NCBI GenBank assembly: GCA_945862415.1
Contig: CAMAYP010000004.1
Coordinates: 1 to 58,577, forward strand
DNA length: 58,577 nucleotides
Source of the DNA: Chryseobacterium gleum
Lineage (GTDB): Bacteria; Bacteroidota; Bacteroidia; Flavobacteriales_D; Sanyastnellaceae
Reading direction: 5' to 3'
Below the pieces are notes generated by a model. It saw nothing but the letters and a program-made list of their open reading frames with translations, did not search any database and was not told the DNA's origin. Numbering within the stretch: the stretch's first letter is position 1; each line of letters begins with the position of its first letter. A program made the translations under genes and the position numbers. Positions 1-58,577 of this stretch are shown piece by piece.

Positions 1-817
1 AAGTCAATTGTCGTCTGTTACCATCAGCGGAGCAAACTTCTTGAACGGTATGGCGTCCGACGGCGTGAACAGAGTTTGGGTAACCGATTTCGGTACGAAT
101 GAAATCATGGAAATAGATTATACGGATCTTCAAAACCCTTCCTATACAACGGTTGTCAGTAATACCTCGGTTACACCCAATGGCATTTGCTACGATGCGG
201 ATAACAACCGATTGGTATTTGTTGCCTGGAGTGGAAACACGTCCGACATAACAGCTGTTTCGCTTTCGGATTACAGTTTAACCACCCTCGTTGCTAATGC
301 TTCGTTGAATAGTATTGATGGAATCGACAACGACAGCTACGGTAATTATTTCCTTGCTTCGTGGTCTCCACAGCGCATTACCAAATACAATTCAGATTTT
401 TCTGTGAGCGAGGTAATCACAGTGGCAGGTGGTCTCAACAGTGCTGCCGATATCGCATACGCAGAGGAAATAGACACGCTCATCATTCCGAATTCGGGTA
501 ACAACACAGTCCGTTTTGTGGGCTTTCAGCCGGTGAATTTTGCGGTTGAAATGGATGCTGCGGCTCAAAAGCCAAGCTGCTATCCCAATCCATTGCAGTC
601 GGAGTCAGTAATTACATTTTATAACAGCAAGCCGGGTAAAGTTCGAATCGACGCTGTCGATATGCAGGGCAAAAGTGTTTATATCCTTATGGAAGAGCAA
701 TTTTCACAGGCGCTTCAGCGTGTCGTGATTGGTGACGTACCTCTTTCAAACGGAAATTACGTGTGGAGAATTCGCACGGAAAATGGCGACCTCACTATTC
801 CCTTCGTGAAGATGTAA
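1..817 (+). CDS. Secreted beta-propeller (SMP-30/NHL-like) protein with T9SS type A sorting tail, 5' truncated
   Basis: The reading frame is open to the left edge, so the N-terminus lies outside the window; the TTG at position 8 is not a credible start. About 190 residues of repeated beta-strand blocks with NHL/SMP-30 character (motifs such as VWVTDFGTNEI and NGICYDADNNRLVF) suggest part of a beta-propeller. The last ~80 residues start with a CYPNP motif and look like a type A T9SS C-terminal domain, which would direct export through the type IX system and cell-surface attachment or release. Substrate and activity cannot be read from the sequence. The gene ends 5 bases before the stop of the convergent ABC exporter. 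Confidence 0.8.
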   Translation, partial: SQLSSVTISGANFLNGMASDGVNRVWVTDFGTNEIMEIDYTDLQNPSYTTVVSNTSVTPNGICYDADNNRLVFVAWSGNTSDITAVSLSDYSLTTLVANASLNSIDGIDNDSYGNYFLASWSPQRITKYNSDFSVSEVITVAGGLNSAADIAYAEEIDTLIIPNSGNNTVRFVGFQPVNFAVEMDAAAQKPSCYPNPLQSESVITFYNSKPGKVRIDAVDMQGKSVYILMEEQFSQALQRVVIGDVPLSNGNYVWRIRTENGDLTIPFVKM

Positions 818-821
818 TTGC

Positions 822-2567
822 TTACTGAAACTGCAATTCGAATAAGCGACGATACATTCCGTTTTGTTTGAGCAACTCTTGGTGGGAGCCCGATTCTGCA
901 ATAATTCCATTGTCGACTACATAGATGGTGTCTGCTCGCTGAACCGTCGACAGGCGATGTGCGATTACAATGCTCGTCCGATTACTTGTTATACGTTCTG
1001 TAGCATGTTGAATGAGAAGTTCTGACTCGGTGTCAACGCTTGAAGTAGCTTCATCGAGCACAAGTATAGACGGGTTTCTTACATACGCTCGAACAAACGA
1101 AATCAATTGGCGTTGGCCTACACTGAGCATACCCCCACGCTCGCGCACGTTGTAATTGTAACCGCCGGGCAAGCGCTCAATGAATGTATGCGCTCCAATT
1201 TCTTTACTTGCCTCAACAACCGACTCAAGGCTTATGCTCTCATCACGAAGCGTTATGTTGTTTAGTATGGTGTCGTTAAAGAGGAAAACATCTTGCGATA
1301 CCAAAGCGACATGCTTCCTGAGCGACGACAAGCGATAGGAACGGATGTCAGTAGAATCGATGCGAATGTTGCCTTTCTGAAAGTCATAGTAACGATTGAT
1401 AAGTCCGGCTATACTGCTCTTGCCGGCCCCTGTGGCTCCTACGAATGCTACCATGGTCCCGGGGGGAATCTCTAGGCTGATGTCTTTCAACACAGGCTGA
1501 CCTTCAACATACTCGAAACTTACATGTTCGAATGAAATTTTGCCATTTATCTGAGCTGCTTCTAGGGTGCCGGCATCTTCTTGCTCCGCGAGTGTGTCGA
1601 GCAATTTGAACACACGCTCGGCATTCACAACACCCATTTGCAATACGTTGAAGTTGTCGGCCATCTGACGAATCGGGCGGTACATCATGGTGATGAACGT
1701 AGAAAATTCAAGCAACAAACCAGGTGTCATTTCGCCGCTGAGCGATCCGCGCAAACCCCACCAAATCATGAGTGAAACACTGCCCGCACTGAGCAACTCC
1801 ACGACAGGAAAGAAAATGGAGTAGGCCCAAATGCCACGTATGTGCGCATCGCGATGCTCCTGATTAATCGTTTCAAATCGTTGCTTCTCTTGCGTTTCGC
1901 GATTGAAAATCTGTACGATTTGCATTCCGCTGACATGCTCTTGAATGAACACGTTAATGCGCGCCACTTGGTCGCGCACATCGTTGAATGAGCTTTTAAC
2001 CGCTTGCTGAAAGAGGCGTGTCCCATAAAACAACAGAGGGATAGGAATCAGAACGATTAACGTCATCTTCCAGTCGAGCCAAAACATGAAACCGATAATG
2101 AAAAACAGTTTCAATAAATCTCTGAAAATGTCGAGAATACCTACAGAGAAAACATCTGCAATGCCATCAACATCCGATATAACCCGCGTAACGACTTGGC
2201 CCACCGGCGTCTTGTCGAAGTAACTCAATTTGAACTTGACAACATGCGAATAGATTTCCGACCGTAAATCGAAGGTGATCGATTGTGCAACGCGATTGGC
2301 AAGTTGTGTTTGGATGTATTGAATGATGGCTTCAAATACGAGCATTGCTATGAATGCCATGCCGACTTTCACTACCAACGCATTGTCACCGTTCGGAACG
2401 GCAACGTCCAAAATAGTACGCATCTGTTCCGGCCGTACCCAAACTACGCCGGCTAAAACAAGCACAAGTACGATGGTCATAAAAAAAGGCATCCTGTATG
2501 GCTTGCCTCTTTTGTAGAGTCTGAAAAAAATGGCAAAATCAAATGCCTTACCGCTGCTTTTACTCAA
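822..2567 (-). CDS. ABC exporter, fused permease and ATPase (MsbA/LmrA-like)
   Basis: A 581-residue half-transporter. The N-terminal ~320 residues hold an ABC type 1 transmembrane domain with about six hydrophobic segments. The nucleotide-binding domain follows: Walker A GATGAGKSS near residue 377, signature LSVGQRQL near 480 and Walker B ILVLDEATSS near 500, followed by the H-loop IVIAHRLS. All catalytic motifs look intact. It should work as a dimer in the inner membrane, exporting a lipid, peptide or drug; the substrate cannot be assigned. The start is TTG, 3 bases after the stop of the upstream secreted-protein gene, so the two are probably co-transcribed. Confidence 0.93.
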   Translation of the reverse strand: MSKSSGKAFDFAIFFRLYKRGKPYRMPFFMTIVLVLVLAGVVWVRPEQMRTILDVAVPNGDNALVVKVGMAFIAMLVFEAIIQYIQTQLANRVAQSITFDLRSEIYSHVVKFKLSYFDKTPVGQVVTRVISDVDGIADVFSVGILDIFRDLLKLFFIIGFMFWLDWKMTLIVLIPIPLLFYGTRLFQQAVKSSFNDVRDQVARINVFIQEHVSGMQIVQIFNRETQEKQRFETINQEHRDAHIRGIWAYSIFFPVVELLSAGSVSLMIWWGLRGSLSGEMTPGLLLEFSTFITMMYRPIRQMADNFNVLQMGVVNAERVFKLLDTLAEQEDAGTLEAAQINGKISFEHVSFEYVEGQPVLKDISLEIPPGTMVAFVGATGAGKSSIAGLINRYYDFQKGNIRIDSTDIRSYRLSSLRKHVALVSQDVFLFNDTILNNITLRDESISLESVVEASKEIGAHTFIERLPGGYNYNVRERGGMLSVGQRQLISFVRAYVRNPSILVLDEATSSVDTESELLIQHATERITSNRTSIVIAHRLSTVQRADTIYVVDNGIIAESGSHQELLKQNGMYRRLFELQFQ

Positions 2568-2570
2568 GTG

Positions 2571-3101
2571 TTATTTCTTAAAAGTAAAGCTGTCCATGAT
2601 TTTCAAAGCCGTTTCACTCCATTGCTCCATTGACTTTTGTTCTGCGGTGAAAGTCAGTGTGTAAGACATTTCATTGTCAAACCAAATGTATTGGTGAAAC
2701 GCCAAAGGGAACTCGCTGAAAAGACCGGCATAGGTCAACACGTAGCAGTCTTTGTTGCCTTTCTTTTCCTTTTGATTTTTGGTAATAATGGATTTCTGAT
2801 AGAAAAATGGAATGTCTTTAATAGATTCTTGAGCATAACTGTCGAGCGTTTTATTCAGTCCTGTCATAGGCAGAATTGTCAAATTCACGAAGTCATTGTA
2901 GATGTCTTCCTCATCCGTAATGGGTGAAGAAATGATGAATTCCATACCGGAATTGCCACTCACGTCCACTGTCCAATCTGCGGGGTGGCTGATGCTAAAT
3001 TGACCGCGGTCGAGAAGTTTCCATTCCGAAGCTCTGGTTGTGTCGGCTTCAGTGGGTGCAATGAATAGAGTGCTGAGAGCTATAAGAAAACTGGTTAACA
3101 T
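2571..3101 (-). CDS. Small secreted protein of unknown function (PsbP/DcrB-like appearance)
   Basis: A 176-residue protein with a short hydrophobic N-terminus that looks like a signal peptide (cleavage around residue 20). The body contains GQFSISHPADWTVDV and ends in a 'sALKIMDSFTFKK'-type strand, a pattern shared by DcrB/PsbP-like periplasmic proteins. This is a fold-level resemblance only; no catalytic motif is visible. It lies 3 bases upstream of the ABC exporter and probably forms a two-gene operon with it. An AT-rich gap of 85 bases separates it from truA and holds an imperfect -7 element (CATATTTG on the minus strand). Confidence 0.75.
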   Translation of the reverse strand: MLTSFLIALSTLFIAPTEADTTRASEWKLLDRGQFSISHPADWTVDVSGNSGMEFIISSPITDEEDIYNDFVNLTILPMTGLNKTLDSYAQESIKDIPFFYQKSIITKNQKEKKGNKDCYVLTYAGLFSEFPLAFHQYIWFDNEMSYTLTFTAEQKSMEQWSETALKIMDSFTFKK

Positions 3102-3186
3102 GATAGGTAATTTTTACGATTTAGCGCAAATATGCGAGAAATTGACCAACATAATTTGAAAAGAATGTTATGCATCCTTCTTTGCC

Positions 3187-4002
3187 TCAATTGCTCACTT
3201 CACGAATTTTCTCCTCCGGATAGCTTATTTGAGTTAGGTGAAGTCCTTGAGGAGGAGCACTCTGACCGGCCTGCATTCGTTTGCCGCCCTCAACAATCGT
3301 GATGAATTGCTCCAGCGTCAACTTACCGCGTCCAACCTCGAGCAAGGTGCCAACAACAGCCCTCACCATGTTGCGCAAGAAGCGATCGGCCGTGATGTGG
3401 AATACCAATTTGTAGTCGTTCTGCACCCAATATGCTTTTCGCAAATCACAAAGGGTCGTGTTCTGCCCACCGCCTGACTTGCAGAAGGCTGCAAAGTCTT
3501 TGTAATTAAGCAGCAGGGCCGCTGCATCATTCATTTTGTCTACATCCAAAGGCCACGGGTAAAAGGTGGAAAACCGCTCTATGAACGGGTCGCGTTTTTG
3601 GTGGAGGTGGTATTCGTAGCTGCGCTCATATGCATTGAACCGCGCATGTGCGAGATAGTCGACCTGCCACATACCGAAAAGCCCAATGTCTTTCGGTAGC
3701 ATAAGGTTCAGTTTGAACATGATCTCTTCTTTGTTCAAAATCGGATTTTCCGCATTGAAGTGCAAATAGAAATCGCGCGCGTGAACACCTGCATCGGTGC
3801 GGCCACATCCCACTGTAATAACCTTCTCCTGCCGAAGTAGTTTGCGCAAGGCTCCTTCAATTTCCTCTTGAATGGTATTGCCATTTAGTTGCCTCTGCCA
3901 TCCATGGTAATTGGTGCCATCGTAGGAAATGTGAAGAAAATACCGCCTCCACATTAGTTTTTCGAGTCCTTCTATTTCCTCTATTTCGCTGTTTTCACTC
4001 AT
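3187..4002 (-). CDS. truA: tRNA pseudouridine(38-40) synthase
   Basis: Isomerises uridines 38-40 in the anticodon arm of many tRNAs. The signature GCGRTDAGVHARDF is present, with the catalytic aspartate at about residue 70, followed by the family features FLRNMVRAVVGTLLEVG and a C-terminal APPQGLHL motif. The length of 271 residues is slightly long because of an acidic N-terminal extension; a shorter start at MWRRYFLHISYDG (residue 17) is possible. The ATG overlaps the helicase stop codon as ATGA, so the two genes are translationally linked. Confidence 0.97.
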   Translation of the reverse strand: MSENSEIEEIEGLEKLMWRRYFLHISYDGTNYHGWQRQLNGNTIQEEIEGALRKLLRQEKVITVGCGRTDAGVHARDFYLHFNAENPILNKEEIMFKLNLMLPKDIGLFGMWQVDYLAHARFNAYERSYEYHLHQKRDPFIERFSTFYPWPLDVDKMNDAAALLLNYKDFAAFCKSGGGQNTTLCDLRKAYWVQNDYKLVFHITADRFLRNMVRAVVGTLLEVGRGKLTLEQFITIVEGGKRMQAGQSAPPQGLHLTQISYPEEKIREVSN

Positions 4003-5435
4003 GATTCGAAAAATTGATCTTCAAACCCTACGAGAAATAATTTCTCTTGGGCTCTCGTAAATGCTGTGTAAAACCATCTGTTGAGTTCTATGCCGGCCAT
4101 TTCATCTGTCACATATCCTTGATCAACGAATACGCAAGGCCATTGACCACCTTGTGCTTTATGGCATGTTATGGCGTAGGAAAATTTTACCTGAAGCGCA
4201 TTGTAATACGGGTCATTCTTAACTGCCTTCTTTAAAAGGCGTCCATCGGTTATCTCGGGATAGTCTTCCGCAATTAAGCGTGCAAGAGCCTGACGCTGCT
4301 CAAGCGGAAGCGAGGCGTGATTGTCCCAAATGGTATTGCACAACAGGATAGTCTCAAACTCGGGCATGTCGGGGTAATCGGGCATTTTGACGATGGCCTT
4401 GCAAAAGCGAAACGGCTCACGGTCCTCAAAACGCAGTACCCTTTTTATTTCGATCGTATCGCCATTGGCAATAAAGCCTGCCGTAAACTCTGCCGCCTTC
4501 AGCCAGTAATAATTGTTCTGCAAAACCATCATGCGATCGCCCGCATTGATCTCTTCCTCAAGCCATAAAATGCGCTGTCTGATTTGCTGATTGAAAAGAT
4601 TCGCTCTCTTGTTGCTGCGGGTTATTACGATCATGTCGTCCTTGCCATACATCGAATAGGCATTCTCAAGAAAATCTTGCAGATCACTTTCGATGCGCGT
4701 TACATCCTTGTAATGCGCGGTCTGCAACGTGGGAAGTTTGGCTTCTTTCGCATTGATTAATTCCCGCAAGGCGGTGGCATTGGCCAATATACCCGATCCT
4801 TCTTGCTGACGAATTACTTCGCTCAATTCAACTTCGGCGATATTTAAGTAATACTGACTTTTTAAATGGTCCATCTGCAAGGCCGGACTCTCCGGGCTGC
4901 CCACAGGAGGGAGCTGCGCTGTATCACCTATCATCATCAGCTTGCATCCGTCGCCACTGTAAACATGGCTAATCAAATCATCCAACAAGTCGTTGAATGG
5001 TTCATTCTGAGCATGTCCAATCATGGACGCTTCATCTACGATAAACAGCGTGTCGTTGAGTTCATTTTCCTTCAGTTCAAAAACGCCTTCACCCGTGCGC
5101 ATTTGCTTCGAGTAATAAATGTGCCTGTGTATAGTGCCTGCACTTCTGCTTGAATAATTAGCAAGCACACGCGCAGCTCTTCCCGTTGGTGCCAATAGCA
5201 CATAGCGAATGCCGAGTTGTTCGATAACATTCACCAATACACTCACACAGGTCGTCTTACCCGTTCCGGCATAACCTCTCAACAACAAAGCGCACCTGGC
5301 TTTGTCGCTAAGTGCAAAACGAGAGAATGCATGGAATAGGCGCTTTTGTCCGGCGGTAGGCTCAAACTGAAACGCATTCAACAATGCACGCTCAAGCTGC
5401 AATGGGTCGATGTATTTGTCAACGGACGTGCTCAA
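3999..5435 (-). CDS. RecD/Dda-like superfamily 1 DNA helicase
   Basis: A 478-residue SF1B-type helicase. Walker A GYAGTGKTT is at about residues 54-62, Walker B LFIVDEASM near 135, the motif GDTAQLPPVG follows, and the C-terminal UvrD_C_2 region has YAITCHKAQGGQWPCVFVD. This matches the short RecD-like/Dda-like helicases common in Bacteroidota rather than full RecD of RecBCD. The role is presumably 5'-3' unwinding in repair or replication restart (family inference). The start is TTG at 5435, with no in-frame ATG close upstream. The stop overlaps the truA start. Confidence 0.9.
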   Translation of the reverse strand: MSTSVDKYIDPLQLERALLNAFQFEPTAGQKRLFHAFSRFALSDKARCALLLRGYAGTGKTTCVSVLVNVIEQLGIRYVLLAPTGRAARVLANYSSRSAGTIHRHIYYSKQMRTGEGVFELKENELNDTLFIVDEASMIGHAQNEPFNDLLDDLISHVYSGDGCKLMMIGDTAQLPPVGSPESPALQMDHLKSQYYLNIAEVELSEVIRQQEGSGILANATALRELINAKEAKLPTLQTAHYKDVTRIESDLQDFLENAYSMYGKDDMIVITRSNKRANLFNQQIRQRILWLEEEINAGDRMMVLQNNYYWLKAAEFTAGFIANGDTIEIKRVLRFEDREPFRFCKAIVKMPDYPDMPEFETILLCNTIWDNHASLPLEQRQALARLIAEDYPEITDGRLLKKAVKNDPYYNALQVKFSYAITCHKAQGGQWPCVFVDQGYVTDEMAGIELNRWFYTAFTRAQEKLFLVGFEDQFFES

Positions 5436-5511
5436 GTTGTCTTGAATTAGTAGTGCAAAGAAAAGACATCCATTTTTCTGTGCTTAGCTTAGCTGCGGAA
5501 TATCGTATGCC

Positions 5512-6315
5512 ATGGTAGTATTTGATCCGGAATTAGCCGCACGCATGAAAATGCCAAAGGAGTTGCTCGATCGAGCTCCTGAGTTGCATTTGGCCATACA
5601 TATCGGCCGCCAACATGTGCATGCTGCTTTATACGATTTCTCCGCTTCAACCTGCTTCTGGCACGTTCAATCGGAAGTGCCTGCCGGCCTTTCGGTTTAC
5701 AAATTCATCTACCAAAGAAACTGGATCGAGGGTGTGTTTAGAAGATGCACTGTAACCTTCGAATCTGATTGTTATGCGCTCGTGCCATTGTCTTTGTTTG
5801 ATTCGGAATCGTGCGCCGATTATTTGCAAATGCAGCATGGAGTGGCCGATTTACCTACGGCGTTTTTTGAATTACCCGAGGCTGAGGCTGTGGTTGTATA
5901 TGAAATACCGGAGTGGCAGCAGGATCTGATGCGTAGTTTTCCCAATGCGCGTGTATTGCCTCTAAGCGCTTTGTTAACCCGACTTGCAGTTGCAAAAGTT
6001 CAACAATCGCAAGCAGGGCTTTTCCTGGCTTTCTCTTCCGATTACGTTACAATCGCTGCACTAAAGGGTAAGAGCCTCGTGCTGCTGGCTACGAATGAAG
6101 CACGAACTCCTGAAGATGCGCTCTACCATCTTTCTAACGCAGCGATGCGTTTGCAAATTGATTTGGAAAATTGCCTGCTGGAGTTGCTTGAAATTACCGC
6201 AGGAAATGAACTTTCTGAGTTGCTATCGCGATATGTTCGGGAGGTAAAATCCCTGTCGGCCAATCCTTCCATCGACGGGCCTGTAATTACCCAAATCCAT
6301 TATTTATGCGCATAA
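5512..6315 (+). CDS. DUF3822 family protein
   Basis: A 267-residue protein matching DUF3822, a Bacteroidota-specific family of unknown function with an ASKHA-like (actin/hexokinase fold) look: ELHLAIHIGRQHVHAALYDF near the N-terminus and GLFLAFSSDYVTIAAL near residue 180. It has no signal peptide or membrane segment. It overlaps the rsmD start by 10 bases, and the order DUF3822-rsmD-coaD is one I recall as recurrent in the phylum, which suggests a conserved cytoplasmic partner role. The function is unknown. Confidence 0.85.
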   Translation: MVVFDPELAARMKMPKELLDRAPELHLAIHIGRQHVHAALYDFSASTCFWHVQSEVPAGLSVYKFIYQRNWIEGVFRRCTVTFESDCYALVPLSLFDSESCADYLQMQHGVADLPTAFFELPEAEAVVVYEIPEWQQDLMRSFPNARVLPLSALLTRLAVAKVQQSQAGLFLAFSSDYVTIAALKGKSLVLLATNEARTPEDALYHLSNAAMRLQIDLENCLLELLEITAGNELSELLSRYVREVKSLSANPSIDGPVITQIHYLCA

Positions 6316-6839
6316 TTGCCGGCTCACTGAAGGGACGAACAATCGATGTGCCCCGCAATTTCAAGGGTCGCCCAACCACTGATTTTGCTCGGGAAGGTCT
6401 TTTCAATGTGCTCAACAACAGAGTCCAATGGCAAGATGCGGAAGTACTCGATTTATTTGCCGGTACAGGTGCTTTTTCGCTTGAATGCTTCTCGCGCGGA
6501 TCCGATAAAATTCTCGCAGTTGATTTGCAAGCGCTGCACGTACGCTTCATGAATGAGAATTTTAAAAAATTTGAAGCCCACAACGCTCATGCGATAAAAC
6601 AGGACGTGTTCAAATGGATTCCAACGGTGAACGAAAAGTTCAACCTCATTTTTGCCGACCCTCCATATGATATTCCCGGGCTCGTCAAATTGCCCTGTCT
6701 TGTTTTGGAGAGTGGCATACTAACGCCAGGAGGTGTATTGGTTGTCGAACATGGCAAACGAACAAAGTTCACCGATCAACCGGGATTCAAAATGGAAAAG
6801 GTGTACAGCAATGTCACCTTCAGCTTCTTCGAAAACTGA
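6306..6839 (+). CDS. rsmD: 16S rRNA (guanine966-N2)-methyltransferase
   Basis: Methylates G966 of 16S rRNA using S-adenosylmethionine during small-subunit assembly. It carries the family start MRIIAGSLKGRTIDVP, the RPTTDFAREGLFN segment, the SAM-binding VLDLFAGTGAFSLE and the catalytic motif FADPPYD. The length of 177 residues is typical. It overlaps the DUF3822 gene by 10 bases. Confidence 0.96.
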   Translation: MRIIAGSLKGRTIDVPRNFKGRPTTDFAREGLFNVLNNRVQWQDAEVLDLFAGTGAFSLECFSRGSDKILAVDLQALHVRFMNENFKKFEAHNAHAIKQDVFKWIPTVNEKFNLIFADPPYDIPGLVKLPCLVLESGILTPGGVLVVEHGKRTKFTDQPGFKMEKVYSNVTFSFFEN

Positions 6840-6853
6840 GTCCGTTTTTCCTG

Positions 6854-6861
6854 TACGTTTG
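6854..6861 (+). promoter_or_regulatory. -7 promoter element TACGTTTG of coaD
   Basis: An exact match to the Bacteroidota -7 consensus TAnnTTTG that ends 5 bases before the coaD ATG at 6867. No good TTG -33 element is visible upstream. Transcription from here would give an almost leaderless coaD mRNA. Confidence 0.6.
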
Positions 6862-6866
6862 TAAGC

Positions 6867-7331
6867 ATGAAAAGAGTTGCTGTCTTTCCGGGCTCATTCG
6901 ATCCGATTACAAAGGGACATGAAGAAATCGTGCGTCGTGCAGCTGCGATGTTCGATGAAATTATTGTTGCAGTTGGCAGCAATACCAGTAAATCGTACCT
7001 TTTTTCTGAGAGTCAACGACACCAATGGGTAGCAACCACTTTTGCCGATATTCCAAATGTGCGCGTTGAGTTCTTCCAAGGTCTGACTGTCGATTATTGC
7101 AGCAAGAATGACGCACATTATATTCTACGTGGCATCAGAAATTCAGTGGATTTTGAGTACGAAATGTCCATTGCGCACATGAACAAGGCGATGTCGATTC
7201 AATTGGAAACAGTTTTCTTGGCAGCGGATACGCAATGGGTTTCTCTGAGTAGCACCATTGTTCGTGAGATAATCAAAAATAAAGGTCAGGTTTCTCAGTT
7301 CTTACCAGTGGGGGTTAATGTCTATGAGTAA
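6867..7331 (+). CDS. coaD: Phosphopantetheine adenylyltransferase
   Basis: Transfers AMP to 4'-phosphopantetheine, the fourth step of coenzyme A synthesis. The nucleotidyltransferase motif FPGSFDPITKGH is at residues ~6-17, the substrate-binding ILRGIRNSVDFEYE segment is near 90, and the SSTIVREI motif is near 128. The length of 154 residues is standard. Its 3' end overlaps the next gene by 14 bases in another frame. An exact TAnnTTTG box lies 5 bases before the ATG. Confidence 0.97.
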   Translation: MKRVAVFPGSFDPITKGHEEIVRRAAAMFDEIIVAVGSNTSKSYLFSESQRHQWVATTFADIPNVRVEFFQGLTVDYCSKNDAHYILRGIRNSVDFEYEMSIAHMNKAMSIQLETVFLAADTQWVSLSSTIVREIIKNKGQVSQFLPVGVNVYE

Positions 7332-8853
7332 TCGATTGATTCTTTTCTTTTTGTTTTGGGTTCCTTTGGAGGTGTGCGCGCAGCTATGCAGTGTGCGTGG
7401 AGAGGCAAAGGGGTACGAAGGGCGAAAGCTTGCTGTGATTGCTCTTCAGGATGAATTCTCAGGAAAGAGAATGTTGCTAGGACAATGTGATGTGAATGAC
7501 AATGGGTCTTTTGAAGTGCAATTTGATCCTCAATTTACCCGACGCGTCTACATTCACATCCAACGGGTGGAAGCTCCACTGTATGCGCAGCCGGGTCAGT
7601 CCTATTCGGTTGTTTTCCCTTCTGCATCCCAAGCCGAATACAAGCGTTTTGATAATACAGAAGTCAGCCTCCAATTCACTGACCTCCCCCAGTCGGACGT
7701 CAATTGGGTAATTCGGAGATTCAACTCCGATTACGCATCCTTTATCAGTAATCACTTTTATGATTTCGCTGCCGATGAATACCGCGGCGCTCCTGAATAC
7801 ATGAAGTATCTTGGAAGCAAGAAGGAAGGAGTTGACATGTATTCGAAAACGGCCGAAGCAGATTCGTTGAGTAAAAATCTGGAAAAGGGATTCAGTCGAT
7901 GGGTTGCTCATTTCGAAGATTCTGTTTCACGTATAGATGAAAATTCAAGTGATCTGGAATTCACCAATACCTACAAGCGCTTTGCATTGGCCGAATTGCA
8001 TTTGCTTTCCGGTATGAATCGTAAAGTGTTTTATGAACGTTACTTTATGTCTGTCGTTCCGCGGGAGCACAACACTGCATTTGTGAGTTGTTTCAAGTTA
8101 TACACTCGAAACATTTTAGTCGGACAGAAGGCGCCTGTGCAGTCTGCCATTATCAAAGCAGTCAATGTAGAACGCAGTTTGATTCGTTTGGGGGAGGCGC
8201 TGAGCAATGAATCGGGACTGCTGTCGGATAGACTGAAACAGCTCGCTGCATTAAATGGCTTGAAGGAGCAGTACAACAACAAGTCCTTTGATCATGCTTC
8301 CATTGATATTTTGTTGGCTAAAACACATTCAGGCGATTCGTTGGTTGACTCAGTGGCTCAGGCCATTCTCTTTCAAGTAACTCGTTGCAGAGCCGGATGG
8401 CCATTGCAAAATTTTGTGTTTACCGATGAAACTCAAGAAAAGTGGTCGTTATCAAACGCGGATGGACTGCCTTTGTATCTCCTCTTCTTTGCTTCTTGGA
8501 GTCCATCATCTCTGAAGGAGATGCTTGTTCTTGAACGTTGGCAGGAAAAGTTTCGAGGGCGAATTCAATTTGTGGCTGTATGCATGGACGATGATTACAG
8601 AAACTATCGCAAATACCTTGAGGAGAATTTGAAGCTGCCCATTAAGCTAGTCTATGGGAATGCAGAACCTTTCGTGCAGGAAAAATTCAATTTGAAAGCC
8701 ATTCCGCACCAGGTTCTTCTTGATGCGAAGGGTCTTGTCGTGGCCGATGTTTGTCCGGCTCCTTCCGACCCTCTTTTCGAAGCGTTCCTGAATAGAATCG
8801 CCGCTGCCTCTGTACCCAATCGTCAGGGTGTCAAAACATGGAAAGATCGTTAA
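7318..8853 (+). CDS. Secreted thioredoxin-fold (TlpA-like) protein lacking the CxxC motif
   Basis: A 511-residue protein with an N-terminal signal peptide (cleavage after about VCAQ), a DUF4369-like beta-rich N-terminal part, a middle helical part, and a C-terminal thioredoxin/TlpA-like domain (about residues 360-500: LPLYLLFFASW, later NLKAIPHQVLLDAKG with the cis-proline loop). At the place of the CxxC the sequence reads W-S-P-S-S (serines 395 and 398), so both redox cysteines are absent. It is therefore unlikely to be a disulfide oxidoreductase and may be a binding or chaperone-like relative. The start overlaps coaD by 14 bases; an ATG two codons later (7324) is an alternative. Its stop shares TTAA with the bshB1 stop. 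Confidence 0.82.
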   Translation: MSMSNRLILFFLFWVPLEVCAQLCSVRGEAKGYEGRKLAVIALQDEFSGKRMLLGQCDVNDNGSFEVQFDPQFTRRVYIHIQRVEAPLYAQPGQSYSVVFPSASQAEYKRFDNTEVSLQFTDLPQSDVNWVIRRFNSDYASFISNHFYDFAADEYRGAPEYMKYLGSKKEGVDMYSKTAEADSLSKNLEKGFSRWVAHFEDSVSRIDENSSDLEFTNTYKRFALAELHLLSGMNRKVFYERYFMSVVPREHNTAFVSCFKLYTRNILVGQKAPVQSAIIKAVNVERSLIRLGEALSNESGLLSDRLKQLAALNGLKEQYNNKSFDHASIDILLAKTHSGDSLVDSVAQAILFQVTRCRAGWPLQNFVFTDETQEKWSLSNADGLPLYLLFFASWSPSSLKEMLVLERWQEKFRGRIQFVAVCMDDDYRNYRKYLEENLKLPIKLVYGNAEPFVQEKFNLKAIPHQVLLDAKGLVVADVCPAPSDPLFEAFLNRIAAASVPNRQGVKTWKDR

Positions 8854-9575
8854 AACACTTGACTGAGGCTGTCAACTCCCGGCGCGCGATCTGTTATAAA
8901 GCCTTCGCCCAGTGTAAAACCGCAAGGCCTCCCATAACCAAGTGCCTTGCCATACAGAAAGTCGAAAAATTCTTCACCGGAAATCGGGGTTTGTGGTTGA
9001 GTTGATGCAGGGTTGTGGAATTGACTGCCATAGCATTTTAACGCCGCAACCTTTTTATCCCAGTGCCCGGATATGTCTACAACAAATGAAGGAGTGAGAT
9101 AGTAGTCTTGGATGTACATAAATACCGACCGCGGCCGCCAAGGCTCTTGAAGCATGCCATTTGCAGTGGTTTCTATTTTTGCCAAGCCTGAATAAAAACA
9201 GGCCTCTCGGACCAACTCCGATGCGCGGGCATGGTCTGGATGGCGATCACTTGGCGAATTGGCTAGAACAATGGAGGGCCTGTACTGCCTGATTTTTTCG
9301 ATAACCTTTAGCCTATGCAACTCGTCGTTCTCAATGAAACAGTCCCGAAATTCAAGATTTTCTCGTACCGTCAATCCCATCACTCGACCTGCGTGTTCTG
9401 CCTCCTTTAACCTGAGCTCCCCGCTTCCACGGCTGCCCATCTCTCCAGCGGTTAAGTCTATGAGGCCAACCGTTTTTCCGTCTTCAACGGCCCTAATGAG
9501 TGTCGCACCGCAGCTAATCTCTACATCGTCGGGGTGTGCACCGAATGCCAGGATGTCTAAGGTAATTTTTGTCAT
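8850..9575 (-). CDS. bshB1: Bacillithiol biosynthesis N-acetylglucosaminyl-malate deacetylase
   Basis: Deacetylates GlcNAc-malate in bacillithiol synthesis. It has the zinc-binding AHPDD motif at residues 13-17, the GEMGSRGSGELR block that distinguishes BshB1, and the SDRHPDHARA metal motif. I place the start at 9575 (MTKITLDILAFG) instead of the longer frame opening at 9620, because the longer version adds 15 unrelated residues and would begin upstream of an exact minus-strand TAnnTTTG box (9593-9600). The presence of this gene implies that the organism makes bacillithiol; other bsh genes are not in the window. Its stop codon overlaps that of the convergent gene. Confidence 0.95.
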   Translation of the reverse strand: MTKITLDILAFGAHPDDVEISCGATLIRAVEDGKTVGLIDLTAGEMGSRGSGELRLKEAEHAGRVMGLTVRENLEFRDCFIENDELHRLKVIEKIRQYRPSIVLANSPSDRHPDHARASELVREACFYSGLAKIETTANGMLQEPWRPRSVFMYIQDYYLTPSFVVDISGHWDKKVAALKCYGSQFHNPASTQPQTPISGEEFFDFLYGKALGYGRPCGFTLGEGFITDRAPGVDSLSQVF

Positions 9576-9592
9576 CGGTATGGAATTGAGCG

Positions 9593-9600
9593 CAAAAGTA
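9593..9600 (-). promoter_or_regulatory. -7 promoter element TACTTTTG of bshB1
   Basis: An exact TAnnTTTG match on the minus strand, 17 bases before the chosen bshB1 ATG. No convincing -33 element was found. It supports the shorter start. Confidence 0.5.
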
Positions 9601-9714
9601 GGGGCAAGTCGGTACTCCATGAAATTGATGTAAGTCAGTAAGTTAGCTCTTTACAAGTGCCCGTCGATAGCGAATTTAACGTTTCGTTTAGAACTTATCG
9701 GTACTTGAAAACCA

Positions 9715-9742
9715 TTGATTTGCCCTGTTTTTTCTATTTTTG
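9715..9742 (+). promoter_or_regulatory. Promoter (TTG, 17-base spacer, TATTTTTG) of the M23 peptidase gene
   Basis: TTG at 9715-9717 and an exact TAnnTTTG box at 9735-9742 with a 17-base spacer fit the Bacteroidota housekeeping promoter. The box ends 6 bases before the TTG codon chosen as the start of the peptidase gene. Confidence 0.6.
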
Positions 9743-9748
9743 CCGCAC

Positions 9749-10726
9749 TTGAAAAAACAACTTCACATACTCGTCTGGTCGATATTCTTCTCGGCACTTG
9801 CCCTTCCTTCATGGTCGCAGGAGGAAGAACCGATGTTGTTTTCAGAGTTTGAGATTCAAGAAGATACGAATGCGCTGCCCCATGCCGGTGGTGCTTCTGA
9901 TGAGGAAGTAAATTCCCTCGCAATTTTCAACGAACGCGCGGTTGAACTGAAGTTATTGACCGTTCGCGACTCCATCCGTCACATTCCTGCATACGAAGCA
10001 TATTGTCATTGGGATACCAAGAACCTGTTTGCACATCGCGCAGGTCAGGGTGCCGTTGGCACTGGTATTAGCTTCCATCTCGCACACAGTGACTGCGATT
10101 TTCATTACCCGGCAATCGGCATGATGACCTCACCATTTGGACCACGCTGGGGCCGAATGCACTATGGATTGGATATCGACCTGGAGGTTGGCGACAACGT
10201 ATTCGCTGCTTTCGAAGGAATGGTGCGCATTTCCCAATACCACTCTTCATATGGCAACGTAGTCGTCATACGTCACAACAATGGTTTGGAAACACTTTAT
10301 GCTCACATGTCGCAGCGCAAAGTGCTTCCGGGTGATCACGTTGAGGCCGGCGATATAATTGGTCTTGGAGGTAATACCGGTCGTTCGTATGGCGCCCACC
10401 TTCACTTTGAGTTTCGTTACTTGGGTCAAGCGTTCGATCCGCTTTTGATACTGAACCCTTCCGCACAAGCTCTGTTAACTTCCTCTTTTACATTGCTTCC
10501 GGTGCATTATGAACCCGCAGGTGTTTCACCACAAACCATTGCAGCCCGCAATGCCTCCACAACTGCTGCTAAATCGACCAAAGCGAAGTATCACGTGGTA
10601 AAGAAGGGTGACACACTCTATTCCATTGCTCGAAAAAACGGGACTTCTATTAACTCCTTGTGCAAAATCAACCGCATAAGGGAGTCAAGCACGCTGCGTT
10701 TGGGACAGCGAATTAAGGTCAAATAA
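9749..10726 (+). CDS. M23 family metallo-endopeptidase with C-terminal LysM
   Basis: A cell-wall hydrolase. An N-terminal signal peptide (LKKQLHILVWSIFFSALAL...) is followed by a linker, then a peptidase M23 domain with the zinc motif HYGLDID and HLHFEFRY, then a LysM peptidoglycan-binding domain over the last ~45 residues (YHVVKKGDTLYSIARKNG...LRLGQRIKV). It probably cleaves peptide cross-links in the periplasm. The start is uncertain: the frame can open at TTG 9740, but the promoter box occupies 9735-9742, so TTG 9749 (giving MKKQLHIL...) fits better. No ATG is available. Confidence 0.92.
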   Translation: MKKQLHILVWSIFFSALALPSWSQEEEPMLFSEFEIQEDTNALPHAGGASDEEVNSLAIFNERAVELKLLTVRDSIRHIPAYEAYCHWDTKNLFAHRAGQGAVGTGISFHLAHSDCDFHYPAIGMMTSPFGPRWGRMHYGLDIDLEVGDNVFAAFEGMVRISQYHSSYGNVVVIRHNNGLETLYAHMSQRKVLPGDHVEAGDIIGLGGNTGRSYGAHLHFEFRYLGQAFDPLLILNPSAQALLTSSFTLLPVHYEPAGVSPQTIAARNASTTAAKSTKAKYHVVKKGDTLYSIARKNGTSINSLCKINRIRESSTLRLGQRIKVK

Positions 10727-10730
10727 CCGC

Positions 10731-10744
10731 TTGACTTCAATCAA
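10731..10744 (+). promoter_or_regulatory. Possible CRP/FNR-type site upstream of crtI
   Basis: TTGACTTCAATCAA differs by one base from the FNR-type palindrome TTGAT-N4-ATCAA and lies 75 bases before the crtI ATG. A further TCAATTCATTGA palindrome follows within 30 bases. A weak promoter (TATCTTGT at 10791) lies between these and the gene. A 14-base degenerate motif can arise by chance, so this is only a candidate. Confidence 0.25.
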
Positions 10745-10818
10745 TCTGATGTGCGAATCAATTCATTGAACCATTGTTGGTTATGTTTGTTATCTTGTGG
10801 TTTAATCATGAATGAAGT

Positions 10819-12309
10819 ATGCAGTCTGCGTCAAAAAAGAAAATAGTTGTAATTGGAGCCGGTTTTGCCGGCCTGGCTTCTGCTTCTTCACTTGCTCAAA
10901 AAGGGTTCGAAGTAACGCTGCTTGAAAAAAATGCTGAAACCGGCGGTAGAGGCCGTTCATTCAAGATGGATGGCTACAGCTTCGACATGGGACCCTCTTG
11001 GTATTGGATGCCTGAAGTGTTTGAACAGTTTTTCAATCGCTTCGGAAAAAAAGTAAGCGACTACTATACCCTCCAGAGGCTCGATCCTTCTTACAGAGTT
11101 TTCTTTCAGGATGGCAAGCCATTGGACGTTCCTGCTGCATACGTCGAGTTCAAGAAAATGGTTGAAGCAATTGAGCCGGGAGCCTCAGGCAAATTGGATC
11201 AATTCATGGCCGAAGCCAAAATCAAGTACGATGTGAGTATGGCCGACTTCGTTTGGAAGCCATCGCTTAGCATCTTGGAATTCGCTCAGCCTCGATTACT
11301 CATAGAATCATTTAGGCTGCACCTGTTCTCAGGTTTCTCCGGTCATGCCAAGAAGTTTTTTAAGCACCCCAAGATTATTCAGTTGTTGGAATTCCCAATA
11401 CTATTTCTTGGCGCGAAACCGGAGAAAACACCGGCGATGTACAGCATGATGAATTACGCCGACATCATGCTGGGTACTTGGTATCCGAAAGGTGGTATGT
11501 GCAAAATTGCAGAGGGCATGACTTCGTTGGCCAAAGAACTCGGTGTGCGCATAATCACTTCTTGCCAGGTCAGCGCAATTGATGTAAGCCAAAACGAGGC
11601 GAATGCTATTTCGTTTGATGGGAAAACGGAGCATTTTGACGCTGTTGTGGCTGCAGCCGACTATCAGCACGTTGAATCAAAGCTTCTTAAAAAGGAACAT
11701 CGCACGTATTCGGAAGATTATTGGGAGCGCCGCGTCATGTCGCCTTCTTCTCTGCTTTTTTATATTGGTGTAAATAGAAGGGTTAAAGGTGTGCTGCATC
11801 ACAACTTGTTTTTTGATGCGCCATTCGATAAGCATGCTGTTGAAATCTATGATACACCTGCTTGGCCTGAGAATCCCCTCTTCTATTTGTGTTGCCCATC
11901 AGTAACAGATGCTTCCGTGGCTCCGGAGGGCAAAGAAAATTTGTTTATTCTAATTCCTGTGGCAACCGGTCTAACCAGCACCGAGGAAGATCGTATGAGC
12001 TACCTGAAGTTGTGTCTTGAACGAATCAAAAAACATTGCGGCGAAGACATAGAACCTGACATTGAGTATGTAAGGTCCTACGCCCATGAAGAGTTTATAA
12101 GCGATTACAATGCCTTCAAAGGCAATGCTTACGGACTTGCCAATACACTTATGCAAACGGCGGTTATGAAGCCAAGAATGAAAAGCAAGAAGGTGAACAA
12201 CCTTTTCTTTACAGGCCAGCTCACTGTACCTGGTCCTGGCGTCCCTCCAAGCCTTATCAGCGGTCAGATTGTGGCCGATCAAGTCGAAAAATATTTCCAA
12301 AAACGATAA
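10819..12309 (+). CDS. crtI: Phytoene desaturase (CrtI type)
   Basis: Introduces conjugated double bases-bonds into phytoene to give neurosporene or lycopene, using FAD. The N-terminal dinucleotide fold IVVIGAGFAGLASASSLA is followed by the GGRGRSFKMDGYSFDMGPSW segment, and the C-terminal CrtI signature FFTGQLTVPGPGVPPSLIS is intact. The length of 496 residues matches bacterial CrtI. It is the first gene of a tight crtI-crtB-idi-crtZ operon. CrtI-like paralogues with other activities exist (for example CrtN or ketolase/saturase types), but the crtB neighbour supports the desaturase. Confidence 0.94.
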   Translation: MQSASKKKIVVIGAGFAGLASASSLAQKGFEVTLLEKNAETGGRGRSFKMDGYSFDMGPSWYWMPEVFEQFFNRFGKKVSDYYTLQRLDPSYRVFFQDGKPLDVPAAYVEFKKMVEAIEPGASGKLDQFMAEAKIKYDVSMADFVWKPSLSILEFAQPRLLIESFRLHLFSGFSGHAKKFFKHPKIIQLLEFPILFLGAKPEKTPAMYSMMNYADIMLGTWYPKGGMCKIAEGMTSLAKELGVRIITSCQVSAIDVSQNEANAISFDGKTEHFDAVVAAADYQHVESKLLKKEHRTYSEDYWERRVMSPSSLLFYIGVNRRVKGVLHHNLFFDAPFDKHAVEIYDTPAWPENPLFYLCCPSVTDASVAPEGKENLFILIPVATGLTSTEEDRMSYLKLCLERIKKHCGEDIEPDIEYVRSYAHEEFISDYNAFKGNAYGLANTLMQTAVMKPRMKSKKVNNLFFTGQLTVPGPGVPPSLISGQIVADQVEKYFQKR

Positions 12310-12317
12310 ACACTACT

Positions 12318-13166
12318 ATGGCGCATAACCAACGCGAAATATTTGATATGGTTGCTTTCAGGGCGAGTAAATCTGCTACCCAAGCGTATAGCACCAGTTT
12401 CAGTGCCGGAATCCGTTTGTTGCATCAGCGGTTTCAAAATGCTATCTATGGGGTTTATGGATTCGTGCGATATGCAGATGAAATTGTTGACACCCTGCAT
12501 GAATTCAATAAGGAAGAACTCATGCAGAATTTCCGCCGCGATACCATGCATGCCCTTGAAAACAGGGTGTCACTCAATCCCATTTTGCATGCTTTCCAAC
12601 TAGTCTATCATCAATACAATTTTGATTTTGAATTGGTAGATCGTTTCCTCATCAGCATGGAGATGGATCTGCAGCAAAAGGAATACGACAGGGCAGGATA
12701 TGAGGCCTATATTCTTGGATCAGCGGAAGTAGTAGGGTTGATGTGCCTCAAGGTTTTTATAGAAGGAAATAGCACGCAATACGAACATCTGAAACCATTC
12801 GCTATGCGTTTAGGTGCCGCTTTTCAGAAAATCAATTTCTTGCGTGATATGAAGGATGATTTCAATGGTCTCGGCCGCGCTTACTTTCCGGGATTGGACT
12901 TCGATCGATTTGACGATGTTATGAAGGCACGTATTGAAGAGGAAATTGAGGAAGACTTCAATGTCGCTTACAAGGGAATTCTCATGTTGCCCAAAGATGC
13001 TCGATTGGGCGTCTTAATTGCCTATGTATACTACCGCAGACTTTTCACGAAAATCCGCTCCATTCCAAGCCACAGAATTATGGAGGAGCGTATTCGAATT
13101 CCAAATTCCAGCAAGTATGCGTTGCTAATGTCTTGTTACATCAAGAACAATCTAAACCTGATTTAA
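12318..13166 (+). CDS. crtB: Phytoene synthase
   Basis: Condenses two geranylgeranyl diphosphate molecules into phytoene. The two aspartate-rich motifs are present: YADEIVDT near residue 52 and LRDMKDDFNGLGRAYFP near 180. The length of 282 residues is normal for squalene/phytoene synthases. It starts 8 bases after crtI and is followed 13 bases later by idi. Confidence 0.95.
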   Translation: MAHNQREIFDMVAFRASKSATQAYSTSFSAGIRLLHQRFQNAIYGVYGFVRYADEIVDTLHEFNKEELMQNFRRDTMHALENRVSLNPILHAFQLVYHQYNFDFELVDRFLISMEMDLQQKEYDRAGYEAYILGSAEVVGLMCLKVFIEGNSTQYEHLKPFAMRLGAAFQKINFLRDMKDDFNGLGRAYFPGLDFDRFDDVMKARIEEEIEEDFNVAYKGILMLPKDARLGVLIAYVYYRRLFTKIRSIPSHRIMEERIRIPNSSKYALLMSCYIKNNLNLI

Positions 13167-13179
13167 AGTTGTTCGTTGT

Positions 13180-13707
13180 ATGAATATCAATGAGGTGATA
13201 TTGGTTGATGAAGGTGACATTGCTATTGGTGTAATGGAAAAGATGGAAGCGCATCGAAGGGGGCTTCTGCATAGAGCATTTTCAATATTTCTGTTTAATA
13301 GTAAGGGTGAAGTGCTACTTCAACGCAGATCTCTCACGAAATACCATAGTCCCGGTTTATGGACTAACACTTGCTGCTCTCATCCTGCGCAAGGGGAGTC
13401 AATTGAAATGGCGGCAAACAGAAGATTGCTGGAGGAAATGGGAATGACTTGCACGATGCACAAGGCCTTCGATTTTATTTACAAGGCTGAGCTCGATAGC
13501 GACTTGATTGAACATGAATTCGATCATGTATTTTTCGGAACCACCGACCAAGCGCCGGTTATCAATCTTGATGAGGTTGCGGAGTGGAAGTGGGTGCCTA
13601 TATACGATGTCTACATTGATGTACAGTTTAACCCTGTGCGATACTCCGAATGGTTTAAAATAGCTTTGCCCGAAGTAATGTCTCATGTAAAATTGAAATT
13701 GTCATGA
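13180..13707 (+). CDS. idi: Isopentenyl-diphosphate delta-isomerase, type I
   Basis: Interconverts isopentenyl and dimethylallyl diphosphate. This is the Nudix-fold type I enzyme: the active-site cysteine is in WTNTCCSHP (about residues 62-70), the Nudix-like helix is GESIEMAANRRLLEEMG, and the catalytic glutamate region is LIEHEFDHVFFG. The length of 175 residues is typical. Because ispH in this window implies the MEP pathway, which yields both isomers, idi is probably here to balance precursor supply for carotenoids. Confidence 0.95.
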   Translation: MNINEVILVDEGDIAIGVMEKMEAHRRGLLHRAFSIFLFNSKGEVLLQRRSLTKYHSPGLWTNTCCSHPAQGESIEMAANRRLLEEMGMTCTMHKAFDFIYKAELDSDLIEHEFDHVFFGTTDQAPVINLDEVAEWKWVPIYDVYIDVQFNPVRYSEWFKIALPEVMSHVKLKLS

Positions 13708-14171
13708 TGGGTGTTCTAATAACATTGGCAACTTATGTGGTTATGGAAGGCATAACCTGGTGCACGCACAAATTTGTAATGCACGGTTTAATGTGGTATT
13801 TCCACGAAGACCATCACCAGCCAAGAGCCGGATTCTTCGAGAAGAACGATGCTTTCTTCTTGATTTTTGCTGTGCCGAGCTGTTTGCTTATTGTGTTTGG
13901 CTCAACGGCAGCATTTGATTTCCGCTTCTTCATCGGAATTGGAATTCTCCTGTATGGGCTGTCTTATTTTCTCATTCACGATGTACTGATTCATCAACGT
14001 TTCGACTGGTTTTCGCGCACCGACAATGTCTACTTCCGAGCAATACGAAAGGCGCATAAAGTGCACCATAAGCACTTGAACAAAGAGGACGGAGAGTGCT
14101 TCGGTATGCTCTATGTTCCTAAAAAATACTTCGTCGAGGCAGCAGCCTATCGAAAAAATTTGAGAAGGTAA
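13704..14171 (+). CDS. crtZ: Beta-carotene 3-hydroxylase
   Basis: A membrane di-iron hydroxylase that converts beta-carotene to zeaxanthin. The four histidine motifs of the family are visible: HKFVMHG, HEDHH, HDVLIHQRF and HKVHHKH, with hydrophobic segments between. The length of 155 residues is typical. It overlaps idi by 4 bases (ATGA). No lycopene cyclase (crtY-type) gene is present in the window, although CrtZ needs a cyclised substrate; the cyclase must be elsewhere. Confidence 0.94.
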   Translation: MMGVLITLATYVVMEGITWCTHKFVMHGLMWYFHEDHHQPRAGFFEKNDAFFLIFAVPSCLLIVFGSTAAFDFRFFIGIGILLYGLSYFLIHDVLIHQRFDWFSRTDNVYFRAIRKAHKVHHKHLNKEDGECFGMLYVPKKYFVEAAAYRKNLRR

Positions 14172-14172
14172 A

Positions 14173-15303
14173 CTAATTCTTCTTCTTCTTATTCCATTGC
14201 AATGTGGCTGTCACTGCGTGGTGGTCACTGAGTTTTTCCGGCAGCGTCTCATAGTCGATGGTTTCAAGGTCCGGACTGTGCAAAATGTAGTCTATTCGGA
14301 ATGATGGAAAGGCTCCGATGTAGGTGTTGCCAATTCCATTCCCACAAGCTCTAAAGGAGTCCTCCAGTTGATCTGTAAGCGTGCAGTAGGTGTATGAAAC
14401 CGGTGGGTCATTAAAATCTCCGCACAGTACAACGGGATGTGGGCATGCACGAATACTGGCCGCTATGCGATCTACCTGCTCTTGCCTTTTTACAAAGGCA
14501 TTCTTTAGCCTTCGCGCAATACGCATGCTGGCCTCATCGATTTCACTTTGCTCTGTTTGACCTTTGGCCAGATCGTAATCTTCTTTCTTAAAGCGTATCG
14601 ACTGCAAATGCGCATTGTAAACCCGAATAGTGTCGCCTTCTTTCACGATGTCAACGTAGATACAAAAGTTGTTGACGTCCGTTGCAAAGGGCACAAATCC
14701 TTTACGTGCAATTGGATATTTAGAAAGGGTGACTACTCCAAAATACTGTTGGCCGCTAATGGCGTGGGTATAACGTTCGTGATAATACTTGTTCGGCAGA
14801 AACCTAAGCAACGTATCACGCGTGGGAAATGTTTTTGATTTTTCCGATTGATAAAATTCTTGGAAGCTAATTACATCGGCCTGCTCACGCTGCAATACAT
14901 CATAGATGGCATCTCGTGTTTCGGCGCCTTCTTTCTTGTCGAAAACATCAAAAACGTGTACGTTGTAGGTAAGTACTTTGAGCTGCTTACTGTCAGCGTC
15001 AGCGTGACCTTTCCAACTCATTTGGAAAAAGGCTGTCAGATGATTTAAGCCAATCAAGATAACGGCAAGCGAGCAGAGCGAATAAATACGCTTTTTAAAG
15101 TACCAATAGACTATGAAGAGGATGTTTAGTAAAAGTGAAAACGGATAGGCCAATCCAAACAGCGCGAAATAACCCATTGAATTCGGACCCAATGCAGCCG
15201 CAGCATAAGCAAGTAAAAGTGATAGTGCCGCCGCAGCATTCAGAAGAAGCATGAACCAATTGGTTCTCGAGCGCTTATTTTTTTCTGCTGTGGCATTTGG
15301 CAT
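14173..15303 (-). CDS. Endonuclease/exonuclease/phosphatase family protein with N-terminal membrane segments
   Basis: A 376-residue protein. About three hydrophobic helices occupy residues ~15-95, followed by an EEP catalytic domain with YNVHVFDVF, ISFQEFY (metal-binding glutamate), VVLCGDFNDPP and the terminal LSDHHAV motif. The active site looks complete and would face the periplasm or membrane surface. Possible substrates include nucleic acids, phosphoinositide-like lipids or sphingolipids; the sequence does not decide. It is the last gene after mutL and the two rhomboids on the minus strand and ends one base from the crtZ stop. Confidence 0.88.
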   Translation of the reverse strand: MPNATAEKNKRSRTNWFMLLLNAAAALSLLLAYAAAALGPNSMGYFALFGLAYPFSLLLNILFIVYWYFKKRIYSLCSLAVILIGLNHLTAFFQMSWKGHADADSKQLKVLTYNVHVFDVFDKKEGAETRDAIYDVLQREQADVISFQEFYQSEKSKTFPTRDTLLRFLPNKYYHERYTHAISGQQYFGVVTLSKYPIARKGFVPFATDVNNFCIYVDIVKEGDTIRVYNAHLQSIRFKKEDYDLAKGQTEQSEIDEASMRIARRLKNAFVKRQEQVDRIAASIRACPHPVVLCGDFNDPPVSYTYCTLTDQLEDSFRACGNGIGNTYIGAFPSFRIDYILHSPDLETIDYETLPEKLSDHHAVTATLQWNKKKKN

Positions 15304-15350
15304 GAGTCAAATGTATGTGGGTGACGAACGAATTAATAAAACACCCAACA

Positions 15351-16229
15351 TTATTTCTGTGAATGTTTAAACAGAAAATCTTTTTCAGCTTGGCTTAGAC
15401 TTTCATACCCCGAACGGCCAATCTTGTCCAGAATGACGTCAATTTTCTTCTGTCTTTCTATTCGCTCGTCGTTGAATTGGTCATCTGTTTTGGGTCTTGC
15501 ATGACCGCGAACCACACCCATGGGTTTACGTTTTTTTATAGAGGTGATGAGTTTCCAAAAATCGCGCAAGCTGAAGATGCCGGCCCGAACTAGAAGTCCA
15601 TAAACCAGTCCGAATAGCGCCCCTCCTAAATGTCCGATGTGCCCTCCGCTGTTAATGCCGTTGCGAATACTGGCCAAATCCAACACAGCTAAAATGATCG
15701 CGAGCCAGGCCAGCTCCATACGAACGGCATTAAAGAGGTAAACGATTCTTCGAGGTTGTATAATGGCAGTGGCTGTTACAATGGCCATAACGGCTGAGGA
15801 TGCACCTAATATGGAATGATCGCGACCGGCATTGAGCACATTCGAACCGGCAAAGCTTAGCATGAAAAGGAGGTAGCCACTGATGCCACCGAGCAAATAG
15901 ACGAGCCATATTTTTTTGGGCAACACCATCGTCATGAACAACTTTCCCATGCTGTACAACGCAATCATATTGAACAAAAAATGACCCGGTTGAAGGTGTG
16001 CAAAGAGATGGGTGATAACACTCCATGGACGCTGTTGCATGATTTCGACGGAGGAGTTCGCTGCCAGCATCAAATCTTCTCCCCATGGCAAGGAAGCTTT
16101 CGTTCCGGAAACGTAAAGTCGAAGAAGATGAAATTGTATGAGAATAAATACGAGAAGGTTGATGATAATTAAGATCATCAATGGGTCGCCTTTGCGAATG
16201 CGCTCGAATACGGAATGTCTTTCAGCCAT
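15351..16229 (-). CDS. Rhomboid family intramembrane serine protease (second of a tandem pair)
   Basis: A 292-residue multipass membrane protein. It has the HLFAHLQPGHFLFNM segment (conserved His and Asn), the catalytic serine in ILGASSAVM and the catalytic histidine in GGHIGHLGG, so the Ser-His dyad is complete. The C-terminal ~70 residues form a soluble basic/acidic tail that ends in LSQAEKDFLFKHS, seen in other Bacteroidota rhomboids. It starts 2 bases after the stop of the other rhomboid gene. Confidence 0.93.
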   Translation of the reverse strand: MAERHSVFERIRKGDPLMILIIINLLVFILIQFHLLRLYVSGTKASLPWGEDLMLAANSSVEIMQQRPWSVITHLFAHLQPGHFLFNMIALYSMGKLFMTMVLPKKIWLVYLLGGISGYLLFMLSFAGSNVLNAGRDHSILGASSAVMAIVTATAIIQPRRIVYLFNAVRMELAWLAIILAVLDLASIRNGINSGGHIGHLGGALFGLVYGLLVRAGIFSLRDFWKLITSIKKRKPMGVVRGHARPKTDDQFNDERIERQKKIDVILDKIGRSGYESLSQAEKDFLFKHSQK

Positions 16230-16231
16230 AC

Positions 16232-16945
16232 TTACGAATAAAGCTTGCCTTGGCGTTGCCAGAATTTCAGAATCACAAAACCAATGAGCATACCGCCTAT
16301 GTGGGCATAGTGAGCAACGTTGTCACCCTGCCTATCTGCCAGCGCCAGTAAAAGTTCAATCGCACCATACCCAATCACGAAATAGCGCGCTTTAATCGGA
16401 AAAGGCAAAAACAGCAACATCAACTCACTGTTGGGAAACAACATGCCGTAGGCTATAAGAAGTCCAAACAAACATCCTGATGCTCCGACGAGGCCAACAT
16501 TCAAGGCAAGATTGAGTTGAGCTGCATGTTGATCCACGAAGTTCTTGCTCTCCATTAGCGCTGACCTGCCATTGCTTAGCACCTCATTGACCAATTCAGA
16601 GGGCATTTGGGATATGAGGTGATGAATCTCGAAATAACTAATGAGCTGATGCAGGCCGAACGCTCCTAAGCCACAAATGAGGTAATAGTTGAGGAATTTT
16701 TTTGCACCCCAGTAGCTCTCGAGCAAGGCGCCAAACATGTAAACGCCGAACATATTCATAAACAAATGCCCTACACCGCCATGCATAAACATGTGTGTAA
16801 TAATTTGCCAAATACGAAAGGATTCACTTTCGAAATAGTACCCGGTTAGTGGCTCTTTCAATGCGGGTATTGCTTCGCATCCTAAAAAAAGGATGATGTT
16901 GATGAGCAGGATGTTTTTGGTTACAACAGGAAGTTGATTGAACAT
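16232..16945 (-). CDS. Rhomboid family intramembrane serine protease (first of a tandem pair)
   Basis: A 237-residue six-helix protein. Conserved features are THMFMHGGVGHLFMNM, the catalytic serine in LVGASGCLFG and the catalytic histidine in VAHYAHIGG. The dyad is complete and no soluble extension is present, unlike its neighbour. It starts 2 bases after the mutL stop. A loop of about 40 residues between helices (around residues 100-140) carries extra sequence that may contact substrate. Confidence 0.93.
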   Translation of the reverse strand: MFNQLPVVTKNILLINIILFLGCEAIPALKEPLTGYYFESESFRIWQIITHMFMHGGVGHLFMNMFGVYMFGALLESYWGAKKFLNYYLICGLGAFGLHQLISYFEIHHLISQMPSELVNEVLSNGRSALMESKNFVDQHAAQLNLALNVGLVGASGCLFGLLIAYGMLFPNSELMLLFLPFPIKARYFVIGYGAIELLLALADRQGDNVAHYAHIGGMLIGFVILKFWQRQGKLYS

Positions 16946-16947
16946 GG

Positions 16948-18768
16948 TCAGTTAAAATATTCGTTCAGTTGTTGTGCGTCGAATTGAATGATTATACGAT
17001 TTTGATTGCGCCAATAATAGGGTTGATTGCACTGCATAAGTTGCTGAAAAAGCGATTCCATTTCCGGCACAGTAAGCATTTGCCCATGTCGAAGGCTGCC
17101 GGTCGAAGCTAATTTCCAGCACAAATTTTCAAGAGCAACAGATGTCGTGTCCACATCTTCTTCCAAGGCTGTGAGCGCTTCTATGAATGTGGTTTCGCCG
17201 CCGCTCTGACTGCATTCGGAAGGTACGCCTTCCAAGGCGATCTGATTAGATCCGTTTTGCGTGTAGCGAAAACCTATTGCCTCCAGTTCGCTGGAAAATG
17301 CACTTAGGAGTGCGGCATGAATGGCAGTGAGCTCAATGGTTTCGGGAAACATGCTTTGCTGTGTAACTCCTTTGCCCGAAGTTAATTGTTGCATGAACTT
17401 TTCGAAACGAATGCGCTGATGGGCTCGCTGCTGGTCAATAATCATCATGCGTTCACCTGAAGAGCACAGCATGTATTTGCGGTTATGCTGCACAAACGAA
17501 ATCTCGTCGTGAAGTTCTAACTCCAGCTTTGGGTTGTGGGTTTCAGCGCGTTCTATTTGCGTTGCAACAGCCATTAAATCTTGCCAACCTGAAACGTCCG
17601 CCTCTTTACGGTCAAACCATCCGCGCAAATTCAAGGAACGATTCGAAGGAGCGGGCGCATTTCCAAATGGATTGAAGTTCGGATTGATGTCGATTTTCGG
17701 CGGTTGAATGCCTGAACTGAACCGCGGTGGTGAAATCGAAATAGATGTCTCCTGCTCGAAATCGATACTAGGTGCAATACTGAATTTGCCAAGTGCTCTT
17801 CGAATGGCGGCGTGAATAATGGCATAAACAGCGCGCTCATCTTGAAACTTTACCTCTGTTTTGGTAGGATGAATATTGATGTCGATTTGCGCTGGGTCAA
17901 TCTCCAGATAAACTAAGTACATCGGGAAATAGCCCTGAGGCAACAAATCCTGAAAGGCATTGGTTACCGCATGATTGAGGTACGTACTCTTAATAAAACG
18001 CTGATTGATGAAAAAGAACTGCTCCCCACGTGTTTTTTTGGCCATCTCAGGCTTGCTCACAAATCCGGCCACCGATACTATATCGGTGTGCTCTTCGACC
18101 GGTACAAGTTTCTCATTGTATTTCGTGCCGAATACGTGCACTATGCGCTGCCGCAATGTGCTTGCAGGGAGCATGAATACTTCGGCACCGTTGTGCGTGA
18201 ATTGGAATTCTACGTCTGGATGTGCCAACGCAATGCGTTGAAACTCGTCAATAATATGCCTCAGTTCAATGCCATCGCTTTTTAGAAAGTACCGTCGTGC
18301 GGGAACATTGTAAAAAAGATTTTTAACGAAAAACAGGGTGCCTTTCTGACACTGTATTGGCTCCTGATGTTGAACTTTCGAGGCTTCAACGGTGACTTGG
18401 CTCCCAAATTCATCTTCCTCCCTGCGGGTGCGAAGCTCTACTTGAGCGACCGAAGCGATACTGGATAAAGCTTCTCCGCGAAAACCTTTCGTTTGAATTT
18501 GAAATAGATCTTCTGAGCGTGTAATCTTCGATGTTGCATGACGCTCAAAACACAACCTGGCATCGCTAACACTCATTCCCTTGCCGTTGTCTGTTACTTG
18601 AATAAGCGTCTTTCCTGCGTCTTTCGCAAATAGTTTAATCGATGTAGCACCGGCATCAATCGCGTTTTCCAACAGCTCCTTTACAACCGAGGCAGGCCGC
18701 TGAACCACTTCACCTGCGGCGATTTGGTTTGCAACATTTTCGGGAAGGAGTTTAATGATGTCGGACAT
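16948..18768 (-). CDS. mutL: DNA mismatch repair protein MutL with degenerate endonuclease motifs
   Basis: Couples MutS recognition to downstream repair. The GHKL ATPase domain is intact: LPENVANQIAAGEVVQRPAS, ELLENAIDAGA, DNGKGM and TKGFRGEALSS. The C-terminal dimerisation domain is present, but where nicking MutL proteins carry DQHA-x2-E-x4-E this one has DQQRAHQRIRFE (about residues 444-455), and the usual CPHGRP-type motif near the C-terminus reads YYWRNQNR. An active metal site is therefore unlikely. The start is set at 18768 (MSDIIKLLPEN); an ATG four codons upstream (18780) is possible. It heads mutL-rhomboid-rhomboid-EEP. Confidence 0.95.
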   Translation of the reverse strand: MSDIIKLLPENVANQIAAGEVVQRPASVVKELLENAIDAGATSIKLFAKDAGKTLIQVTDNGKGMSVSDARLCFERHATSKITRSEDLFQIQTKGFRGEALSSIASVAQVELRTRREEDEFGSQVTVEASKVQHQEPIQCQKGTLFFVKNLFYNVPARRYFLKSDGIELRHIIDEFQRIALAHPDVEFQFTHNGAEVFMLPASTLRQRIVHVFGTKYNEKLVPVEEHTDIVSVAGFVSKPEMAKKTRGEQFFFINQRFIKSTYLNHAVTNAFQDLLPQGYFPMYLVYLEIDPAQIDINIHPTKTEVKFQDERAVYAIIHAAIRRALGKFSIAPSIDFEQETSISISPPRFSSGIQPPKIDINPNFNPFGNAPAPSNRSLNLRGWFDRKEADVSGWQDLMAVATQIERAETHNPKLELELHDEISFVQHNRKYMLCSSGERMMIIDQQRAHQRIRFEKFMQQLTSGKGVTQQSMFPETIELTAIHAALLSAFSSELEAIGFRYTQNGSNQIALEGVPSECSQSGGETTFIEALTALEEDVDTTSVALENLCWKLASTGSLRHGQMLTVPEMESLFQQLMQCNQPYYWRNQNRIIIQFDAQQLNEYFN

Positions 18769-18790
18769 GCAGTGATTCAATAGGTCTGCA

Positions 18791-18798
18791 CAAAACTA
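18791..18798 (-). promoter_or_regulatory. -7 promoter element TAGTTTTG of mutL
   Basis: An exact TAnnTTTG match on the minus strand, 22 bases before the chosen mutL ATG (10 before the alternative ATG). No clear -33 TTG is visible. Confidence 0.45.
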
Positions 18799-18828
18799 AC
18801 CCGAATGGAACGTATCTGAAAGGACATG

Positions 18829-20058
18829 TTATGCCTCTCGATTCATGAAGTGATCTAAGCCTTCTTCGGGAGAAATTAGGGAAGGTTTCAGCTCGAGAAT
18901 GCGCTTGATAACCTCTTCCATCACAGTGTCCGGGCAGGATGCACCGCTTGTTATCAAGATTCGAAGAGGTTCTTTGACAGGGATCCAGTCGGAGGTTTCA
19001 ACATGGCTGTGAGTGTTGTAATGAAAGTGTTTGATCAGGTTTTCATTGACAATTTCGGTTGAATCCTGTATGAAGTAGGTCGGAAATTTAGACTCTAGGA
19101 TGGTCACGATTTGCGATGTGTTGGAGCTGTTATAACCGCCAATCACGAGTGCTAAATCGGCATTGCTCTCCAAGGCCGCAAGCGTCGATTGTTGGTTGTC
19201 GTTGGTCGCATAGCATAGCGTGTCGCGCGTGTCGGCGAAATAATCTTTTGAGCCTTCACCGTGTTTATCTGTCATGATGCCCTTGAAAAAATCAGCGATT
19301 TCTTGGGTCTCACTCGCAAGCATGGTTGTTTGATTTACCACACCGACGCGCTCTAAATCGGTTTCGGGATTAAACCCGCTGGAAACTCTCGAATGAAAGC
19401 GTTCCATTAACTCAGCGGCATTCAGCTTGCCCAACATGAACTGTCCAAGAATTGCGGCTTCTTGTATGTCGCGCACAATAATTGAGGGAGCGTTCTGATA
19501 GCTATGCGAAAATGTTGCACGTGTCTCTTCGTGCTTGTGCTTGCCGTGTATGATGATCGTGAAACCACTTTTGCCAATTTCTGCTGATCGCTTCCATACT
19601 TTTTCTACAAACGGACAAGTAGTGTTATAACGTGCCAATTCCACACCTTTCGACGCAAGTAACTGCTCAGTTTCTATGGTCGTTCCAAAGGCTGGTATAA
19701 TTACTACATCGTCTGAATGAATATCATCCCATGGATGAAGCTGTCTTCCTTCGGTGTCCAAAATGAACTTCAATCCGCGGCCCTCTAGGTCTTCATTCAC
19801 GGCAGGGTTGTGTATCATCTGACTGAGCAGGAACAGGCGTTTGCCCGGATTTTCTCGTATGGCTTTATAGGAGCGCTCAATGGCGTTTTCTACACCATAG
19901 CAAAATCCGAAGTGTCTGGGAAAAATGAAGGTGATGTTGCCTAGTGAGAGTTCGCCCGGAGTGAAATCCTGCTTCCGCGGATCCAAATCCTTTCGACGGT
20001 TTTTTATTTCGCCAATAATGGCTGAACGATAGTGTTCCGGAATGTCGAATTTTTTCAC
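18829..20058 (-). CDS. ispH: 4-hydroxy-3-methylbut-2-enyl diphosphate reductase
   Basis: The last enzyme of the MEP isoprenoid pathway, an iron-sulfur protein that yields IPP and DMAPP. The three cluster-binding cysteines are visible at about residues 53 (FGFCYGVENA), 148 (NTTCPFVEKVW) and 375 (SGASCPDTVME). At 409 residues it is longer than the ~315-residue E. coli form and resembles the longer plant/cyanobacterial-like form also found in Bacteroidota, with an N-terminal extension. It overlaps the upstream hypothetical gene by 4 bases. It supplies precursors that the crt operon uses. Confidence 0.96.
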   Translation of the reverse strand: MKKFDIPEHYRSAIIGEIKNRRKDLDPRKQDFTPGELSLGNITFIFPRHFGFCYGVENAIERSYKAIRENPGKRLFLLSQMIHNPAVNEDLEGRGLKFILDTEGRQLHPWDDIHSDDVVIIPAFGTTIETEQLLASKGVELARYNTTCPFVEKVWKRSAEIGKSGFTIIIHGKHKHEETRATFSHSYQNAPSIIVRDIQEAAILGQFMLGKLNAAELMERFHSRVSSGFNPETDLERVGVVNQTTMLASETQEIADFFKGIMTDKHGEGSKDYFADTRDTLCYATNDNQQSTLAALESNADLALVIGGYNSSNTSQIVTILESKFPTYFIQDSTEIVNENLIKHFHYNTHSHVETSDWIPVKEPLRILITSGASCPDTVMEEVIKRILELKPSLISPEEGLDHFMNREA

Positions 20059-20582
20059 CTTGCTGTTTTATTTTTCATCAACGACTGAACGTAGGATTCC
20101 ATCTTGTCTTTTTTGTAAGCCTTCGTGATTGGTTGCAATGCTTTGATTTTTCGAAGGTCATCGTCTGCGCGAATCATAAATGCAACGCAATCAAAACCAC
20201 TTATCGCCGCCTGTAGTTCATTGCAATCTGTGTTTTTTGAAAGTTTGCATTGGGCTACTCCGTGTATGTAAGGAAACAGTAAATCGGGATAGTCCACATA
20301 AAAAGGAAGTGCGTCTGAATCGATGTGAATCTTTATTCTCGGGCTACCGCAAATCCATTCCATTACAAATAGATTTGCTTTGCCACGCATCGCGACGTCA
20401 TCGTTCAGCGGTGTTGAGGTGAGCCATTGCAGCGTGCGCAGAACTAATTCTTCATCGCGCTTATAATCGCGCGTGGTTTTCCATTCATGCTTTTCAGGCA
20501 GTTTCGGACATTTGCCTGCTTGTGCCGCTATTAGGAGGGGAGCGAAACAGATGAGGCAAACAAGACCGAAGCGTATTTCCAT
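20055..20582 (-). CDS. Secreted hypothetical protein
   Basis: A 175-residue protein with an N-terminal signal peptide (MEIRFGLVCLICFAPLLIAAQA). The mature part has WLTSTPLN, several lysine/aspartate-rich helices and conserved-looking cysteines (KCPKLP, WICGSP, QCKLS, DCNEL). I do not recognise the family and see no catalytic motif. It lies between the saccharopine dehydrogenase-like gene and ispH with 2-base and 4-base junctions, so it belongs to that operon. Confidence 0.75.
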   Translation of the reverse strand: MEIRFGLVCLICFAPLLIAAQAGKCPKLPEKHEWKTTRDYKRDEELVLRTLQWLTSTPLNDDVAMRGKANLFVMEWICGSPRIKIHIDSDALPFYVDYPDLLFPYIHGVAQCKLSKNTDCNELQAAISGFDCVAFMIRADDDLRKIKALQPITKAYKKDKMESYVQSLMKNKTAR

Positions 20583-20584
20583 GC

Positions 20585-21913
20585 TTAAAGAGTATGTTCA
20601 GTTTCTGAAAAACTGATTCCCATTTCTTCCAATTCTCGCAAGACAGGCTCGTATATAGATGAATTCGTAGGCAATTGCACTCCACTCAATTGCCAATTAC
20701 CCTGCAAAATGTGCTTAGCGGCTATGGCTATTGGTAAACCAACGGTCTTAGACATGGCGGTGTGAACGGGGTCATCTCCATAGCTAACGAGCTTGGATTG
20801 TATTTCCTTGGTCAGACCGTTGAGGTTATATCGGAAGCGATGCCACATAACAATCATGTCTTTGTCGTTAGCTTCCAGTATCCAGCGGTTTTCAATCAGA
20901 CGCTGTAACGCTTGCGCAGGACTGCCAGACTCTATTCCTACCGGATTGTTCTCGAAAATTCCCAGCCACTTTAGCTTATCAATAATTGCGCTGCTAACAT
21001 TCAAATAGGATTGCAAACGACTTTGAATGTCGCCTTCGCCTTCTGGTAAAAAGGAATTAGTGAGTGACTCCCAACTGGCCTCTTTGCCAAAGTTCATAAC
21101 GAAGGAGTCGTCGGTTAACCCCAATTGTACGAGTGCATTCCACGCGGCGCAATAACCGGACTTTCGCAAGGTTCCGCGATACAGTGTGGGAATGTCCTCA
21201 AGTTTATAGAGACTCAGGTATTTTAGAGAGTCACGATTGCCATAGCCTTCGAATTGGCCATCCGTCCCAAGATCAACCATAGTTACGCGCTCGAATAGTC
21301 GCTGGTACGGAATACATTTTACTCCGCCATTCTCTTTATATCGCGCCGTACCGCCATATCCGGCCAGTATTACATTGCGAGGGTTCCAGGTTATTTTGTA
21401 ATGCCATGGATTGTTGTCGCTGACGGGCGCAATAAGGCCACCTGTAAATGATTCAAAGGATTCCAGTTGGGCACCTTCAGCTTTCAAACGATCAATGATC
21501 TTCATCGCCGACATGTGGTCGATGCCGGGATCAACCCCCATTTCATTCAGAATAACAATTCCCTTTTCCTTGGCCACTCCATCGAGTTGCCACATTTCAT
21601 CGGGTATGTAACTGGGGGTGATAACGTTTTTGCCAAATTCGATGCAATCTTTAGCTACTTCCATGTGCATAGAAGCGGGAAGCATGGAGATAACCAAATC
21701 GGCACGCTCTATTTCACTTCGACGTTGTAGAACATTCGAGGCATCCAACTTGAATGCTACTCCATGTTTTGAGCCTCCGATTTTTGACGTGGCAAATGAA
21801 ATATCCATGTCACCCACGCGAAGCTGCCAATCAAACAATGGTGAATGTTCTAACAGGTATTTTATCAGGTTAGCACTGCTGCGTCCTGCACCAATAATGA
21901 GTATGTTTTTCAT
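20585..21913 (-). CDS. Saccharopine dehydrogenase-family oxidoreductase
   Basis: A 442-residue protein with an N-terminal NAD(P)-binding fold (ILIIGAGRSSANLIKYLL), the saccharopine dehydrogenase signature GVDPGIDHMSAMKIID and a C-terminal domain typical of saccharopine reductases. Plausible roles are lysine degradation through saccharopine or the related lysine 6-dehydrogenase; context does not decide. The frame opens 51 codons further upstream at 22066, but that would run through the divergent promoter region and overlap the next gene. The start at 21913 (MKNILIIGAG) sits 15 bases after an exact minus-strand TAnnTTTG box. Confidence 0.9.
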   Translation of the reverse strand: MKNILIIGAGRSSANLIKYLLEHSPLFDWQLRVGDMDISFATSKIGGSKHGVAFKLDASNVLQRRSEIERADLVISMLPASMHMEVAKDCIEFGKNVITPSYIPDEMWQLDGVAKEKGIVILNEMGVDPGIDHMSAMKIIDRLKAEGAQLESFESFTGGLIAPVSDNNPWHYKITWNPRNVILAGYGGTARYKENGGVKCIPYQRLFERVTMVDLGTDGQFEGYGNRDSLKYLSLYKLEDIPTLYRGTLRKSGYCAAWNALVQLGLTDDSFVMNFGKEASWESLTNSFLPEGEGDIQSRLQSYLNVSSAIIDKLKWLGIFENNPVGIESGSPAQALQRLIENRWILEANDKDMIVMWHRFRYNLNGLTKEIQSKLVSYGDDPVHTAMSKTVGLPIAIAAKHILQGNWQLSGVQLPTNSSIYEPVLRELEEMGISFSETEHTL

Positions 21914-21928
21914 AAACTTGTTAGAGGT

Positions 21929-21936
21929 CAAAATTA
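21929..21936 (-). promoter_or_regulatory. -7 promoter element TAATTTTG of the saccharopine dehydrogenase-like gene
   Basis: An exact TAnnTTTG match on the minus strand, 15 bases before the ATG at 21913. It supports that start over the longer open frame. Confidence 0.5.
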
Positions 21937-21951
21937 GGAGTCTTTTATAGA

Positions 21952-21979
21952 TTGGCTCGAATCGAATTGAGTATTTTTG
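21952..21979 (+). promoter_or_regulatory. Promoter (TTG, 17-base spacer, TATTTTTG) of the DUF4476 gene
   Basis: TTG at 21952-21954 and an exact TAnnTTTG box at 21972-21979 with a 17-base spacer. The transcript would have a leader of about 45-50 bases. The box runs into TTTGGCACGG (21976-21985), a 10-mer also found before the last gene of this locus. GG at 21979-21980 and GC at 21991-21992 are 10 bases apart, as in sigma-54 promoters, which is an alternative reading. Confidence 0.6.
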
Positions 21980-22031
21980 GCACGGCCTTCGCCAAGAGCG
22001 AAAATCATTTAACAATTCATCAAATAAAATT

Positions 22032-23105
22032 ATGAAACACGTTTTTACGATTCTTTTATTCACCATGGCTTGTGTTCAATTATCAGCTCAAGCTTCTGCG
22101 GTTGTTTTTTCAGAGTCAGGTGAGAAGTTCACGGTCTATTTAAATGGTGAAAAGAAAAACAATGCTCCTCAGGCAAATGTCAAAATTCAAGCGCTAACAT
22201 CCGATTTTTATCAGGCACGCATTGACTTTGAAGATGCAATGCTACCGGATTTTTCTGAGGGCAATTTTGCAGTGCAGAAGGGCTCTGAGGTAACGTACAT
22301 CGTGAAGAGAAACAAAAAAGGCGAATTTGTTCTTCGTTATTATGGACAAACAGATGGCGCTGAGGCAGCTGAGGCTCTTGAGTCACATACAGAAGTTAAG
22401 TCTTTTGCTGAAGTTGACGACACAGAGCATCATTCGGAGGATGTGCAGATAAACCAAACTATTTCAATTCAGGAACAGCCGGTTGCCAAAACTACAGTTA
22501 CCCAAACGACAACTACAACTACCAAATCACAGCCTGTTAAGGCTGCACCCGCAACCGGAGGAAATGTGTCGATGGGCATTAATGTCGATGGTGTTAACAT
22601 GGGTATCAGCATCAATGCCTCTGAAATGGGCGGAGATATGGGTATGAATATGAATATGGATGTTGAAGAAACCCAGCACACTACAATTACTACTACAACA
22701 ACTACCACCACTGCACAGCCTGAACCAGCGCCTAAGCCTGCTGCAAAACCGGTAACTAAGCCTGCCCCAGCTCCTGCTCCTGTTTCCGCTCCGGCAAAAC
22801 CTACAGGCCGCTGCGCAAGTTCTATGGCTCCGGCTTCCTTTACCAAGGCAAAGGATAATATCTCGGCCGGCAGCTTTGAGGATTCCAAGATGACCGTGGC
22901 AAAGCAAGTTACTAAGGCCAATTGCCTCACTGCTGCTCAAATAGCTGAGGTAATGGGACTATTCAGTTTTGAGGATAGCAAGTTGCAATACGCCAAGTAT
23001 GCATACGATTTCTGCTACAACCAAGGCGATTACTACGAGGTGAATGCTGCTTTTACATTTGAATCGAGTATTGAAGACTTGAATCAATTCTTGGAATCGA
23101 AGTAA
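22032..23105 (+). CDS. Secreted DUF4476 protein with low-complexity linkers
   Basis: A 357-residue protein. A signal peptide (cleavage near residue 21) is followed by a beta-rich N-terminal domain (to ~residue 115), a Thr-rich stretch, a Gly/Met/Asn-rich segment (about 180-210), a second Thr-run and a Pro/Ala/Lys-rich linker (to ~260). The C-terminal DUF4476 domain (about 265-357) has the family repeats SFEDSKM, FSFEDSKLQYAKYAYDFCYNQ and AAFTFESSIEDLNQFL. DUF4476 is a Bacteroidota family of unknown function. It leads a locus with three lipoproteins and is 23 bases upstream of the next gene. Confidence 0.88.
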   Translation: MKHVFTILLFTMACVQLSAQASAVVFSESGEKFTVYLNGEKKNNAPQANVKIQALTSDFYQARIDFEDAMLPDFSEGNFAVQKGSEVTYIVKRNKKGEFVLRYYGQTDGAEAAEALESHTEVKSFAEVDDTEHHSEDVQINQTISIQEQPVAKTTVTQTTTTTTKSQPVKAAPATGGNVSMGINVDGVNMGISINASEMGGDMGMNMNMDVEETQHTTITTTTTTTTAQPEPAPKPAAKPVTKPAPAPAPVSAPAKPTGRCASSMAPASFTKAKDNISAGSFEDSKMTVAKQVTKANCLTAAQIAEVMGLFSFEDSKLQYAKYAYDFCYNQGDYYEVNAAFTFESSIEDLNQFLESK

Positions 23106-23128
23106 TTCGTAAACACTCCTTTTGAATT

Positions 23129-24502
23129 ATGAATCGCTTTCTTGTAATAGCGCTTATTTCGATTATGGTTGCTGCGGCTTCATGCCATAGCAGCAAGCAC
23201 TATTTCAAAGTTGGATCAAAGCAGGAAAACGGTGGATTGGTAAATGAGGCCGCTGAGAGTTATTACATAGCACTTCAGCGCAATCGAAGCAACGTGAATG
23301 CACAAATTGCAATGAAGAGAAGTGGGCAATTGGTGTTGAACGGTTTGCTCAATGATTTCGCCAAGCAAAAGAATTTTGGTGATCAGAAAGCTGCAGTGTA
23401 CGCATTTCAACAGGCTCGTAACTATCGCGACCGAATTCAAAGTGTGGGTGTTTCTCTTTTGCTTTCTGATATCTATGAGAAGGACTACCAGGATTGCAAG
23501 AACGTCTACCTGAAAAACCTGTACGATGAAGGTAATGCGCTCTTATTGGAGAAGAAGTTTGCGGAAGCGGAGAAACGATTTAATGAAATTAATCAGCTTG
23601 ATCCTACCTACAAGGATGCCGGCGATTTGAGCGACATTGCTTTTTTGGAGCCGCTTTATCAGCAGGGAAAGGTCGCAATGTCACTCGAGCATTATCGTGA
23701 GGCGCAAGGTTGCTTTCAGAAGGTAATTGCTCGAAGAAGTTCATACAAGGACGCTGTAGCGATGAGTCGGGAATGCATTGAAAAGGGAAGGTTCACCATT
23801 GCCCTTGTTGATTTTAAGAACGCCAGTAATTCTCCTGGCATGGAGGCAAAAATGGCGGCTTATACACTCGATGCTTTGACGTCTAGCGAAGATCCTTTCA
23901 TTCACGTTGTGGACAGAGAGAATTTGCAAAACATCATCAACGAGCAGCATTTGCAAATGACCGGTATTATTGATGAAAATACCGCTGTCACTGTTGGTGA
24001 GTTGGTAGGAGCCAAAGCAATTCTGACTGGCACTGTGCTGAGTTACTCGGAAAAGAAGGGTACCTTACGAAGCAAACAACGGGAAGGATATACGACCTAC
24101 CAAGAGCGAGTGCTGAATCGAACCGACGGTAAGTACTATATGCAAACGTTGTATCGGCCTTGCAACTATACGGAATACTACAATTCGAATTCCTGCACTG
24201 TTTCCTTCCAGTACAAATTGACGAATATTAAAACAGGCGAGATTATCGCTACGGAAATTATTGAGAAGACGCTTAATGACGAAGTTATTTATGGTCGTTT
24301 TGATGGAGACGTCAACACACTATGGCCGGCCGGGCAAGGAGCTCCAAACATGAATCAAAATGATCGTCGAGCATTATTAGCGATGATGAATGCTCGTCAA
24401 GAAGTGAAATCATCAGGTGAATTATCAAATGCGCTGTTCGGTCAGCTTTCAACTCAAATGACAACTGCAATTGACACGGCAGTAAAGGAAATAGTAAAAT
24501 GA
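23129..24502 (+). CDS. Lipoprotein with TPR-like repeats and a CsgG-like domain
   Basis: A 457-residue protein with a lipobox (AAASC, lipidated Cys19). Residues ~30-230 contain tetratricopeptide-like repeats (YEKDYQDCKNVYLKNL, ALLLEKKFAEAEKRFNEI, YREAQGCFQKVIARRSSYKDA). The following region (VVDRENLQNIINEQHLQMTG...VGELVGAKAILTGTVL) looks like the CsgG/LpoB/FlgO-type fold, in which a 'VDR..L..I..EQ' strand precedes 'G...GA.ai..G'. It is probably anchored in the outer membrane facing the periplasm. The 3' end overlaps the next gene by 4 bases (ATGA). The CsgG-like assignment is by motif only. Confidence 0.78.
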   Translation: MNRFLVIALISIMVAAASCHSSKHYFKVGSKQENGGLVNEAAESYYIALQRNRSNVNAQIAMKRSGQLVLNGLLNDFAKQKNFGDQKAAVYAFQQARNYRDRIQSVGVSLLLSDIYEKDYQDCKNVYLKNLYDEGNALLLEKKFAEAEKRFNEINQLDPTYKDAGDLSDIAFLEPLYQQGKVAMSLEHYREAQGCFQKVIARRSSYKDAVAMSRECIEKGRFTIALVDFKNASNSPGMEAKMAAYTLDALTSSEDPFIHVVDRENLQNIINEQHLQMTGIIDENTAVTVGELVGAKAILTGTVLSYSEKKGTLRSKQREGYTTYQERVLNRTDGKYYMQTLYRPCNYTEYYNSNSCTVSFQYKLTNIKTGEIIATEIIEKTLNDEVIYGRFDGDVNTLWPAGQGAPNMNQNDRRALLAMMNARQEVKSSGELSNALFGQLSTQMTTAIDTAVKEIVK

Positions 24503-25887
24503 AATTGAATAGGCTTTTAATAATTCTCATCCTCGCGTTGATGGCGGCCTGTAAAGGCAAAAAGGATACTGCAGCAGCGGGCCAACAAGCCACCATTGAA
24601 ATGCCGCCACCCGAATGGGTTGGCAATCGTCCGCATTCTGCCGTGCATTACATTGGTGTCGGATCGTGCAGTAAATTAAATCGACCCTACGACTATCAAA
24701 CCATTGCTAAGAAAAATGCGCTTAATGACCTGGCTTCGGAAATTAGCGTGCGTGTGCAAGGGCAAACATTTCTGAATTCGTTGGAAGTGAATAAAAGTTT
24801 CAGCGAGGAATTTATTTCGAATGTATCCACTTCCACGGATGCGAAAATCGAAGAGTATGAAATTGCTGGAACCTGGGAAAACAAAAACGAGTTCTGGGTT
24901 TTCTATCGGCTAGACAAAGCGCAATATCAGGCGCAGCAAATGGCGAAAAAATCAGCGGCATTAAACCTGGCAAATGACTTTTACCAAAAGGGAATTACCG
25001 CAGAGCAAAACGCAAACGTAGCGGTGGCTTTCGATTTATATATGCGTGGCATTTTTGCCCTGAAGGATTATTGGAATGAGAGCAATGAATTCACGACCGC
25101 AAGTGGAAAGGTATATCTGGACAATGAAATTTTCAGTTCCATGCAGCGAATGTGTGGAAGCCTGCAGCTGAAAGTCGACAAGAGTAAAGTGTTGCTTACT
25201 TCGGATAATCAATTTTCGCAGGAGGTTATGGCCACGCTCATGCTCGGAAACCAGTCGGTGAAGGGCCTTATGGTGAAATATAGCTATGAGAAAAGCCAAG
25301 GGCTTCATCGTGGTGAGGTTCTAACGACAGAAGTCGGTCATGCTGCTGTGCCGGTAAACGAGGTGAACTTTGCGTTGCAAGGCAATGCAGTTACGATTGA
25401 GCTTGACTTGAGTAAGCTGAAGGTGCAGGACCTTGATCAGAAGGTACAAGACGGATTTATACAATCCTTTAAAACCGAGAAGAAGGTGTTGCCTATAGAA
25501 GCTGTACTTCCATCGTTTTACATTACTTCTTCGGAGTTGAATTATGGCTTACCCACCAGTGGCAGGATATTGCAAACAGCACTGTCTGGAGCGCTTGTAG
25601 CAAAGGGACTTCGCATTGCCGGCTCTGCATCAGAAGCAGATTTTGTGGCAACAATAGAATCGAACACGAAGGAAGGTGGTCAGGCCAATGGGTTTGTGGT
25701 CGCCTTTCTTGAAGTTAATCTGGTAGTGAAGAACAGAAGGAGCGGAGACGTTGCTTTCAGCGAAACACTTGCTTCAGTGAAGGGGCTCCAATTAAACAAG
25801 GATGCAGCAGGTATCGAAGCCTATAAAAAGGGGAAGGAAAAGGTGGAGCAACAATTAACCCCCAAGTTGCTCCAATCAATTTTATGA
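24499..25887 (+). CDS. LPP20-family-like lipoprotein (large)
   Basis: A 462-residue lipoprotein (LMAAC, lipidated Cys18). Residues ~35-150 have the LPP20 pattern: PPPEWVGNRP, YIGVGSCS, then AKKNALNDLASEISVRVQG and IAGTWENKNEFWVFYRL. The remaining ~300 residues are beta-rich with no recognised motif; one stretch (ATIESNTKEGG...VNLVVKNRRSGDVAFSE) resembles CsgG-like strands. It is translationally coupled to the TPR lipoprotein. Proteobacterial relatives of LPP20 include the flagellar outer-membrane protein FlgP. Confidence 0.78.
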   Translation: MKLNRLLIILILALMAACKGKKDTAAAGQQATIEMPPPEWVGNRPHSAVHYIGVGSCSKLNRPYDYQTIAKKNALNDLASEISVRVQGQTFLNSLEVNKSFSEEFISNVSTSTDAKIEEYEIAGTWENKNEFWVFYRLDKAQYQAQQMAKKSAALNLANDFYQKGITAEQNANVAVAFDLYMRGIFALKDYWNESNEFTTASGKVYLDNEIFSSMQRMCGSLQLKVDKSKVLLTSDNQFSQEVMATLMLGNQSVKGLMVKYSYEKSQGLHRGEVLTTEVGHAAVPVNEVNFALQGNAVTIELDLSKLKVQDLDQKVQDGFIQSFKTEKKVLPIEAVLPSFYITSSELNYGLPTSGRILQTALSGALVAKGLRIAGSASEADFVATIESNTKEGGQANGFVVAFLEVNLVVKNRRSGDVAFSETLASVKGLQLNKDAAGIEAYKKGKEKVEQQLTPKLLQSIL

Positions 25888-25900
25888 TCCGAAATTGCCT

Positions 25901-25927
25901 TTGGCACGGTTGTAGAAATTACTTTAG
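25901..25927 (+). promoter_or_regulatory. Putative promoter of the small LPP20-like gene
   Basis: TTG at 25901-25903 and TACTTTAG at 25920-25927 (one mismatch to TAnnTTTG), 16-base spacer, about 37 bases before the ATG. It includes TTTGGCACGG (25900-25909), identical to the 10-mer in the promoter region of the DUF4476 gene, suggesting that the two transcription units are co-regulated. Confidence 0.4.
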
Positions 25928-25964
25928 CAAAACCAAACACGAATAATCAATAAATTTAGTTCCT

Positions 25965-26549
25965 ATGAAAACTCGTCATTTTACACTCGTTATGCTTGTT
26001 GCCGTTGTGGCTTTGATGGCTACCTCTTGCAAGAAAAACAAGAAGGCCGTTGAAACTCCAAAGCCTACCGGAGAAGTACTTATCAATGAATATTGCACCG
26101 GTGAGCAGTACCAGAGCAACAAGGATGCTTTCCGTGCTACTGCAACAGGCGAGAGCATGGATCGTGAGACTGCAAAGAAGAAGGCTCGTTCAAATGCTCA
26201 GTCAGAGTTGGCCAAAACCATTAGCAGCACTATGAAAATTGTCGGTGATAACTACGTAAACTCAACTGAGTTCAACAACAAAGAAGAGGTGACCGAAACT
26301 TTTCAGGAAATGGCTCGCACAGTGGTTGATCAGGAATTGCGTGGTGCAATTGAAATCTGTGAGAAGCTAACACAGCGTGAGAATGGAACATTTGTAAGCT
26401 ACGTGGCCATCGAATTGAGCGGCTCCAAGATTGCTGATGCATACAACTCAGGTCTTTCTCAGAATGAGAAATTGAAGGCAGACTACAACTACGAAAAGTT
26501 CAAGGATACTTTCGAAAAGGAAATGGAGAAAATGGCGAACGGTAAGTAA
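25965..26549 (+). CDS. LPP20-family-like lipoprotein (small)
   Basis: A 194-residue lipoprotein (MATSC, lipidated Cys22, followed by a basic KKNKK). The body follows the LPP20 pattern: FRATATGESMDRETAKKKARSNAQSELAKTISS, then VVDQELRGAIEICEKLTQRENGTFVSYVAIEL. The C-terminal ~40 residues are strongly charged (lysine/glutamate helix). It is related in architecture to the first third of the preceding gene, which suggests duplication of an LPP20 module. A gap of 77 bases with its own putative promoter separates them. The terminator at 26569-26599 follows. Confidence 0.8.
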   Translation: MKTRHFTLVMLVAVVALMATSCKKNKKAVETPKPTGEVLINEYCTGEQYQSNKDAFRATATGESMDRETAKKKARSNAQSELAKTISSTMKIVGDNYVNSTEFNNKEEVTETFQEMARTVVDQELRGAIEICEKLTQRENGTFVSYVAIELSGSKIADAYNSGLSQNEKLKADYNYEKFKDTFEKEMEKMANGK

Positions 26550-26568
26550 TAACCAATCCCCAAAAAAT

Positions 26569-26599
26569 AAAAAACCCTCGCATTGCGAGGGTTTTTTTA
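26569..26599. terminator. Bidirectional Rho-independent terminator
   Basis: A perfect hairpin AAAACCCTCGC-ATT-GCGAGGGTTTT flanked by A-runs on the left and a T-run on the right, so it works in both directions. It lies between the convergent LPP20-like gene (stop 26549) and icd (stop 26617). Confidence 0.9.
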
Positions 26600-26616
26600 T
26601 AGGATATAACAAAGCT

Positions 26617-27846
26617 TTATTTTGTCATTCTAACTCGCAGCTCAGCATCGATTGCATCTAAGAAATCTTCTGTTGAGAGATAATGCTCTTCTTTGGTTTT
26701 GTCGCCATGAATGCAAACCGCAAGGTCTTTGGTCATTTTTCCGGCTTCAACCAGATCAATGCATACTTGCTCAAGCGTTTGCGAGAAGTTAGCAAGTTCT
26801 GCGTTGCTGTCAAGCTTGGCGCGGTGAGCCAATCCCTGTGTCCACGCAAAGATGGAAGCAATAGGATTGGTCGATGTTTTCTTGCCCTGCTGATGTTGGC
26901 GGTAGTGACGAGTAACTGTGCCGTGTGCAGCCTCAGCCTCCATTGTTTTACCATCGGGAGTAATCAGCGCAGAAGTCATGAGTCCTAATGAACCGAAACC
27001 TTGAGCAACAATATCACTTTGCACATCACCGTCGTAGTTTTTGCAAGCCCATACAAAGCCTCCATCACTCTTCATGCAGAAAGCCACCATGTCGTCGATT
27101 AGACGATGCTCGTAGCTAATTCCGAGTTCTGCGAATTTGGTTTTGAACTCGTTTTGGTAAACCTCTTCGAAAATGTCTTTGAATCGGCCATCGTAAGCCT
27201 TGAGAATGGTGTTCTTGGATGAGAAATAGAGATTCCAATTGCGCATAATTGCTTGGTTAAAGCAACTGCGAGCGAATCCGTAAATGCTCTCATCGGTATT
27301 GTACATGCTCAGAGCAACACCATCGCCTTCGAAATTATAAATTTCCCATGATTTAGCGTCCTCGCCGTTTTCCGGAGTGAAGGTCATGGTGAGTTTGCCT
27401 TTGCCCTTAATCACGGCATCAGTTGCGCGGTATTGATCACCGAATGCATGACGTCCTATGTTGATTGGCTTCGTCCAACCGGGCACCAGTTTAGGGATGT
27501 TCTTGCAAATAATGGGCTCGCGGAAAACAGTTCCACCTACGATATTTCGAATGGTACCGTTTGGGCTTTTCCACATCTTTTTCAAGTTAAACTCCTTCAC
27601 GCGTGCTTCGTCGGGCGTGATGGTAGCGCACTTCACTGCAACGTTGTATTTCAACGTTGCTTCGGCACTTTCTACGGTAACACGGTCATCGGTCGCATCG
27701 CGATTTTCCATACCCAAATCGAAGTATTTGATATCCAATTCGAGGTATGGGAAAATCAACTTGTCTTTGATGAATTTCCAAATAATACGGGTCATTTCGT
27801 CGCCATCCATCTCAACGATGGGTTGGGCTACCTTTATCTTGTTCAT
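26617..27846 (-). CDS. icd: NADP-dependent isocitrate dehydrogenase (eukaryote-like type)
   Basis: Oxidative decarboxylation of isocitrate to 2-oxoglutarate in the TCA cycle. The 409-residue protein opens with [19 protein letters not shown] and has [19 protein letters not shown], the metal/substrate motif [20 protein letters not shown] and [26 protein letters not shown] split across the C-terminal half. This is the homodimeric eukaryote-like subfamily, common in Bacteroidota, and not the E. coli Icd type. Gene order ndk-icd with a 28-base gap suggests co-transcription. Confidence 0.96.
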
Positions 27847-27874
27847 TGAAAAAAGGAGTTATTCGAAAATGTTA

Positions 27875-28294
27875 TTATACGTGTTCGCGTGTGCTGAAAT
27901 AAAACGCTCCTTCGTTGAGGGCGTTTTCGTCGCTGTCGCTACCGTGAACAGCGTTGGCAGCTATGCTCGTTGCAAACATGCGACGAATAGTTCCTTCGGC
28001 CGCCTTCTGAGGGTCGGTTGCTCCAATCAAGGTGCGGAAATCCTCAACTGCGTTGTCTTTAACCAAAATGGCCGCTACGATTGGTCCACTCGTCATGTAG
28101 TCAACCAACTCACCGTAAAATGGGCGCTCTTTGTGAACTTCATAGAATTTGCCTGCTTCTTCCTTGCTCAATTGAGTCAACTTCATTGCTTTGATTGAGA
28201 AGCCTGCTTCGAGAATTTTGTCGATGATTTTTCCTGTGTGACCCGCCGCGGTAGCATCGGGCTTGATCATGGTAAAAGTTACTTGTCCTGCCAT
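27875..28294 (-). CDS. ndk: Nucleoside diphosphate kinase
   Basis: Transfers the gamma phosphate between nucleoside triphosphates and diphosphates through a phosphohistidine. It has [18 protein letters not shown] at the N-terminus and the active-site histidine in [10 protein letters not shown] set the start at 28294 ([13 protein letters not shown], 139 residues, the normal length); the open frame extends 20 codons further but those residues are not family-like. A minus-strand TATTTTCG at 28321-28328 (one mismatch to TAnnTTTG) is a possible -7 element 26 bases upstream. Confidence 0.96.
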
Positions 28295-28376
28295 TGGTAT
28301 TAAGAATTTGTTGTGTGCCGCGAAAATAAAGCATTTAAGGGTTGAACGTGCCAACCGCTATTCATTTTCAGTCAGC

Positions 28377-28404
28377 TTGTACAGCCCATAGCATTGTATC
28401 TTCG
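28377..28404 (+). promoter_or_regulatory. Putative promoter of rocD
   Basis: TTG at 28377-28379, 17-base spacer and TATCTTCG at 28397-28404 (one mismatch to TAnnTTTG). The box ends on the first base of the GTG that opens the long frame, which favours the ATG at 28419 as the real start. Confidence 0.4.
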
Positions 28405-28418
28405 TGAAAAATATCCCA

Positions 28419-29672
28419 ATGGTCTCTTTGTCTCAATCTGCATCTCGCGCCCATGCCATAATGGAGTTGGAAGAAAAATACGGCGCGCACAATTACCACC
28501 CGCTTCCCGTTGTGCTCGAAAGGGGAGAGGGCGTCTATGTGTGGGATGTCGATGGAAAGAGATACTACGATTTCTTGTCGGCCTATTCGGCCGTAAACCA
28601 AGGGCATTGCCACCCTGTAATAACAAAAGCCTTGATAGAACAGGCGTCCCAATTGGCGCTCACGAGCCGGGCTTTTTACAACAGTTCGCTGGGTCCTTAT
28701 GAGAAATTCATCTGTGAGTTTTTCGGTTACGACCGAATTCTGCCAATGAACACCGGCGCTGAAGGTGTTGAGACTGCCATTAAAATCTGCCGCAAGTGGG
28801 CGTATGAAAAGAAGGGCGTGGCAGAGAATCGAGCGAAAATAATTGTCTGTGAACATAATTTCCACGGACGAACTACTACCATCGTTTCGTTTTCTACTGA
28901 TCCGGATTCCAAAGGCAATTTCGGTCCGTATGGTGGTGGCTTTGTCACCATTCCATACAATGATTTGGCTGCATTGGATGCTGCACTGGCCGACCCTGAT
29001 GTTGCCGGATTTTTGATAGAGCCCATGCAGGGTGAAGCCGGGGTAGTCGTGCCCGATGAAGGATATCTGAAGGGCGCATTCGAGCGCTGCAAGAAGGCCA
29101 ATGTTTTATTTATTGATGATGAGATCCAAACAGGTATTGCCCGCACCGGTCGCATGTTGGCTTGCGATCATGAGGACTTTAAGCCCGATATGCTCATCCT
29201 CGGAAAAGCGTTGAGCGGTGGAATATATCCGGTCAGTGCAGTGCTTGCTTCGGACGAAATAATGCTTTGCATTAAGCCCGGTCAGCATGGAAGTACCTAT
29301 GGCGGCAACCCGCTTGCCGCTAAAGTAGCCGTCGCTGCGCTAAGCGTAGTGCGCGATGAGAAATTGGCTGAAAATGCTCAACGCATGGGTGAGCTTTTTC
29401 GCAGCGAATTGAATAGAGTTATCGCTTCTAATCCACTGGTAAAACTGGTGCGTGGTAAGGGGTTACTCAACGCAATCGTGGTGAATGATACGCCGGAAAG
29501 CAAAACAGCCTGGAACCTTTGTTTGGCCTTCGCCCAGAATGGTTTGCTTGCTAAGCCTACACATGGCAACATCATTCGTTTTGCTCCTCCTCTCGTTATA
29601 ACAGAGGAACAGCTTATGGAGTGCGTCCAGATAATCGAGAAAACCATTCAAGCTTACTCAAGTGAAATATGA
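28419..29672 (+). CDS. rocD: Ornithine--oxo-acid transaminase
   Basis: PLP-dependent transfer of the delta-amino group of ornithine to 2-oxoglutarate, giving glutamate semialdehyde; used in arginine catabolism and proline interconversion. Features: [34 protein letters not shown], the PLP-aspartate region [14 protein letters not shown], the Schiff-base lysine in LGKALSGG, and [11 protein letters not shown]. About 417 residues. The frame can start at GTG 28404, but that overlaps the predicted -7 element, so ATG 28419 is preferred. The stop overlaps the next start (ATGA). Confidence 0.96.
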
Positions 29673-30244
29673 TTATTGTAGGTCAAACCTTGGTTAGTGA
29701 GGATTTGTTTGATCAACATTTCGTGTGCGATCTAAACGCATGCAAAGGGGCTTGTTGTATTGAGGGAGAAAGCGGTGCGCCACTCGAACCGGACGAGTTG
29801 CTTCGAATTGATGAAAACTTGGAGGCGGTCAAGCCGTTCATGCGCAGTGAGGGTTTGACGGCATTGGAAGCCAATGGCCCTTATGTGGTCGATGACGACG
29901 GTGAATTTGTTACCTCACTCGTTGGAAAACATGGAGAGTGTGTCTTCGTCATCTTCGACGAAAGGGGTATTGCAAAATGTGGATTGGAACAGGCCTACAA
30001 TGCGGGCGCAACGAATTGGAAGAAGCCGATATCGTGTCATCTCTATCCGGTTCGATTGGCGAACCTTACAGAATATGTTGCAGTAAATTATCATCGATGG
30101 CAGGTCTGTGAGCCGGCTTGCGCATGCGGAAGTGCATTGAAAGTGCCCGTATACCGTTTCTTGAAGGAGCCTCTTATTCGCCGTTTTGGTGAAGCATGGT
30201 ATACTGAGCTTGAAGAGGTGGCCGCCCAGTGGCTCGCACGTTAG
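29669..30244 (+). CDS. DUF3109 family cysteine-rich protein
   Basis: A 191-residue protein of the DUF3109 family, related to YkgJ-type metal-binding proteins. It has the N-terminal [12 protein letters not shown] cluster, ISCHLYPVR and the C-terminal VCEPACACG, eight or more cysteines that could bind zinc or an iron-sulfur cluster. It is cytoplasmic, with no signal peptide. It overlaps rocD by 4 bases, so it is co-translated. The function is not established. Confidence 0.88.
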
Positions 30245-30370
30245 TGCTTGTCATCCTCTTTTTTCTCGCTCAGATGTTCACTATCGTTCGTTAATAGTTG
30301 ATGCCCTGCTCCCAGAATCTGTTGAACGGGGAAGCTATTTTGCGTTCTGTAACTTAGCTGAGAGACCACA

Positions 30371-31456
30371 ATGATGAAATCCGTTTTAGCCGCCTTGCTG
30401 CTATGCTTTGCAGCTTTCGCTCAGGCGCAGACAGCTCCTGGGAAAATCTCCTATCAAGCCGTAGTGCGCGATGCGCAAGGCAATGAATTGGTTGACCAAA
30501 GTGTAACGGTCAATTTTGCCATACACAAATCGAGCGCCGACGGTGATGTCGTTTATTCGGAAAATCATAATTTGGTTCAAACAGACCAATTTGGACTTTT
30601 CAGCACCCTCATTGGCGAGGGCGTGCCAACAGGTCAAGGTGCATTTAATTCACTGGGCGAAATTGCATGGGAATCGGATAATTATTTTTTGGAAGTGAGC
30701 GCGGGCGAGCCCGGTAGCTTACCCCAGGTCGTAGGCGTGTCGCAGATATTGGCCGTTCCCTATTCTTATTATTCGAGTAAAGCTGGGTCGGTTGTCAACG
30801 AAGCGGATGGCGACATTCAGAATGAGCTAATCGAAGAGTTTGCCATTGAGGGTACATCGCTGAATATCGTTGAACAAGGGATTACTTATTCGGTTGATCT
30901 TTCCGGCATTTTGACCGAAGATACAGATGATGAGCTTATCAGTCAGTCGTATTTGAGCGCCGATTATTTGCTCACCATTCAGGAGGATGATCACGCAAGC
31001 ATGGTGAACCTTTCATCGGTTGCTTATGCTACTTGGAATGAAAACAGTGAGTCGGTTTTTACTACCGACCAATCGGTGGGAGTTAATACGTCCAATGCGC
31101 AAAGCACCTTGCAGGTGAATGGCTCCCTGGCAGTTGCGGTATCGAAAATTAATACAGGTACATACAATTTGAACAGTGATCTTATGTTGGCCCAACGCAC
31201 TGTTTTCATTGGCGATGTAAGCGCCGGTGATATTCAATTGCAATTGATGCCCGCGGCTTCATGTCCAGGCCGAACGTATAAGTTCAGGAAGTACTTTCAA
31301 GGGGCTGTAACGGCGAATGATTTGTCTATTTCGGCTTTCGCAGGAGAGACAATCGATGGTTTGGTAAGCTTCTATATGAATAGCACTGCTGCTGAGTATC
31401 TAACCATCATAAGTGATGGTGAGGCTTGGTACGTCATTGATCATTACCATGAATAA
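30371..31456 (+). CDS. Secreted tail-fibre-like protein of unknown function
   Basis: A 361-residue protein with a signal peptide (cleavage near AQAQ). The N-terminal ~130 residues (GKISYQAVVRDAQGNEL...VNFAIHKS...GLFSTLIGEG...FLEVSAG) form a beta-sandwich motif seen at the N-terminus of many Bacteroidota secreted fibre-like proteins. The central part has a GVNTSNAQSTLQVNGSLAV segment, a pattern shared with tail-fibre/peptidase S74 neighbourhoods, but no S74 domain follows. No T9SS tail is visible. It opens a four-gene cluster with T9SS components and overlaps the next start by 8 bases. Confidence 0.75.
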   Translation: MMKSVLAALLLCFAAFAQAQTAPGKISYQAVVRDAQGNELVDQSVTVNFAIHKSSADGDVVYSENHNLVQTDQFGLFSTLIGEGVPTGQGAFNSLGEIAWESDNYFLEVSAGEPGSLPQVVGVSQILAVPYSYYSSKAGSVVNEADGDIQNELIEEFAIEGTSLNIVEQGITYSVDLSGILTEDTDDELISQSYLSADYLLTIQEDDHASMVNLSSVAYATWNENSESVFTTDQSVGVNTSNAQSTLQVNGSLAVAVSKINTGTYNLNSDLMLAQRTVFIGDVSAGDIQLQLMPAASCPGRTYKFRKYFQGAVTANDLSISAFAGETIDGLVSFYMNSTAAEYLTIISDGEAWYVIDHYHE

Positions 31457-32180
31457 GGCAATCATACTTTTCATCAGTTTACTGGCATCATTGCCTTTGA
31501 GCGCTCAGTTCGTGTTGGGCCGACAAACCATGTCTTGTTTCTCCATGCGGGCATGCGATGAATTGTGCATCAATTCAACTGCGGGTCAAATCGATTTTGG
31601 AACAATGACCAACAGCAATACCATTTTTACCTCCGGCTTTGAACAAACCGAAGGTGCTGCCAATCTCTATTTGACAATCGATTTTCGAAAGGATGAATGC
31701 TCAGGCGCTATTCATGCGAATATTCTTCAAACTTTCGGATGCGAAGCGGCCGATTCGATTTGGATATTTTGGGATAATGCCGCTTCAGATTTTTCAACGC
31801 AACTCATGGGTTCATTGCACATGCTGCGCTTGGAGTCAAATACGGGGTGTTCATTTGAAAAGCTCTATGATTTTCAGGAACTCAGTATTCCTGTAACACC
31901 CTGTGCACTCGATTTCTACAACTATATTTCTCCGAACGGCGACGGCAGTAATGATGCATGGGTCATTGGTAAGATTGATACTCCTGAGTTCTTGGAAAAC
32001 GAGGTGGTTGTTTTCAATCGCTGGGGGGGAGAAGTATGGAGTTGCACAAATTATAATAACGATGATGTTTGCTTTAAGGGCACCGGAAACAACGGAAAGT
32101 TGCTTCCCGATGGCACTTATTTCTATCAGTTGAAAACACAATCCGGTGAGTTTACCGGGTACATAGAATTGTTGCGATGA
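31449..32180 (+). CDS. Secreted protein with T9SS type B sorting domain (gliding motility-associated C-terminal domain)
   Basis: A 243-residue protein. The signal peptide (MNKAIILFISLLASLPLSAQ) is followed by a short cysteine-containing domain (SCFSMRACDELCINSTAG) and a C-terminal CHU_C/type B T9SS domain (ISPNGDGSNDAW...VVFNRWGGEVW...LLPDGTYFYQL...GYIELLR). Type B cargo is typically exported with a cognate PorP/SprF protein, and one is the next gene. I start at 31449 because the open frame from 31413 adds 12 non-signal residues inside the previous gene. Confidence 0.88.
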   Translation: MNKAIILFISLLASLPLSAQFVLGRQTMSCFSMRACDELCINSTAGQIDFGTMTNSNTIFTSGFEQTEGAANLYLTIDFRKDECSGAIHANILQTFGCEAADSIWIFWDNAASDFSTQLMGSLHMLRLESNTGCSFEKLYDFQELSIPVTPCALDFYNYISPNGDGSNDAWVIGKIDTPEFLENEVVVFNRWGGEVWSCTNYNNDDVCFKGTGNNGKLLPDGTYFYQLKTQSGEFTGYIELLR

Positions 32181-33109
32181 TGAACTGTAATTCTCTCTGC
32201 TACCGAATAGGCCTGCTCCTCACGGTGCTTGCTGTTTGCCTCTTTGCCGGCACGGCATCAGCGCAGCAGGAGTGGTCGCATACGCAGTACCAATTCAATC
32301 TATATGACGCCAACAGTGCATATGCCGGCAACCACCGGACGCTCAGCATGGCGGTGAGACACCGTTCGCAATGGATTGGCCTGGAGGGTGCGCCTACAAC
32401 CGATCATGTTTCGCTTCATGCGCCGCTTGCCGGAAATCGATTGGGTATTGGATTGCGCCTTGTATCGGACCGTTTGGGGGCTCGTCGTCAACAAGTGGCT
32501 AAGGCTTCGATAGCCTACAAACTGCCACTTCTGAATGGGCAACTAGCTTTTGGTATTACAGGCGGCATGCTGCGTGGTTCCATTGAACGGTCTGAACTCA
32601 TCGCCTTTGATTCGAACGACGCTCAGTTGCTGCAAATGGGAGCCGCGCGAGCAACACCTGTTGTGGGTGCTGCCGTGTTATTTACCTCGAAACGCATGTT
32701 CTTCGGTCTTGAATCGGGTGCACTCAATAAAACATCCATAAGCGCTTCTTCAGGCTCATTGGCAAGGTTGTATCGCAATTTGAATGTTGTTGCGGGATAT
32801 ATGCTGCCGATAGGAGAGTCTGACCTGTTAGAGGTTTCGTCGCAAGTGAAGTGGAGTGAGGGTATGCAATGGCAAGCAGAGTTAAATGCACAGTATTTAT
32901 ACCGAAATAAATGTTGGTTGGGTGCAGGATATCGCTTCGAGTCTGCATGGCAAATGCTGGCCGCTTGGATGGTGAATGATCATTTGAGAATTGGATTGAG
33001 CTATGATAATTCAATTGGCAAACTAATGAACTGCAATCAGAGTTCGGCGGAGCTGTTTTTAGGATATACGCTGCATAAAAGAGCACCCGGTGCAATACGT
33101 TATTTCTGA
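32177..33109 (+). CDS. PorP/SprF family T9SS membrane protein
   Basis: A 310-residue predicted outer-membrane beta-barrel of the PorP/SprF family: a signal peptide, then QYQFNLYDANSAYAGNHRTLSMAVRHRSQWIGLEGAP, matching the family's 'NP.yAG....s...R.qW.g..gaP' pattern, then alternating amphipathic strands. SprF-type proteins are needed for secretion of specific type B cargo in Flavobacterium (established). Its overlap of 4 bases with the type B gene suggests that the two are a cognate pair. The downstream OmpA protein starts 3 bases after. Confidence 0.9.
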   Translation: MMNCNSLCYRIGLLLTVLAVCLFAGTASAQQEWSHTQYQFNLYDANSAYAGNHRTLSMAVRHRSQWIGLEGAPTTDHVSLHAPLAGNRLGIGLRLVSDRLGARRQQVAKASIAYKLPLLNGQLAFGITGGMLRGSIERSELIAFDSNDAQLLQMGAARATPVVGAAVLFTSKRMFFGLESGALNKTSISASSGSLARLYRNLNVVAGYMLPIGESDLLEVSSQVKWSEGMQWQAELNAQYLYRNKCWLGAGYRFESAWQMLAAWMVNDHLRIGLSYDNSIGKLMNCNQSSAELFLGYTLHKRAPGAIRYF

Positions 33110-33111
33110 TC

Positions 33112-35040
33112 ATGAAAAATTTCATATCCATAGTGTTGATGCTTTTCATCACCCAACGGGTGGTTGGGCAGGAAAGCTATTCCATAAAGCCACTTTTCGA
33201 TTTGAACTCGCAATATGACGAGTTGGCTTGTGCCGTCGTAAACGATCAATTGATTGTGATGAAGGCCCAAGCACCCGACGTTGTGAGCGATTATCAATGG
33301 ACTGAACGCCCGAAGTATTTTTTGCAGAGTTGGGAGCGTGGAGTGGATTATTCAAAATGGGCCGGACAAAAACATTTTTTTCGAAGTGCGCTGCAGGATG
33401 TGGGGCCCGCCTCCTATTCTGCTGATGATTCATTGTTGTTCTTTTCATCGGTTCAAAATTTTGGACAGGCGAAGGGCAATCATCTAAAACTATACTCCAG
33501 CCAGTGGAATGGCAAGCGATGGGAAACGCCCGAAGTATTGCCAATGGTCGATTTTACTGCGGATTTTACGCATCCTCATTACGTGCCTTCTCAGAGAATG
33601 CTCGTTTTTTCAAGCAATCGATCTGGAGGCCAGGGTGGCATGGATATTTGGTACTGCAAGCAAACCGCACAAGCTTGGTCAGAGCCCTTGAATCTAGGGT
33701 TGGGTGTAAATTCTTCGAGTCATGAAATTTTCCCGACCTTCCACAATGGCGACATTTATTTCGCTACCAATGCACCCGACACCTGGGGCGGATATGATAT
33801 TCGAAGGGCTGCAGGAAATACACAGTGGAAAACGGCTATTGCGGAAGGAGCGCCAATGAACAGTGCAGCTGACGACGTATGTGTTCTTTTCCTGAGCAGT
33901 GACAAGGCAATTTTGACCTCCAATCGGGCAGGTGGAATGGGAGGCGATGATTTGTTTCTTCTCACGCGTGAAGCACGTCCGGAAGAGTTGCATGATATGA
34001 CCGCTTATGTTGAGTGTGCCGGGCAGTCCATTGCCGGTGCTGAGCTTACCGTTCGCAATGATGCCGGTGAAATAGTTCAAACTGCTGCTGCAGACGAACA
34101 TGGTAACGTGGATATACGGGCGCTACGCTTGAATCAGTCGTATACTTTTCAAATGGGGCCTTCAACGAAGCATTCTTTTTCTGAATGCTTATTGGTTGTG
34201 AAGGACTCGAAGGGCAATCGACTCACAGAGGTGCGATTTAATTTGAAGGGATACGCAATGCTCGAGTTGCTGCCATTTCAGTTTAGTGACATTCACGCAC
34301 TCACTATGGCCGATGAAAGTGTGCTCAATCTAACATTTGAAGGCCAATTGTATGAAGAACAACCCGGCGATATTGGCCGTGGTGAACCCATAACCATTCT
34401 GAACTCGAAGGGTGATGCTGTAGCGCTTGCATATACCAATGATGCCGGTAAGTTTCGATTTACCAGGCTTGATCCTCAGTTGCGTTATGTGATGCGCTTA
34501 TCAGAGCAAACGGAAGCGAAGCACGCCATCATTACGGAGAAGGGCAGCAAGATTGATATTCCCGTATTAAACGCTGAAGTGAATTATACTCGCTTGGCTG
34601 CGGAAGACGCGATTACACTCATCAATGAGTTCAACGATACCATCCACGTTTCGCCGAAGGATTTGTTCGTTATTAATCGTATTTATTACGAATACAACAG
34701 TGCTCAATTGACCAACGAGTCACGAAGGCAATTGGAGCAGTTGGCAGTCATCATGGAGCGAAATGGAGAGATAAATCTTGAATTGCGCTCGCACACAGAC
34801 GCACGCGGCGAAGCTGCTTATAATTTGAAACTCTCACATCAACGAGCAAAATCCGCCATTCAATTTATAGTGGCCAAAGGATTGGAGGCCGCTCGATTCC
34901 AGTCTGAGGGAGTGGGTGAATCGGAACTTATCAACGAATGCGCTGACGGCGTGCAATGTTCTGAACCCGAACATGCAATTAATCGTCGAACGGAAATTCG
35001 ATTGAAACGCCGCAATGGCCTTGCTTTGACGGACCGCTAG
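33112..35040 (+). CDS. PD40-repeat/OmpA-family protein (PorE-like architecture)
   Basis: A 642-residue protein. A signal peptide (to ~residue 20) is followed by a beta-propeller-like region with PD40/WD40-like motifs (LLFFSSVQNFGQAKG, MLVFSSNRSGGQGGMDIWY, ILTSNRAGGMGGDDLFLL; residues ~95-290), two beta-sandwich segments of the CNA-B/carboxypeptidase-regulatory type (~300-500), and a C-terminal OmpA domain (IYYEYNSAQLTNESRRQL, HTDARGEAAYNLKLSHQRA, INRRTEIRL) that should bind peptidoglycan. This order resembles PorE of the T9SS and similar proteins beside PorP/SprF. It may anchor the neighbouring secretion pair to the cell wall. Confidence 0.88.
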   Translation: MKNFISIVLMLFITQRVVGQESYSIKPLFDLNSQYDELACAVVNDQLIVMKAQAPDVVSDYQWTERPKYFLQSWERGVDYSKWAGQKHFFRSALQDVGPASYSADDSLLFFSSVQNFGQAKGNHLKLYSSQWNGKRWETPEVLPMVDFTADFTHPHYVPSQRMLVFSSNRSGGQGGMDIWYCKQTAQAWSEPLNLGLGVNSSSHEIFPTFHNGDIYFATNAPDTWGGYDIRRAAGNTQWKTAIAEGAPMNSAADDVCVLFLSSDKAILTSNRAGGMGGDDLFLLTREARPEELHDMTAYVECAGQSIAGAELTVRNDAGEIVQTAAADEHGNVDIRALRLNQSYTFQMGPSTKHSFSECLLVVKDSKGNRLTEVRFNLKGYAMLELLPFQFSDIHALTMADESVLNLTFEGQLYEEQPGDIGRGEPITILNSKGDAVALAYTNDAGKFRFTRLDPQLRYVMRLSEQTEAKHAIITEKGSKIDIPVLNAEVNYTRLAAEDAITLINEFNDTIHVSPKDLFVINRIYYEYNSAQLTNESRRQLEQLAVIMERNGEINLELRSHTDARGEAAYNLKLSHQRAKSAIQFIVAKGLEAARFQSEGVGESELINECADGVQCSEPEHAINRRTEIRLKRRNGLALTDR

Positions 35041-35054
35041 CACCTGCTTTCAGC

Positions 35055-35092
35055 TGTGATGTAAATCAATAACGGTATTGATTTACATCACA
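35055..35092. repeat. Perfect 17-base inverted repeat containing two FNR-like sites
   Basis: Left arm 35055-35071 and right arm 35076-35092 are exact reverse complements around the 4-base loop ACGG. Each arm also holds a near-palindrome of FNR/CRP type: GTGAT-GTAA-ATCAA on the left and TTGAT-TTAC-ATCAC on the right (consensus TTGAT-N4-ATCAA). It lies 14 bases after the OmpA gene stop and 60 bases before the kinase ATG. It could act as a hairpin terminator (no T-run follows on either side), as a double operator, or both. Confidence 0.75.
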
Positions 35093-35151
35093 CCCCTTGT
35101 ATTATCATACCTTGTGATTTGTAATTGTTAACTCCAATTGCGAATCACTCT

Positions 35152-38100
35152 ATGATGAATCATACTGTTTCTTCTTTGCTCGACGCAACTATCAGCCCTG
35201 AACTAGAGCGCCGCCGACTTCAGATTCTTCAATCGATGGAATTGATGGATTCCCCTTCTGATGAAATGTATGATGAGATTACCCGAATGGCTGCTTCTCT
35301 AATCGACGCTAAAACTGCATTGATAACGTTCATTGACGAAGATCGTGTGTGGTTTAAGTCGCAGGAGGGGGCTACTCGAAATGAAGTGCAGCGTTGTGAT
35401 TCCTTTTGTCAGTACACCATTGCCGGAAATGGATTGCTTGAAATTGAAGATACATTGGAAAGCGAACAATTCAAGGATAATCCTTTTGTGGTAGGTAAAC
35501 CACATTGGCGCTATTACGCAGGTGTGCCGCTGCAAATCGTTGAGGGTGTAAATCTAGGAACCTTGTGTTTGCTGGATACCAAGCCATTTAAGATGACGAA
35601 GCTACAAGCCGAAACGTTGACTTTTCTTGCAAAGACTGTTGTGCATTTGATGCAACTGCGAAGGAGTTTTCACGATTTGAAATCATCGCAGCATTTGTTG
35701 AAGGTGTTGCAAGAGGTCAATGAAGATTTTATTCGTTCCCCTGAAAGCAAGCGTGAGCTATTCAAGAAGATGCTTGATTATGTGTTGAAGTTTACGGACA
35801 GTGAATATGGGTTTATCGGAGAAGTATTCATGAATGAAGGTGCAACCGCGCTCAGAACCTATGCAATAACGGATATATCATGGAATGAAGAAACGCGCGA
35901 ATTATATAAGAAATACGAAGACAAGGGGATGTTATTTACGAACCACAACACCTTGTTTGGTCATACGTTGAAGACAGGCGAATCGGTCATTAGCAACAAT
36001 CCGGCAACTGATCCGCGCAAGGGAGGGACACCGCATGGCCATCCGCCACTCAAGTGCTATTTGGGCTTAGCAATTCGAGATAGCAAGGACAATTTGATAG
36101 GTATGATGGGTTTGGCGAACAAAAAAATCGGATACCAAGATGCCGATGAGGCGTTTCTGCAACCATTCCTTTCAACTTGCGGTACTATGATTATCGCTTT
36201 GAGAACCTTGCAGGATCGAGCTAAGGTGGAGGAAGAGAATAAGATTATCTATGAAAAACTGCAAAGGGCGCAAGCGGCAGCTAAACTTGGAAGTTGGGAG
36301 TATGACACGACGACCAATGAGGTGAAATGGTCCGATGAACTTTACGGCATTTATGAGTTGCCTAATGAAGGTCCTGTTCTTAATTACAAAGCATATCACG
36401 ATAGACTTCACCCCGATGATATTCAACGCAACGACGCCATTGCCGATGCAGCAATAAAAAGCAAGCAAGAGTTTTCATTCGAAGAGCGTTTGTTATTTCC
36501 CGATGGCCGAACCAAAATTGTATTGGTCAACGGCTACCCAATCTTTGGTGACGAGGATAAATTGATCGGTATTCAGGGCACTACGCAAGATGTTACAGCA
36601 CGGAAACGCCAGGAAGAAGAGGTTCAGCGGTTTTTCAATTTGGCGGTCGATATGTTTTGCATTGCTTCGAAGGAAGGCTTTTTCTTGCGACAGAGCAGGT
36701 CGTTTACAAGCACGCTTGGTTATACTGATTCCGAGCTGAAGTCAATGCCTTTCATAGAACTTGTTCATCCTGATGACAGACTGCGAACGCTAGAAGAAAT
36801 TGAATTTATCCTACGTGGCGGAACTTCTCGCAATTTTGAAAATCGCTATCGCATGAAAACGGGTGAGTATGTCACTCTTAGCTGGACTGCTACATTTGAC
36901 CAAGAGTCACAATTAATTTATGCTGCAGCAAAGGATGTCACAGACAAGTTGCTGTTGGAACGGAATTTATTGGAAGGTCAAATTGAGGCTGAGAAGTCGA
37001 AGGCCAAGGATATTTTCTTGGCCAACATGAGCCATGAAATTCGCACACCTCTCAACGCCATTATTGGCTTCAATGATATACTAAGTCAGACCACGCTGAC
37101 AGACGAGCAACGCAGAAACGTTGATTTTATCGGCAACGCATCCACGAAGTTGAGTGTGCTCATAAACGATATTTTGGATATCTCGAAATTGGAAAGCGGC
37201 AAACTTGACTTGGAGCATGCTCCATTCCGCTTGGAGGAGCTCGCCAGGCAAGTTGTACAGATGTATTCAGCCATGGCAAAATCGAAGGGTATTAAGTTAC
37301 TGTTCAGTTTTGATCAGGAAATTCCTGAGGTGCTCATCGGCGATGAGACCCGCTTATCTCAGATTTTATTAAACTTGATTTCGAATGCAATCAAGTTTAC
37401 CGAAAAGGGGAGTGTCGAACTGCGCATTCTAGAGATGCAACGAACCAACGATAAAGCTGCTATCTTTTTTGAAGTGAAGGATACGGGGATTGGTATTAAC
37501 AAGGAAAAGCAACAGCTCATTTTTGAGCGGTTCACACAAGCAGAGAGCTATACAACCCGCGTTTATGGTGGAACCGGATTGGGGTTGAATATTGTTCGAT
37601 CGTTGGTCGATCTGCATCATGGAACTCTGCATGTGGAAAGTGAAGCCGGTGTTGGTTCTAAATTTAGTTTTACGATTGACTATGCAATTGCCACTGGCCA
37701 AGAGAAGAGGTTGTTGGATGGGCCTGCCAAGCAGAGTGGGCAAAATCGCCTGGCTGATATGTCCATCTTACTCGTAGAGGATAACGAGCATAACCAGATT
37801 TTGGCTGAGACTTATTTAATGAAGCATCAGGCTTATGTTGATATAGCCGGAAATGGTAATATAGCCCTTGAAATGTTGAAGAAGAAGTCGTATGATGCTA
37901 TTTTGATGGACATTCAGATGCCTATTATGGATGGTATTTCAACAACTCAAGTGCTGCGAAACGATCTGAAAATCGATACTCCTATTATTGCTTGTTCGGC
38001 ACATGCTATGGCGAGTGAGCGCCTGAAATGCAAGGAGGCCGGCATGAATGAATACATTTCAAAACCATATACCGAAGAGATCCTAATCAGCGTGCTGGCA

Positions 38101-38475
38101 AAATTCAAGAACAATTCAATCAAGAAGAGTAAAACCTTGGAGGATGACTTTGCAGCTGTCTTCAAAGCGTTGGAGCAAAAAATTAGCAAGACATATGCCG
38201 AGAAGATTGTTGGAATCTTCAAGGAACGACTGCCCACGGAAATCCTATTGTTAGAGCAAGCAATCGAAGAGCGTGACTTTAAACTCATGGAAGAACGAGC
38301 GCATTACCAGTCGGGATCCATGTCGAGTTTGCATTTCAAACAGGGGTATCAACTTGCACATGCAGCTGAGCGCGCTGCTGTTGAGGGTGGAACAGCCAAG
38401 GCAGAAGAGGCAGTGGGTAAGTTGATTGTCTATTTGCGGGAATTGGTTACTTATCTAAACTCGGCGGTGAATTAA
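35152..38475 (+). CDS. Hybrid sensor histidine kinase (GAF-GAF-PAS-PAS-HisKA-HATPase-REC-HPt)
   Basis: A ~1107-residue signalling protein with no transmembrane segment. Domains in order: GAF (about 20-175), GAF (about 185-370), PAS (385-505), PAS (510-625), HisKA with phospho-histidine in MSHEIRTPLNAIIGF near 628, HATPase_c (NLISNAIKFTEKG, DTGIGI, YGGTGLGL), REC with phospho-aspartate in LMDIQMPIMDG near 920, and an HPt-like C-terminus with RAHYQSGSM near 1050. It is probably a cytoplasmic sensor for a diffusible, redox or light signal. No partner output regulator is adjacent. The frame opens at TTG 35125; ATG 35152 is preferred. Confidence 0.93.
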   Translation: MMNHTVSSLLDATISPELERRRLQILQSMELMDSPSDEMYDEITRMAASLIDAKTALITFIDEDRVWFKSQEGATRNEVQRCDSFCQYTIAGNGLLEIEDTLESEQFKDNPFVVGKPHWRYYAGVPLQIVEGVNLGTLCLLDTKPFKMTKLQAETLTFLAKTVVHLMQLRRSFHDLKSSQHLLKVLQEVNEDFIRSPESKRELFKKMLDYVLKFTDSEYGFIGEVFMNEGATALRTYAITDISWNEETRELYKKYEDKGMLFTNHNTLFGHTLKTGESVISNNPATDPRKGGTPHGHPPLKCYLGLAIRDSKDNLIGMMGLANKKIGYQDADEAFLQPFLSTCGTMIIALRTLQDRAKVEEENKIIYEKLQRAQAAAKLGSWEYDTTTNEVKWSDELYGIYELPNEGPVLNYKAYHDRLHPDDIQRNDAIADAAIKSKQEFSFEERLLFPDGRTKIVLVNGYPIFGDEDKLIGIQGTTQDVTARKRQEEEVQRFFNLAVDMFCIASKEGFFLRQSRSFTSTLGYTDSELKSMPFIELVHPDDRLRTLEEIEFILRGGTSRNFENRYRMKTGEYVTLSWTATFDQESQLIYAAAKDVTDKLLLERNLLEGQIEAEKSKAKDIFLANMSHEIRTPLNAIIGFNDILSQTTLTDEQRRNVDFIGNASTKLSVLINDILDISKLESGKLDLEHAPFRLEELARQVVQMYSAMAKSKGIKLLFSFDQEIPEVLIGDETRLSQILLNLISNAIKFTEKGSVELRILEMQRTNDKAAIFFEVKDTGIGINKEKQQLIFERFTQAESYTTRVYGGTGLGLNIVRSLVDLHHGTLHVESEAGVGSKFSFTIDYAIATGQEKRLLDGPAKQSGQNRLADMSILLVEDNEHNQILAETYLMKHQAYVDIAGNGNIALEMLKKKSYDAILMDIQMPIMDGISTTQVLRNDLKIDTPIIACSAHAMASERLKCKEAGMNEYISKPYTEEILISVLAKFKNNSIKKSKTLEDDFAAVFKALEQKISKTYAEKIVGIFKERLPTEILLLEQAIEERDFKLMEERAHYQSGSMSSLHFKQGYQLAHAAERAAVEGGTAKAEEAVGKLIVYLRELVTYLNSAVN

Positions 38476-38537
38476 TGTCTGATTGATGGAATCGGTAGAC
38501 CACCTTTTTCCGTACTTTCGGAACTCATATTTCAACC

Positions 38538-39080
38538 ATGCGAAACCTCCTCATTGCCTTCGGAATTGCCTTTGGCTCCTCATTACTTTTTTCATGCAAG
38601 AAAACACCTGACTATGTTGCTGTGCCGTACGATTGTGCCTGCGGAAGCTTGTCGTGGCAGGGTGAAGAGTACCCATTGCTTGGAACTACCTACATCCTTA
38701 CTGATTCAACCAACATTCGCTCACGTCGTTATTATATCACAAGCGAAGTGTCTCTCGAAGGTGAAACAAATACACATGGCTTGAGTGCGTGGATAGAAAT
38801 TCCGAATATCGGTAATGGCGGGAATTTTACGATTGACGCACAAACTGGTGAAAGCGATTTCCAAGCATGGGTCGATGAGTTTAACCCCAACGATCCGACC
38901 GACACGCTTCGTCAGTATGTTCCGGTAAATGCCGTTGTTCAGGTTGGTGCAGCTCCTGTTACAGGCGGAATCGAAACTGTCAATTTTCAGTTCACCTTAA
39001 ACCAACTCGAAGAGGGTGCGCCGATTCCCGGAGATATCAATTGTTCCGGAAGTTTCACAGTAACTATTGCGGCTGAGTAA
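38538..39080 (+). CDS. Small lipoprotein of unknown function
   Basis: A 180-residue lipoprotein (LLFSC, lipidated Cys20, then KKTPDY). The mature part is beta-rich, with a DCACGSLSWQG motif and a terminal INCSGSFTVTIAAE strand. I do not recognise the family. It has its own AT-rich upstream region (TACTTTCG at 38513-38520 is a possible imperfect -7 element) and is followed by the MORN gene 37 bases later. Confidence 0.75.
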   Translation: MRNLLIAFGIAFGSSLLFSCKKTPDYVAVPYDCACGSLSWQGEEYPLLGTTYILTDSTNIRSRRYYITSEVSLEGETNTHGLSAWIEIPNIGNGGNFTIDAQTGESDFQAWVDEFNPNDPTDTLRQYVPVNAVVQVGAAPVTGGIETVNFQFTLNQLEEGAPIPGDINCSGSFTVTIAAE

Positions 39081-39117
39081 CCTATTTGGTTTGGCTCCCG
39101 TTTAACAGCCACCTAGT

Positions 39118-39501
39118 ATGAGATTTTTAAGAATTTTCCTCTCTATTGTTGGACTGGCTGCAATGCTTGGCTTTCAAGATGTGCCTACCGAACGTCGTGT
39201 TATGCGCAAGCATTCCAATGGCAAGGAGCATGTAGTCCTTTATTTTGACAAGGAGACCGGCTACCTCATGAAGGAAGAGGTTTTTTACTCGGATGGAAAA
39301 CTCAACTGGGTAGGCAATTATAAACGCAACGTTGAGCACGGCCTGTGGCAATTCTACCACCCTAATGGGAAGTTAAAGACCTCCGAATCCTATAGCAATG
39401 GGAAGGAAAACGGTGTTTCTACGCACTATTCTGAAACCGGCAAGAAGGTTAAAGAAGAGCAGTGGCGCAGCGGTAAGTTGGTCAAGGAGATCAAGTTCTA
39501 A
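39118..39501 (+). CDS. MORN-variant (YwqK-like) repeat protein
   Basis: A 127-residue secreted protein with an N-terminal hydrophobic segment and MORN-variant repeats (YSDGKLNWVGNYKRNVEHGLW, FYHPNGKLKTSESY, YSNGKENGVSTHYSETGKKVKEEQW, each cut short here). Automatic pipelines often call these YwqK antitoxins, but no toxin gene is next to it and the signal-like N-terminus suggests an envelope protein. The stop abuts the pdeM stop with no bases between. Confidence 0.8.
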   Translation: MRFLRIFLSIVGLAAMLGFQDVPTERRVMRKHSNGKEHVVLYFDKETGYLMKEEVFYSDGKLNWVGNYKRNVEHGLWQFYHPNGKLKTSESYSNGKENGVSTHYSETGKKVKEEQWRSGKLVKEIKF

Positions 39502-40149
39502 TCATTCTACTTTCACTACTCGGTTTTCGGCAATTACGAAAACGAAATCGCCTTTTCGAGGTTGCACTGTATGTGCTCCTGTAAATTCTCCGAATGCCGG
39601 AAGAATGCCGAGTGCCGGCCCAAACCAAAAACAGGGCAATCGCAAGTGTTGATGTGCAATGCCACGCATCCTTACCGCAGGGTGTATGTGCCCGCTTATG
39701 GTATAGCCATCATGCAAGCTATTCTCGGGAGGTTCGTGTGTGAATCGGACTCCGTCGATGGTCATCTCATCGTGAACGGAAAAGCCAAGCTGCTCATAGG
39801 CCGACTGCAATTCAATTTCATGATTGCCCTTGATGAGCAGGTATTTGACATGGGGAAAATGAGCCAGGCAATCGGTCAACTCTTCCCACTCCTTGTTCAT
39901 TCGACTGTGAAAAAGGTCTCCCAGGAAAATTAGTTTTCGGGGATTGAATCGCTCAATCAGAATGACGAGGTTCCAAAGGTTAGAGCTATTCACCGCCTTG
40001 GGTATTGGAATACCTGCGTTTCTGAAATGTTCACCTTTTCCAATATGCACATCGGCGCAAATAAGAATACCGTGTTTTGCCCACCACAACGCACGAAGCG
40101 GATGCAGCTCGAAGTGGTGCTCGCGAATTTGAACAGGGGTGGTTGTCAT
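39502..40149 (-). CDS. pdeM: PdeM-type metallophosphoesterase (ligase-associated DNA repair endonuclease family)
   Basis: A 215-residue metallophosphoesterase with the motifs ICADVHIGKGEHFR, FLGDLFHS, LIKGNHE and SGHIHPAVRM, all metal-binding residues visible. PdeM-type proteins usually sit in a cluster with a DNA ligase, Lhr helicase and a beta-lactamase-fold nuclease; none of these is in the window, so the assignment rests on sequence alone. The ATG at 40149 is preferred over the TTG at 40155, which falls in the T-run of the upstream terminator. Confidence 0.87.
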   Translation of the reverse strand: MTTTPVQIREHHFELHPLRALWWAKHGILICADVHIGKGEHFRNAGIPIPKAVNSSNLWNLVILIERFNPRKLIFLGDLFHSRMNKEWEELTDCLAHFPHVKYLLIKGNHEIELQSAYEQLGFSVHDEMTIDGVRFTHEPPENSLHDGYTISGHIHPAVRMRGIAHQHLRLPCFWFGPALGILPAFGEFTGAHTVQPRKGDFVFVIAENRVVKVE

Positions 40150-40152
40150 GCG

Positions 40153-40180
40153 CAAAAAAAAATCGCCTTGAGGCGATTTC
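40153..40180 (-). terminator. Rho-independent terminator after tRNA-Val
   Basis: On the minus strand the hairpin AAATCGCC-TCAA-GGCGATTT is followed by an uninterrupted T-run (40154-40162 as A on the plus strand). It begins about 5 bases after the tRNA 3' end and stops just before the pdeM ATG at 40149. Confidence 0.85.
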
Positions 40181-40184
40181 TTTG

Positions 40185-40259
40185 TGGGAGCAACAGGGTT
40201 CGAACCTGTGACCCTCTGCTTGTAAGGCAGATGCTCTGAACCAGCTGAGCTATGCTCCC
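40185..40259 (-). tRNA. tRNA-Val (anticodon TAC)
   Basis: The minus strand folds as a 75-base cloverleaf: acceptor GGGAGCA/TGCTCCC, D-stem GCTC/GAGC, anticodon stem TCTGC/GCAGA with loop CTTACAA (anticodon TAC, reads GUA and wobble valine codons), T-arm ACAGG-TTCGAAC-CCTGT, discriminator A. The 3' CCA is not encoded (the next bases are CAA), so it must be added after transcription. Confidence 0.97.
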
Positions 40260-40344
40260 ATTCCGTTCAAACGGGGCGCAAATATACACCTACATTCTAA
40301 AAGCGCAAATTTTTTTTACGTTCTTGCCGGCCTGCGCGTTTGAA

Positions 40345-41541
40345 TCATTCAAAATCAGGGTAAAGCAAGTATTTACTGCGCTTTTCCTTGTATTGATTAA
40401 GCTTTTCCTGCCACGATTCCCGGATTTCGATTTCATTTTTACCGGCTACAACCATCTCGCGAAGGCTCTGTGTTCCGCAAAGTTTATCGAAAAACCCGTT
40501 GGAATGAAAAAAAGTGGATTTATCGGGGCTTGCATTGTACATCTTCAATAGCCAGCTTAGTTCGAGCTGAGTGTAGCGACCCGTTTCTGCTGTTGAATTG
40601 TCACGAAGGTCTATTCCGGTGCAGCGTTTATTTTCGAAAGGTGGGTCCATGGCCACGCCCGGAATGTCGATGGGTGTGAATGCATAACTGCCCGCAGTGC
40701 ATCCCGGAAAACCGATTATCTGAAATGGGTGTGGGGTTCCGCGTCCAACACTTACCTCGGTTCCTTCAAACCAACAGAGCGATGGGTAAAGGGCTATCGC
40801 TCGGTCGTTGGGTAAATTGGGTGAAGGTCGCACGGGCAGCGAATAGAACATCGAGTGCGAGTAGCCTTTGCACGGTATTACGGTGAGATGAGGTTTCGGG
40901 TCAATCCAACTTTCACCTAGAATCATGTTAGATAATTCACCCACAGTAAGCCCATGCACAATGGGGATGGGGTGCATACCAACAAACGAGGCGTATTTTT
41001 CTTCTCGAACCGGGCCATCTATATAGTGACCATTTGGGTTCGGTCGGTCTAGTACGATTACTTCTTTTTTCCACTCACCCGCGGCTTCCAGTATGTAATG
41101 AAGCGTTGATATATAGGTGTAGAAACGCGCGCCAACATCCTGTATATCGAACAGGAGAACATCGGTTGTGGCCAGCATTTCTTGTGTTGGTTTTTTGGTT
41201 TTCCCATACAGCGAGAGCACGGGAATACCGGTCTTCGGGTCCTTGCCGTCATGCACATGCTCGCCTGCGCCTGCTTCGCCACGAAAACCATGTTCCGGTG
41301 CGAAAACAGTAGTGATGTTAACTCCCATGCTCAACAGGGTATCTACCAAATGGGTTTGGCCTATGCGTGTTGTTTGGTTGGCAACAACACCAACTCGTTT
41401 GCCTTTCAGCAGCTCAAGGTAACGTTCTGTTTGATCGGCCCCTGTTTGCAGAGCCTTGATTACTTGCGTTTCCGTTGCAGTGGTTTGACACTGACATGCA
41501 AGAAATGCAGAGAAGAGAAGGGAGAGTAGTAGGTGCTTCAT
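40345..41541 (-). CDS. DUF1343 lipoprotein, NamZ-like exo-beta-N-acetylmuramidase
   Basis: A ~398-residue protein. A signal peptide with lipobox (AFLAC, Cys16) precedes the DUF1343 domain with KRVGVVANQTTRIG, VFAPEHGFRGEAGAGEHV, SLYGKTKKPTQEML, LFDIQDVGARFYTYISTL and RPNPNGHYIDGP. DUF1343 members include NamZ of Bacillus, an exo-acting N-acetylmuramidase in peptidoglycan recycling (established for a few members). It probably acts at the envelope on muropeptides. The open frame starts at 41595, but the signal peptide begins at ATG 41541. It is likely transcribed alone. Confidence 0.9.
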   Translation of the reverse strand: MKHLLLSLLFSAFLACQCQTTATETQVIKALQTGADQTERYLELLKGKRVGVVANQTTRIGQTHLVDTLLSMGVNITTVFAPEHGFRGEAGAGEHVHDGKDPKTGIPVLSLYGKTKKPTQEMLATTDVLLFDIQDVGARFYTYISTLHYILEAAGEWKKEVIVLDRPNPNGHYIDGPVREEKYASFVGMHPIPIVHGLTVGELSNMILGESWIDPKPHLTVIPCKGYSHSMFYSLPVRPSPNLPNDRAIALYPSLCWFEGTEVSVGRGTPHPFQIIGFPGCTAGSYAFTPIDIPGVAMDPPFENKRCTGIDLRDNSTAETGRYTQLELSWLLKMYNASPDKSTFFHSNGFFDKLCGTQSLREMVVAGKNEIEIRESWQEKLNQYKEKRSKYLLYPDFE

Positions 41542-41632
41542 GTGTTGGTGTGTGAAAATCGACAGGAATCGCCCTGTAAGTTGAGCAGCATACAATTACT
41601 TTTACGCCAAACAACGTGGAAATCCATTTTAA

Positions 41633-43138
41633 GTGCGCATTGCCTCTTTTATAGCCCAACGAATTCGCCGTGCCGAAGATAAAACGCGTATTTCGCGACC
41701 TATTGTGCGAATTGCCACCGCGGGTATCGCTGTGGGCATGGCATTGATGCTGCTGAGCCTTGCTATTGTGAGCGGTTTCCAAGAGCAAATTCGGAATAAG
41801 GTAATCGGTTTCGGCGCGCACTTTCAAATTACCGGCATTGAACGCAACTACTCCCGTGACTCACAACGCCTATTATACAACGACGATGTCTATCAGCGAC
41901 TGAAGGCAACACCCGGTGTAAAGCAAGTGCAGGTATACGCCACGAAGCCGGGCATCATTGAGTCAGACGAATCCATGCAAGGGGTAATTGTGAAGGGCGT
42001 TTCCGCTGACTATGACTGGACCTTCATCAGCGATGCGCTGAAGGAAGGAAGGGTGCTCGAACCCGGCGATTCCATTTCGCGTATTGTCATTTCACGGTAC
42101 ATTTCTGACCGCATGAAGCTACGCCTGGGCGACAAGGCGCGCATGATGTTTTTTGATACGCAGGGCGATAACCACAGGCAACGAAGCTTTCGTGTTTGTG
42201 GAATTTTTGATACTGGCCTGGAGGACTTTGATAAGCAATTGGTTTTTGCTGATTTAAAGGACGTTCAAAAGCTATATGGTTGGGGGCTCCGCGTAGGGGT
42301 TACAGCAGATAGTGTTGCTGTGAATGATTCCGTTTCTGTCTATGCGCTTGCTTCAGGTGGTGATGGTGAAATCAATTTCGATTGGGGCAACGAATCGTGG
42401 ATTGGCCCGGGACCTCATCGTATGTCTATTCACGGCGATACTACGTTGCGATTGGTTGTAACTGATTTATCGGAAACCAAACAAGCTTCCGCAGAAATGA
42501 ACTGGCAATCGAAGTCGCCTGCAGTAGGCGAGTATCATTTGCAAACTACCATTCGTAATTCTGACGTTGATTACATTGGAGGCTATGAAGTGAATATCGA
42601 TAAATACGAGGATTTATGGGAAAGCCAGGAGGCACTTCAGGGAATTGTGACCTCTCATTTTTTGCAGGCACAAAAAATCACCGACCGCAATCATGATATT
42701 TTCGCTTGGTTGGAGATGCTGGATATAAATGTAGCCGTCATCATTTTACTGATGATAGTCGTTTCGATTATAAATATGACTTCGGCATTATTAATCATCA
42801 TTCTTGAGCGACAAGCGATGATCGGAGTATTGAAGGCTATGGGTATTTCGGACGGGTCTGTAATGCGCATTTTTGTGCAGAACGCTGCCTGGATCATTGG
42901 CAAGGGTTTGCTTATTGGAAATGCCATTGGAATTGGAATAGCCTATGTGCAATGGAAGTGGCACTTGGTATCGCTCGATCCGAAAAATTACTACATCGAT
43001 ACCGTACCTGTTAAATTTGACATCATGGATGTGGTGATGCTCGATGCAGGAACTTTGTGTGTGTGCGTTTTAGCTATGATTATTCCGGCGCTGTATGTGT
43101 TGAAGATTTCACCCATACGAGCAATACGTTTCAGTTGA
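41633..43138 (+). CDS. LolC/LolE-like FtsX-domain ABC permease
   Basis: A 501-residue inner-membrane protein. The first transmembrane segment lies at ~25-50 (VRIATAGIAVGMALMLLSLA), a large periplasmic domain at ~50-365 follows, then three C-terminal helices with the FtsX pattern IINMTSALLIIILERQAMIGVLKAMG. N-terminal SFIAQRIRR and RISRPIVRIA match the Bacteroidota lipoprotein-releasing permease type. No ATPase or partner permease gene is adjacent, so it would use a LolD-like ATPase coded elsewhere, probably as a homodimer. The start is GTG at 41633. Confidence 0.88.
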   Translation: MRIASFIAQRIRRAEDKTRISRPIVRIATAGIAVGMALMLLSLAIVSGFQEQIRNKVIGFGAHFQITGIERNYSRDSQRLLYNDDVYQRLKATPGVKQVQVYATKPGIIESDESMQGVIVKGVSADYDWTFISDALKEGRVLEPGDSISRIVISRYISDRMKLRLGDKARMMFFDTQGDNHRQRSFRVCGIFDTGLEDFDKQLVFADLKDVQKLYGWGLRVGVTADSVAVNDSVSVYALASGGDGEINFDWGNESWIGPGPHRMSIHGDTTLRLVVTDLSETKQASAEMNWQSKSPAVGEYHLQTTIRNSDVDYIGGYEVNIDKYEDLWESQEALQGIVTSHFLQAQKITDRNHDIFAWLEMLDINVAVIILLMIVVSIINMTSALLIIILERQAMIGVLKAMGISDGSVMRIFVQNAAWIIGKGLLIGNAIGIGIAYVQWKWHLVSLDPKNYYIDTVPVKFDIMDVVMLDAGTLCVCVLAMIIPALYVLKISPIRAIRFS

Positions 43139-43175
43139 AAATAAAATTACGAATTACAATTCCCGAACCTCGAAA

Positions 43176-44537
43176 ATGAACTATCACGAAAATATATTGA
43201 GCACAATCGGTAATACACCGCTTGTGAAAATCAATCGCATAACTGCGGAGATTCCTGCATTGGTGCTTGCGAAAATCGAATCTACCAATCCCGGAAACAG
43301 TATCAAGGACCGCATGGCTCTCAAGATGATTGAAGACGCTGAACGTGCGGGTAAACTGAAGCCCGGCAGCACAATCATAGAAGGAACGAGCGGTAACACG
43401 GGTATGGGTCTGGCGATTGCTTCCGTGATTAAAGGTTATAAGTGCATTTTCACCTCTACCGATAAACAGTCGAAGGAAAAGTTTGATGCTTTGAGGGCTT
43501 TTGGTGCAGAGGTTATTGTGTGCCCTACCAACGTCGATCCGGAAGATGCTCGCTCTTACTACAGCGTTTCAAGTCGCTTGGTGAATGAAGTGCCAAATTC
43601 ATGGAAGGCCAATCAGTACGATAATCCAAGCAATGCTCAAGCACATTATGAAACTACGGGTCCTGAAATTTGGGAGCAGACCGAGGGTAGAATCACTCAC
43701 CTCGTGGTAGGTGTTGGCACGGGAGGCACGATTAGCGGTGTTGCGAAATATCTCAAGGAAAAAAATCCGAACATTCAGATTCTTGGCATCGATACGTATG
43801 GCTCGGTGTTCAAGAAGCTCAAGGAAACCGGCATTTTCGATAAGAACGAAATCTATCCCTATATCACCGAAGGAATCGGCGAAGACTTCGTGCCTGAAAA
43901 TGTCGATTTAAACCTCATCGACTATTTTGAGAAGGTAACTGACAAGGACGCTGCAATCATGACGCGTCGCATTGCTCGCGAGGAAGCAATCTTCGCAGGC
44001 AACAGTGCGGGCAGTGCCATGGCCGGTCTTATGCAGATGAAGGATCGTTTCAAAGAAGGCGATGTGGTGGTTGTTATTTTCCACGACCATGGAACACGTT
44101 ACCTCGGTAAAATGTACAACGACGAATGGATGCGCGATCGTGGGTTTTTGAAAGAAGAAAAGAAAAGTGCTCGGGATTTAATTGCAACGCATATGGATAA
44201 ACCGCTCGTTACAATTGGCAGCGGTGAATTGGTGGGGCATGCCATCGATAAAATGAAGAAGTTCGGTATTTCTCAAATACCGGTCGTTAAGGATAATGTC
44301 TTCGCCGGATTTGTAGATGAAACACGCTTGTATCAGAGTATGGTCGATAATCCTGCCAACGTGAATACTAAGATTGAAGAGTTGATGGGCCCTGAATTGC
44401 CCATCGTTTCAGAAGACGATTCGATTGATTCAATCTCAAAGCTCATTAGCAAGGAGGTGCCGGCTATTCTCGTAAAATTGCACAGTGGCAAGTACCACAT
44501 CATCACCAAATACGACATCATTCAAAGCCTTTCTTAA
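43176..44537 (+). CDS. Cystathionine beta-synthase-like PLP enzyme with C-terminal CBS domains
   Basis: A 453-residue enzyme. The PLP fold (about 1-320) has IGNTPLVKIN, the Schiff-base lysine in NPGNSIKDRMA, the phosphate loop EGTSGNTGMGLA, and GVGTGGTISGVAKYLKE. Two CBS domains fill residues ~335-453 (FGISQIPVVKDN, VPAILVKLHSGKYHIITKYDII). The TDKQSKEKFDALRAFGAEV segment is closer to cystathionine beta-synthase than to cysteine synthase. The expected reaction is serine plus homocysteine to cystathionine, with possible regulation through the CBS pair. O-acetylserine sulfhydrylase activity cannot be excluded. Confidence 0.92.
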   Translation: MNYHENILSTIGNTPLVKINRITAEIPALVLAKIESTNPGNSIKDRMALKMIEDAERAGKLKPGSTIIEGTSGNTGMGLAIASVIKGYKCIFTSTDKQSKEKFDALRAFGAEVIVCPTNVDPEDARSYYSVSSRLVNEVPNSWKANQYDNPSNAQAHYETTGPEIWEQTEGRITHLVVGVGTGGTISGVAKYLKEKNPNIQILGIDTYGSVFKKLKETGIFDKNEIYPYITEGIGEDFVPENVDLNLIDYFEKVTDKDAAIMTRRIAREEAIFAGNSAGSAMAGLMQMKDRFKEGDVVVVIFHDHGTRYLGKMYNDEWMRDRGFLKEEKKSARDLIATHMDKPLVTIGSGELVGHAIDKMKKFGISQIPVVKDNVFAGFVDETRLYQSMVDNPANVNTKIEELMGPELPIVSEDDSIDSISKLISKEVPAILVKLHSGKYHIITKYDIIQSLS

Positions 44538-46946
44538 TCAGAAGGTGAATGATGTGGTGAGTTTAATGGCCATGTTTTCTCTTGTGCTTGAAAGTGATTG
44601 AGGGCCGTATCTGTAGTATGCGCCAATGCCAATTCCACTTACACCCGTTACGAATAAATTATCGATTTGAATACCGCTTTCCAGAAAGGCTTTATTTGCT
44701 TGGGATGATTTAATAGTATGGCTCGATGCATGTTTGAAATCTCCCCAGAGCATGTTGTGAGCAACCACCAGTTGAGGTTTGAATTTCCCCTTGAAAAGTG
44801 AAAACGCCCGAAATGCATGTCGAAGATGCAATGCGGTATAGCGAGAGTGCATAAACTCGTTGACACGCATGGTTTGAAATGATCCCGGTGCTACAATGGT
44901 GAACTTTTCATACGTCCCTTCTGCATTGTACAGCAAGGAAAGGGGAACGTTTTCTTTGCAAGCACCGCCAATAGCCGTTACGCTGAGTTTTCCGGCATTC
45001 AGAAAATTGAACGTCTTATCGATTCGCGCATCGAAGCGGTTATATGCATATTCACCCATCCATGCACCGGTGAGACCGCGGGTATATTGAAAATGAATGA
45101 CCGGAAATCGGCCGCCTAAACGAATTTCACGTGTGTTCGTTCTCATCAGTTTTTCACCGGGTGCATACCGCAGCAATACTCCGGATTCGGTTACGCGATA
45201 GTTGCTGTCGGTGAGTTGCACCGCTTCTGTCGTTAGGCGTTGAAAGGCATAACCTGCATAGGATTGGATGTACTGAGTGTTGAGGAATGCGGTTGCAGTG
45301 AGGTTACCAATCAGTCTTGCATTTAAACTGGTTTGTATCTTCTCGCGTTGGTCCATGCGTGAAATGAAAAGACGGTAAATATTGTTGTTGATGAAACCTC
45401 CTGTCTCGCTTGTGCGAATCGTGTTTCCTCCCATCTCCATAACATCATTGCTGTATTCGATTTTGACCCAGGCATTCCTTTTACGATAAAGATTTAGTAG
45501 CAAATCACCACCGTATTTGATTGCTTCATCTTTGAAACCATATGCTACGTATCCGCCTGTATTGAACTTCTCCGAGACACGATGATTGGTGCGCAGTCCA
45601 CCTCCCAAGCGGAAGCCTTCGAAATTGTTAAAGCGCATCAATTGCCGCAAATCAAAATTTACATAACCAATCGTTAGTTGACCTGTGGAAAGTGATTCAA
45701 ATGCTTTGAGTCTTCTGTCGAGATGATACTCTTTTCCGATGCTGTCAATAACGTGATATGTTTTAATTTCTTTTCCGGTGAGATCCTGGTCGCGGTATTG
45801 GTTCCACAGTGTGTCTGCTGCTTGCTCTGCGTTGGGTGAAATCTGTAACGTGACGGGAGTGAAATCGGAGGCTTTCATTGGCACATCCAAACGAATGTTC
45901 TTGATGTAGGAACGCCCTTCTCCGGTAAGCGGGAAACCTGCAGCAGACATGTTCTCGAAATGAATGCTCGAGTTTAATTGCACCGGAAACCATTGCTTGT
46001 TGAAGAGGTAAGCATATTGCTGCTGAATTTTGAATTGCATTTTTCCCTCTTGAATGGGTTCCGCAATTACTTGTTGAATGGCATATCCGTTTGTGTTGAT
46101 GTACACACGGCCGTTCATGGATGGGAAGTTCTTGTTGGAGCGTGGACGAAACGAAATGGCGAACACCGTGTCGCTGCCGATGTAGGTGGTGTCAATTAAT
46201 TCGAAGTAGTATTTGTTTATGGCGTTGTCGGCCAGTGGGCTCATGTATTTGACACCGAGCAACTCAACTGCATCACCGTAAAAAGAAAAGGATTGCAGTT
46301 GAGTGCCGAGTAAGAAAAGTTCCGTGTTCTTAAGTCCTGAAACTCGGTTGGCTAAGATTGTTTCCTCATTATGACCGGGTGGTAAATGCTTGCGTTCGGT
46401 GACGCTTTCCATCATGAAGAGGTGCTGTTGATTGAAGAATTGAATGGCATCGCGCGTATTGGTATCCAGCGTTGATTGTACAGTGTCACTCAGTAAAGTG
46501 GAGTCGATAGAGGCTCCAAAAATGAGCTTGTTGTAGCTGTTGTAGGTGAAGGCATAGTTGCCCTCAGGATTGTTTTTTTTCTTCTTGTCTATGGCCTGCT
46601 GCATGATGCGCTCAGCAGGATTCACCCTGGGTCGAATGGTGATTTCACTTAACAGCTTGCTGTCTTCTTGCATGGAAATGATAGCCGGAACATCTGTATA
46701 CCGCTCGAAGCGTATGGACTTGTATCCAATCAAATTAATTTCAATCGAATTCGCCGAATCGGTGAGTGCTAATTCGAAACTACCGTCAATGTCGGAGTAT
46801 ACTCCATTCACGGTGCCTTGCTCTAGAATAGCGGCGAATGCCAAGGGATGTCCTGAATGATTGTCAACGAGGTTACCTTTCAACACCTGGCTAATGCACT
46901 GTGCGCAGAATAAAAGAAGTATGACGGTGGTTGCAATTGATTTCAC
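44538..46946 (-). CDS. DUF5686 outer-membrane protein with N-terminal carboxypeptidase-regulatory-like domain
   Basis: A ~802-residue protein. The signal peptide (KSIATTVILLLFCAQCISQ) is followed by a CarboxypepD_reg-like domain (VLKGNLVDNHSGHPLAFAAI...VYSDIDGSFEL) and the DUF5686 region, with many amphipathic strands ending in an aromatic residue (SFTF), as in outer-membrane barrels. This architecture is common in Bacteroidota and its function is unknown. The longer frame starts at ATG 46976, but an exact minus-strand TAnnTTTG box at 46953-46960 and the signal peptide both point to the GTG at 46946. The stop abuts the CBS gene stop. Confidence 0.87.
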   Translation of the reverse strand: MKSIATTVILLLFCAQCISQVLKGNLVDNHSGHPLAFAAILEQGTVNGVYSDIDGSFELALTDSANSIEINLIGYKSIRFERYTDVPAIISMQEDSKLLSEITIRPRVNPAERIMQQAIDKKKKNNPEGNYAFTYNSYNKLIFGASIDSTLLSDTVQSTLDTNTRDAIQFFNQQHLFMMESVTERKHLPPGHNEETILANRVSGLKNTELFLLGTQLQSFSFYGDAVELLGVKYMSPLADNAINKYYFELIDTTYIGSDTVFAISFRPRSNKNFPSMNGRVYINTNGYAIQQVIAEPIQEGKMQFKIQQQYAYLFNKQWFPVQLNSSIHFENMSAAGFPLTGEGRSYIKNIRLDVPMKASDFTPVTLQISPNAEQAADTLWNQYRDQDLTGKEIKTYHVIDSIGKEYHLDRRLKAFESLSTGQLTIGYVNFDLRQLMRFNNFEGFRLGGGLRTNHRVSEKFNTGGYVAYGFKDEAIKYGGDLLLNLYRKRNAWVKIEYSNDVMEMGGNTIRTSETGGFINNNIYRLFISRMDQREKIQTSLNARLIGNLTATAFLNTQYIQSYAGYAFQRLTTEAVQLTDSNYRVTESGVLLRYAPGEKLMRTNTREIRLGGRFPVIHFQYTRGLTGAWMGEYAYNRFDARIDKTFNFLNAGKLSVTAIGGACKENVPLSLLYNAEGTYEKFTIVAPGSFQTMRVNEFMHSRYTALHLRHAFRAFSLFKGKFKPQLVVAHNMLWGDFKHASSHTIKSSQANKAFLESGIQIDNLFVTGVSGIGIGAYYRYGPQSLSSTRENMAIKLTTSFTF

Positions 46947-46952
46947 AGGATT

Positions 46953-46960
46953 CAAATATA
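46953..46960 (-). promoter_or_regulatory. -7 promoter element TATATTTG of the DUF5686 gene
   Basis: An exact TAnnTTTG match on the minus strand, 6 bases before the GTG start at 46946. It is back to back with the plus-strand box at 46978-46985. Confidence 0.6.
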
Positions 46961-46977
46961 AAGGGCAACGTACCATT

Positions 46978-46985
46978 TACTTTTG
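46978..46985 (+). promoter_or_regulatory. -7 promoter element TACTTTTG of the radical SAM gene
   Basis: An exact TAnnTTTG match on the plus strand, 5 bases before the ATG at 46991. Its -33 region would fall on the -7 box of the divergent DUF5686 gene. Confidence 0.6.
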
Positions 46986-46990
46986 TTGCA

Positions 46991-48016
46991 ATGCCCCGTG
47001 TAGTAAACGAAATAAAAAGATATCTGCCTTACTTATCTACAGCGAAACTGTGGAATGCAGCATTGGTGTGGGTCTCCTTTTACACTTCGCGCCGCTGGTA
47101 TAGACGCCATCCGGGGCTGCCGGTTAGCGTAAGCATTGAGCCTACAACTGCTTGCAACTTGGGTTGCCCGGAATGCCCAAGTGGATTGAAGATGTTTTCG
47201 CGCAAAACGGGTAACATCAAGGTGGACGACTTTTCCCGTTGGATCGACTCCATGGCTCGCCATCTCATTCACCTGAACCTGTACTTTCAAGGTGAGCCGT
47301 TTATTCATCCTGAATTTTTACGGCTCGTTGCGCATGCACATTCGAAGCGGATTTTTACCAGCACCAGCACAAACGGACATTTTATGACGCAGGAGGTTGC
47401 GCGTGAAACTATTGTCTCCGGCCTGGACCAGTTGATCATCTCTATCGATGGTGTGACGCAGGAGGTATATGAGCAATATCGGGTGCATGGCAAGCTGGAT
47501 AAGGTGCTTGATGCCACGAAGATGTTGGTTGAGCAAAAGAAAACCATGCAATCAAAAATACCCCACATAGTTTTTCAGTTTCTGGTTGTAGCTCCCAACG
47601 AACATCAGATTGGGGATGTCATGAAACTGGCTTCAGAGCTGGGTGTTGATGAAGTGCGTTTGAAGACCGCCCAGGTGTATGACTATGTGAATGGAAATCC
47701 ATTGTTGCCGCATGATGAACGGTATAGCCGCTATGTAAGGCAGAGCGATGGCACCTACCGGGTAAAGAATGCACTCGACAATCAGTGTTGGCGTATGTGG
47801 AGTGGTTGTGTTATAACATGGGATGGAAGGGTGGTTCCCTGCTGTTTTGACAAGGATGCAACACACGCTTTAGGCAGTTTGCAGGAAACTTCCATGCGCG
47901 AAGTCTGGAATGGCAATGCCTACCGTGAATTCAGAGCAGCTCTCTTGAAATCGCGGGCTGACATTGATATCTGCGCCAATTGTTCAGAGGGCACGCGCGT
48001 ATGGACCGAAGCTTAA
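46991..48016 (+). CDS. Radical SAM protein with SPASM domain
   Basis: A 341-residue enzyme. The radical SAM cluster motif CNLGCPEC (Cx3Cx2C) is near residue 50 and the C-terminal SPASM domain has CWRMWSGCVITWDGRVVPCCFDKD...GSLQETSMREVWNG...CANCSEGT, enough cysteines for auxiliary iron-sulfur clusters. SPASM proteins modify peptides or proteins or act on small molecules. No short precursor peptide gene was found next to it, so the substrate is unknown. The open frame begins at 46931, but MPRVVNEIKRYLP at 46991 follows directly after the promoter box. Confidence 0.9.
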   Translation: MPRVVNEIKRYLPYLSTAKLWNAALVWVSFYTSRRWYRRHPGLPVSVSIEPTTACNLGCPECPSGLKMFSRKTGNIKVDDFSRWIDSMARHLIHLNLYFQGEPFIHPEFLRLVAHAHSKRIFTSTSTNGHFMTQEVARETIVSGLDQLIISIDGVTQEVYEQYRVHGKLDKVLDATKMLVEQKKTMQSKIPHIVFQFLVVAPNEHQIGDVMKLASELGVDEVRLKTAQVYDYVNGNPLLPHDERYSRYVRQSDGTYRVKNALDNQCWRMWSGCVITWDGRVVPCCFDKDATHALGSLQETSMREVWNGNAYREFRAALLKSRADIDICANCSEGTRVWTEA

Positions 48017-48027
48017 TCATACAGTAC

Positions 48028-48057
48028 TTGACAGGTTGAACTTTCTTTCTATCTTTC
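48028..48057 (+). promoter_or_regulatory. Promoter (TTG, 19-base spacer, TATCTTTC) of the DedA gene
   Basis: TTG at 48028-48030, 19-base spacer, TATCTTTC at 48050-48057 (one mismatch to TAnnTTTG). The box ends 4 bases before the ATG at 48062. Confidence 0.5.
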
Positions 48058-48061
48058 GCCT

Positions 48062-48745
48062 ATGCAAGTGTTAGAGTTCCTCAAGGAATTGACCAACCCC
48101 GAGTCTATCATTCATCATGGAGGATTGGTGCTCTTGCTGCTCGTTATTTTCGCTGAAAATGGTCTTGTTGTAGGATTCTTTTTGCCAGGCGATTCACTCA
48201 TTTTTTTGGCAGGTCTTATTTGCGGAACAAAACCCGATTTGCTTGGTATCGATATTACTACGCTTACTATTTCGATGTTTTTAGCGGCAGTAGTCGGCAG
48301 TTTGTTTGGTTATGTTTTCGGTCGACGAGTGGGGCCTCGACTTTTTGAACGCAAAGACTCCATTTTATTTAAAAGAAAATACCTGGATATCACGCAGTCG
48401 TTTTATGCAAAGCATGGCGGGAAGACATTGGTCTTGGGTAGATTTCTTCCCATCATCCGAACATTTGCTCCCATCATAGCGGGTGTTATTCGCGTGCCGG
48501 TACCCACCTTCATGTTTTTCAATGTTCTGGGTGGCGCTCTTTGGATAAGTTCGTTGAGCCTTATCGGATATTTTTTAGGCACCCAATTCCCGGCAATAGA
48601 GAACTATGTTGGTTATATTATAATCGGATTTATTGGCATCACAACCACGCTGCTTATTCGCACTTACATCAAGCAAAGGCGTGAATCGAATGTTCGAAAA
48701 AAGCAGCAGGCCGACGAAGAGGATGCTCCGTTGATCATGCCTTGA
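48062..48745 (+). CDS. DedA family membrane protein
   Basis: A 227-residue multipass inner-membrane protein of the DedA/SNARE-associated family. Characteristic features are FAENGLVVGFFLPGDSLIFLAG, GSLFGYVFGRRVGPRLFE and the conserved FLGRFLPIIRTFAPIIAGV-type helix (here LGRFLPIIRTFAPIIAG). DedA proteins are implicated in lipid carrier (undecaprenyl phosphate) or phospholipid translocation and in envelope homeostasis. The C-terminal tail is charged and cytoplasmic. It is transcribed alone and converges on ddl. Confidence 0.93.
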   Translation: MQVLEFLKELTNPESIIHHGGLVLLLLVIFAENGLVVGFFLPGDSLIFLAGLICGTKPDLLGIDITTLTISMFLAAVVGSLFGYVFGRRVGPRLFERKDSILFKRKYLDITQSFYAKHGGKTLVLGRFLPIIRTFAPIIAGVIRVPVPTFMFFNVLGGALWISSLSLIGYFLGTQFPAIENYVGYIIIGFIGITTTLLIRTYIKQRRESNVRKKQQADEEDAPLIMP

Positions 48746-48750
48746 TTCCG

Positions 48751-49719
48751 TTAGAAACAGCTGCTTATTACTGCGCTAATCAATGTCTTCTTGTCAATGC
48801 CTTTTGCTGCAGCTTGCTGCGGAATGATGCTGGCCTCTGAAAAGCCGGGTGTCGTATTTACTTCAATCACAAATACATCTTTTCCGCGGATGATATAGTC
48901 TACCCGAATCATGCCGCGACAATCGAGTGCCCTGTAAATTGCTTCTGAATTGGCTTGCACTTGTTTGTAAATCTCTTCTTCTATTCGAGCCGGTGTAATC
49001 TCTTCCGATTGTCCTTTGTATTTGGCTTCGAAATCAAAGAACTCTTTCTGTGATACAATTTCTGTAATAGGCAAGGCCGTGATGTTTCCCTGCCACTTTA
49101 TTACACCGCAAGTAACTTCTGTTCCTTGTATGAACTCTTCTATAATAATTTGATGGTCTACCTCGAGCGCGGTGTCGATCGCTTTGTGAAGGTCTTCCAT
49201 CACGTTCACACGTGAAGTGCCAATGCTGCTTCCGCCGCAATTTGGTTTTACAAAGCATGGCAAGCCTACTTGATCTATGATCTGTTGTGTTGAATAGGAG
49301 TCGGTTCTCTTCAACGTAATACTCTTGGCCACATTGAAACCATACGTTCCCAATACGCGCGTGGTCATTTTTTTGTTGAACGTGAGAGCCATGTTCAACG
49401 TATCGCCTGTAGTGGTTGGAATACGGAGTAGTTCAAAGTAACCCTGTAAGATTCCGTTTTCGCCAGGAGTTCCATGTATAATCATGAAGACTCCGTTGAA
49501 GGTTACTTCAGAGCCGTTCAATACAACACTGAAGTTGCTGCGGTTTACCGGCACGTTTCCTTCTTCAGTGGCAGCATACCATTCGGTGTCGGTAACGACA
49601 ATTTGCACCGGTTCGAAAATGCTGCGATCGATGTTGTCCATAATCATCTGAGCACTTCTCATGCTTACTACCGACTCGCCGCTGTATCCGCCGCATACCA
49701 CGGCTACTTTCTTCTTCAT
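48751..49719 (-). CDS. ddl: D-alanine--D-alanine ligase
   Basis: ATP-dependent formation of D-Ala-D-Ala for peptidoglycan precursors. Features: VAVVCGGYSGESVVSMRSA at the N-terminus, FNGVFMIIHGTPGENGILQGYFEL, the ATP-grasp core PCFVKPNCGGSSIGTSRV, IIEEFIQGTEVTCGVI, and IRVDYIIRGKDVFVIEVNTTPGFSEASI, each a family block. The length of 322 residues is usual. The upstream region holds a degenerate minus-strand GAAATTTG about 25 bases from the ATG; no strong promoter is seen. Confidence 0.96.
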   Translation of the reverse strand: MKKKVAVVCGGYSGESVVSMRSAQMIMDNIDRSIFEPVQIVVTDTEWYAATEEGNVPVNRSNFSVVLNGSEVTFNGVFMIIHGTPGENGILQGYFELLRIPTTTGDTLNMALTFNKKMTTRVLGTYGFNVAKSITLKRTDSYSTQQIIDQVGLPCFVKPNCGGSSIGTSRVNVMEDLHKAIDTALEVDHQIIIEEFIQGTEVTCGVIKWQGNITALPITEIVSQKEFFDFEAKYKGQSEEITPARIEEEIYKQVQANSEAIYRALDCRGMIRVDYIIRGKDVFVIEVNTTPGFSEASIIPQQAAAKGIDKKTLISAVISSCF

Positions 49720-49802
49720 GTGTATTGATTGTGTAGTTCAAATTTCAGTGGTATTGCGTATTGAGTGATCGAAAGCTGTGAGTGCCTTTGAACACTCTTA
49801 GG

Positions 49803-49833
49803 TTGATAGCAAGCGGTTTCCTTGTTATCATTG
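49803..49833 (+). promoter_or_regulatory. Putative promoter of the C1 peptidase gene
   Basis: TTG at 49803-49805, 20-base spacer and TATCATTG at 49826-49833 (one mismatch to TAnnTTTG), 16 bases before the ATG. The rest of the 130-base gap 49720-49849, the longest in the window, shows no other feature. Confidence 0.4.
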
Positions 49834-49849
49834 CCTCAAACTAATTCGC

Positions 49850-50986
49850 ATGATCAATAAACGGTTTCTCGCCATGGCGGCTGGGCTATTCATCGCCTTG
49901 CACGGTGCTTCACAACTTGCCGGCACTACCGGTCCATACACTTTTACAATTGCTAAAGAAAACGCAGTTGGTTCAATCGAAAATCAATGTCAGACAGGCA
50001 CTTGTTGGAGTTTTGCCACCATGTCTTTTCTCGAGGCTGAGGTAATTCGAAGGGGTGGTAAGGCAGTTGATCTTTCCGAGATGTTCAACGTGCGTGTTAC
50101 ATATCCACTGAAGGCCGATGCGTTTGTGCGTTATCAAGGCAAGCAGCAGTTTGGTCCCGGTGGTTTGAGCCACGATGTATTGCGTGTTGTTGGCGAATAT
50201 GGCATTGTTCCGCAATCTGCATACTCCGGATTGAAGTCTGGAGCAGCCGAGCACAACCACGGTGGGCTCGATGCGTTGCTGGAGTCGACAGTTAAAACGG
50301 TGCTCGATAAGAAGTTGAATGAAGAAGGATCGGCATGGAAGAATTCTGTGGAAGGAATACTGGATGCGGAGATTGGACCATTGCCGGCAAGCTTTGAATA
50401 TAACGGAAAGAAATACACTCCCTCTCAGTTTCGAGATGAACTCAAAGTAAACGCACAGGACTACGTGAGCATAACTTCGTTTACTCATCATCCTTACTAT
50501 TCCGCGTTCGTGCTCGAAGTGCCCGACAATTGGGCGAAGGGTAGTTTTTACAACGTGCCTCTGCAAGACTTGGAGAAGATAACTGAGAATGCCATCGACA
50601 ACGGATACACCATCGCATGGGATGCTGATGTAAGTGAAAAGGGCTTTTCATACTCCCAGGGCGTAGCAATACTTCCTGCTAACATGCCGAAAAAAGAGGA
50701 ATGGTGGACAGCAATGCATCCGGAACTAGTGCCAACAGCTTCAGCCCGACAAGAGGCTTTTGATCGTTTCGAAACCACCGACGATCACTTGATGCACATC
50801 ACCGGAAAATCGAAAGATCAGCAGGGAAATACGTACTACATCACCAAGAATTCGTGGGGTGCTACGAACTCCTTCAAAGGTTATTTGCATGTGTCGAAAA
50901 ACTACTACCTCATGAAGACAGTCGGAATCGTTGTGCACAAGGATGCAATACCCACGGAAATTCGTTCGAAACTCGAATTGAAATAA
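49850..50986 (+). CDS. Secreted C1-family cysteine peptidase (bleomycin hydrolase-like)
   Basis: A 378-residue protein. A signal peptide (to ~residue 20) is followed by a papain-like fold with oxyanion-hole Gln and catalytic Cys in NQCQTGTCWSFATMSFLE (Cys52), catalytic His in DDHLMHITG near 315, and Asn in ITKNSWG. The spacing and the inserted helices between Cys and His resemble the C1B aminopeptidase C/bleomycin hydrolase group, but those are usually cytoplasmic whereas this one has a signal peptide. It probably works in the periplasm. mtgA follows after 3 bases. Confidence 0.88.
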   Translation: MINKRFLAMAAGLFIALHGASQLAGTTGPYTFTIAKENAVGSIENQCQTGTCWSFATMSFLEAEVIRRGGKAVDLSEMFNVRVTYPLKADAFVRYQGKQQFGPGGLSHDVLRVVGEYGIVPQSAYSGLKSGAAEHNHGGLDALLESTVKTVLDKKLNEEGSAWKNSVEGILDAEIGPLPASFEYNGKKYTPSQFRDELKVNAQDYVSITSFTHHPYYSAFVLEVPDNWAKGSFYNVPLQDLEKITENAIDNGYTIAWDADVSEKGFSYSQGVAILPANMPKKEEWWTAMHPELVPTASARQEAFDRFETTDDHLMHITGKSKDQQGNTYYITKNSWGATNSFKGYLHVSKNYYLMKTVGIVVHKDAIPTEIRSKLELK

Positions 50987-50989
50987 GCG

Positions 50990-51925
50990 ATGAAGAAATT
51001 TGCTGTATTGTCGGTCGGACAAAAGGTTTGGCGTATCACTTGGCTTTCTGTCTGCTTGTTTTTTGGAGGAACGTTCTTGTGGGTGATTGCCTTGAAGTGG
51101 ATCAATCCGCCTACAACGTTTTTACACCTCACCTCCGATTGTCCACCGGGTGTGGAATTCCACAAGCAGTGGGTGGATGGCAATGATATTTCTACGCATA
51201 TGAAATTGGCGGTTGTAGCAAGTGAAGACAATAACTTCATGAAGCACGGCGGCATTGATTGGGGAGCGGTTGAAAAGGCGCGTAAATACAATGAAACGGA
51301 AGGTAAGAAAAAGGGTAAATACCGCGGAGCGAGTACAATAACCCAACAAACTGCTAAGAATGTGTTTTTGTGGCCGGGACAATCGAAAGTGAGTAAGTGG
51401 ATACGAAAAGGTTTTGAAGTCTATTTCACCTATCTCATCGAATGGATTTGGGGTAAAGACCGAATCATGGAGGTCTATCTCAATGTTATTGAAATGGGGC
51501 CTTGTAAGTTTGGTGTGGGTGCTGCAGCGTCAGATTATTTTGGAGTCAGTGCGTCGCGACTGAGTCGTGAACAGGCAGCACTGATTGCGGCTTGTTTGCC
51601 CAATCCTAAGAAGTATAGCGTCGCCAAACCTGGCTCGTACATGAAGAAGCGACAAACGCAGATAGCCCGATTGATGCGCCTTATCGGGGACGATTATTTT
51701 AAGCGATACGGCGGAGATGTTGCTCGTGAGGAACGCGAGGCGCAGGAGAGAGATGTGGAAGAAAAGCTCAAGCAATTACCGGAGGACGAGGTGCCAGCAA
51801 TAGTAGAAGACGCTCCCGAAGCTGCAGTCAACGAGCCAACAGCGCCAACGGAAGAATCTGAAGCACCCAAAGAAGTGGAAATGGATGAGGAACCAGCGCC
51901 TGCTGACACGTCCGAAAATAACTAG
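50990..51925 (+). CDS. mtgA: Monofunctional biosynthetic peptidoglycan transglycosylase with acidic C-terminal tail
   Basis: Polymerises lipid II glycan strands at the inner membrane. One N-terminal membrane helix (~16-36) precedes a GT51 domain with the catalytic glutamate in VVASEDNNFMKHGG, the second motif YRGASTITQQTAKNVFLW, and WGKDRIMEVYLNVIEMG. No transpeptidase domain follows. The usual protein ends near residue 245; here a ~65-residue Glu/Pro/Ala-rich, strongly acidic tail is added. It lies 3 bases after the C1 peptidase gene and shares CTAG with the convergent gene's stop. Confidence 0.94.
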   Translation: MKKFAVLSVGQKVWRITWLSVCLFFGGTFLWVIALKWINPPTTFLHLTSDCPPGVEFHKQWVDGNDISTHMKLAVVASEDNNFMKHGGIDWGAVEKARKYNETEGKKKGKYRGASTITQQTAKNVFLWPGQSKVSKWIRKGFEVYFTYLIEWIWGKDRIMEVYLNVIEMGPCKFGVGAAASDYFGVSASRLSREQAALIAACLPNPKKYSVAKPGSYMKKRQTQIARLMRLIGDDYFKRYGGDVAREEREAQERDVEEKLKQLPEDEVPAIVEDAPEAAVNEPTAPTEESEAPKEVEMDEEPAPADTSENN

Positions 51926-52476
51926 AAACCAAAAAGACCACCTACCCGAATAATCGGATTGCTGTAGGGTGAGTTCGGATCTTGAATGAGGTCATACAGA
52001 AGCATGGCACTAAGTCGAATGCGACCGCCGCTGTTGTATCCGGCGCCTACCAGCCAAACAGGCACATTCACGGAGGCTTGGTTTCCAAATTGGTCTGACG
52101 CTTCGCGTCGAAGCAATTCGAATTCGCTGTGAGCAATAATCGTTTGCTTGATATAGGCTCGGCTCCACAGACTCGCACCATAAATATTTTCGGAATATCC
52201 GTTCGAAGAAATATAGGTGATGCTAAACCCAACTCCGTTTACCCACCAAGGTTTTGTGCGATAACCTATCATGGGGTTTGCCATCAAATAGGTGGGGTTT
52301 CCGAAATAACCTCCCAAGCTTCCTCCAAATACAAGTCTGTCGCGAAGTGGAATTATATTATCCGGAGTTTCTTTCTTTTGCGTTGGCGAAGCGTAATCTT
52401 CTTCCGATGTCTTTTGGGCATGCACGGAGGGCAAAGCAGATGCAAGAAGAAACACGATGTATAGAATGATTCGCAT
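51922..52476 (-). CDS. Small predicted outer-membrane beta-barrel protein
   Basis: A 184-residue protein. The signal peptide MRIILYIVFLLASALPSVHAQ is followed by a charged linker and alternating strands ending in a terminal phenylalanine (VGGLFGF), as in small outer-membrane barrels. The motif GGSLGGYFGNPTYLMANPMIGYRT is typical of Bacteroidota barrel proteins. The function is unknown. The frame opens 20 codons upstream, but ATG 52476 starts the signal peptide and is preceded 3 bases earlier by an exact TAnnTTTG box. Confidence 0.78.
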   Translation of the reverse strand: MRIILYIVFLLASALPSVHAQKTSEEDYASPTQKKETPDNIIPLRDRLVFGGSLGGYFGNPTYLMANPMIGYRTKPWWVNGVGFSITYISSNGYSENIYGASLWSRAYIKQTIIAHSEFELLRREASDQFGNQASVNVPVWLVGAGYNSGGRIRLSAMLLYDLIQDPNSPYSNPIIRVGGLFGF

Positions 52477-52479
52477 AGT

Positions 52480-52512
52480 CAAAAATAGCATCGCTTGCGT
52501 CGTGACGAGCAA
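52480..52512 (-). promoter_or_regulatory. Promoter (TTG, 22-base spacer, TATTTTTG) of the small beta-barrel gene
   Basis: On the minus strand, TTG is at 52512-52510 and an exact TAnnTTTG box at 52487-52480, 22-base spacer. The box ends 3 bases before the ATG at 52476. Confidence 0.55.
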
Positions 52513-52548
52513 TTTCTTTGTTTCCTTAGCATTCAAGTTATAGCAGAT

Positions 52549-52971
52549 ATGAGTGAGTTAGAGTTAGCAACGCGCATTGTAGACCGCATGTTTTCAAATG
52601 ACCCCATGTCGCAATGGTTGGGTATAGAACGCTTGCAAGATGGACCCGGTATTTCCACACTGCGAATGGTGGTTCGAAAGGAAATGCTCAACGGTTTCTC
52701 CATAGCACATGGTGGCATATCCTATAGCTTGGCCGATAGTGCGCTTGCATTTGCGAGCAATGCACATGGCATTCAATCTGTGTCTATTGAGACATCGATT
52801 TCTCATGTAGCACCAGCGCGCGAGGGCGATGTGCTTACGTCCAGGGTCGAAGAAAAGAGTCTTACGAAAAGCACCGGTTTATACCACGTGAATGTGGTCA
52901 ATCAAGAAGGGAAGGTGATCGCCTTTTTTAAGGGCACAGTATTCAGAACAGGACGCGCTTGGGAAGTCTAA
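52549..52971 (+). CDS. PaaI-family hotdog-fold thioesterase
   Basis: A 140-residue hotdog protein. It has the PaaI-type motif GFSIAHGGISYSLADSALAFASN, with the catalytic Asp/Ser region, followed by SIETSISHVAPAREGDVLT and GLYHVNVVNQEGKVIAFFKGTVFRT, each shortened here to the conserved cores. Such enzymes hydrolyse aryl- or acyl-CoA thioesters. No phenylacetate degradation genes are nearby, so the substrate is unknown. The open frame begins at 52495, but MSELELATRIVDRMF at 52549 matches the family N-terminus and avoids the divergent promoter. Confidence 0.88.
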   Translation: MSELELATRIVDRMFSNDPMSQWLGIERLQDGPGISTLRMVVRKEMLNGFSIAHGGISYSLADSALAFASNAHGIQSVSIETSISHVAPAREGDVLTSRVEEKSLTKSTGLYHVNVVNQEGKVIAFFKGTVFRTGRAWEV

Positions 52972-52975
52972 ATTG

Positions 52976-54496
52976 TTACGATTTATACTTCACAATTTTC
53001 TTCGCATACTGCTTCGAACCCTGCTCTATTATGATGAAATAGTCGCCTGCCGGATAGGGGGCAAGTTCCAATGTGCGCTGATAGTTTCCGCTCACAAGTT
53101 GCTTTTCTTCGTACAACAAGGTGTTTCCTTCTTTGTCTTTGAGCTGTACAAGTATCGGTGCTGTTCCTGCCAATGTAAATTGTACCTCAATACTTCCCTT
53201 GTTTACTTGCGGAACCAACGAAAGTTGATCGAAGACAAGTGTGTTGCCCTTGAGTGAAAGTGTAGTTGATGACTCACCGGTTGCATCTTCCAACCGCAGC
53301 AAGTAGTTTGGTTGATTGGTGTCGGGTATTCTGAATCCTTCTATGGTTGGGTTCTCACTGAAATTCTTGAAGAGTTCTTCCATCTGCTGTTGAAGGTCTT
53401 CGGCATCCATGTTAAACTCGAAGTCATAGAAGTAGTTTCCTTCATCATCCATGCCTTTGAAGTCATGGAAAATTTGAAAGTCCTCCGAAGTACTCAGTTT
53501 TCGTTTGCCTAAAATGCCGGTAATGCGTTTTTCCTTTCCTTCACGAAGAATCAACAGCTCCGCTGGACTTTCGGGTTTACATTTTCTAACCGCCGCTGCC
53601 AATGCACTGAAATCGCCGATAGTCTCGTCGTTGAATTTGAGTACGATATCGTCGTCCATAAGGCCCATTGTTTCTGCCGGTGAATTTTCCTCTACCGCAA
53701 TGCTAACTCCCGAAGTGGTTGTTTTCCCGGAAGGTGTTACACCTAGAAATGCTGCCTCACCTCCCATAAACCCATCGCCGGTCAAATTAAATGGCTGAAG
53801 AATTTTCATGGAATCCCCCTGTGGGATGTTGAACATCGTAATTGAATCCGGACCAATCAGCAAATTGAACTGGTTCGTTTGTGATTCAAATTGTGCCGCT
53901 GGCTCAATAATAGCTTTAATTTTTTTACGCTTGCCCGACCTTTCGATGACCAGGTTGAGCTCGCCGCCCTTCGCCGATTGCTGCACCTGTTCGATGACTT
54001 GCTGTGCACTACTTATTTCTTGCTTATCTATTTTAAGTATTACATCGCCCGATTGAAGACCTGCTTTTGCTGCCGGTGTATTGGCGATGACTTCCGTTAT
54101 GGTAACCTGCTTTTCACCCGAATTTTTATCAGTATTCTGTGATGTCTCTCTGAGCATTACGCCCAAGGTTGGTTTTCGCTGCATAGGCGTTAAATCCTTC
54201 ATGCCAGGCATGTTCAGTGATCGTCGCCCCTGTTTGAGGTCGTTGATATCGCCTTCAGATAGGATGCTTATTTCAATTTGCTGATCGACCTTTCCTTCTT
54301 GGATTTCGGACTCTGTATTGAGTTCGCGCAACACGTCTTCCAGACTGTGGTTGTCGTCGATAACGATTTCTCGAGTTTCTTGCGACTCGATACCGTTCAC
54401 ATTTTTCTTGATGCGAATTTGCGCCTTTTGCTGTGCCCACATTCCACCGGCAAGCATACAGCCAAAGCATAGCATGAATAACAACGTCTTTTTCAT
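52976..54496 (-). CDS. Secreted double-PDZ protein with T9SS type A-like tail
   Basis: A 506-residue protein. The signal peptide (to ~residue 22, WAQQ) is followed by a PDZ domain at ~110-190 (ITEVIANTPAAKAGLQSGDVILKI), a second PDZ at ~245-325 (VSIAVEENSPAETMGLMDDDIVLKF), an acidic region and a C-terminal ~90-residue beta domain ending YPAGDYFIIIEQGSKQYAKKIVKYKS-like (shown in part), which fits a type A T9SS tail. No protease catalytic motif is present, so it is a stand-alone PDZ adaptor for surface or periplasmic partners. It is probably transcribed alone. Confidence 0.85.
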   Translation of the reverse strand: MKKTLLFMLCFGCMLAGGMWAQQKAQIRIKKNVNGIESQETREIVIDDNHSLEDVLRELNTESEIQEGKVDQQIEISILSEGDINDLKQGRRSLNMPGMKDLTPMQRKPTLGVMLRETSQNTDKNSGEKQVTITEVIANTPAAKAGLQSGDVILKIDKQEISSAQQVIEQVQQSAKGGELNLVIERSGKRKKIKAIIEPAAQFESQTNQFNLLIGPDSITMFNIPQGDSMKILQPFNLTGDGFMGGEAAFLGVTPSGKTTTSGVSIAVEENSPAETMGLMDDDIVLKFNDETIGDFSALAAAVRKCKPESPAELLILREGKEKRITGILGKRKLSTSEDFQIFHDFKGMDDEGNYFYDFEFNMDAEDLQQQMEELFKNFSENPTIEGFRIPDTNQPNYLLRLEDATGESSTTLSLKGNTLVFDQLSLVPQVNKGSIEVQFTLAGTAPILVQLKDKEGNTLLYEEKQLVSGNYQRTLELAPYPAGDYFIIIEQGSKQYAKKIVKYKS

Positions 54497-54580
54497 CTTT
54501 TTTGTTCTGAGAACTGCTCGCGAAAGTAGGATTGTGAATGCGCAGTAGGCTGTTAATACAATCCAAAAGTCTGTTAAAGC

Positions 54581-55726
54581 TTACTCTTTGAAAAACCAGA
54601 GCATACGCCGCTGTATGAGATGCACGTCTGTGTAATAGTAGTGAATGATGTCTTTGTAGCTATAGCCGAACTTCGACATGCGCATGGCTCCCTCCTGACA
54701 AAGGCCAACACCGTGGCCGAACCCTTTGCCGTGAAAGATTACTTCTTCGGGGGTATAGTCTATTTCAAACTGGGTCGAACGAAGTTTTAAATCAGTTCGC
54801 ATCGCTCTGCGCGGAATAAGCAAAGTAGAGTCGTGGCAATACATGGGGTTGCATTCACCTAAAATGCCACCATCACTGAGTGATGCAAGATCTTCACTGC
54901 CACGCTTTTGCTTGATGTAGGAATTCCACTTTTCCTTGGGCATGCGCTTTTCCCAATGACTATGCGGCATGCTCAAACAAAACGTGTCGCGCCGACCAAC
55001 TAGATACGGTACCGGCTTGGACCAGGCCACCTCGGCGTTTACTGTGTGACCGCCGCAGTTGCTGTGAAAGGCGGCAGTGATCAAGTTTATTTCGTGGTCG
55101 ACTATTACGATGTCTTCCGTTGCGGCTGCCGCCTTTTCTGCTAAAGGCTCTTTGCGAGGCTTACCATGGTACACTTGACAGTGTGTGCCATCGCAAATTT
55201 CGAATCCCGAATCGAGATGGCGTGTGCGGTTATTGAGTGCGTATGTGCGACTGATAACTGCCTGCACCTTGTAGTACTCGAGCTCGCTTCCTGATCCGCT
55301 TTCTGCCTCAATAACGCCGGCAACATAGTGCTCCAGATCAACGCGATTGACTAACTGTAAATGCCCATTAATGCTGAATGCGATTAACTCTCCCTTATAA
55401 ATACGATTACTTACTTTTTGTCCCGACGGTTGTGCTTTGAATTCGGCTGTGCTCTCTGTTTTCCACGTTATTTTCTTGAAGCCTGTATGGTTTTTCCCTG
55501 AAAAGTATATGTTCACCTTACCACTTATCGCGGTGATGTCTGCCGATTGACCTGTCGTAATTGTAAACAGCAATTTGTCGTCGCCAATTACCTGATAGGT
55601 TCCATCTAGGGGGCTAATGCCACAGCGCAGATAGTTGGACTGGCAATGCATGCCAACGAGTATTGTGTCAGCCCAGGCAGCACTTAAAGTGAGAGTTAGA
55701 ATGCACGTGAAAAACCACTTCATCAT
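54581..55726 (-). CDS. SpoIID/LytB-domain protein
   Basis: A 381-residue protein. The signal peptide (MMKWFFTCILTLTLSAAWAD) is followed by a beta-rich N-terminal part and the SpoIID/LytB domain (VNRVDLEHYVAGVIEAESGS, YYKVQAVISRTYALNN, HSNCGGHTVNAE, ending FGHGVGLCQEGAMRMS). SpoIID of Bacillus is a lytic transglycosylase; in non-sporulating Bacteroidota the relatives probably act on denuded glycan. The catalytic glutamate region EAESGS is retained. The frame opens at 55765 inside lpxB; the double ATG at 55726/55723 marks the signal peptide start. Confidence 0.9.
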   Translation of the reverse strand: MMKWFFTCILTLTLSAAWADTILVGMHCQSNYLRCGISPLDGTYQVIGDDKLLFTITTGQSADITAISGKVNIYFSGKNHTGFKKITWKTESTAEFKAQPSGQKVSNRIYKGELIAFSINGHLQLVNRVDLEHYVAGVIEAESGSGSELEYYKVQAVISRTYALNNRTRHLDSGFEICDGTHCQVYHGKPRKEPLAEKAAAATEDIVIVDHEINLITAAFHSNCGGHTVNAEVAWSKPVPYLVGRRDTFCLSMPHSHWEKRMPKEKWNSYIKQKRGSEDLASLSDGGILGECNPMYCHDSTLLIPRRAMRTDLKLRSTQFEIDYTPEEVIFHGKGFGHGVGLCQEGAMRMSKFGYSYKDIIHYYYTDVHLIQRRMLWFFKE

Positions 55727-55736
55727 GAGCAGCAAA

Positions 55737-56876
55737 TTAAGCTTGCCCGAAAGGTCTCCTTGCATTGGATTCGATAATTTTCAACATTGCATTGGCGGTT
55801 CTATCTGAGGCGCCGGCCCCGCCTAATGATTGATGAAGTTCGTCGTAATTTCGTTGAATTTGGGCTCTTCTCTTAGGATTGCTGAGCAAGTCTTGCAATT
55901 CAACCTGAAGTTTTTGTGGATTCAGATCGTGCTGAATAAGTTCTGTGACTGCTCCGCGATTGAGAATTAAGTTGACAAGCGAGATGTAGTTGATTTTTAC
56001 TAAGCGTTTCGCAATTGCATAGGAAATCGGAGATCCTTTGTAACATACTACTTGAGGTACTTTGTAAATGCCGGCTTCCAGAGTTGCTGTTCCGCTCGTA
56101 ATTAATCCAGCATCGGCATGTCTCAAGATTTCCGACGTTTGGCCAAACAAGATGGTTAGGTCTTTTCCCATCGATATGCTCTTATAAAACACCTCCGTTT
56201 GCGAAGGAGCGCCAGCAACAACAAACTGGTATGTCGGAAAATGCTGTGTCATTTCCAGCATTATTGGCAACATGGTTTTTATCTCCTGTTTGCGGCTGCC
56301 TGGTAACAGGGCGATGATGGGTTTTGTTGATAAGCCATGTCGCGCCTGAAACTGCTCCTTCGTTTCCGTGCTATTGCTCAACTGGTCGAGCAACGGATGA
56401 CCAACAAACGTCACGGGCATGTTGCGCTTCTCGAAATACTCTTTTTCGAAGGGAAGCACAACAAACAAGTGTTGGATGTGAGCCCGCATGGCATGTATGC
56501 GATTCTCTTTCCAAGCCCATACCTGAGGCGCTATGTAATACAAAACAGGAATGCCGTTTTCATGCGCCCATTTTGCAATGCGAAGGTTAAACCCGGGGTA
56601 ATCTATCAAGATGAGTGCGTCGGGCTGAAACGCTTGGATGTCTTGTTTGCAAAAGCGAATGTTGCTAAGTATCGTTCGAAGGTTTAGCAATACTTCGTAG
56701 AACCCCATGAACGCCAGCTCACGGTAATGCTTCACCACATGTGCGCCTTGTTTTTCCATTAAGTCGCCGCCCCATGCTCTTATCGATAGTGAGTCATGCT
56801 GCGCTCTAAGCGCCTTTATGAGGTTGCTTCCGTGCAAATCGCCCGATGCTTCGCCTGCTATAATGTAGAGCTTCAA
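55737..56876 (-). CDS. lpxB: Lipid-A-disaccharide synthase
   Basis: Joins UDP-2,3-diacylglucosamine and lipid X in lipid A synthesis. The 379-residue protein has MKLYIIAGEASGDLHGSNL at its start, ELAFMGFYEVLLNL, LIDYPGFNLRIAKWA, YYIAPQVWAWKENR and LLPGSRKQEI, then SGTATLEAGIYKVPQVVCYK, each family-specific. It shows that the organism makes lipopolysaccharide. It is in the minus-strand cluster surE-hypothetical-lpxB-SpoIID with gaps of 12 bases or less. Confidence 0.97.
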   Translation of the reverse strand: MKLYIIAGEASGDLHGSNLIKALRAQHDSLSIRAWGGDLMEKQGAHVVKHYRELAFMGFYEVLLNLRTILSNIRFCKQDIQAFQPDALILIDYPGFNLRIAKWAHENGIPVLYYIAPQVWAWKENRIHAMRAHIQHLFVVLPFEKEYFEKRNMPVTFVGHPLLDQLSNSTETKEQFQARHGLSTKPIIALLPGSRKQEIKTMLPIMLEMTQHFPTYQFVVAGAPSQTEVFYKSISMGKDLTILFGQTSEILRHADAGLITSGTATLEAGIYKVPQVVCYKGSPISYAIAKRLVKINYISLVNLILNRGAVTELIQHDLNPQKLQVELQDLLSNPKRRAQIQRNYDELHQSLGGAGASDRTANAMLKIIESNARRPFGQA

Positions 56877-56888
56877 AGGAGTAGTTTT

Positions 56889-57194
56889 TTAATAGAGCCA
56901 CGCAATCACGGCCACTGAAATTACCAAAACGATTATCAATCCCTTGCAGAACTCTTCATACCCTCTTCGAATGAGTAGGAAGAAAAGCACGATATCGGCC
57001 AGCATCGAAAAAGATATAATCCTGCTTTGAAAGTCTTGCAGGGAAGAACCCAGAAATACATCGAGTACGAACTCGCTAAAGAATATCTCGTTGTAAAGTG
57101 AAAAGGCTAGACCAAAAATGCAGAAGCCTATGAGCGCTCCTACGATGCCGCCCAGAATGCCGTACCCAACATGATTGAGTGGTTTACGCTTCAT
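56889..57194 (-). CDS. Small membrane protein of unknown function
   Basis: A 101-residue protein with three hydrophobic segments (about residues 10-35, 55-75 and 82-100). The N-terminus MKRKPLNHVGYGILGGIVG is basic and glycine-rich. I do not recognise a family. It overlaps the surE stop by 4 bases and is 12 bases ahead of lpxB, so it is an operon member and may be a conserved companion of lpxB/surE. Confidence 0.78.
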   Translation of the reverse strand: MKRKPLNHVGYGILGGIVGALIGFCIFGLAFSLYNEIFFSEFVLDVFLGSSLQDFQSRIISFSMLADIVLFFLLIRRGYEEFCKGLIIVLVISVAVIAWLY

Positions 57195-57970
57195 AAGTTC
57201 CAGTTTTTAAGCTCGTTCATGGCTTGATAAGCGGTAAGATCAAAATGAACGGGCACTATTGAAACGAAATTGTTAGCCAAGGCTATTTCATCGGTATCCA
57301 TCCCTTCATCCATAAGCTTGAACTCTCCTGTGAGCCAATAGTAGGGTTTCCCGGAGGGATCTGTGCGTACATCAAAATTATCTTCCCAATATCCTTTGGC
57401 TTGGTGACAAATGCGAATTCCGGCTATGTCGGAAGGTTGACCCTTGGGTATGTTTACATTCAGGCAGGTTCCTAAAGGAATGCCATTTTTCAATGCGGCT
57501 GCCACAACTTTCGAAACGACCTGTTTTGATGCTTCAAAGTCGGCTTCAGCGCTGTGATCAAGCAAAGAGAAACCTATTGACGGAATGCCCTCAACAGCAC
57601 CTTCCACTGCTGCCGACATAGTGCCGCTATAAATTACATTGATGCTGGAGTTGGAGCCGTGATTAATTCCCGAAACTACTAAGTCCGGTTTGCGGTGCAT
57701 CACCTTGTAGATGGCAAGTTTTACGCAGTCAACCGGTGTCCCGCTGCATGCAAATGCGGCTTGCACAGGCAAGTCATAGCGAAGCGGATGAAGACGCAAT
57801 AAGTTGCTGATGGTTACTGCATGGCCCATACCCGATTGTGGCTTGTCGGGCGCAACAACTACAATATCTCCAAATGGCAGAACGGCCTCTGTGAGCGCCA
57901 ATATACCTTTTGAATATACACCATCATCATTGGTGACTAATATTAGCTGACGTGAATTTGCAGATTTCAT
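57191..57970 (-). CDS. surE: 5'/3'-nucleotidase SurE
   Basis: A metal-dependent phosphatase acting on nucleoside 5'- and 3'-monophosphates in stationary phase. It has ILVTNDDGVYSKGI at the N-terminus (Asp-Asp metal site), VVAPDKPQSGMGHAVT, GTPVDCVKLA, LVVSGINHGSN and YSGTMSAAVEG. About 259 residues. The frame opens at 58033, but the additional 21 residues are not family-like, and an exact minus-strand TAnnTTTG box lies 4 bases before the ATG at 57970. Confidence 0.96.
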   Translation of the reverse strand: MKSANSRQLILVTNDDGVYSKGILALTEAVLPFGDIVVVAPDKPQSGMGHAVTISNLLRLHPLRYDLPVQAAFACSGTPVDCVKLAIYKVMHRKPDLVVSGINHGSNSSINVIYSGTMSAAVEGAVEGIPSIGFSLLDHSAEADFEASKQVVSKVVAAALKNGIPLGTCLNVNIPKGQPSDIAGIRICHQAKGYWEDNFDVRTDPSGKPYYWLTGEFKLMDEGMDTDEIALANNFVSIVPVHFDLTAYQAMNELKNWNL

Positions 57971-57974
57971 GGCG

Positions 57975-57982
57975 CAAACATA
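57975..57982 (-). promoter_or_regulatory. -7 promoter element TATGTTTG of surE
   Basis: An exact TAnnTTTG match on the minus strand, ending 4 bases before the surE ATG at 57970. It drives the surE-hypothetical-lpxB-SpoIID cluster. Confidence 0.6.
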
Positions 57983-58077
57983 CAGCGCTTGCGACTGATG
58001 AATCTCTTCTTGAATTTCCTGTCGCCCTGCCATGTTTTGTCACAAAGGGGTTATATTCGCTTCAATCTCAGGTTGAA

Positions 58078-58577
58078 ATGATTAGGAAGAAGAAAATTGT
58101 TATTGTAGAAGACCATTTGATCATCCAGGAATTGCACAAGCAATACGTGGAGGATTTGGGCCATGAGGTTGTTGCATGCTTCACGAATGGTGAGGATGCT
58201 ATTCACTATTTTCAGGAAAGCTCTGCCGATTTGGTGCTCATGGACATTCGCTTGGAAGACGCTATGGATGGTATTGAAGTGACCAAGCGCATTCAGGAGT
58301 TGAAGCCGGTTCCTGTGGTATACATTACCGGAAATACAGAAGACACCAACTTTCGCCGTGCCATGGAGACCAGTATGGCCGGATTCATTTCTAAGCCCGT
58401 ATCTCAAAGCGAGTTGGAAAACGTTATTGACTCGCTCAACGATTTAACAAGTTCAATTATATACGCCGAGAAAATTCAAAAGGCAATCTTTCCTCAGCGA
58501 AAGGACTTTGATGCGATATTCGAAAACATTGTGCACATCAATCGTCCCATGCACATCATTGGAGGAGACTTTCCTTT
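58078..58577 (+). CDS. Response regulator with receiver domain and start of a SpoIIE/PP2C-type phosphatase domain, 3' truncated
   Basis: The frame runs from ATG 58078 off the right edge (166 codons seen). Residues ~1-120 form a REC domain: KIVIVEDHLIIQELH, phospho-aspartate in LVLMDIRLEDAMDG, VVYITGNT and the lysine in FISKPVS. The next segment, IIYAEKIQKAIFPQ, then RPMHIIGGDFPF, matches the opening of SpoIIE/RsbU-type PP2C phosphatases in Bacteroidota. The output is probably partner-switching control through dephosphorylation of an anti-sigma antagonist. The 3' end is outside the window. Confidence 0.88.
   Translation, partial: MIRKKKIVIVEDHLIIQELHKQYVEDLGHEVVACFTNGEDAIHYFQESSADLVLMDIRLEDAMDGIEVTKRIQELKPVPVVYITGNTEDTNFRRAMETSMAGFISKPVSQSELENVIDSLNDLTSSIIYAEKIQKAIFPQRKDFDAIFENIVHINRPMHIIGGDFP

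Follow-up and report, generated by a model that had tools for sequence, protein, structure and literature searches.

The locus analysed here raises the question of what lipoproteins resembling flagellar and curli components may do in a genome in which flagellar and curli genes are not in evidence. It lies in a window of 58,577 nucleotides, the whole stretch of DNA that was analysed, and comprises four open reading frames on one strand, designated A to D (Table 1), all of which were confirmed at the positions where a reading of the letters alone had placed them (22032-26549). The absence of flagellar and curli genes, at first noted for the window, was followed into the 87% complete genome: neither FlgI, the one flagellar gene searched for, nor CsgF was found, with three control genomes positive for FlgI and the E. 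coli control positive for CsgF.

Table 1. Features of the A-D locus (positions refer to the window)
Feature	Positions	Strand	Description
Gene A	22032..23105	+	Secreted 357-aa protein; low-complexity Thr/Pro-rich linker; C-terminal DUF4476 (residues 265-354)
Gene B	23129..24502	+	457-aa lipoprotein; helical/TPR arm (22-219); CsgG/PelC/FlgT-M/TolB-N-like domain (220-457)
Gene C	24499..25887	+	462-aa lipoprotein; four domains
Gene D	25965..26549	+	194-aa LPP20-type lipoprotein; most conserved member
Possible Bacteroidota-type promoter, weak	21952..21979	+	TTG-N17-TATTTTTG, read in the sequence
Terminator-like inverted repeat, 13 pairs	26569..26597		T-run readable on both strands

Genes A and B are separated by 23 nt, B and C overlap by 4 nt (ATGA), and C and D lie 77 nt apart. 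Upstream of A is a divergent saccharopine-dehydrogenase-like gene, whose long ORF call overlaps A and whose start is likely near 21913 (MKNILIIGAGRSS), and downstream the strong inverted repeat sits between D and a convergent isocitrate dehydrogenase gene. The original prediction had bounded the locus by its own promoter and a strong terminator; the inverted repeat is terminator-like, but the promoter is weakly supported, since a scan returned nothing exceeding chance and the -7 element of the candidate is no commoner than chance (6 occurrences in the window against 4.8 expected). Further upstream, positions 20055-20582 of the - strand encode a secreted protein of 175 aa without a Pfam match; many relatives have it at the same place, between lytB/ispH and the saccharopine-dehydrogenase gene.

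Comparison with family profiles identified A as the secreted DUF4476 protein that had been proposed (PF14771; E 3e-18, 66.2 bits versus a cut-off of 22.5), and B as the expected CsgG-like TPR lipoprotein, with TPR matches in Pfam and a match to CsgG (PF03783; E 1e-10, 41.5 bits versus a cut-off of 20.8) that covers profile positions 9-105 of 210 only. B scores below the cut-off for LpoB (PF13036; 20.1 bits versus 22.3), and no Pfam match to FlgO or FlgT was obtained among the A-D proteins. Of the two LPP20 lipoproteins that had been anticipated, C matches the family directly, over residues 38-139 only (PF02169; E 2e-14, 54.0 bits versus a cut-off of 25.9), whereas D, with 15.8 bits, stays below this cut-off. 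Membership of D in the LPP20 superfamily is nevertheless supported indirectly, because profile comparisons link it both to C (E 7e-7) and to a set of distant D-like homologues (E 8e-21), which themselves pass Pfam LPP20 at 7e-12. The profile of these distant homologues matches the H. pylori Lpp20 structure 5ok8 (E 1.7e-4), and that of C matches 4kzs (E 4e-5), an LPP20-family protein which we take to be HP1454; the D profile gave no confident PDB match.

The arrangement of B, C and D is strongly conserved. A search with C found it in 59 of 150 genomes of the order, and all 30 loci retrieved afterwards hold B, C and D in this order on one strand. With profile searches, the counts among 150 genomes were 59 for B, 60 for C and 60 for D, and 57 genomes have the complete trio; B and C are same-strand neighbours in 57/57, with gaps of 0-78 nt, and C and D lie next to each other in 56/59, the pair being divided between contigs in one of the exceptions. 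At six loci C and D are on opposite strands with their adjacency kept. The anticipated conservation of gene order is thereby established, and it far exceeds chance. A does not share it: the DUF4476 protein, counted at first as a member of the operon, is not obligatory, being encoded directly upstream of B in 28 of the 48 loci at which the upstream gene is visible. Because the linkage of B, C and D is kept when the flanks change and A accompanies them only in this fraction, B-C-D is a selected core and A a partial addition. A mutL - lytB/ispH - saccharopine-dehydrogenase block often lies upstream of the operon. That the gene order is due only to such a conserved chromosomal block was rejected, with 10 of the 53 named-genome loci that have B, C and D keeping them without the usual saccharopine-dehydrogenase neighbour; one of these 10 (L097) still has the first two genes of the block.

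Named contigs with the operon are mostly from Flavobacteriales, with labels that include Crocinitomicaceae, Cryomorphaceae, Salibacter and Fluviicola, the last being the closest genus with a name that has C and D (L101), and identity to the nearest relative is 92% for D, 70% for B and 58% for C. Some genomes hold C and D without B, and D is alone at a few loci (L103, L105, L110). Operon genes are also carried by metagenome-assembled genomes labelled Chryseobacterium gleum (L031, L035, L045, L049, L055, L078); in some genomes so labelled the order is near-identical to that of the window, and the species label looks wrong. Elsewhere in the genome of the window are a second, unlinked D-like lipoprotein of 188 aa with a KVKEPFSG motif (L139:980-1543, contig C127), which is also found in most D-carrying genomes of the order, another protein with a CsgG domain, which also has TPRs and matches bacterial SH3 weakly (L157:1803-3056, contig C95) and is located near a weakly DnaJ-like gene, and a weak B-like paralogue (contig C83:4783-5592). 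A full B-like gene is found in addition to B in about 14 relatives of the same family.

The CsgG- and LPP20-type folds that had been expected were recovered in the predicted structures of B and C as well as in the profiles. In the AlphaFold model of B (51 sequences, mean pLDDT 87.7) the helices are followed by a CsgG-type domain with one exceptionally long beta-hairpin at about 297-366. This domain matches PelC (Z 14.7, 2.1 A) and FlgT (Z 14.7, 2.6 A), and further CsgG (Z 13.5), TolB(-N) (12.5), TraT (11.9) and LpoB (11.1), and also resembles a DUF330 lipoprotein. The model of C (58 sequences, pLDDT 86.4) comprises an LPP20 domain at 39-139, of low confidence at 85-115, a helical domain at 140-220, a macroglobulin-like sandwich at 220-336 and an LptE/PelC/FlgT-M-like domain at 337-462, the last of which resembles PelC (Z 11.1), FlgT and LptE. 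FlgT aligns to residues 49-462 of C, so that both its LPP20-like domain and its middle domain are covered; the overall rmsd is large owing to a different placement of the domains. The fold matches of the models did not include FlgO or FlgP, an absence that is not counted against them. PelC, CsgG, TraT and FlgT are ring formers; the fold resemblances of the predicted B and C structures do not in themselves show function.

CsgG is the best sequence match of B and its top Foldseek match, and the superposition with the membrane form of CsgG takes in 163 residues of B at 3.6 A, a larger number than with soluble PelC. Together with the exceptional length of the hairpin, this would fit an outer-membrane pore, in which an oligomer of B would insert hairpins as a barrel and export a peptide or protein, C and D acting as gates in the periplasm. 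Such a pore is nonetheless improbable, since the region of the B model equivalent to the second transmembrane hairpin of CsgG lacks a full return strand, the conserved hairpin is dominated by charged residues, no CsgF was found in the genome and no substrate gene is evident in the operon. A pattern scan of this first hairpin, ambiguous in its outcome, placed the best hydrophobic-face windows on the return strand only, and B differs from the curli channel also in having a helical-repeat arm. Of the three jobs proposed originally for the assembly, that of a pore is not supported; wall synthesis finds support in the neighbours of distant relatives described below.

PelC, LptE and TraT are the lipoproteins whose folds come nearest to the C-terminal domains of B and C, at about 10-19% identity over aligned residues. 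PelC, which is among the best fold matches of both proteins, lies below PelB, which has helical repeats as B does, and LptE matches C; by analogy, the operon might encode an accessory ring of a polysaccharide or lipid envelope exporter. We consider this rather doubtful, as none of the genes conserved next to B-C-D where flanks differ encodes a transporter, glycosyltransferase or barrel and no Pel, Lpt or conjugation genes lie near the operon.

The original comparison with the Vibrio H-ring, which is formed by FlgO, FlgP and FlgT (PMC7990780), could be sharpened. In both cases LPP20 and FlgT-middle/TolB-N domains are found in outer-membrane lipoproteins and their partners: B and C have FlgT-middle-like domains, C also has an FlgT-N/LPP20-like one, and D resembles FlgP in being a small LPP20 lipoprotein. 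However, C is a lipoprotein whereas FlgT is soluble in the periplasm, and there is no sequence match to the FlgO or FlgT families. In H. pylori, HP1454 and HP1456 (Lpp20) are encoded in one operon, and each of them binds FlgP and FapH; deletion of hp1456 caused no motor or bacitracin phenotype (PMC11756786). Like C-D, this operon pairs a multi-domain LPP20 protein with a small LPP20 lipoprotein, but no CsgG-type TPR lipoprotein is described alongside (PMC11756786), C has additional macroglobulin-like and LptE/PelC-like domains, and H. pylori is flagellated. The alignment of FlgT to B and to two domains of C, the FlgP-like D and the H. pylori interactions are consistent with a non-flagellar relative of the H-ring that stabilises the outer membrane mechanically, having no direct effect on wall enzymes. 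This reading, unlikely but deserving some weight, has against it the absence of a FlgI gene and of Pfam matches to FlgO or FlgT, and the genomic context of distant relatives, which favours the wall.

That context comes from the distant D-like lipoproteins, which 63 of 395 genomes in the phylum encode. Within 6 kb of the distant D-like gene, a second LPP20 gene is found at 18 of 39 loci, LpoB together with a COG3014-like lipoprotein at 9/39, in five families, and a gene for an MltC-type SLT (lytic transglycosylase) at 7/39. LpoB sits in the outer membrane and activates its synthase from there. We estimate that, with one or two LpoB genes in a 4-Mb genome, any particular gene would have LpoB within 6 kb in roughly 0.5% of cases, so that the observed proximity is not due to chance, even though a single genus supplies five of the nine loci. 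The LpoB and MltC neighbours thus support a link of the LPP20 pair to peptidoglycan synthesis and turnover, as judged from gene neighbourhood. The nine LpoB loci (L140, L159, L160, L161, L198, L203, L205, L207, L221) all hold the second LPP20 protein besides the COG3014-like lipoprotein, presumably of that family, which was recognised by eye, and five of the nine encode the MltC-type transglycosylase; no description of this cluster was found in the literature covered. Other distant D-like loci have a mixed context, with PEGA-domain proteins and the uncharacterised families X335, X485 and S514 (L144, L162, L163, L164, L143, L148, L165, L211, L214), and some S514 members have a very weak transglutaminase-like match. 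Profile comparison rejected B as a sequence homologue of either the COG3014-like protein or LpoB of the distant operons, and C aligns with a distant 346-aa LPP20 protein over the LPP20 part only, weakly. B and LpoB share a related fold and an outer-membrane lipoprotein nature, but B is much larger.

Anchoring was assessed from the lipoprotein signals. The lipobox cysteines of B, C and D are present in relatives too. In each of the three families the stretch that follows the lipidated cysteine, positions +2 to +6, is basic or neutral: the mean basic count is 1.1 to 2.9, and sequences with at least two acidic residues there number 0/51 for B, 1/54 for C and 4/56 for D. Known surface-export signals of Bacteroidota lipoproteins have at least two acidic residues at these positions (PMC5080379), and B, C and D do not carry such a signal, although the rule describes known signals and maybe not those of this family. 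As the residues after the lipidated cysteine are basic, without the acidic export signal, B, C and D are predicted to be anchored at the periplasmic face of the outer membrane.

Among the four readings, we tentatively prefer an outer-membrane lipoprotein scaffold tied to the peptidoglycan wall as the most likely, at somewhat less than an even chance. B, C and D would be attached to the outer membrane on its periplasmic side and together build a scaffold, probably in the shape of a ring or disk made from LPP20 and CsgG/PelC-type domains, with the helical-repeat arm of B spanning the periplasm. This scaffold would help to place or activate enzymes that build peptidoglycan or cut the wall, in a manner similar to LpoB, and A may serve as a lineage-specific periplasmic accessory. 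The conserved linkage, the folds of ring formers, the predicted periplasmic anchoring, the LpoB/MltC neighbours and the CsgG paralogue with its TPRs and weak SH3 match argue for the wall scaffold. Against it, the LpoB/MltC neighbours are confined to distant relatives, many of whose loci have the other neighbours listed above, the operon in the window adjoins no wall gene, B is without sequence homology to the COG3014-like protein or LpoB, and deletion of hp1456 is without motor or bacitracin phenotype (PMC11756786); the CsgG/PelC fold being common to proteins with very different jobs also counts against it. A bolder version holds that B-C-D forms a flagellum-free, H-ring-like lipoprotein ring that controls peptidoglycan synthesis, and that LPP20 proteins, the Lpp20 antigen of H. 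pylori among them, were originally a wall scaffold later reused by flagellar motors; this we regard as a long shot.

The operon combines known domain families in a new way and is conserved and apparently undescribed, as no description of B-C-D or of its LPP20-CsgG pairing was found in the literature covered, with most subscription papers lying outside it. B-C-D is kept together across a large group of aquatic bacteria, amounting to much of a Flavobacteriales order. Little is understood about LPP20 proteins, even though Lpp20 is a well-known antigen of H. pylori and FlgP builds flagellar disks, and a flagellum-free operon with two LPP20 lipoproteins, D being assigned indirectly, and a CsgG-fold protein offers a way to probe these folds outside flagella. 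The LpoB/MltC neighbours of distant relatives suggest a testable role in wall growth which, if true, would add a candidate envelope-to-wall linker in a phylum where such factors are little known.
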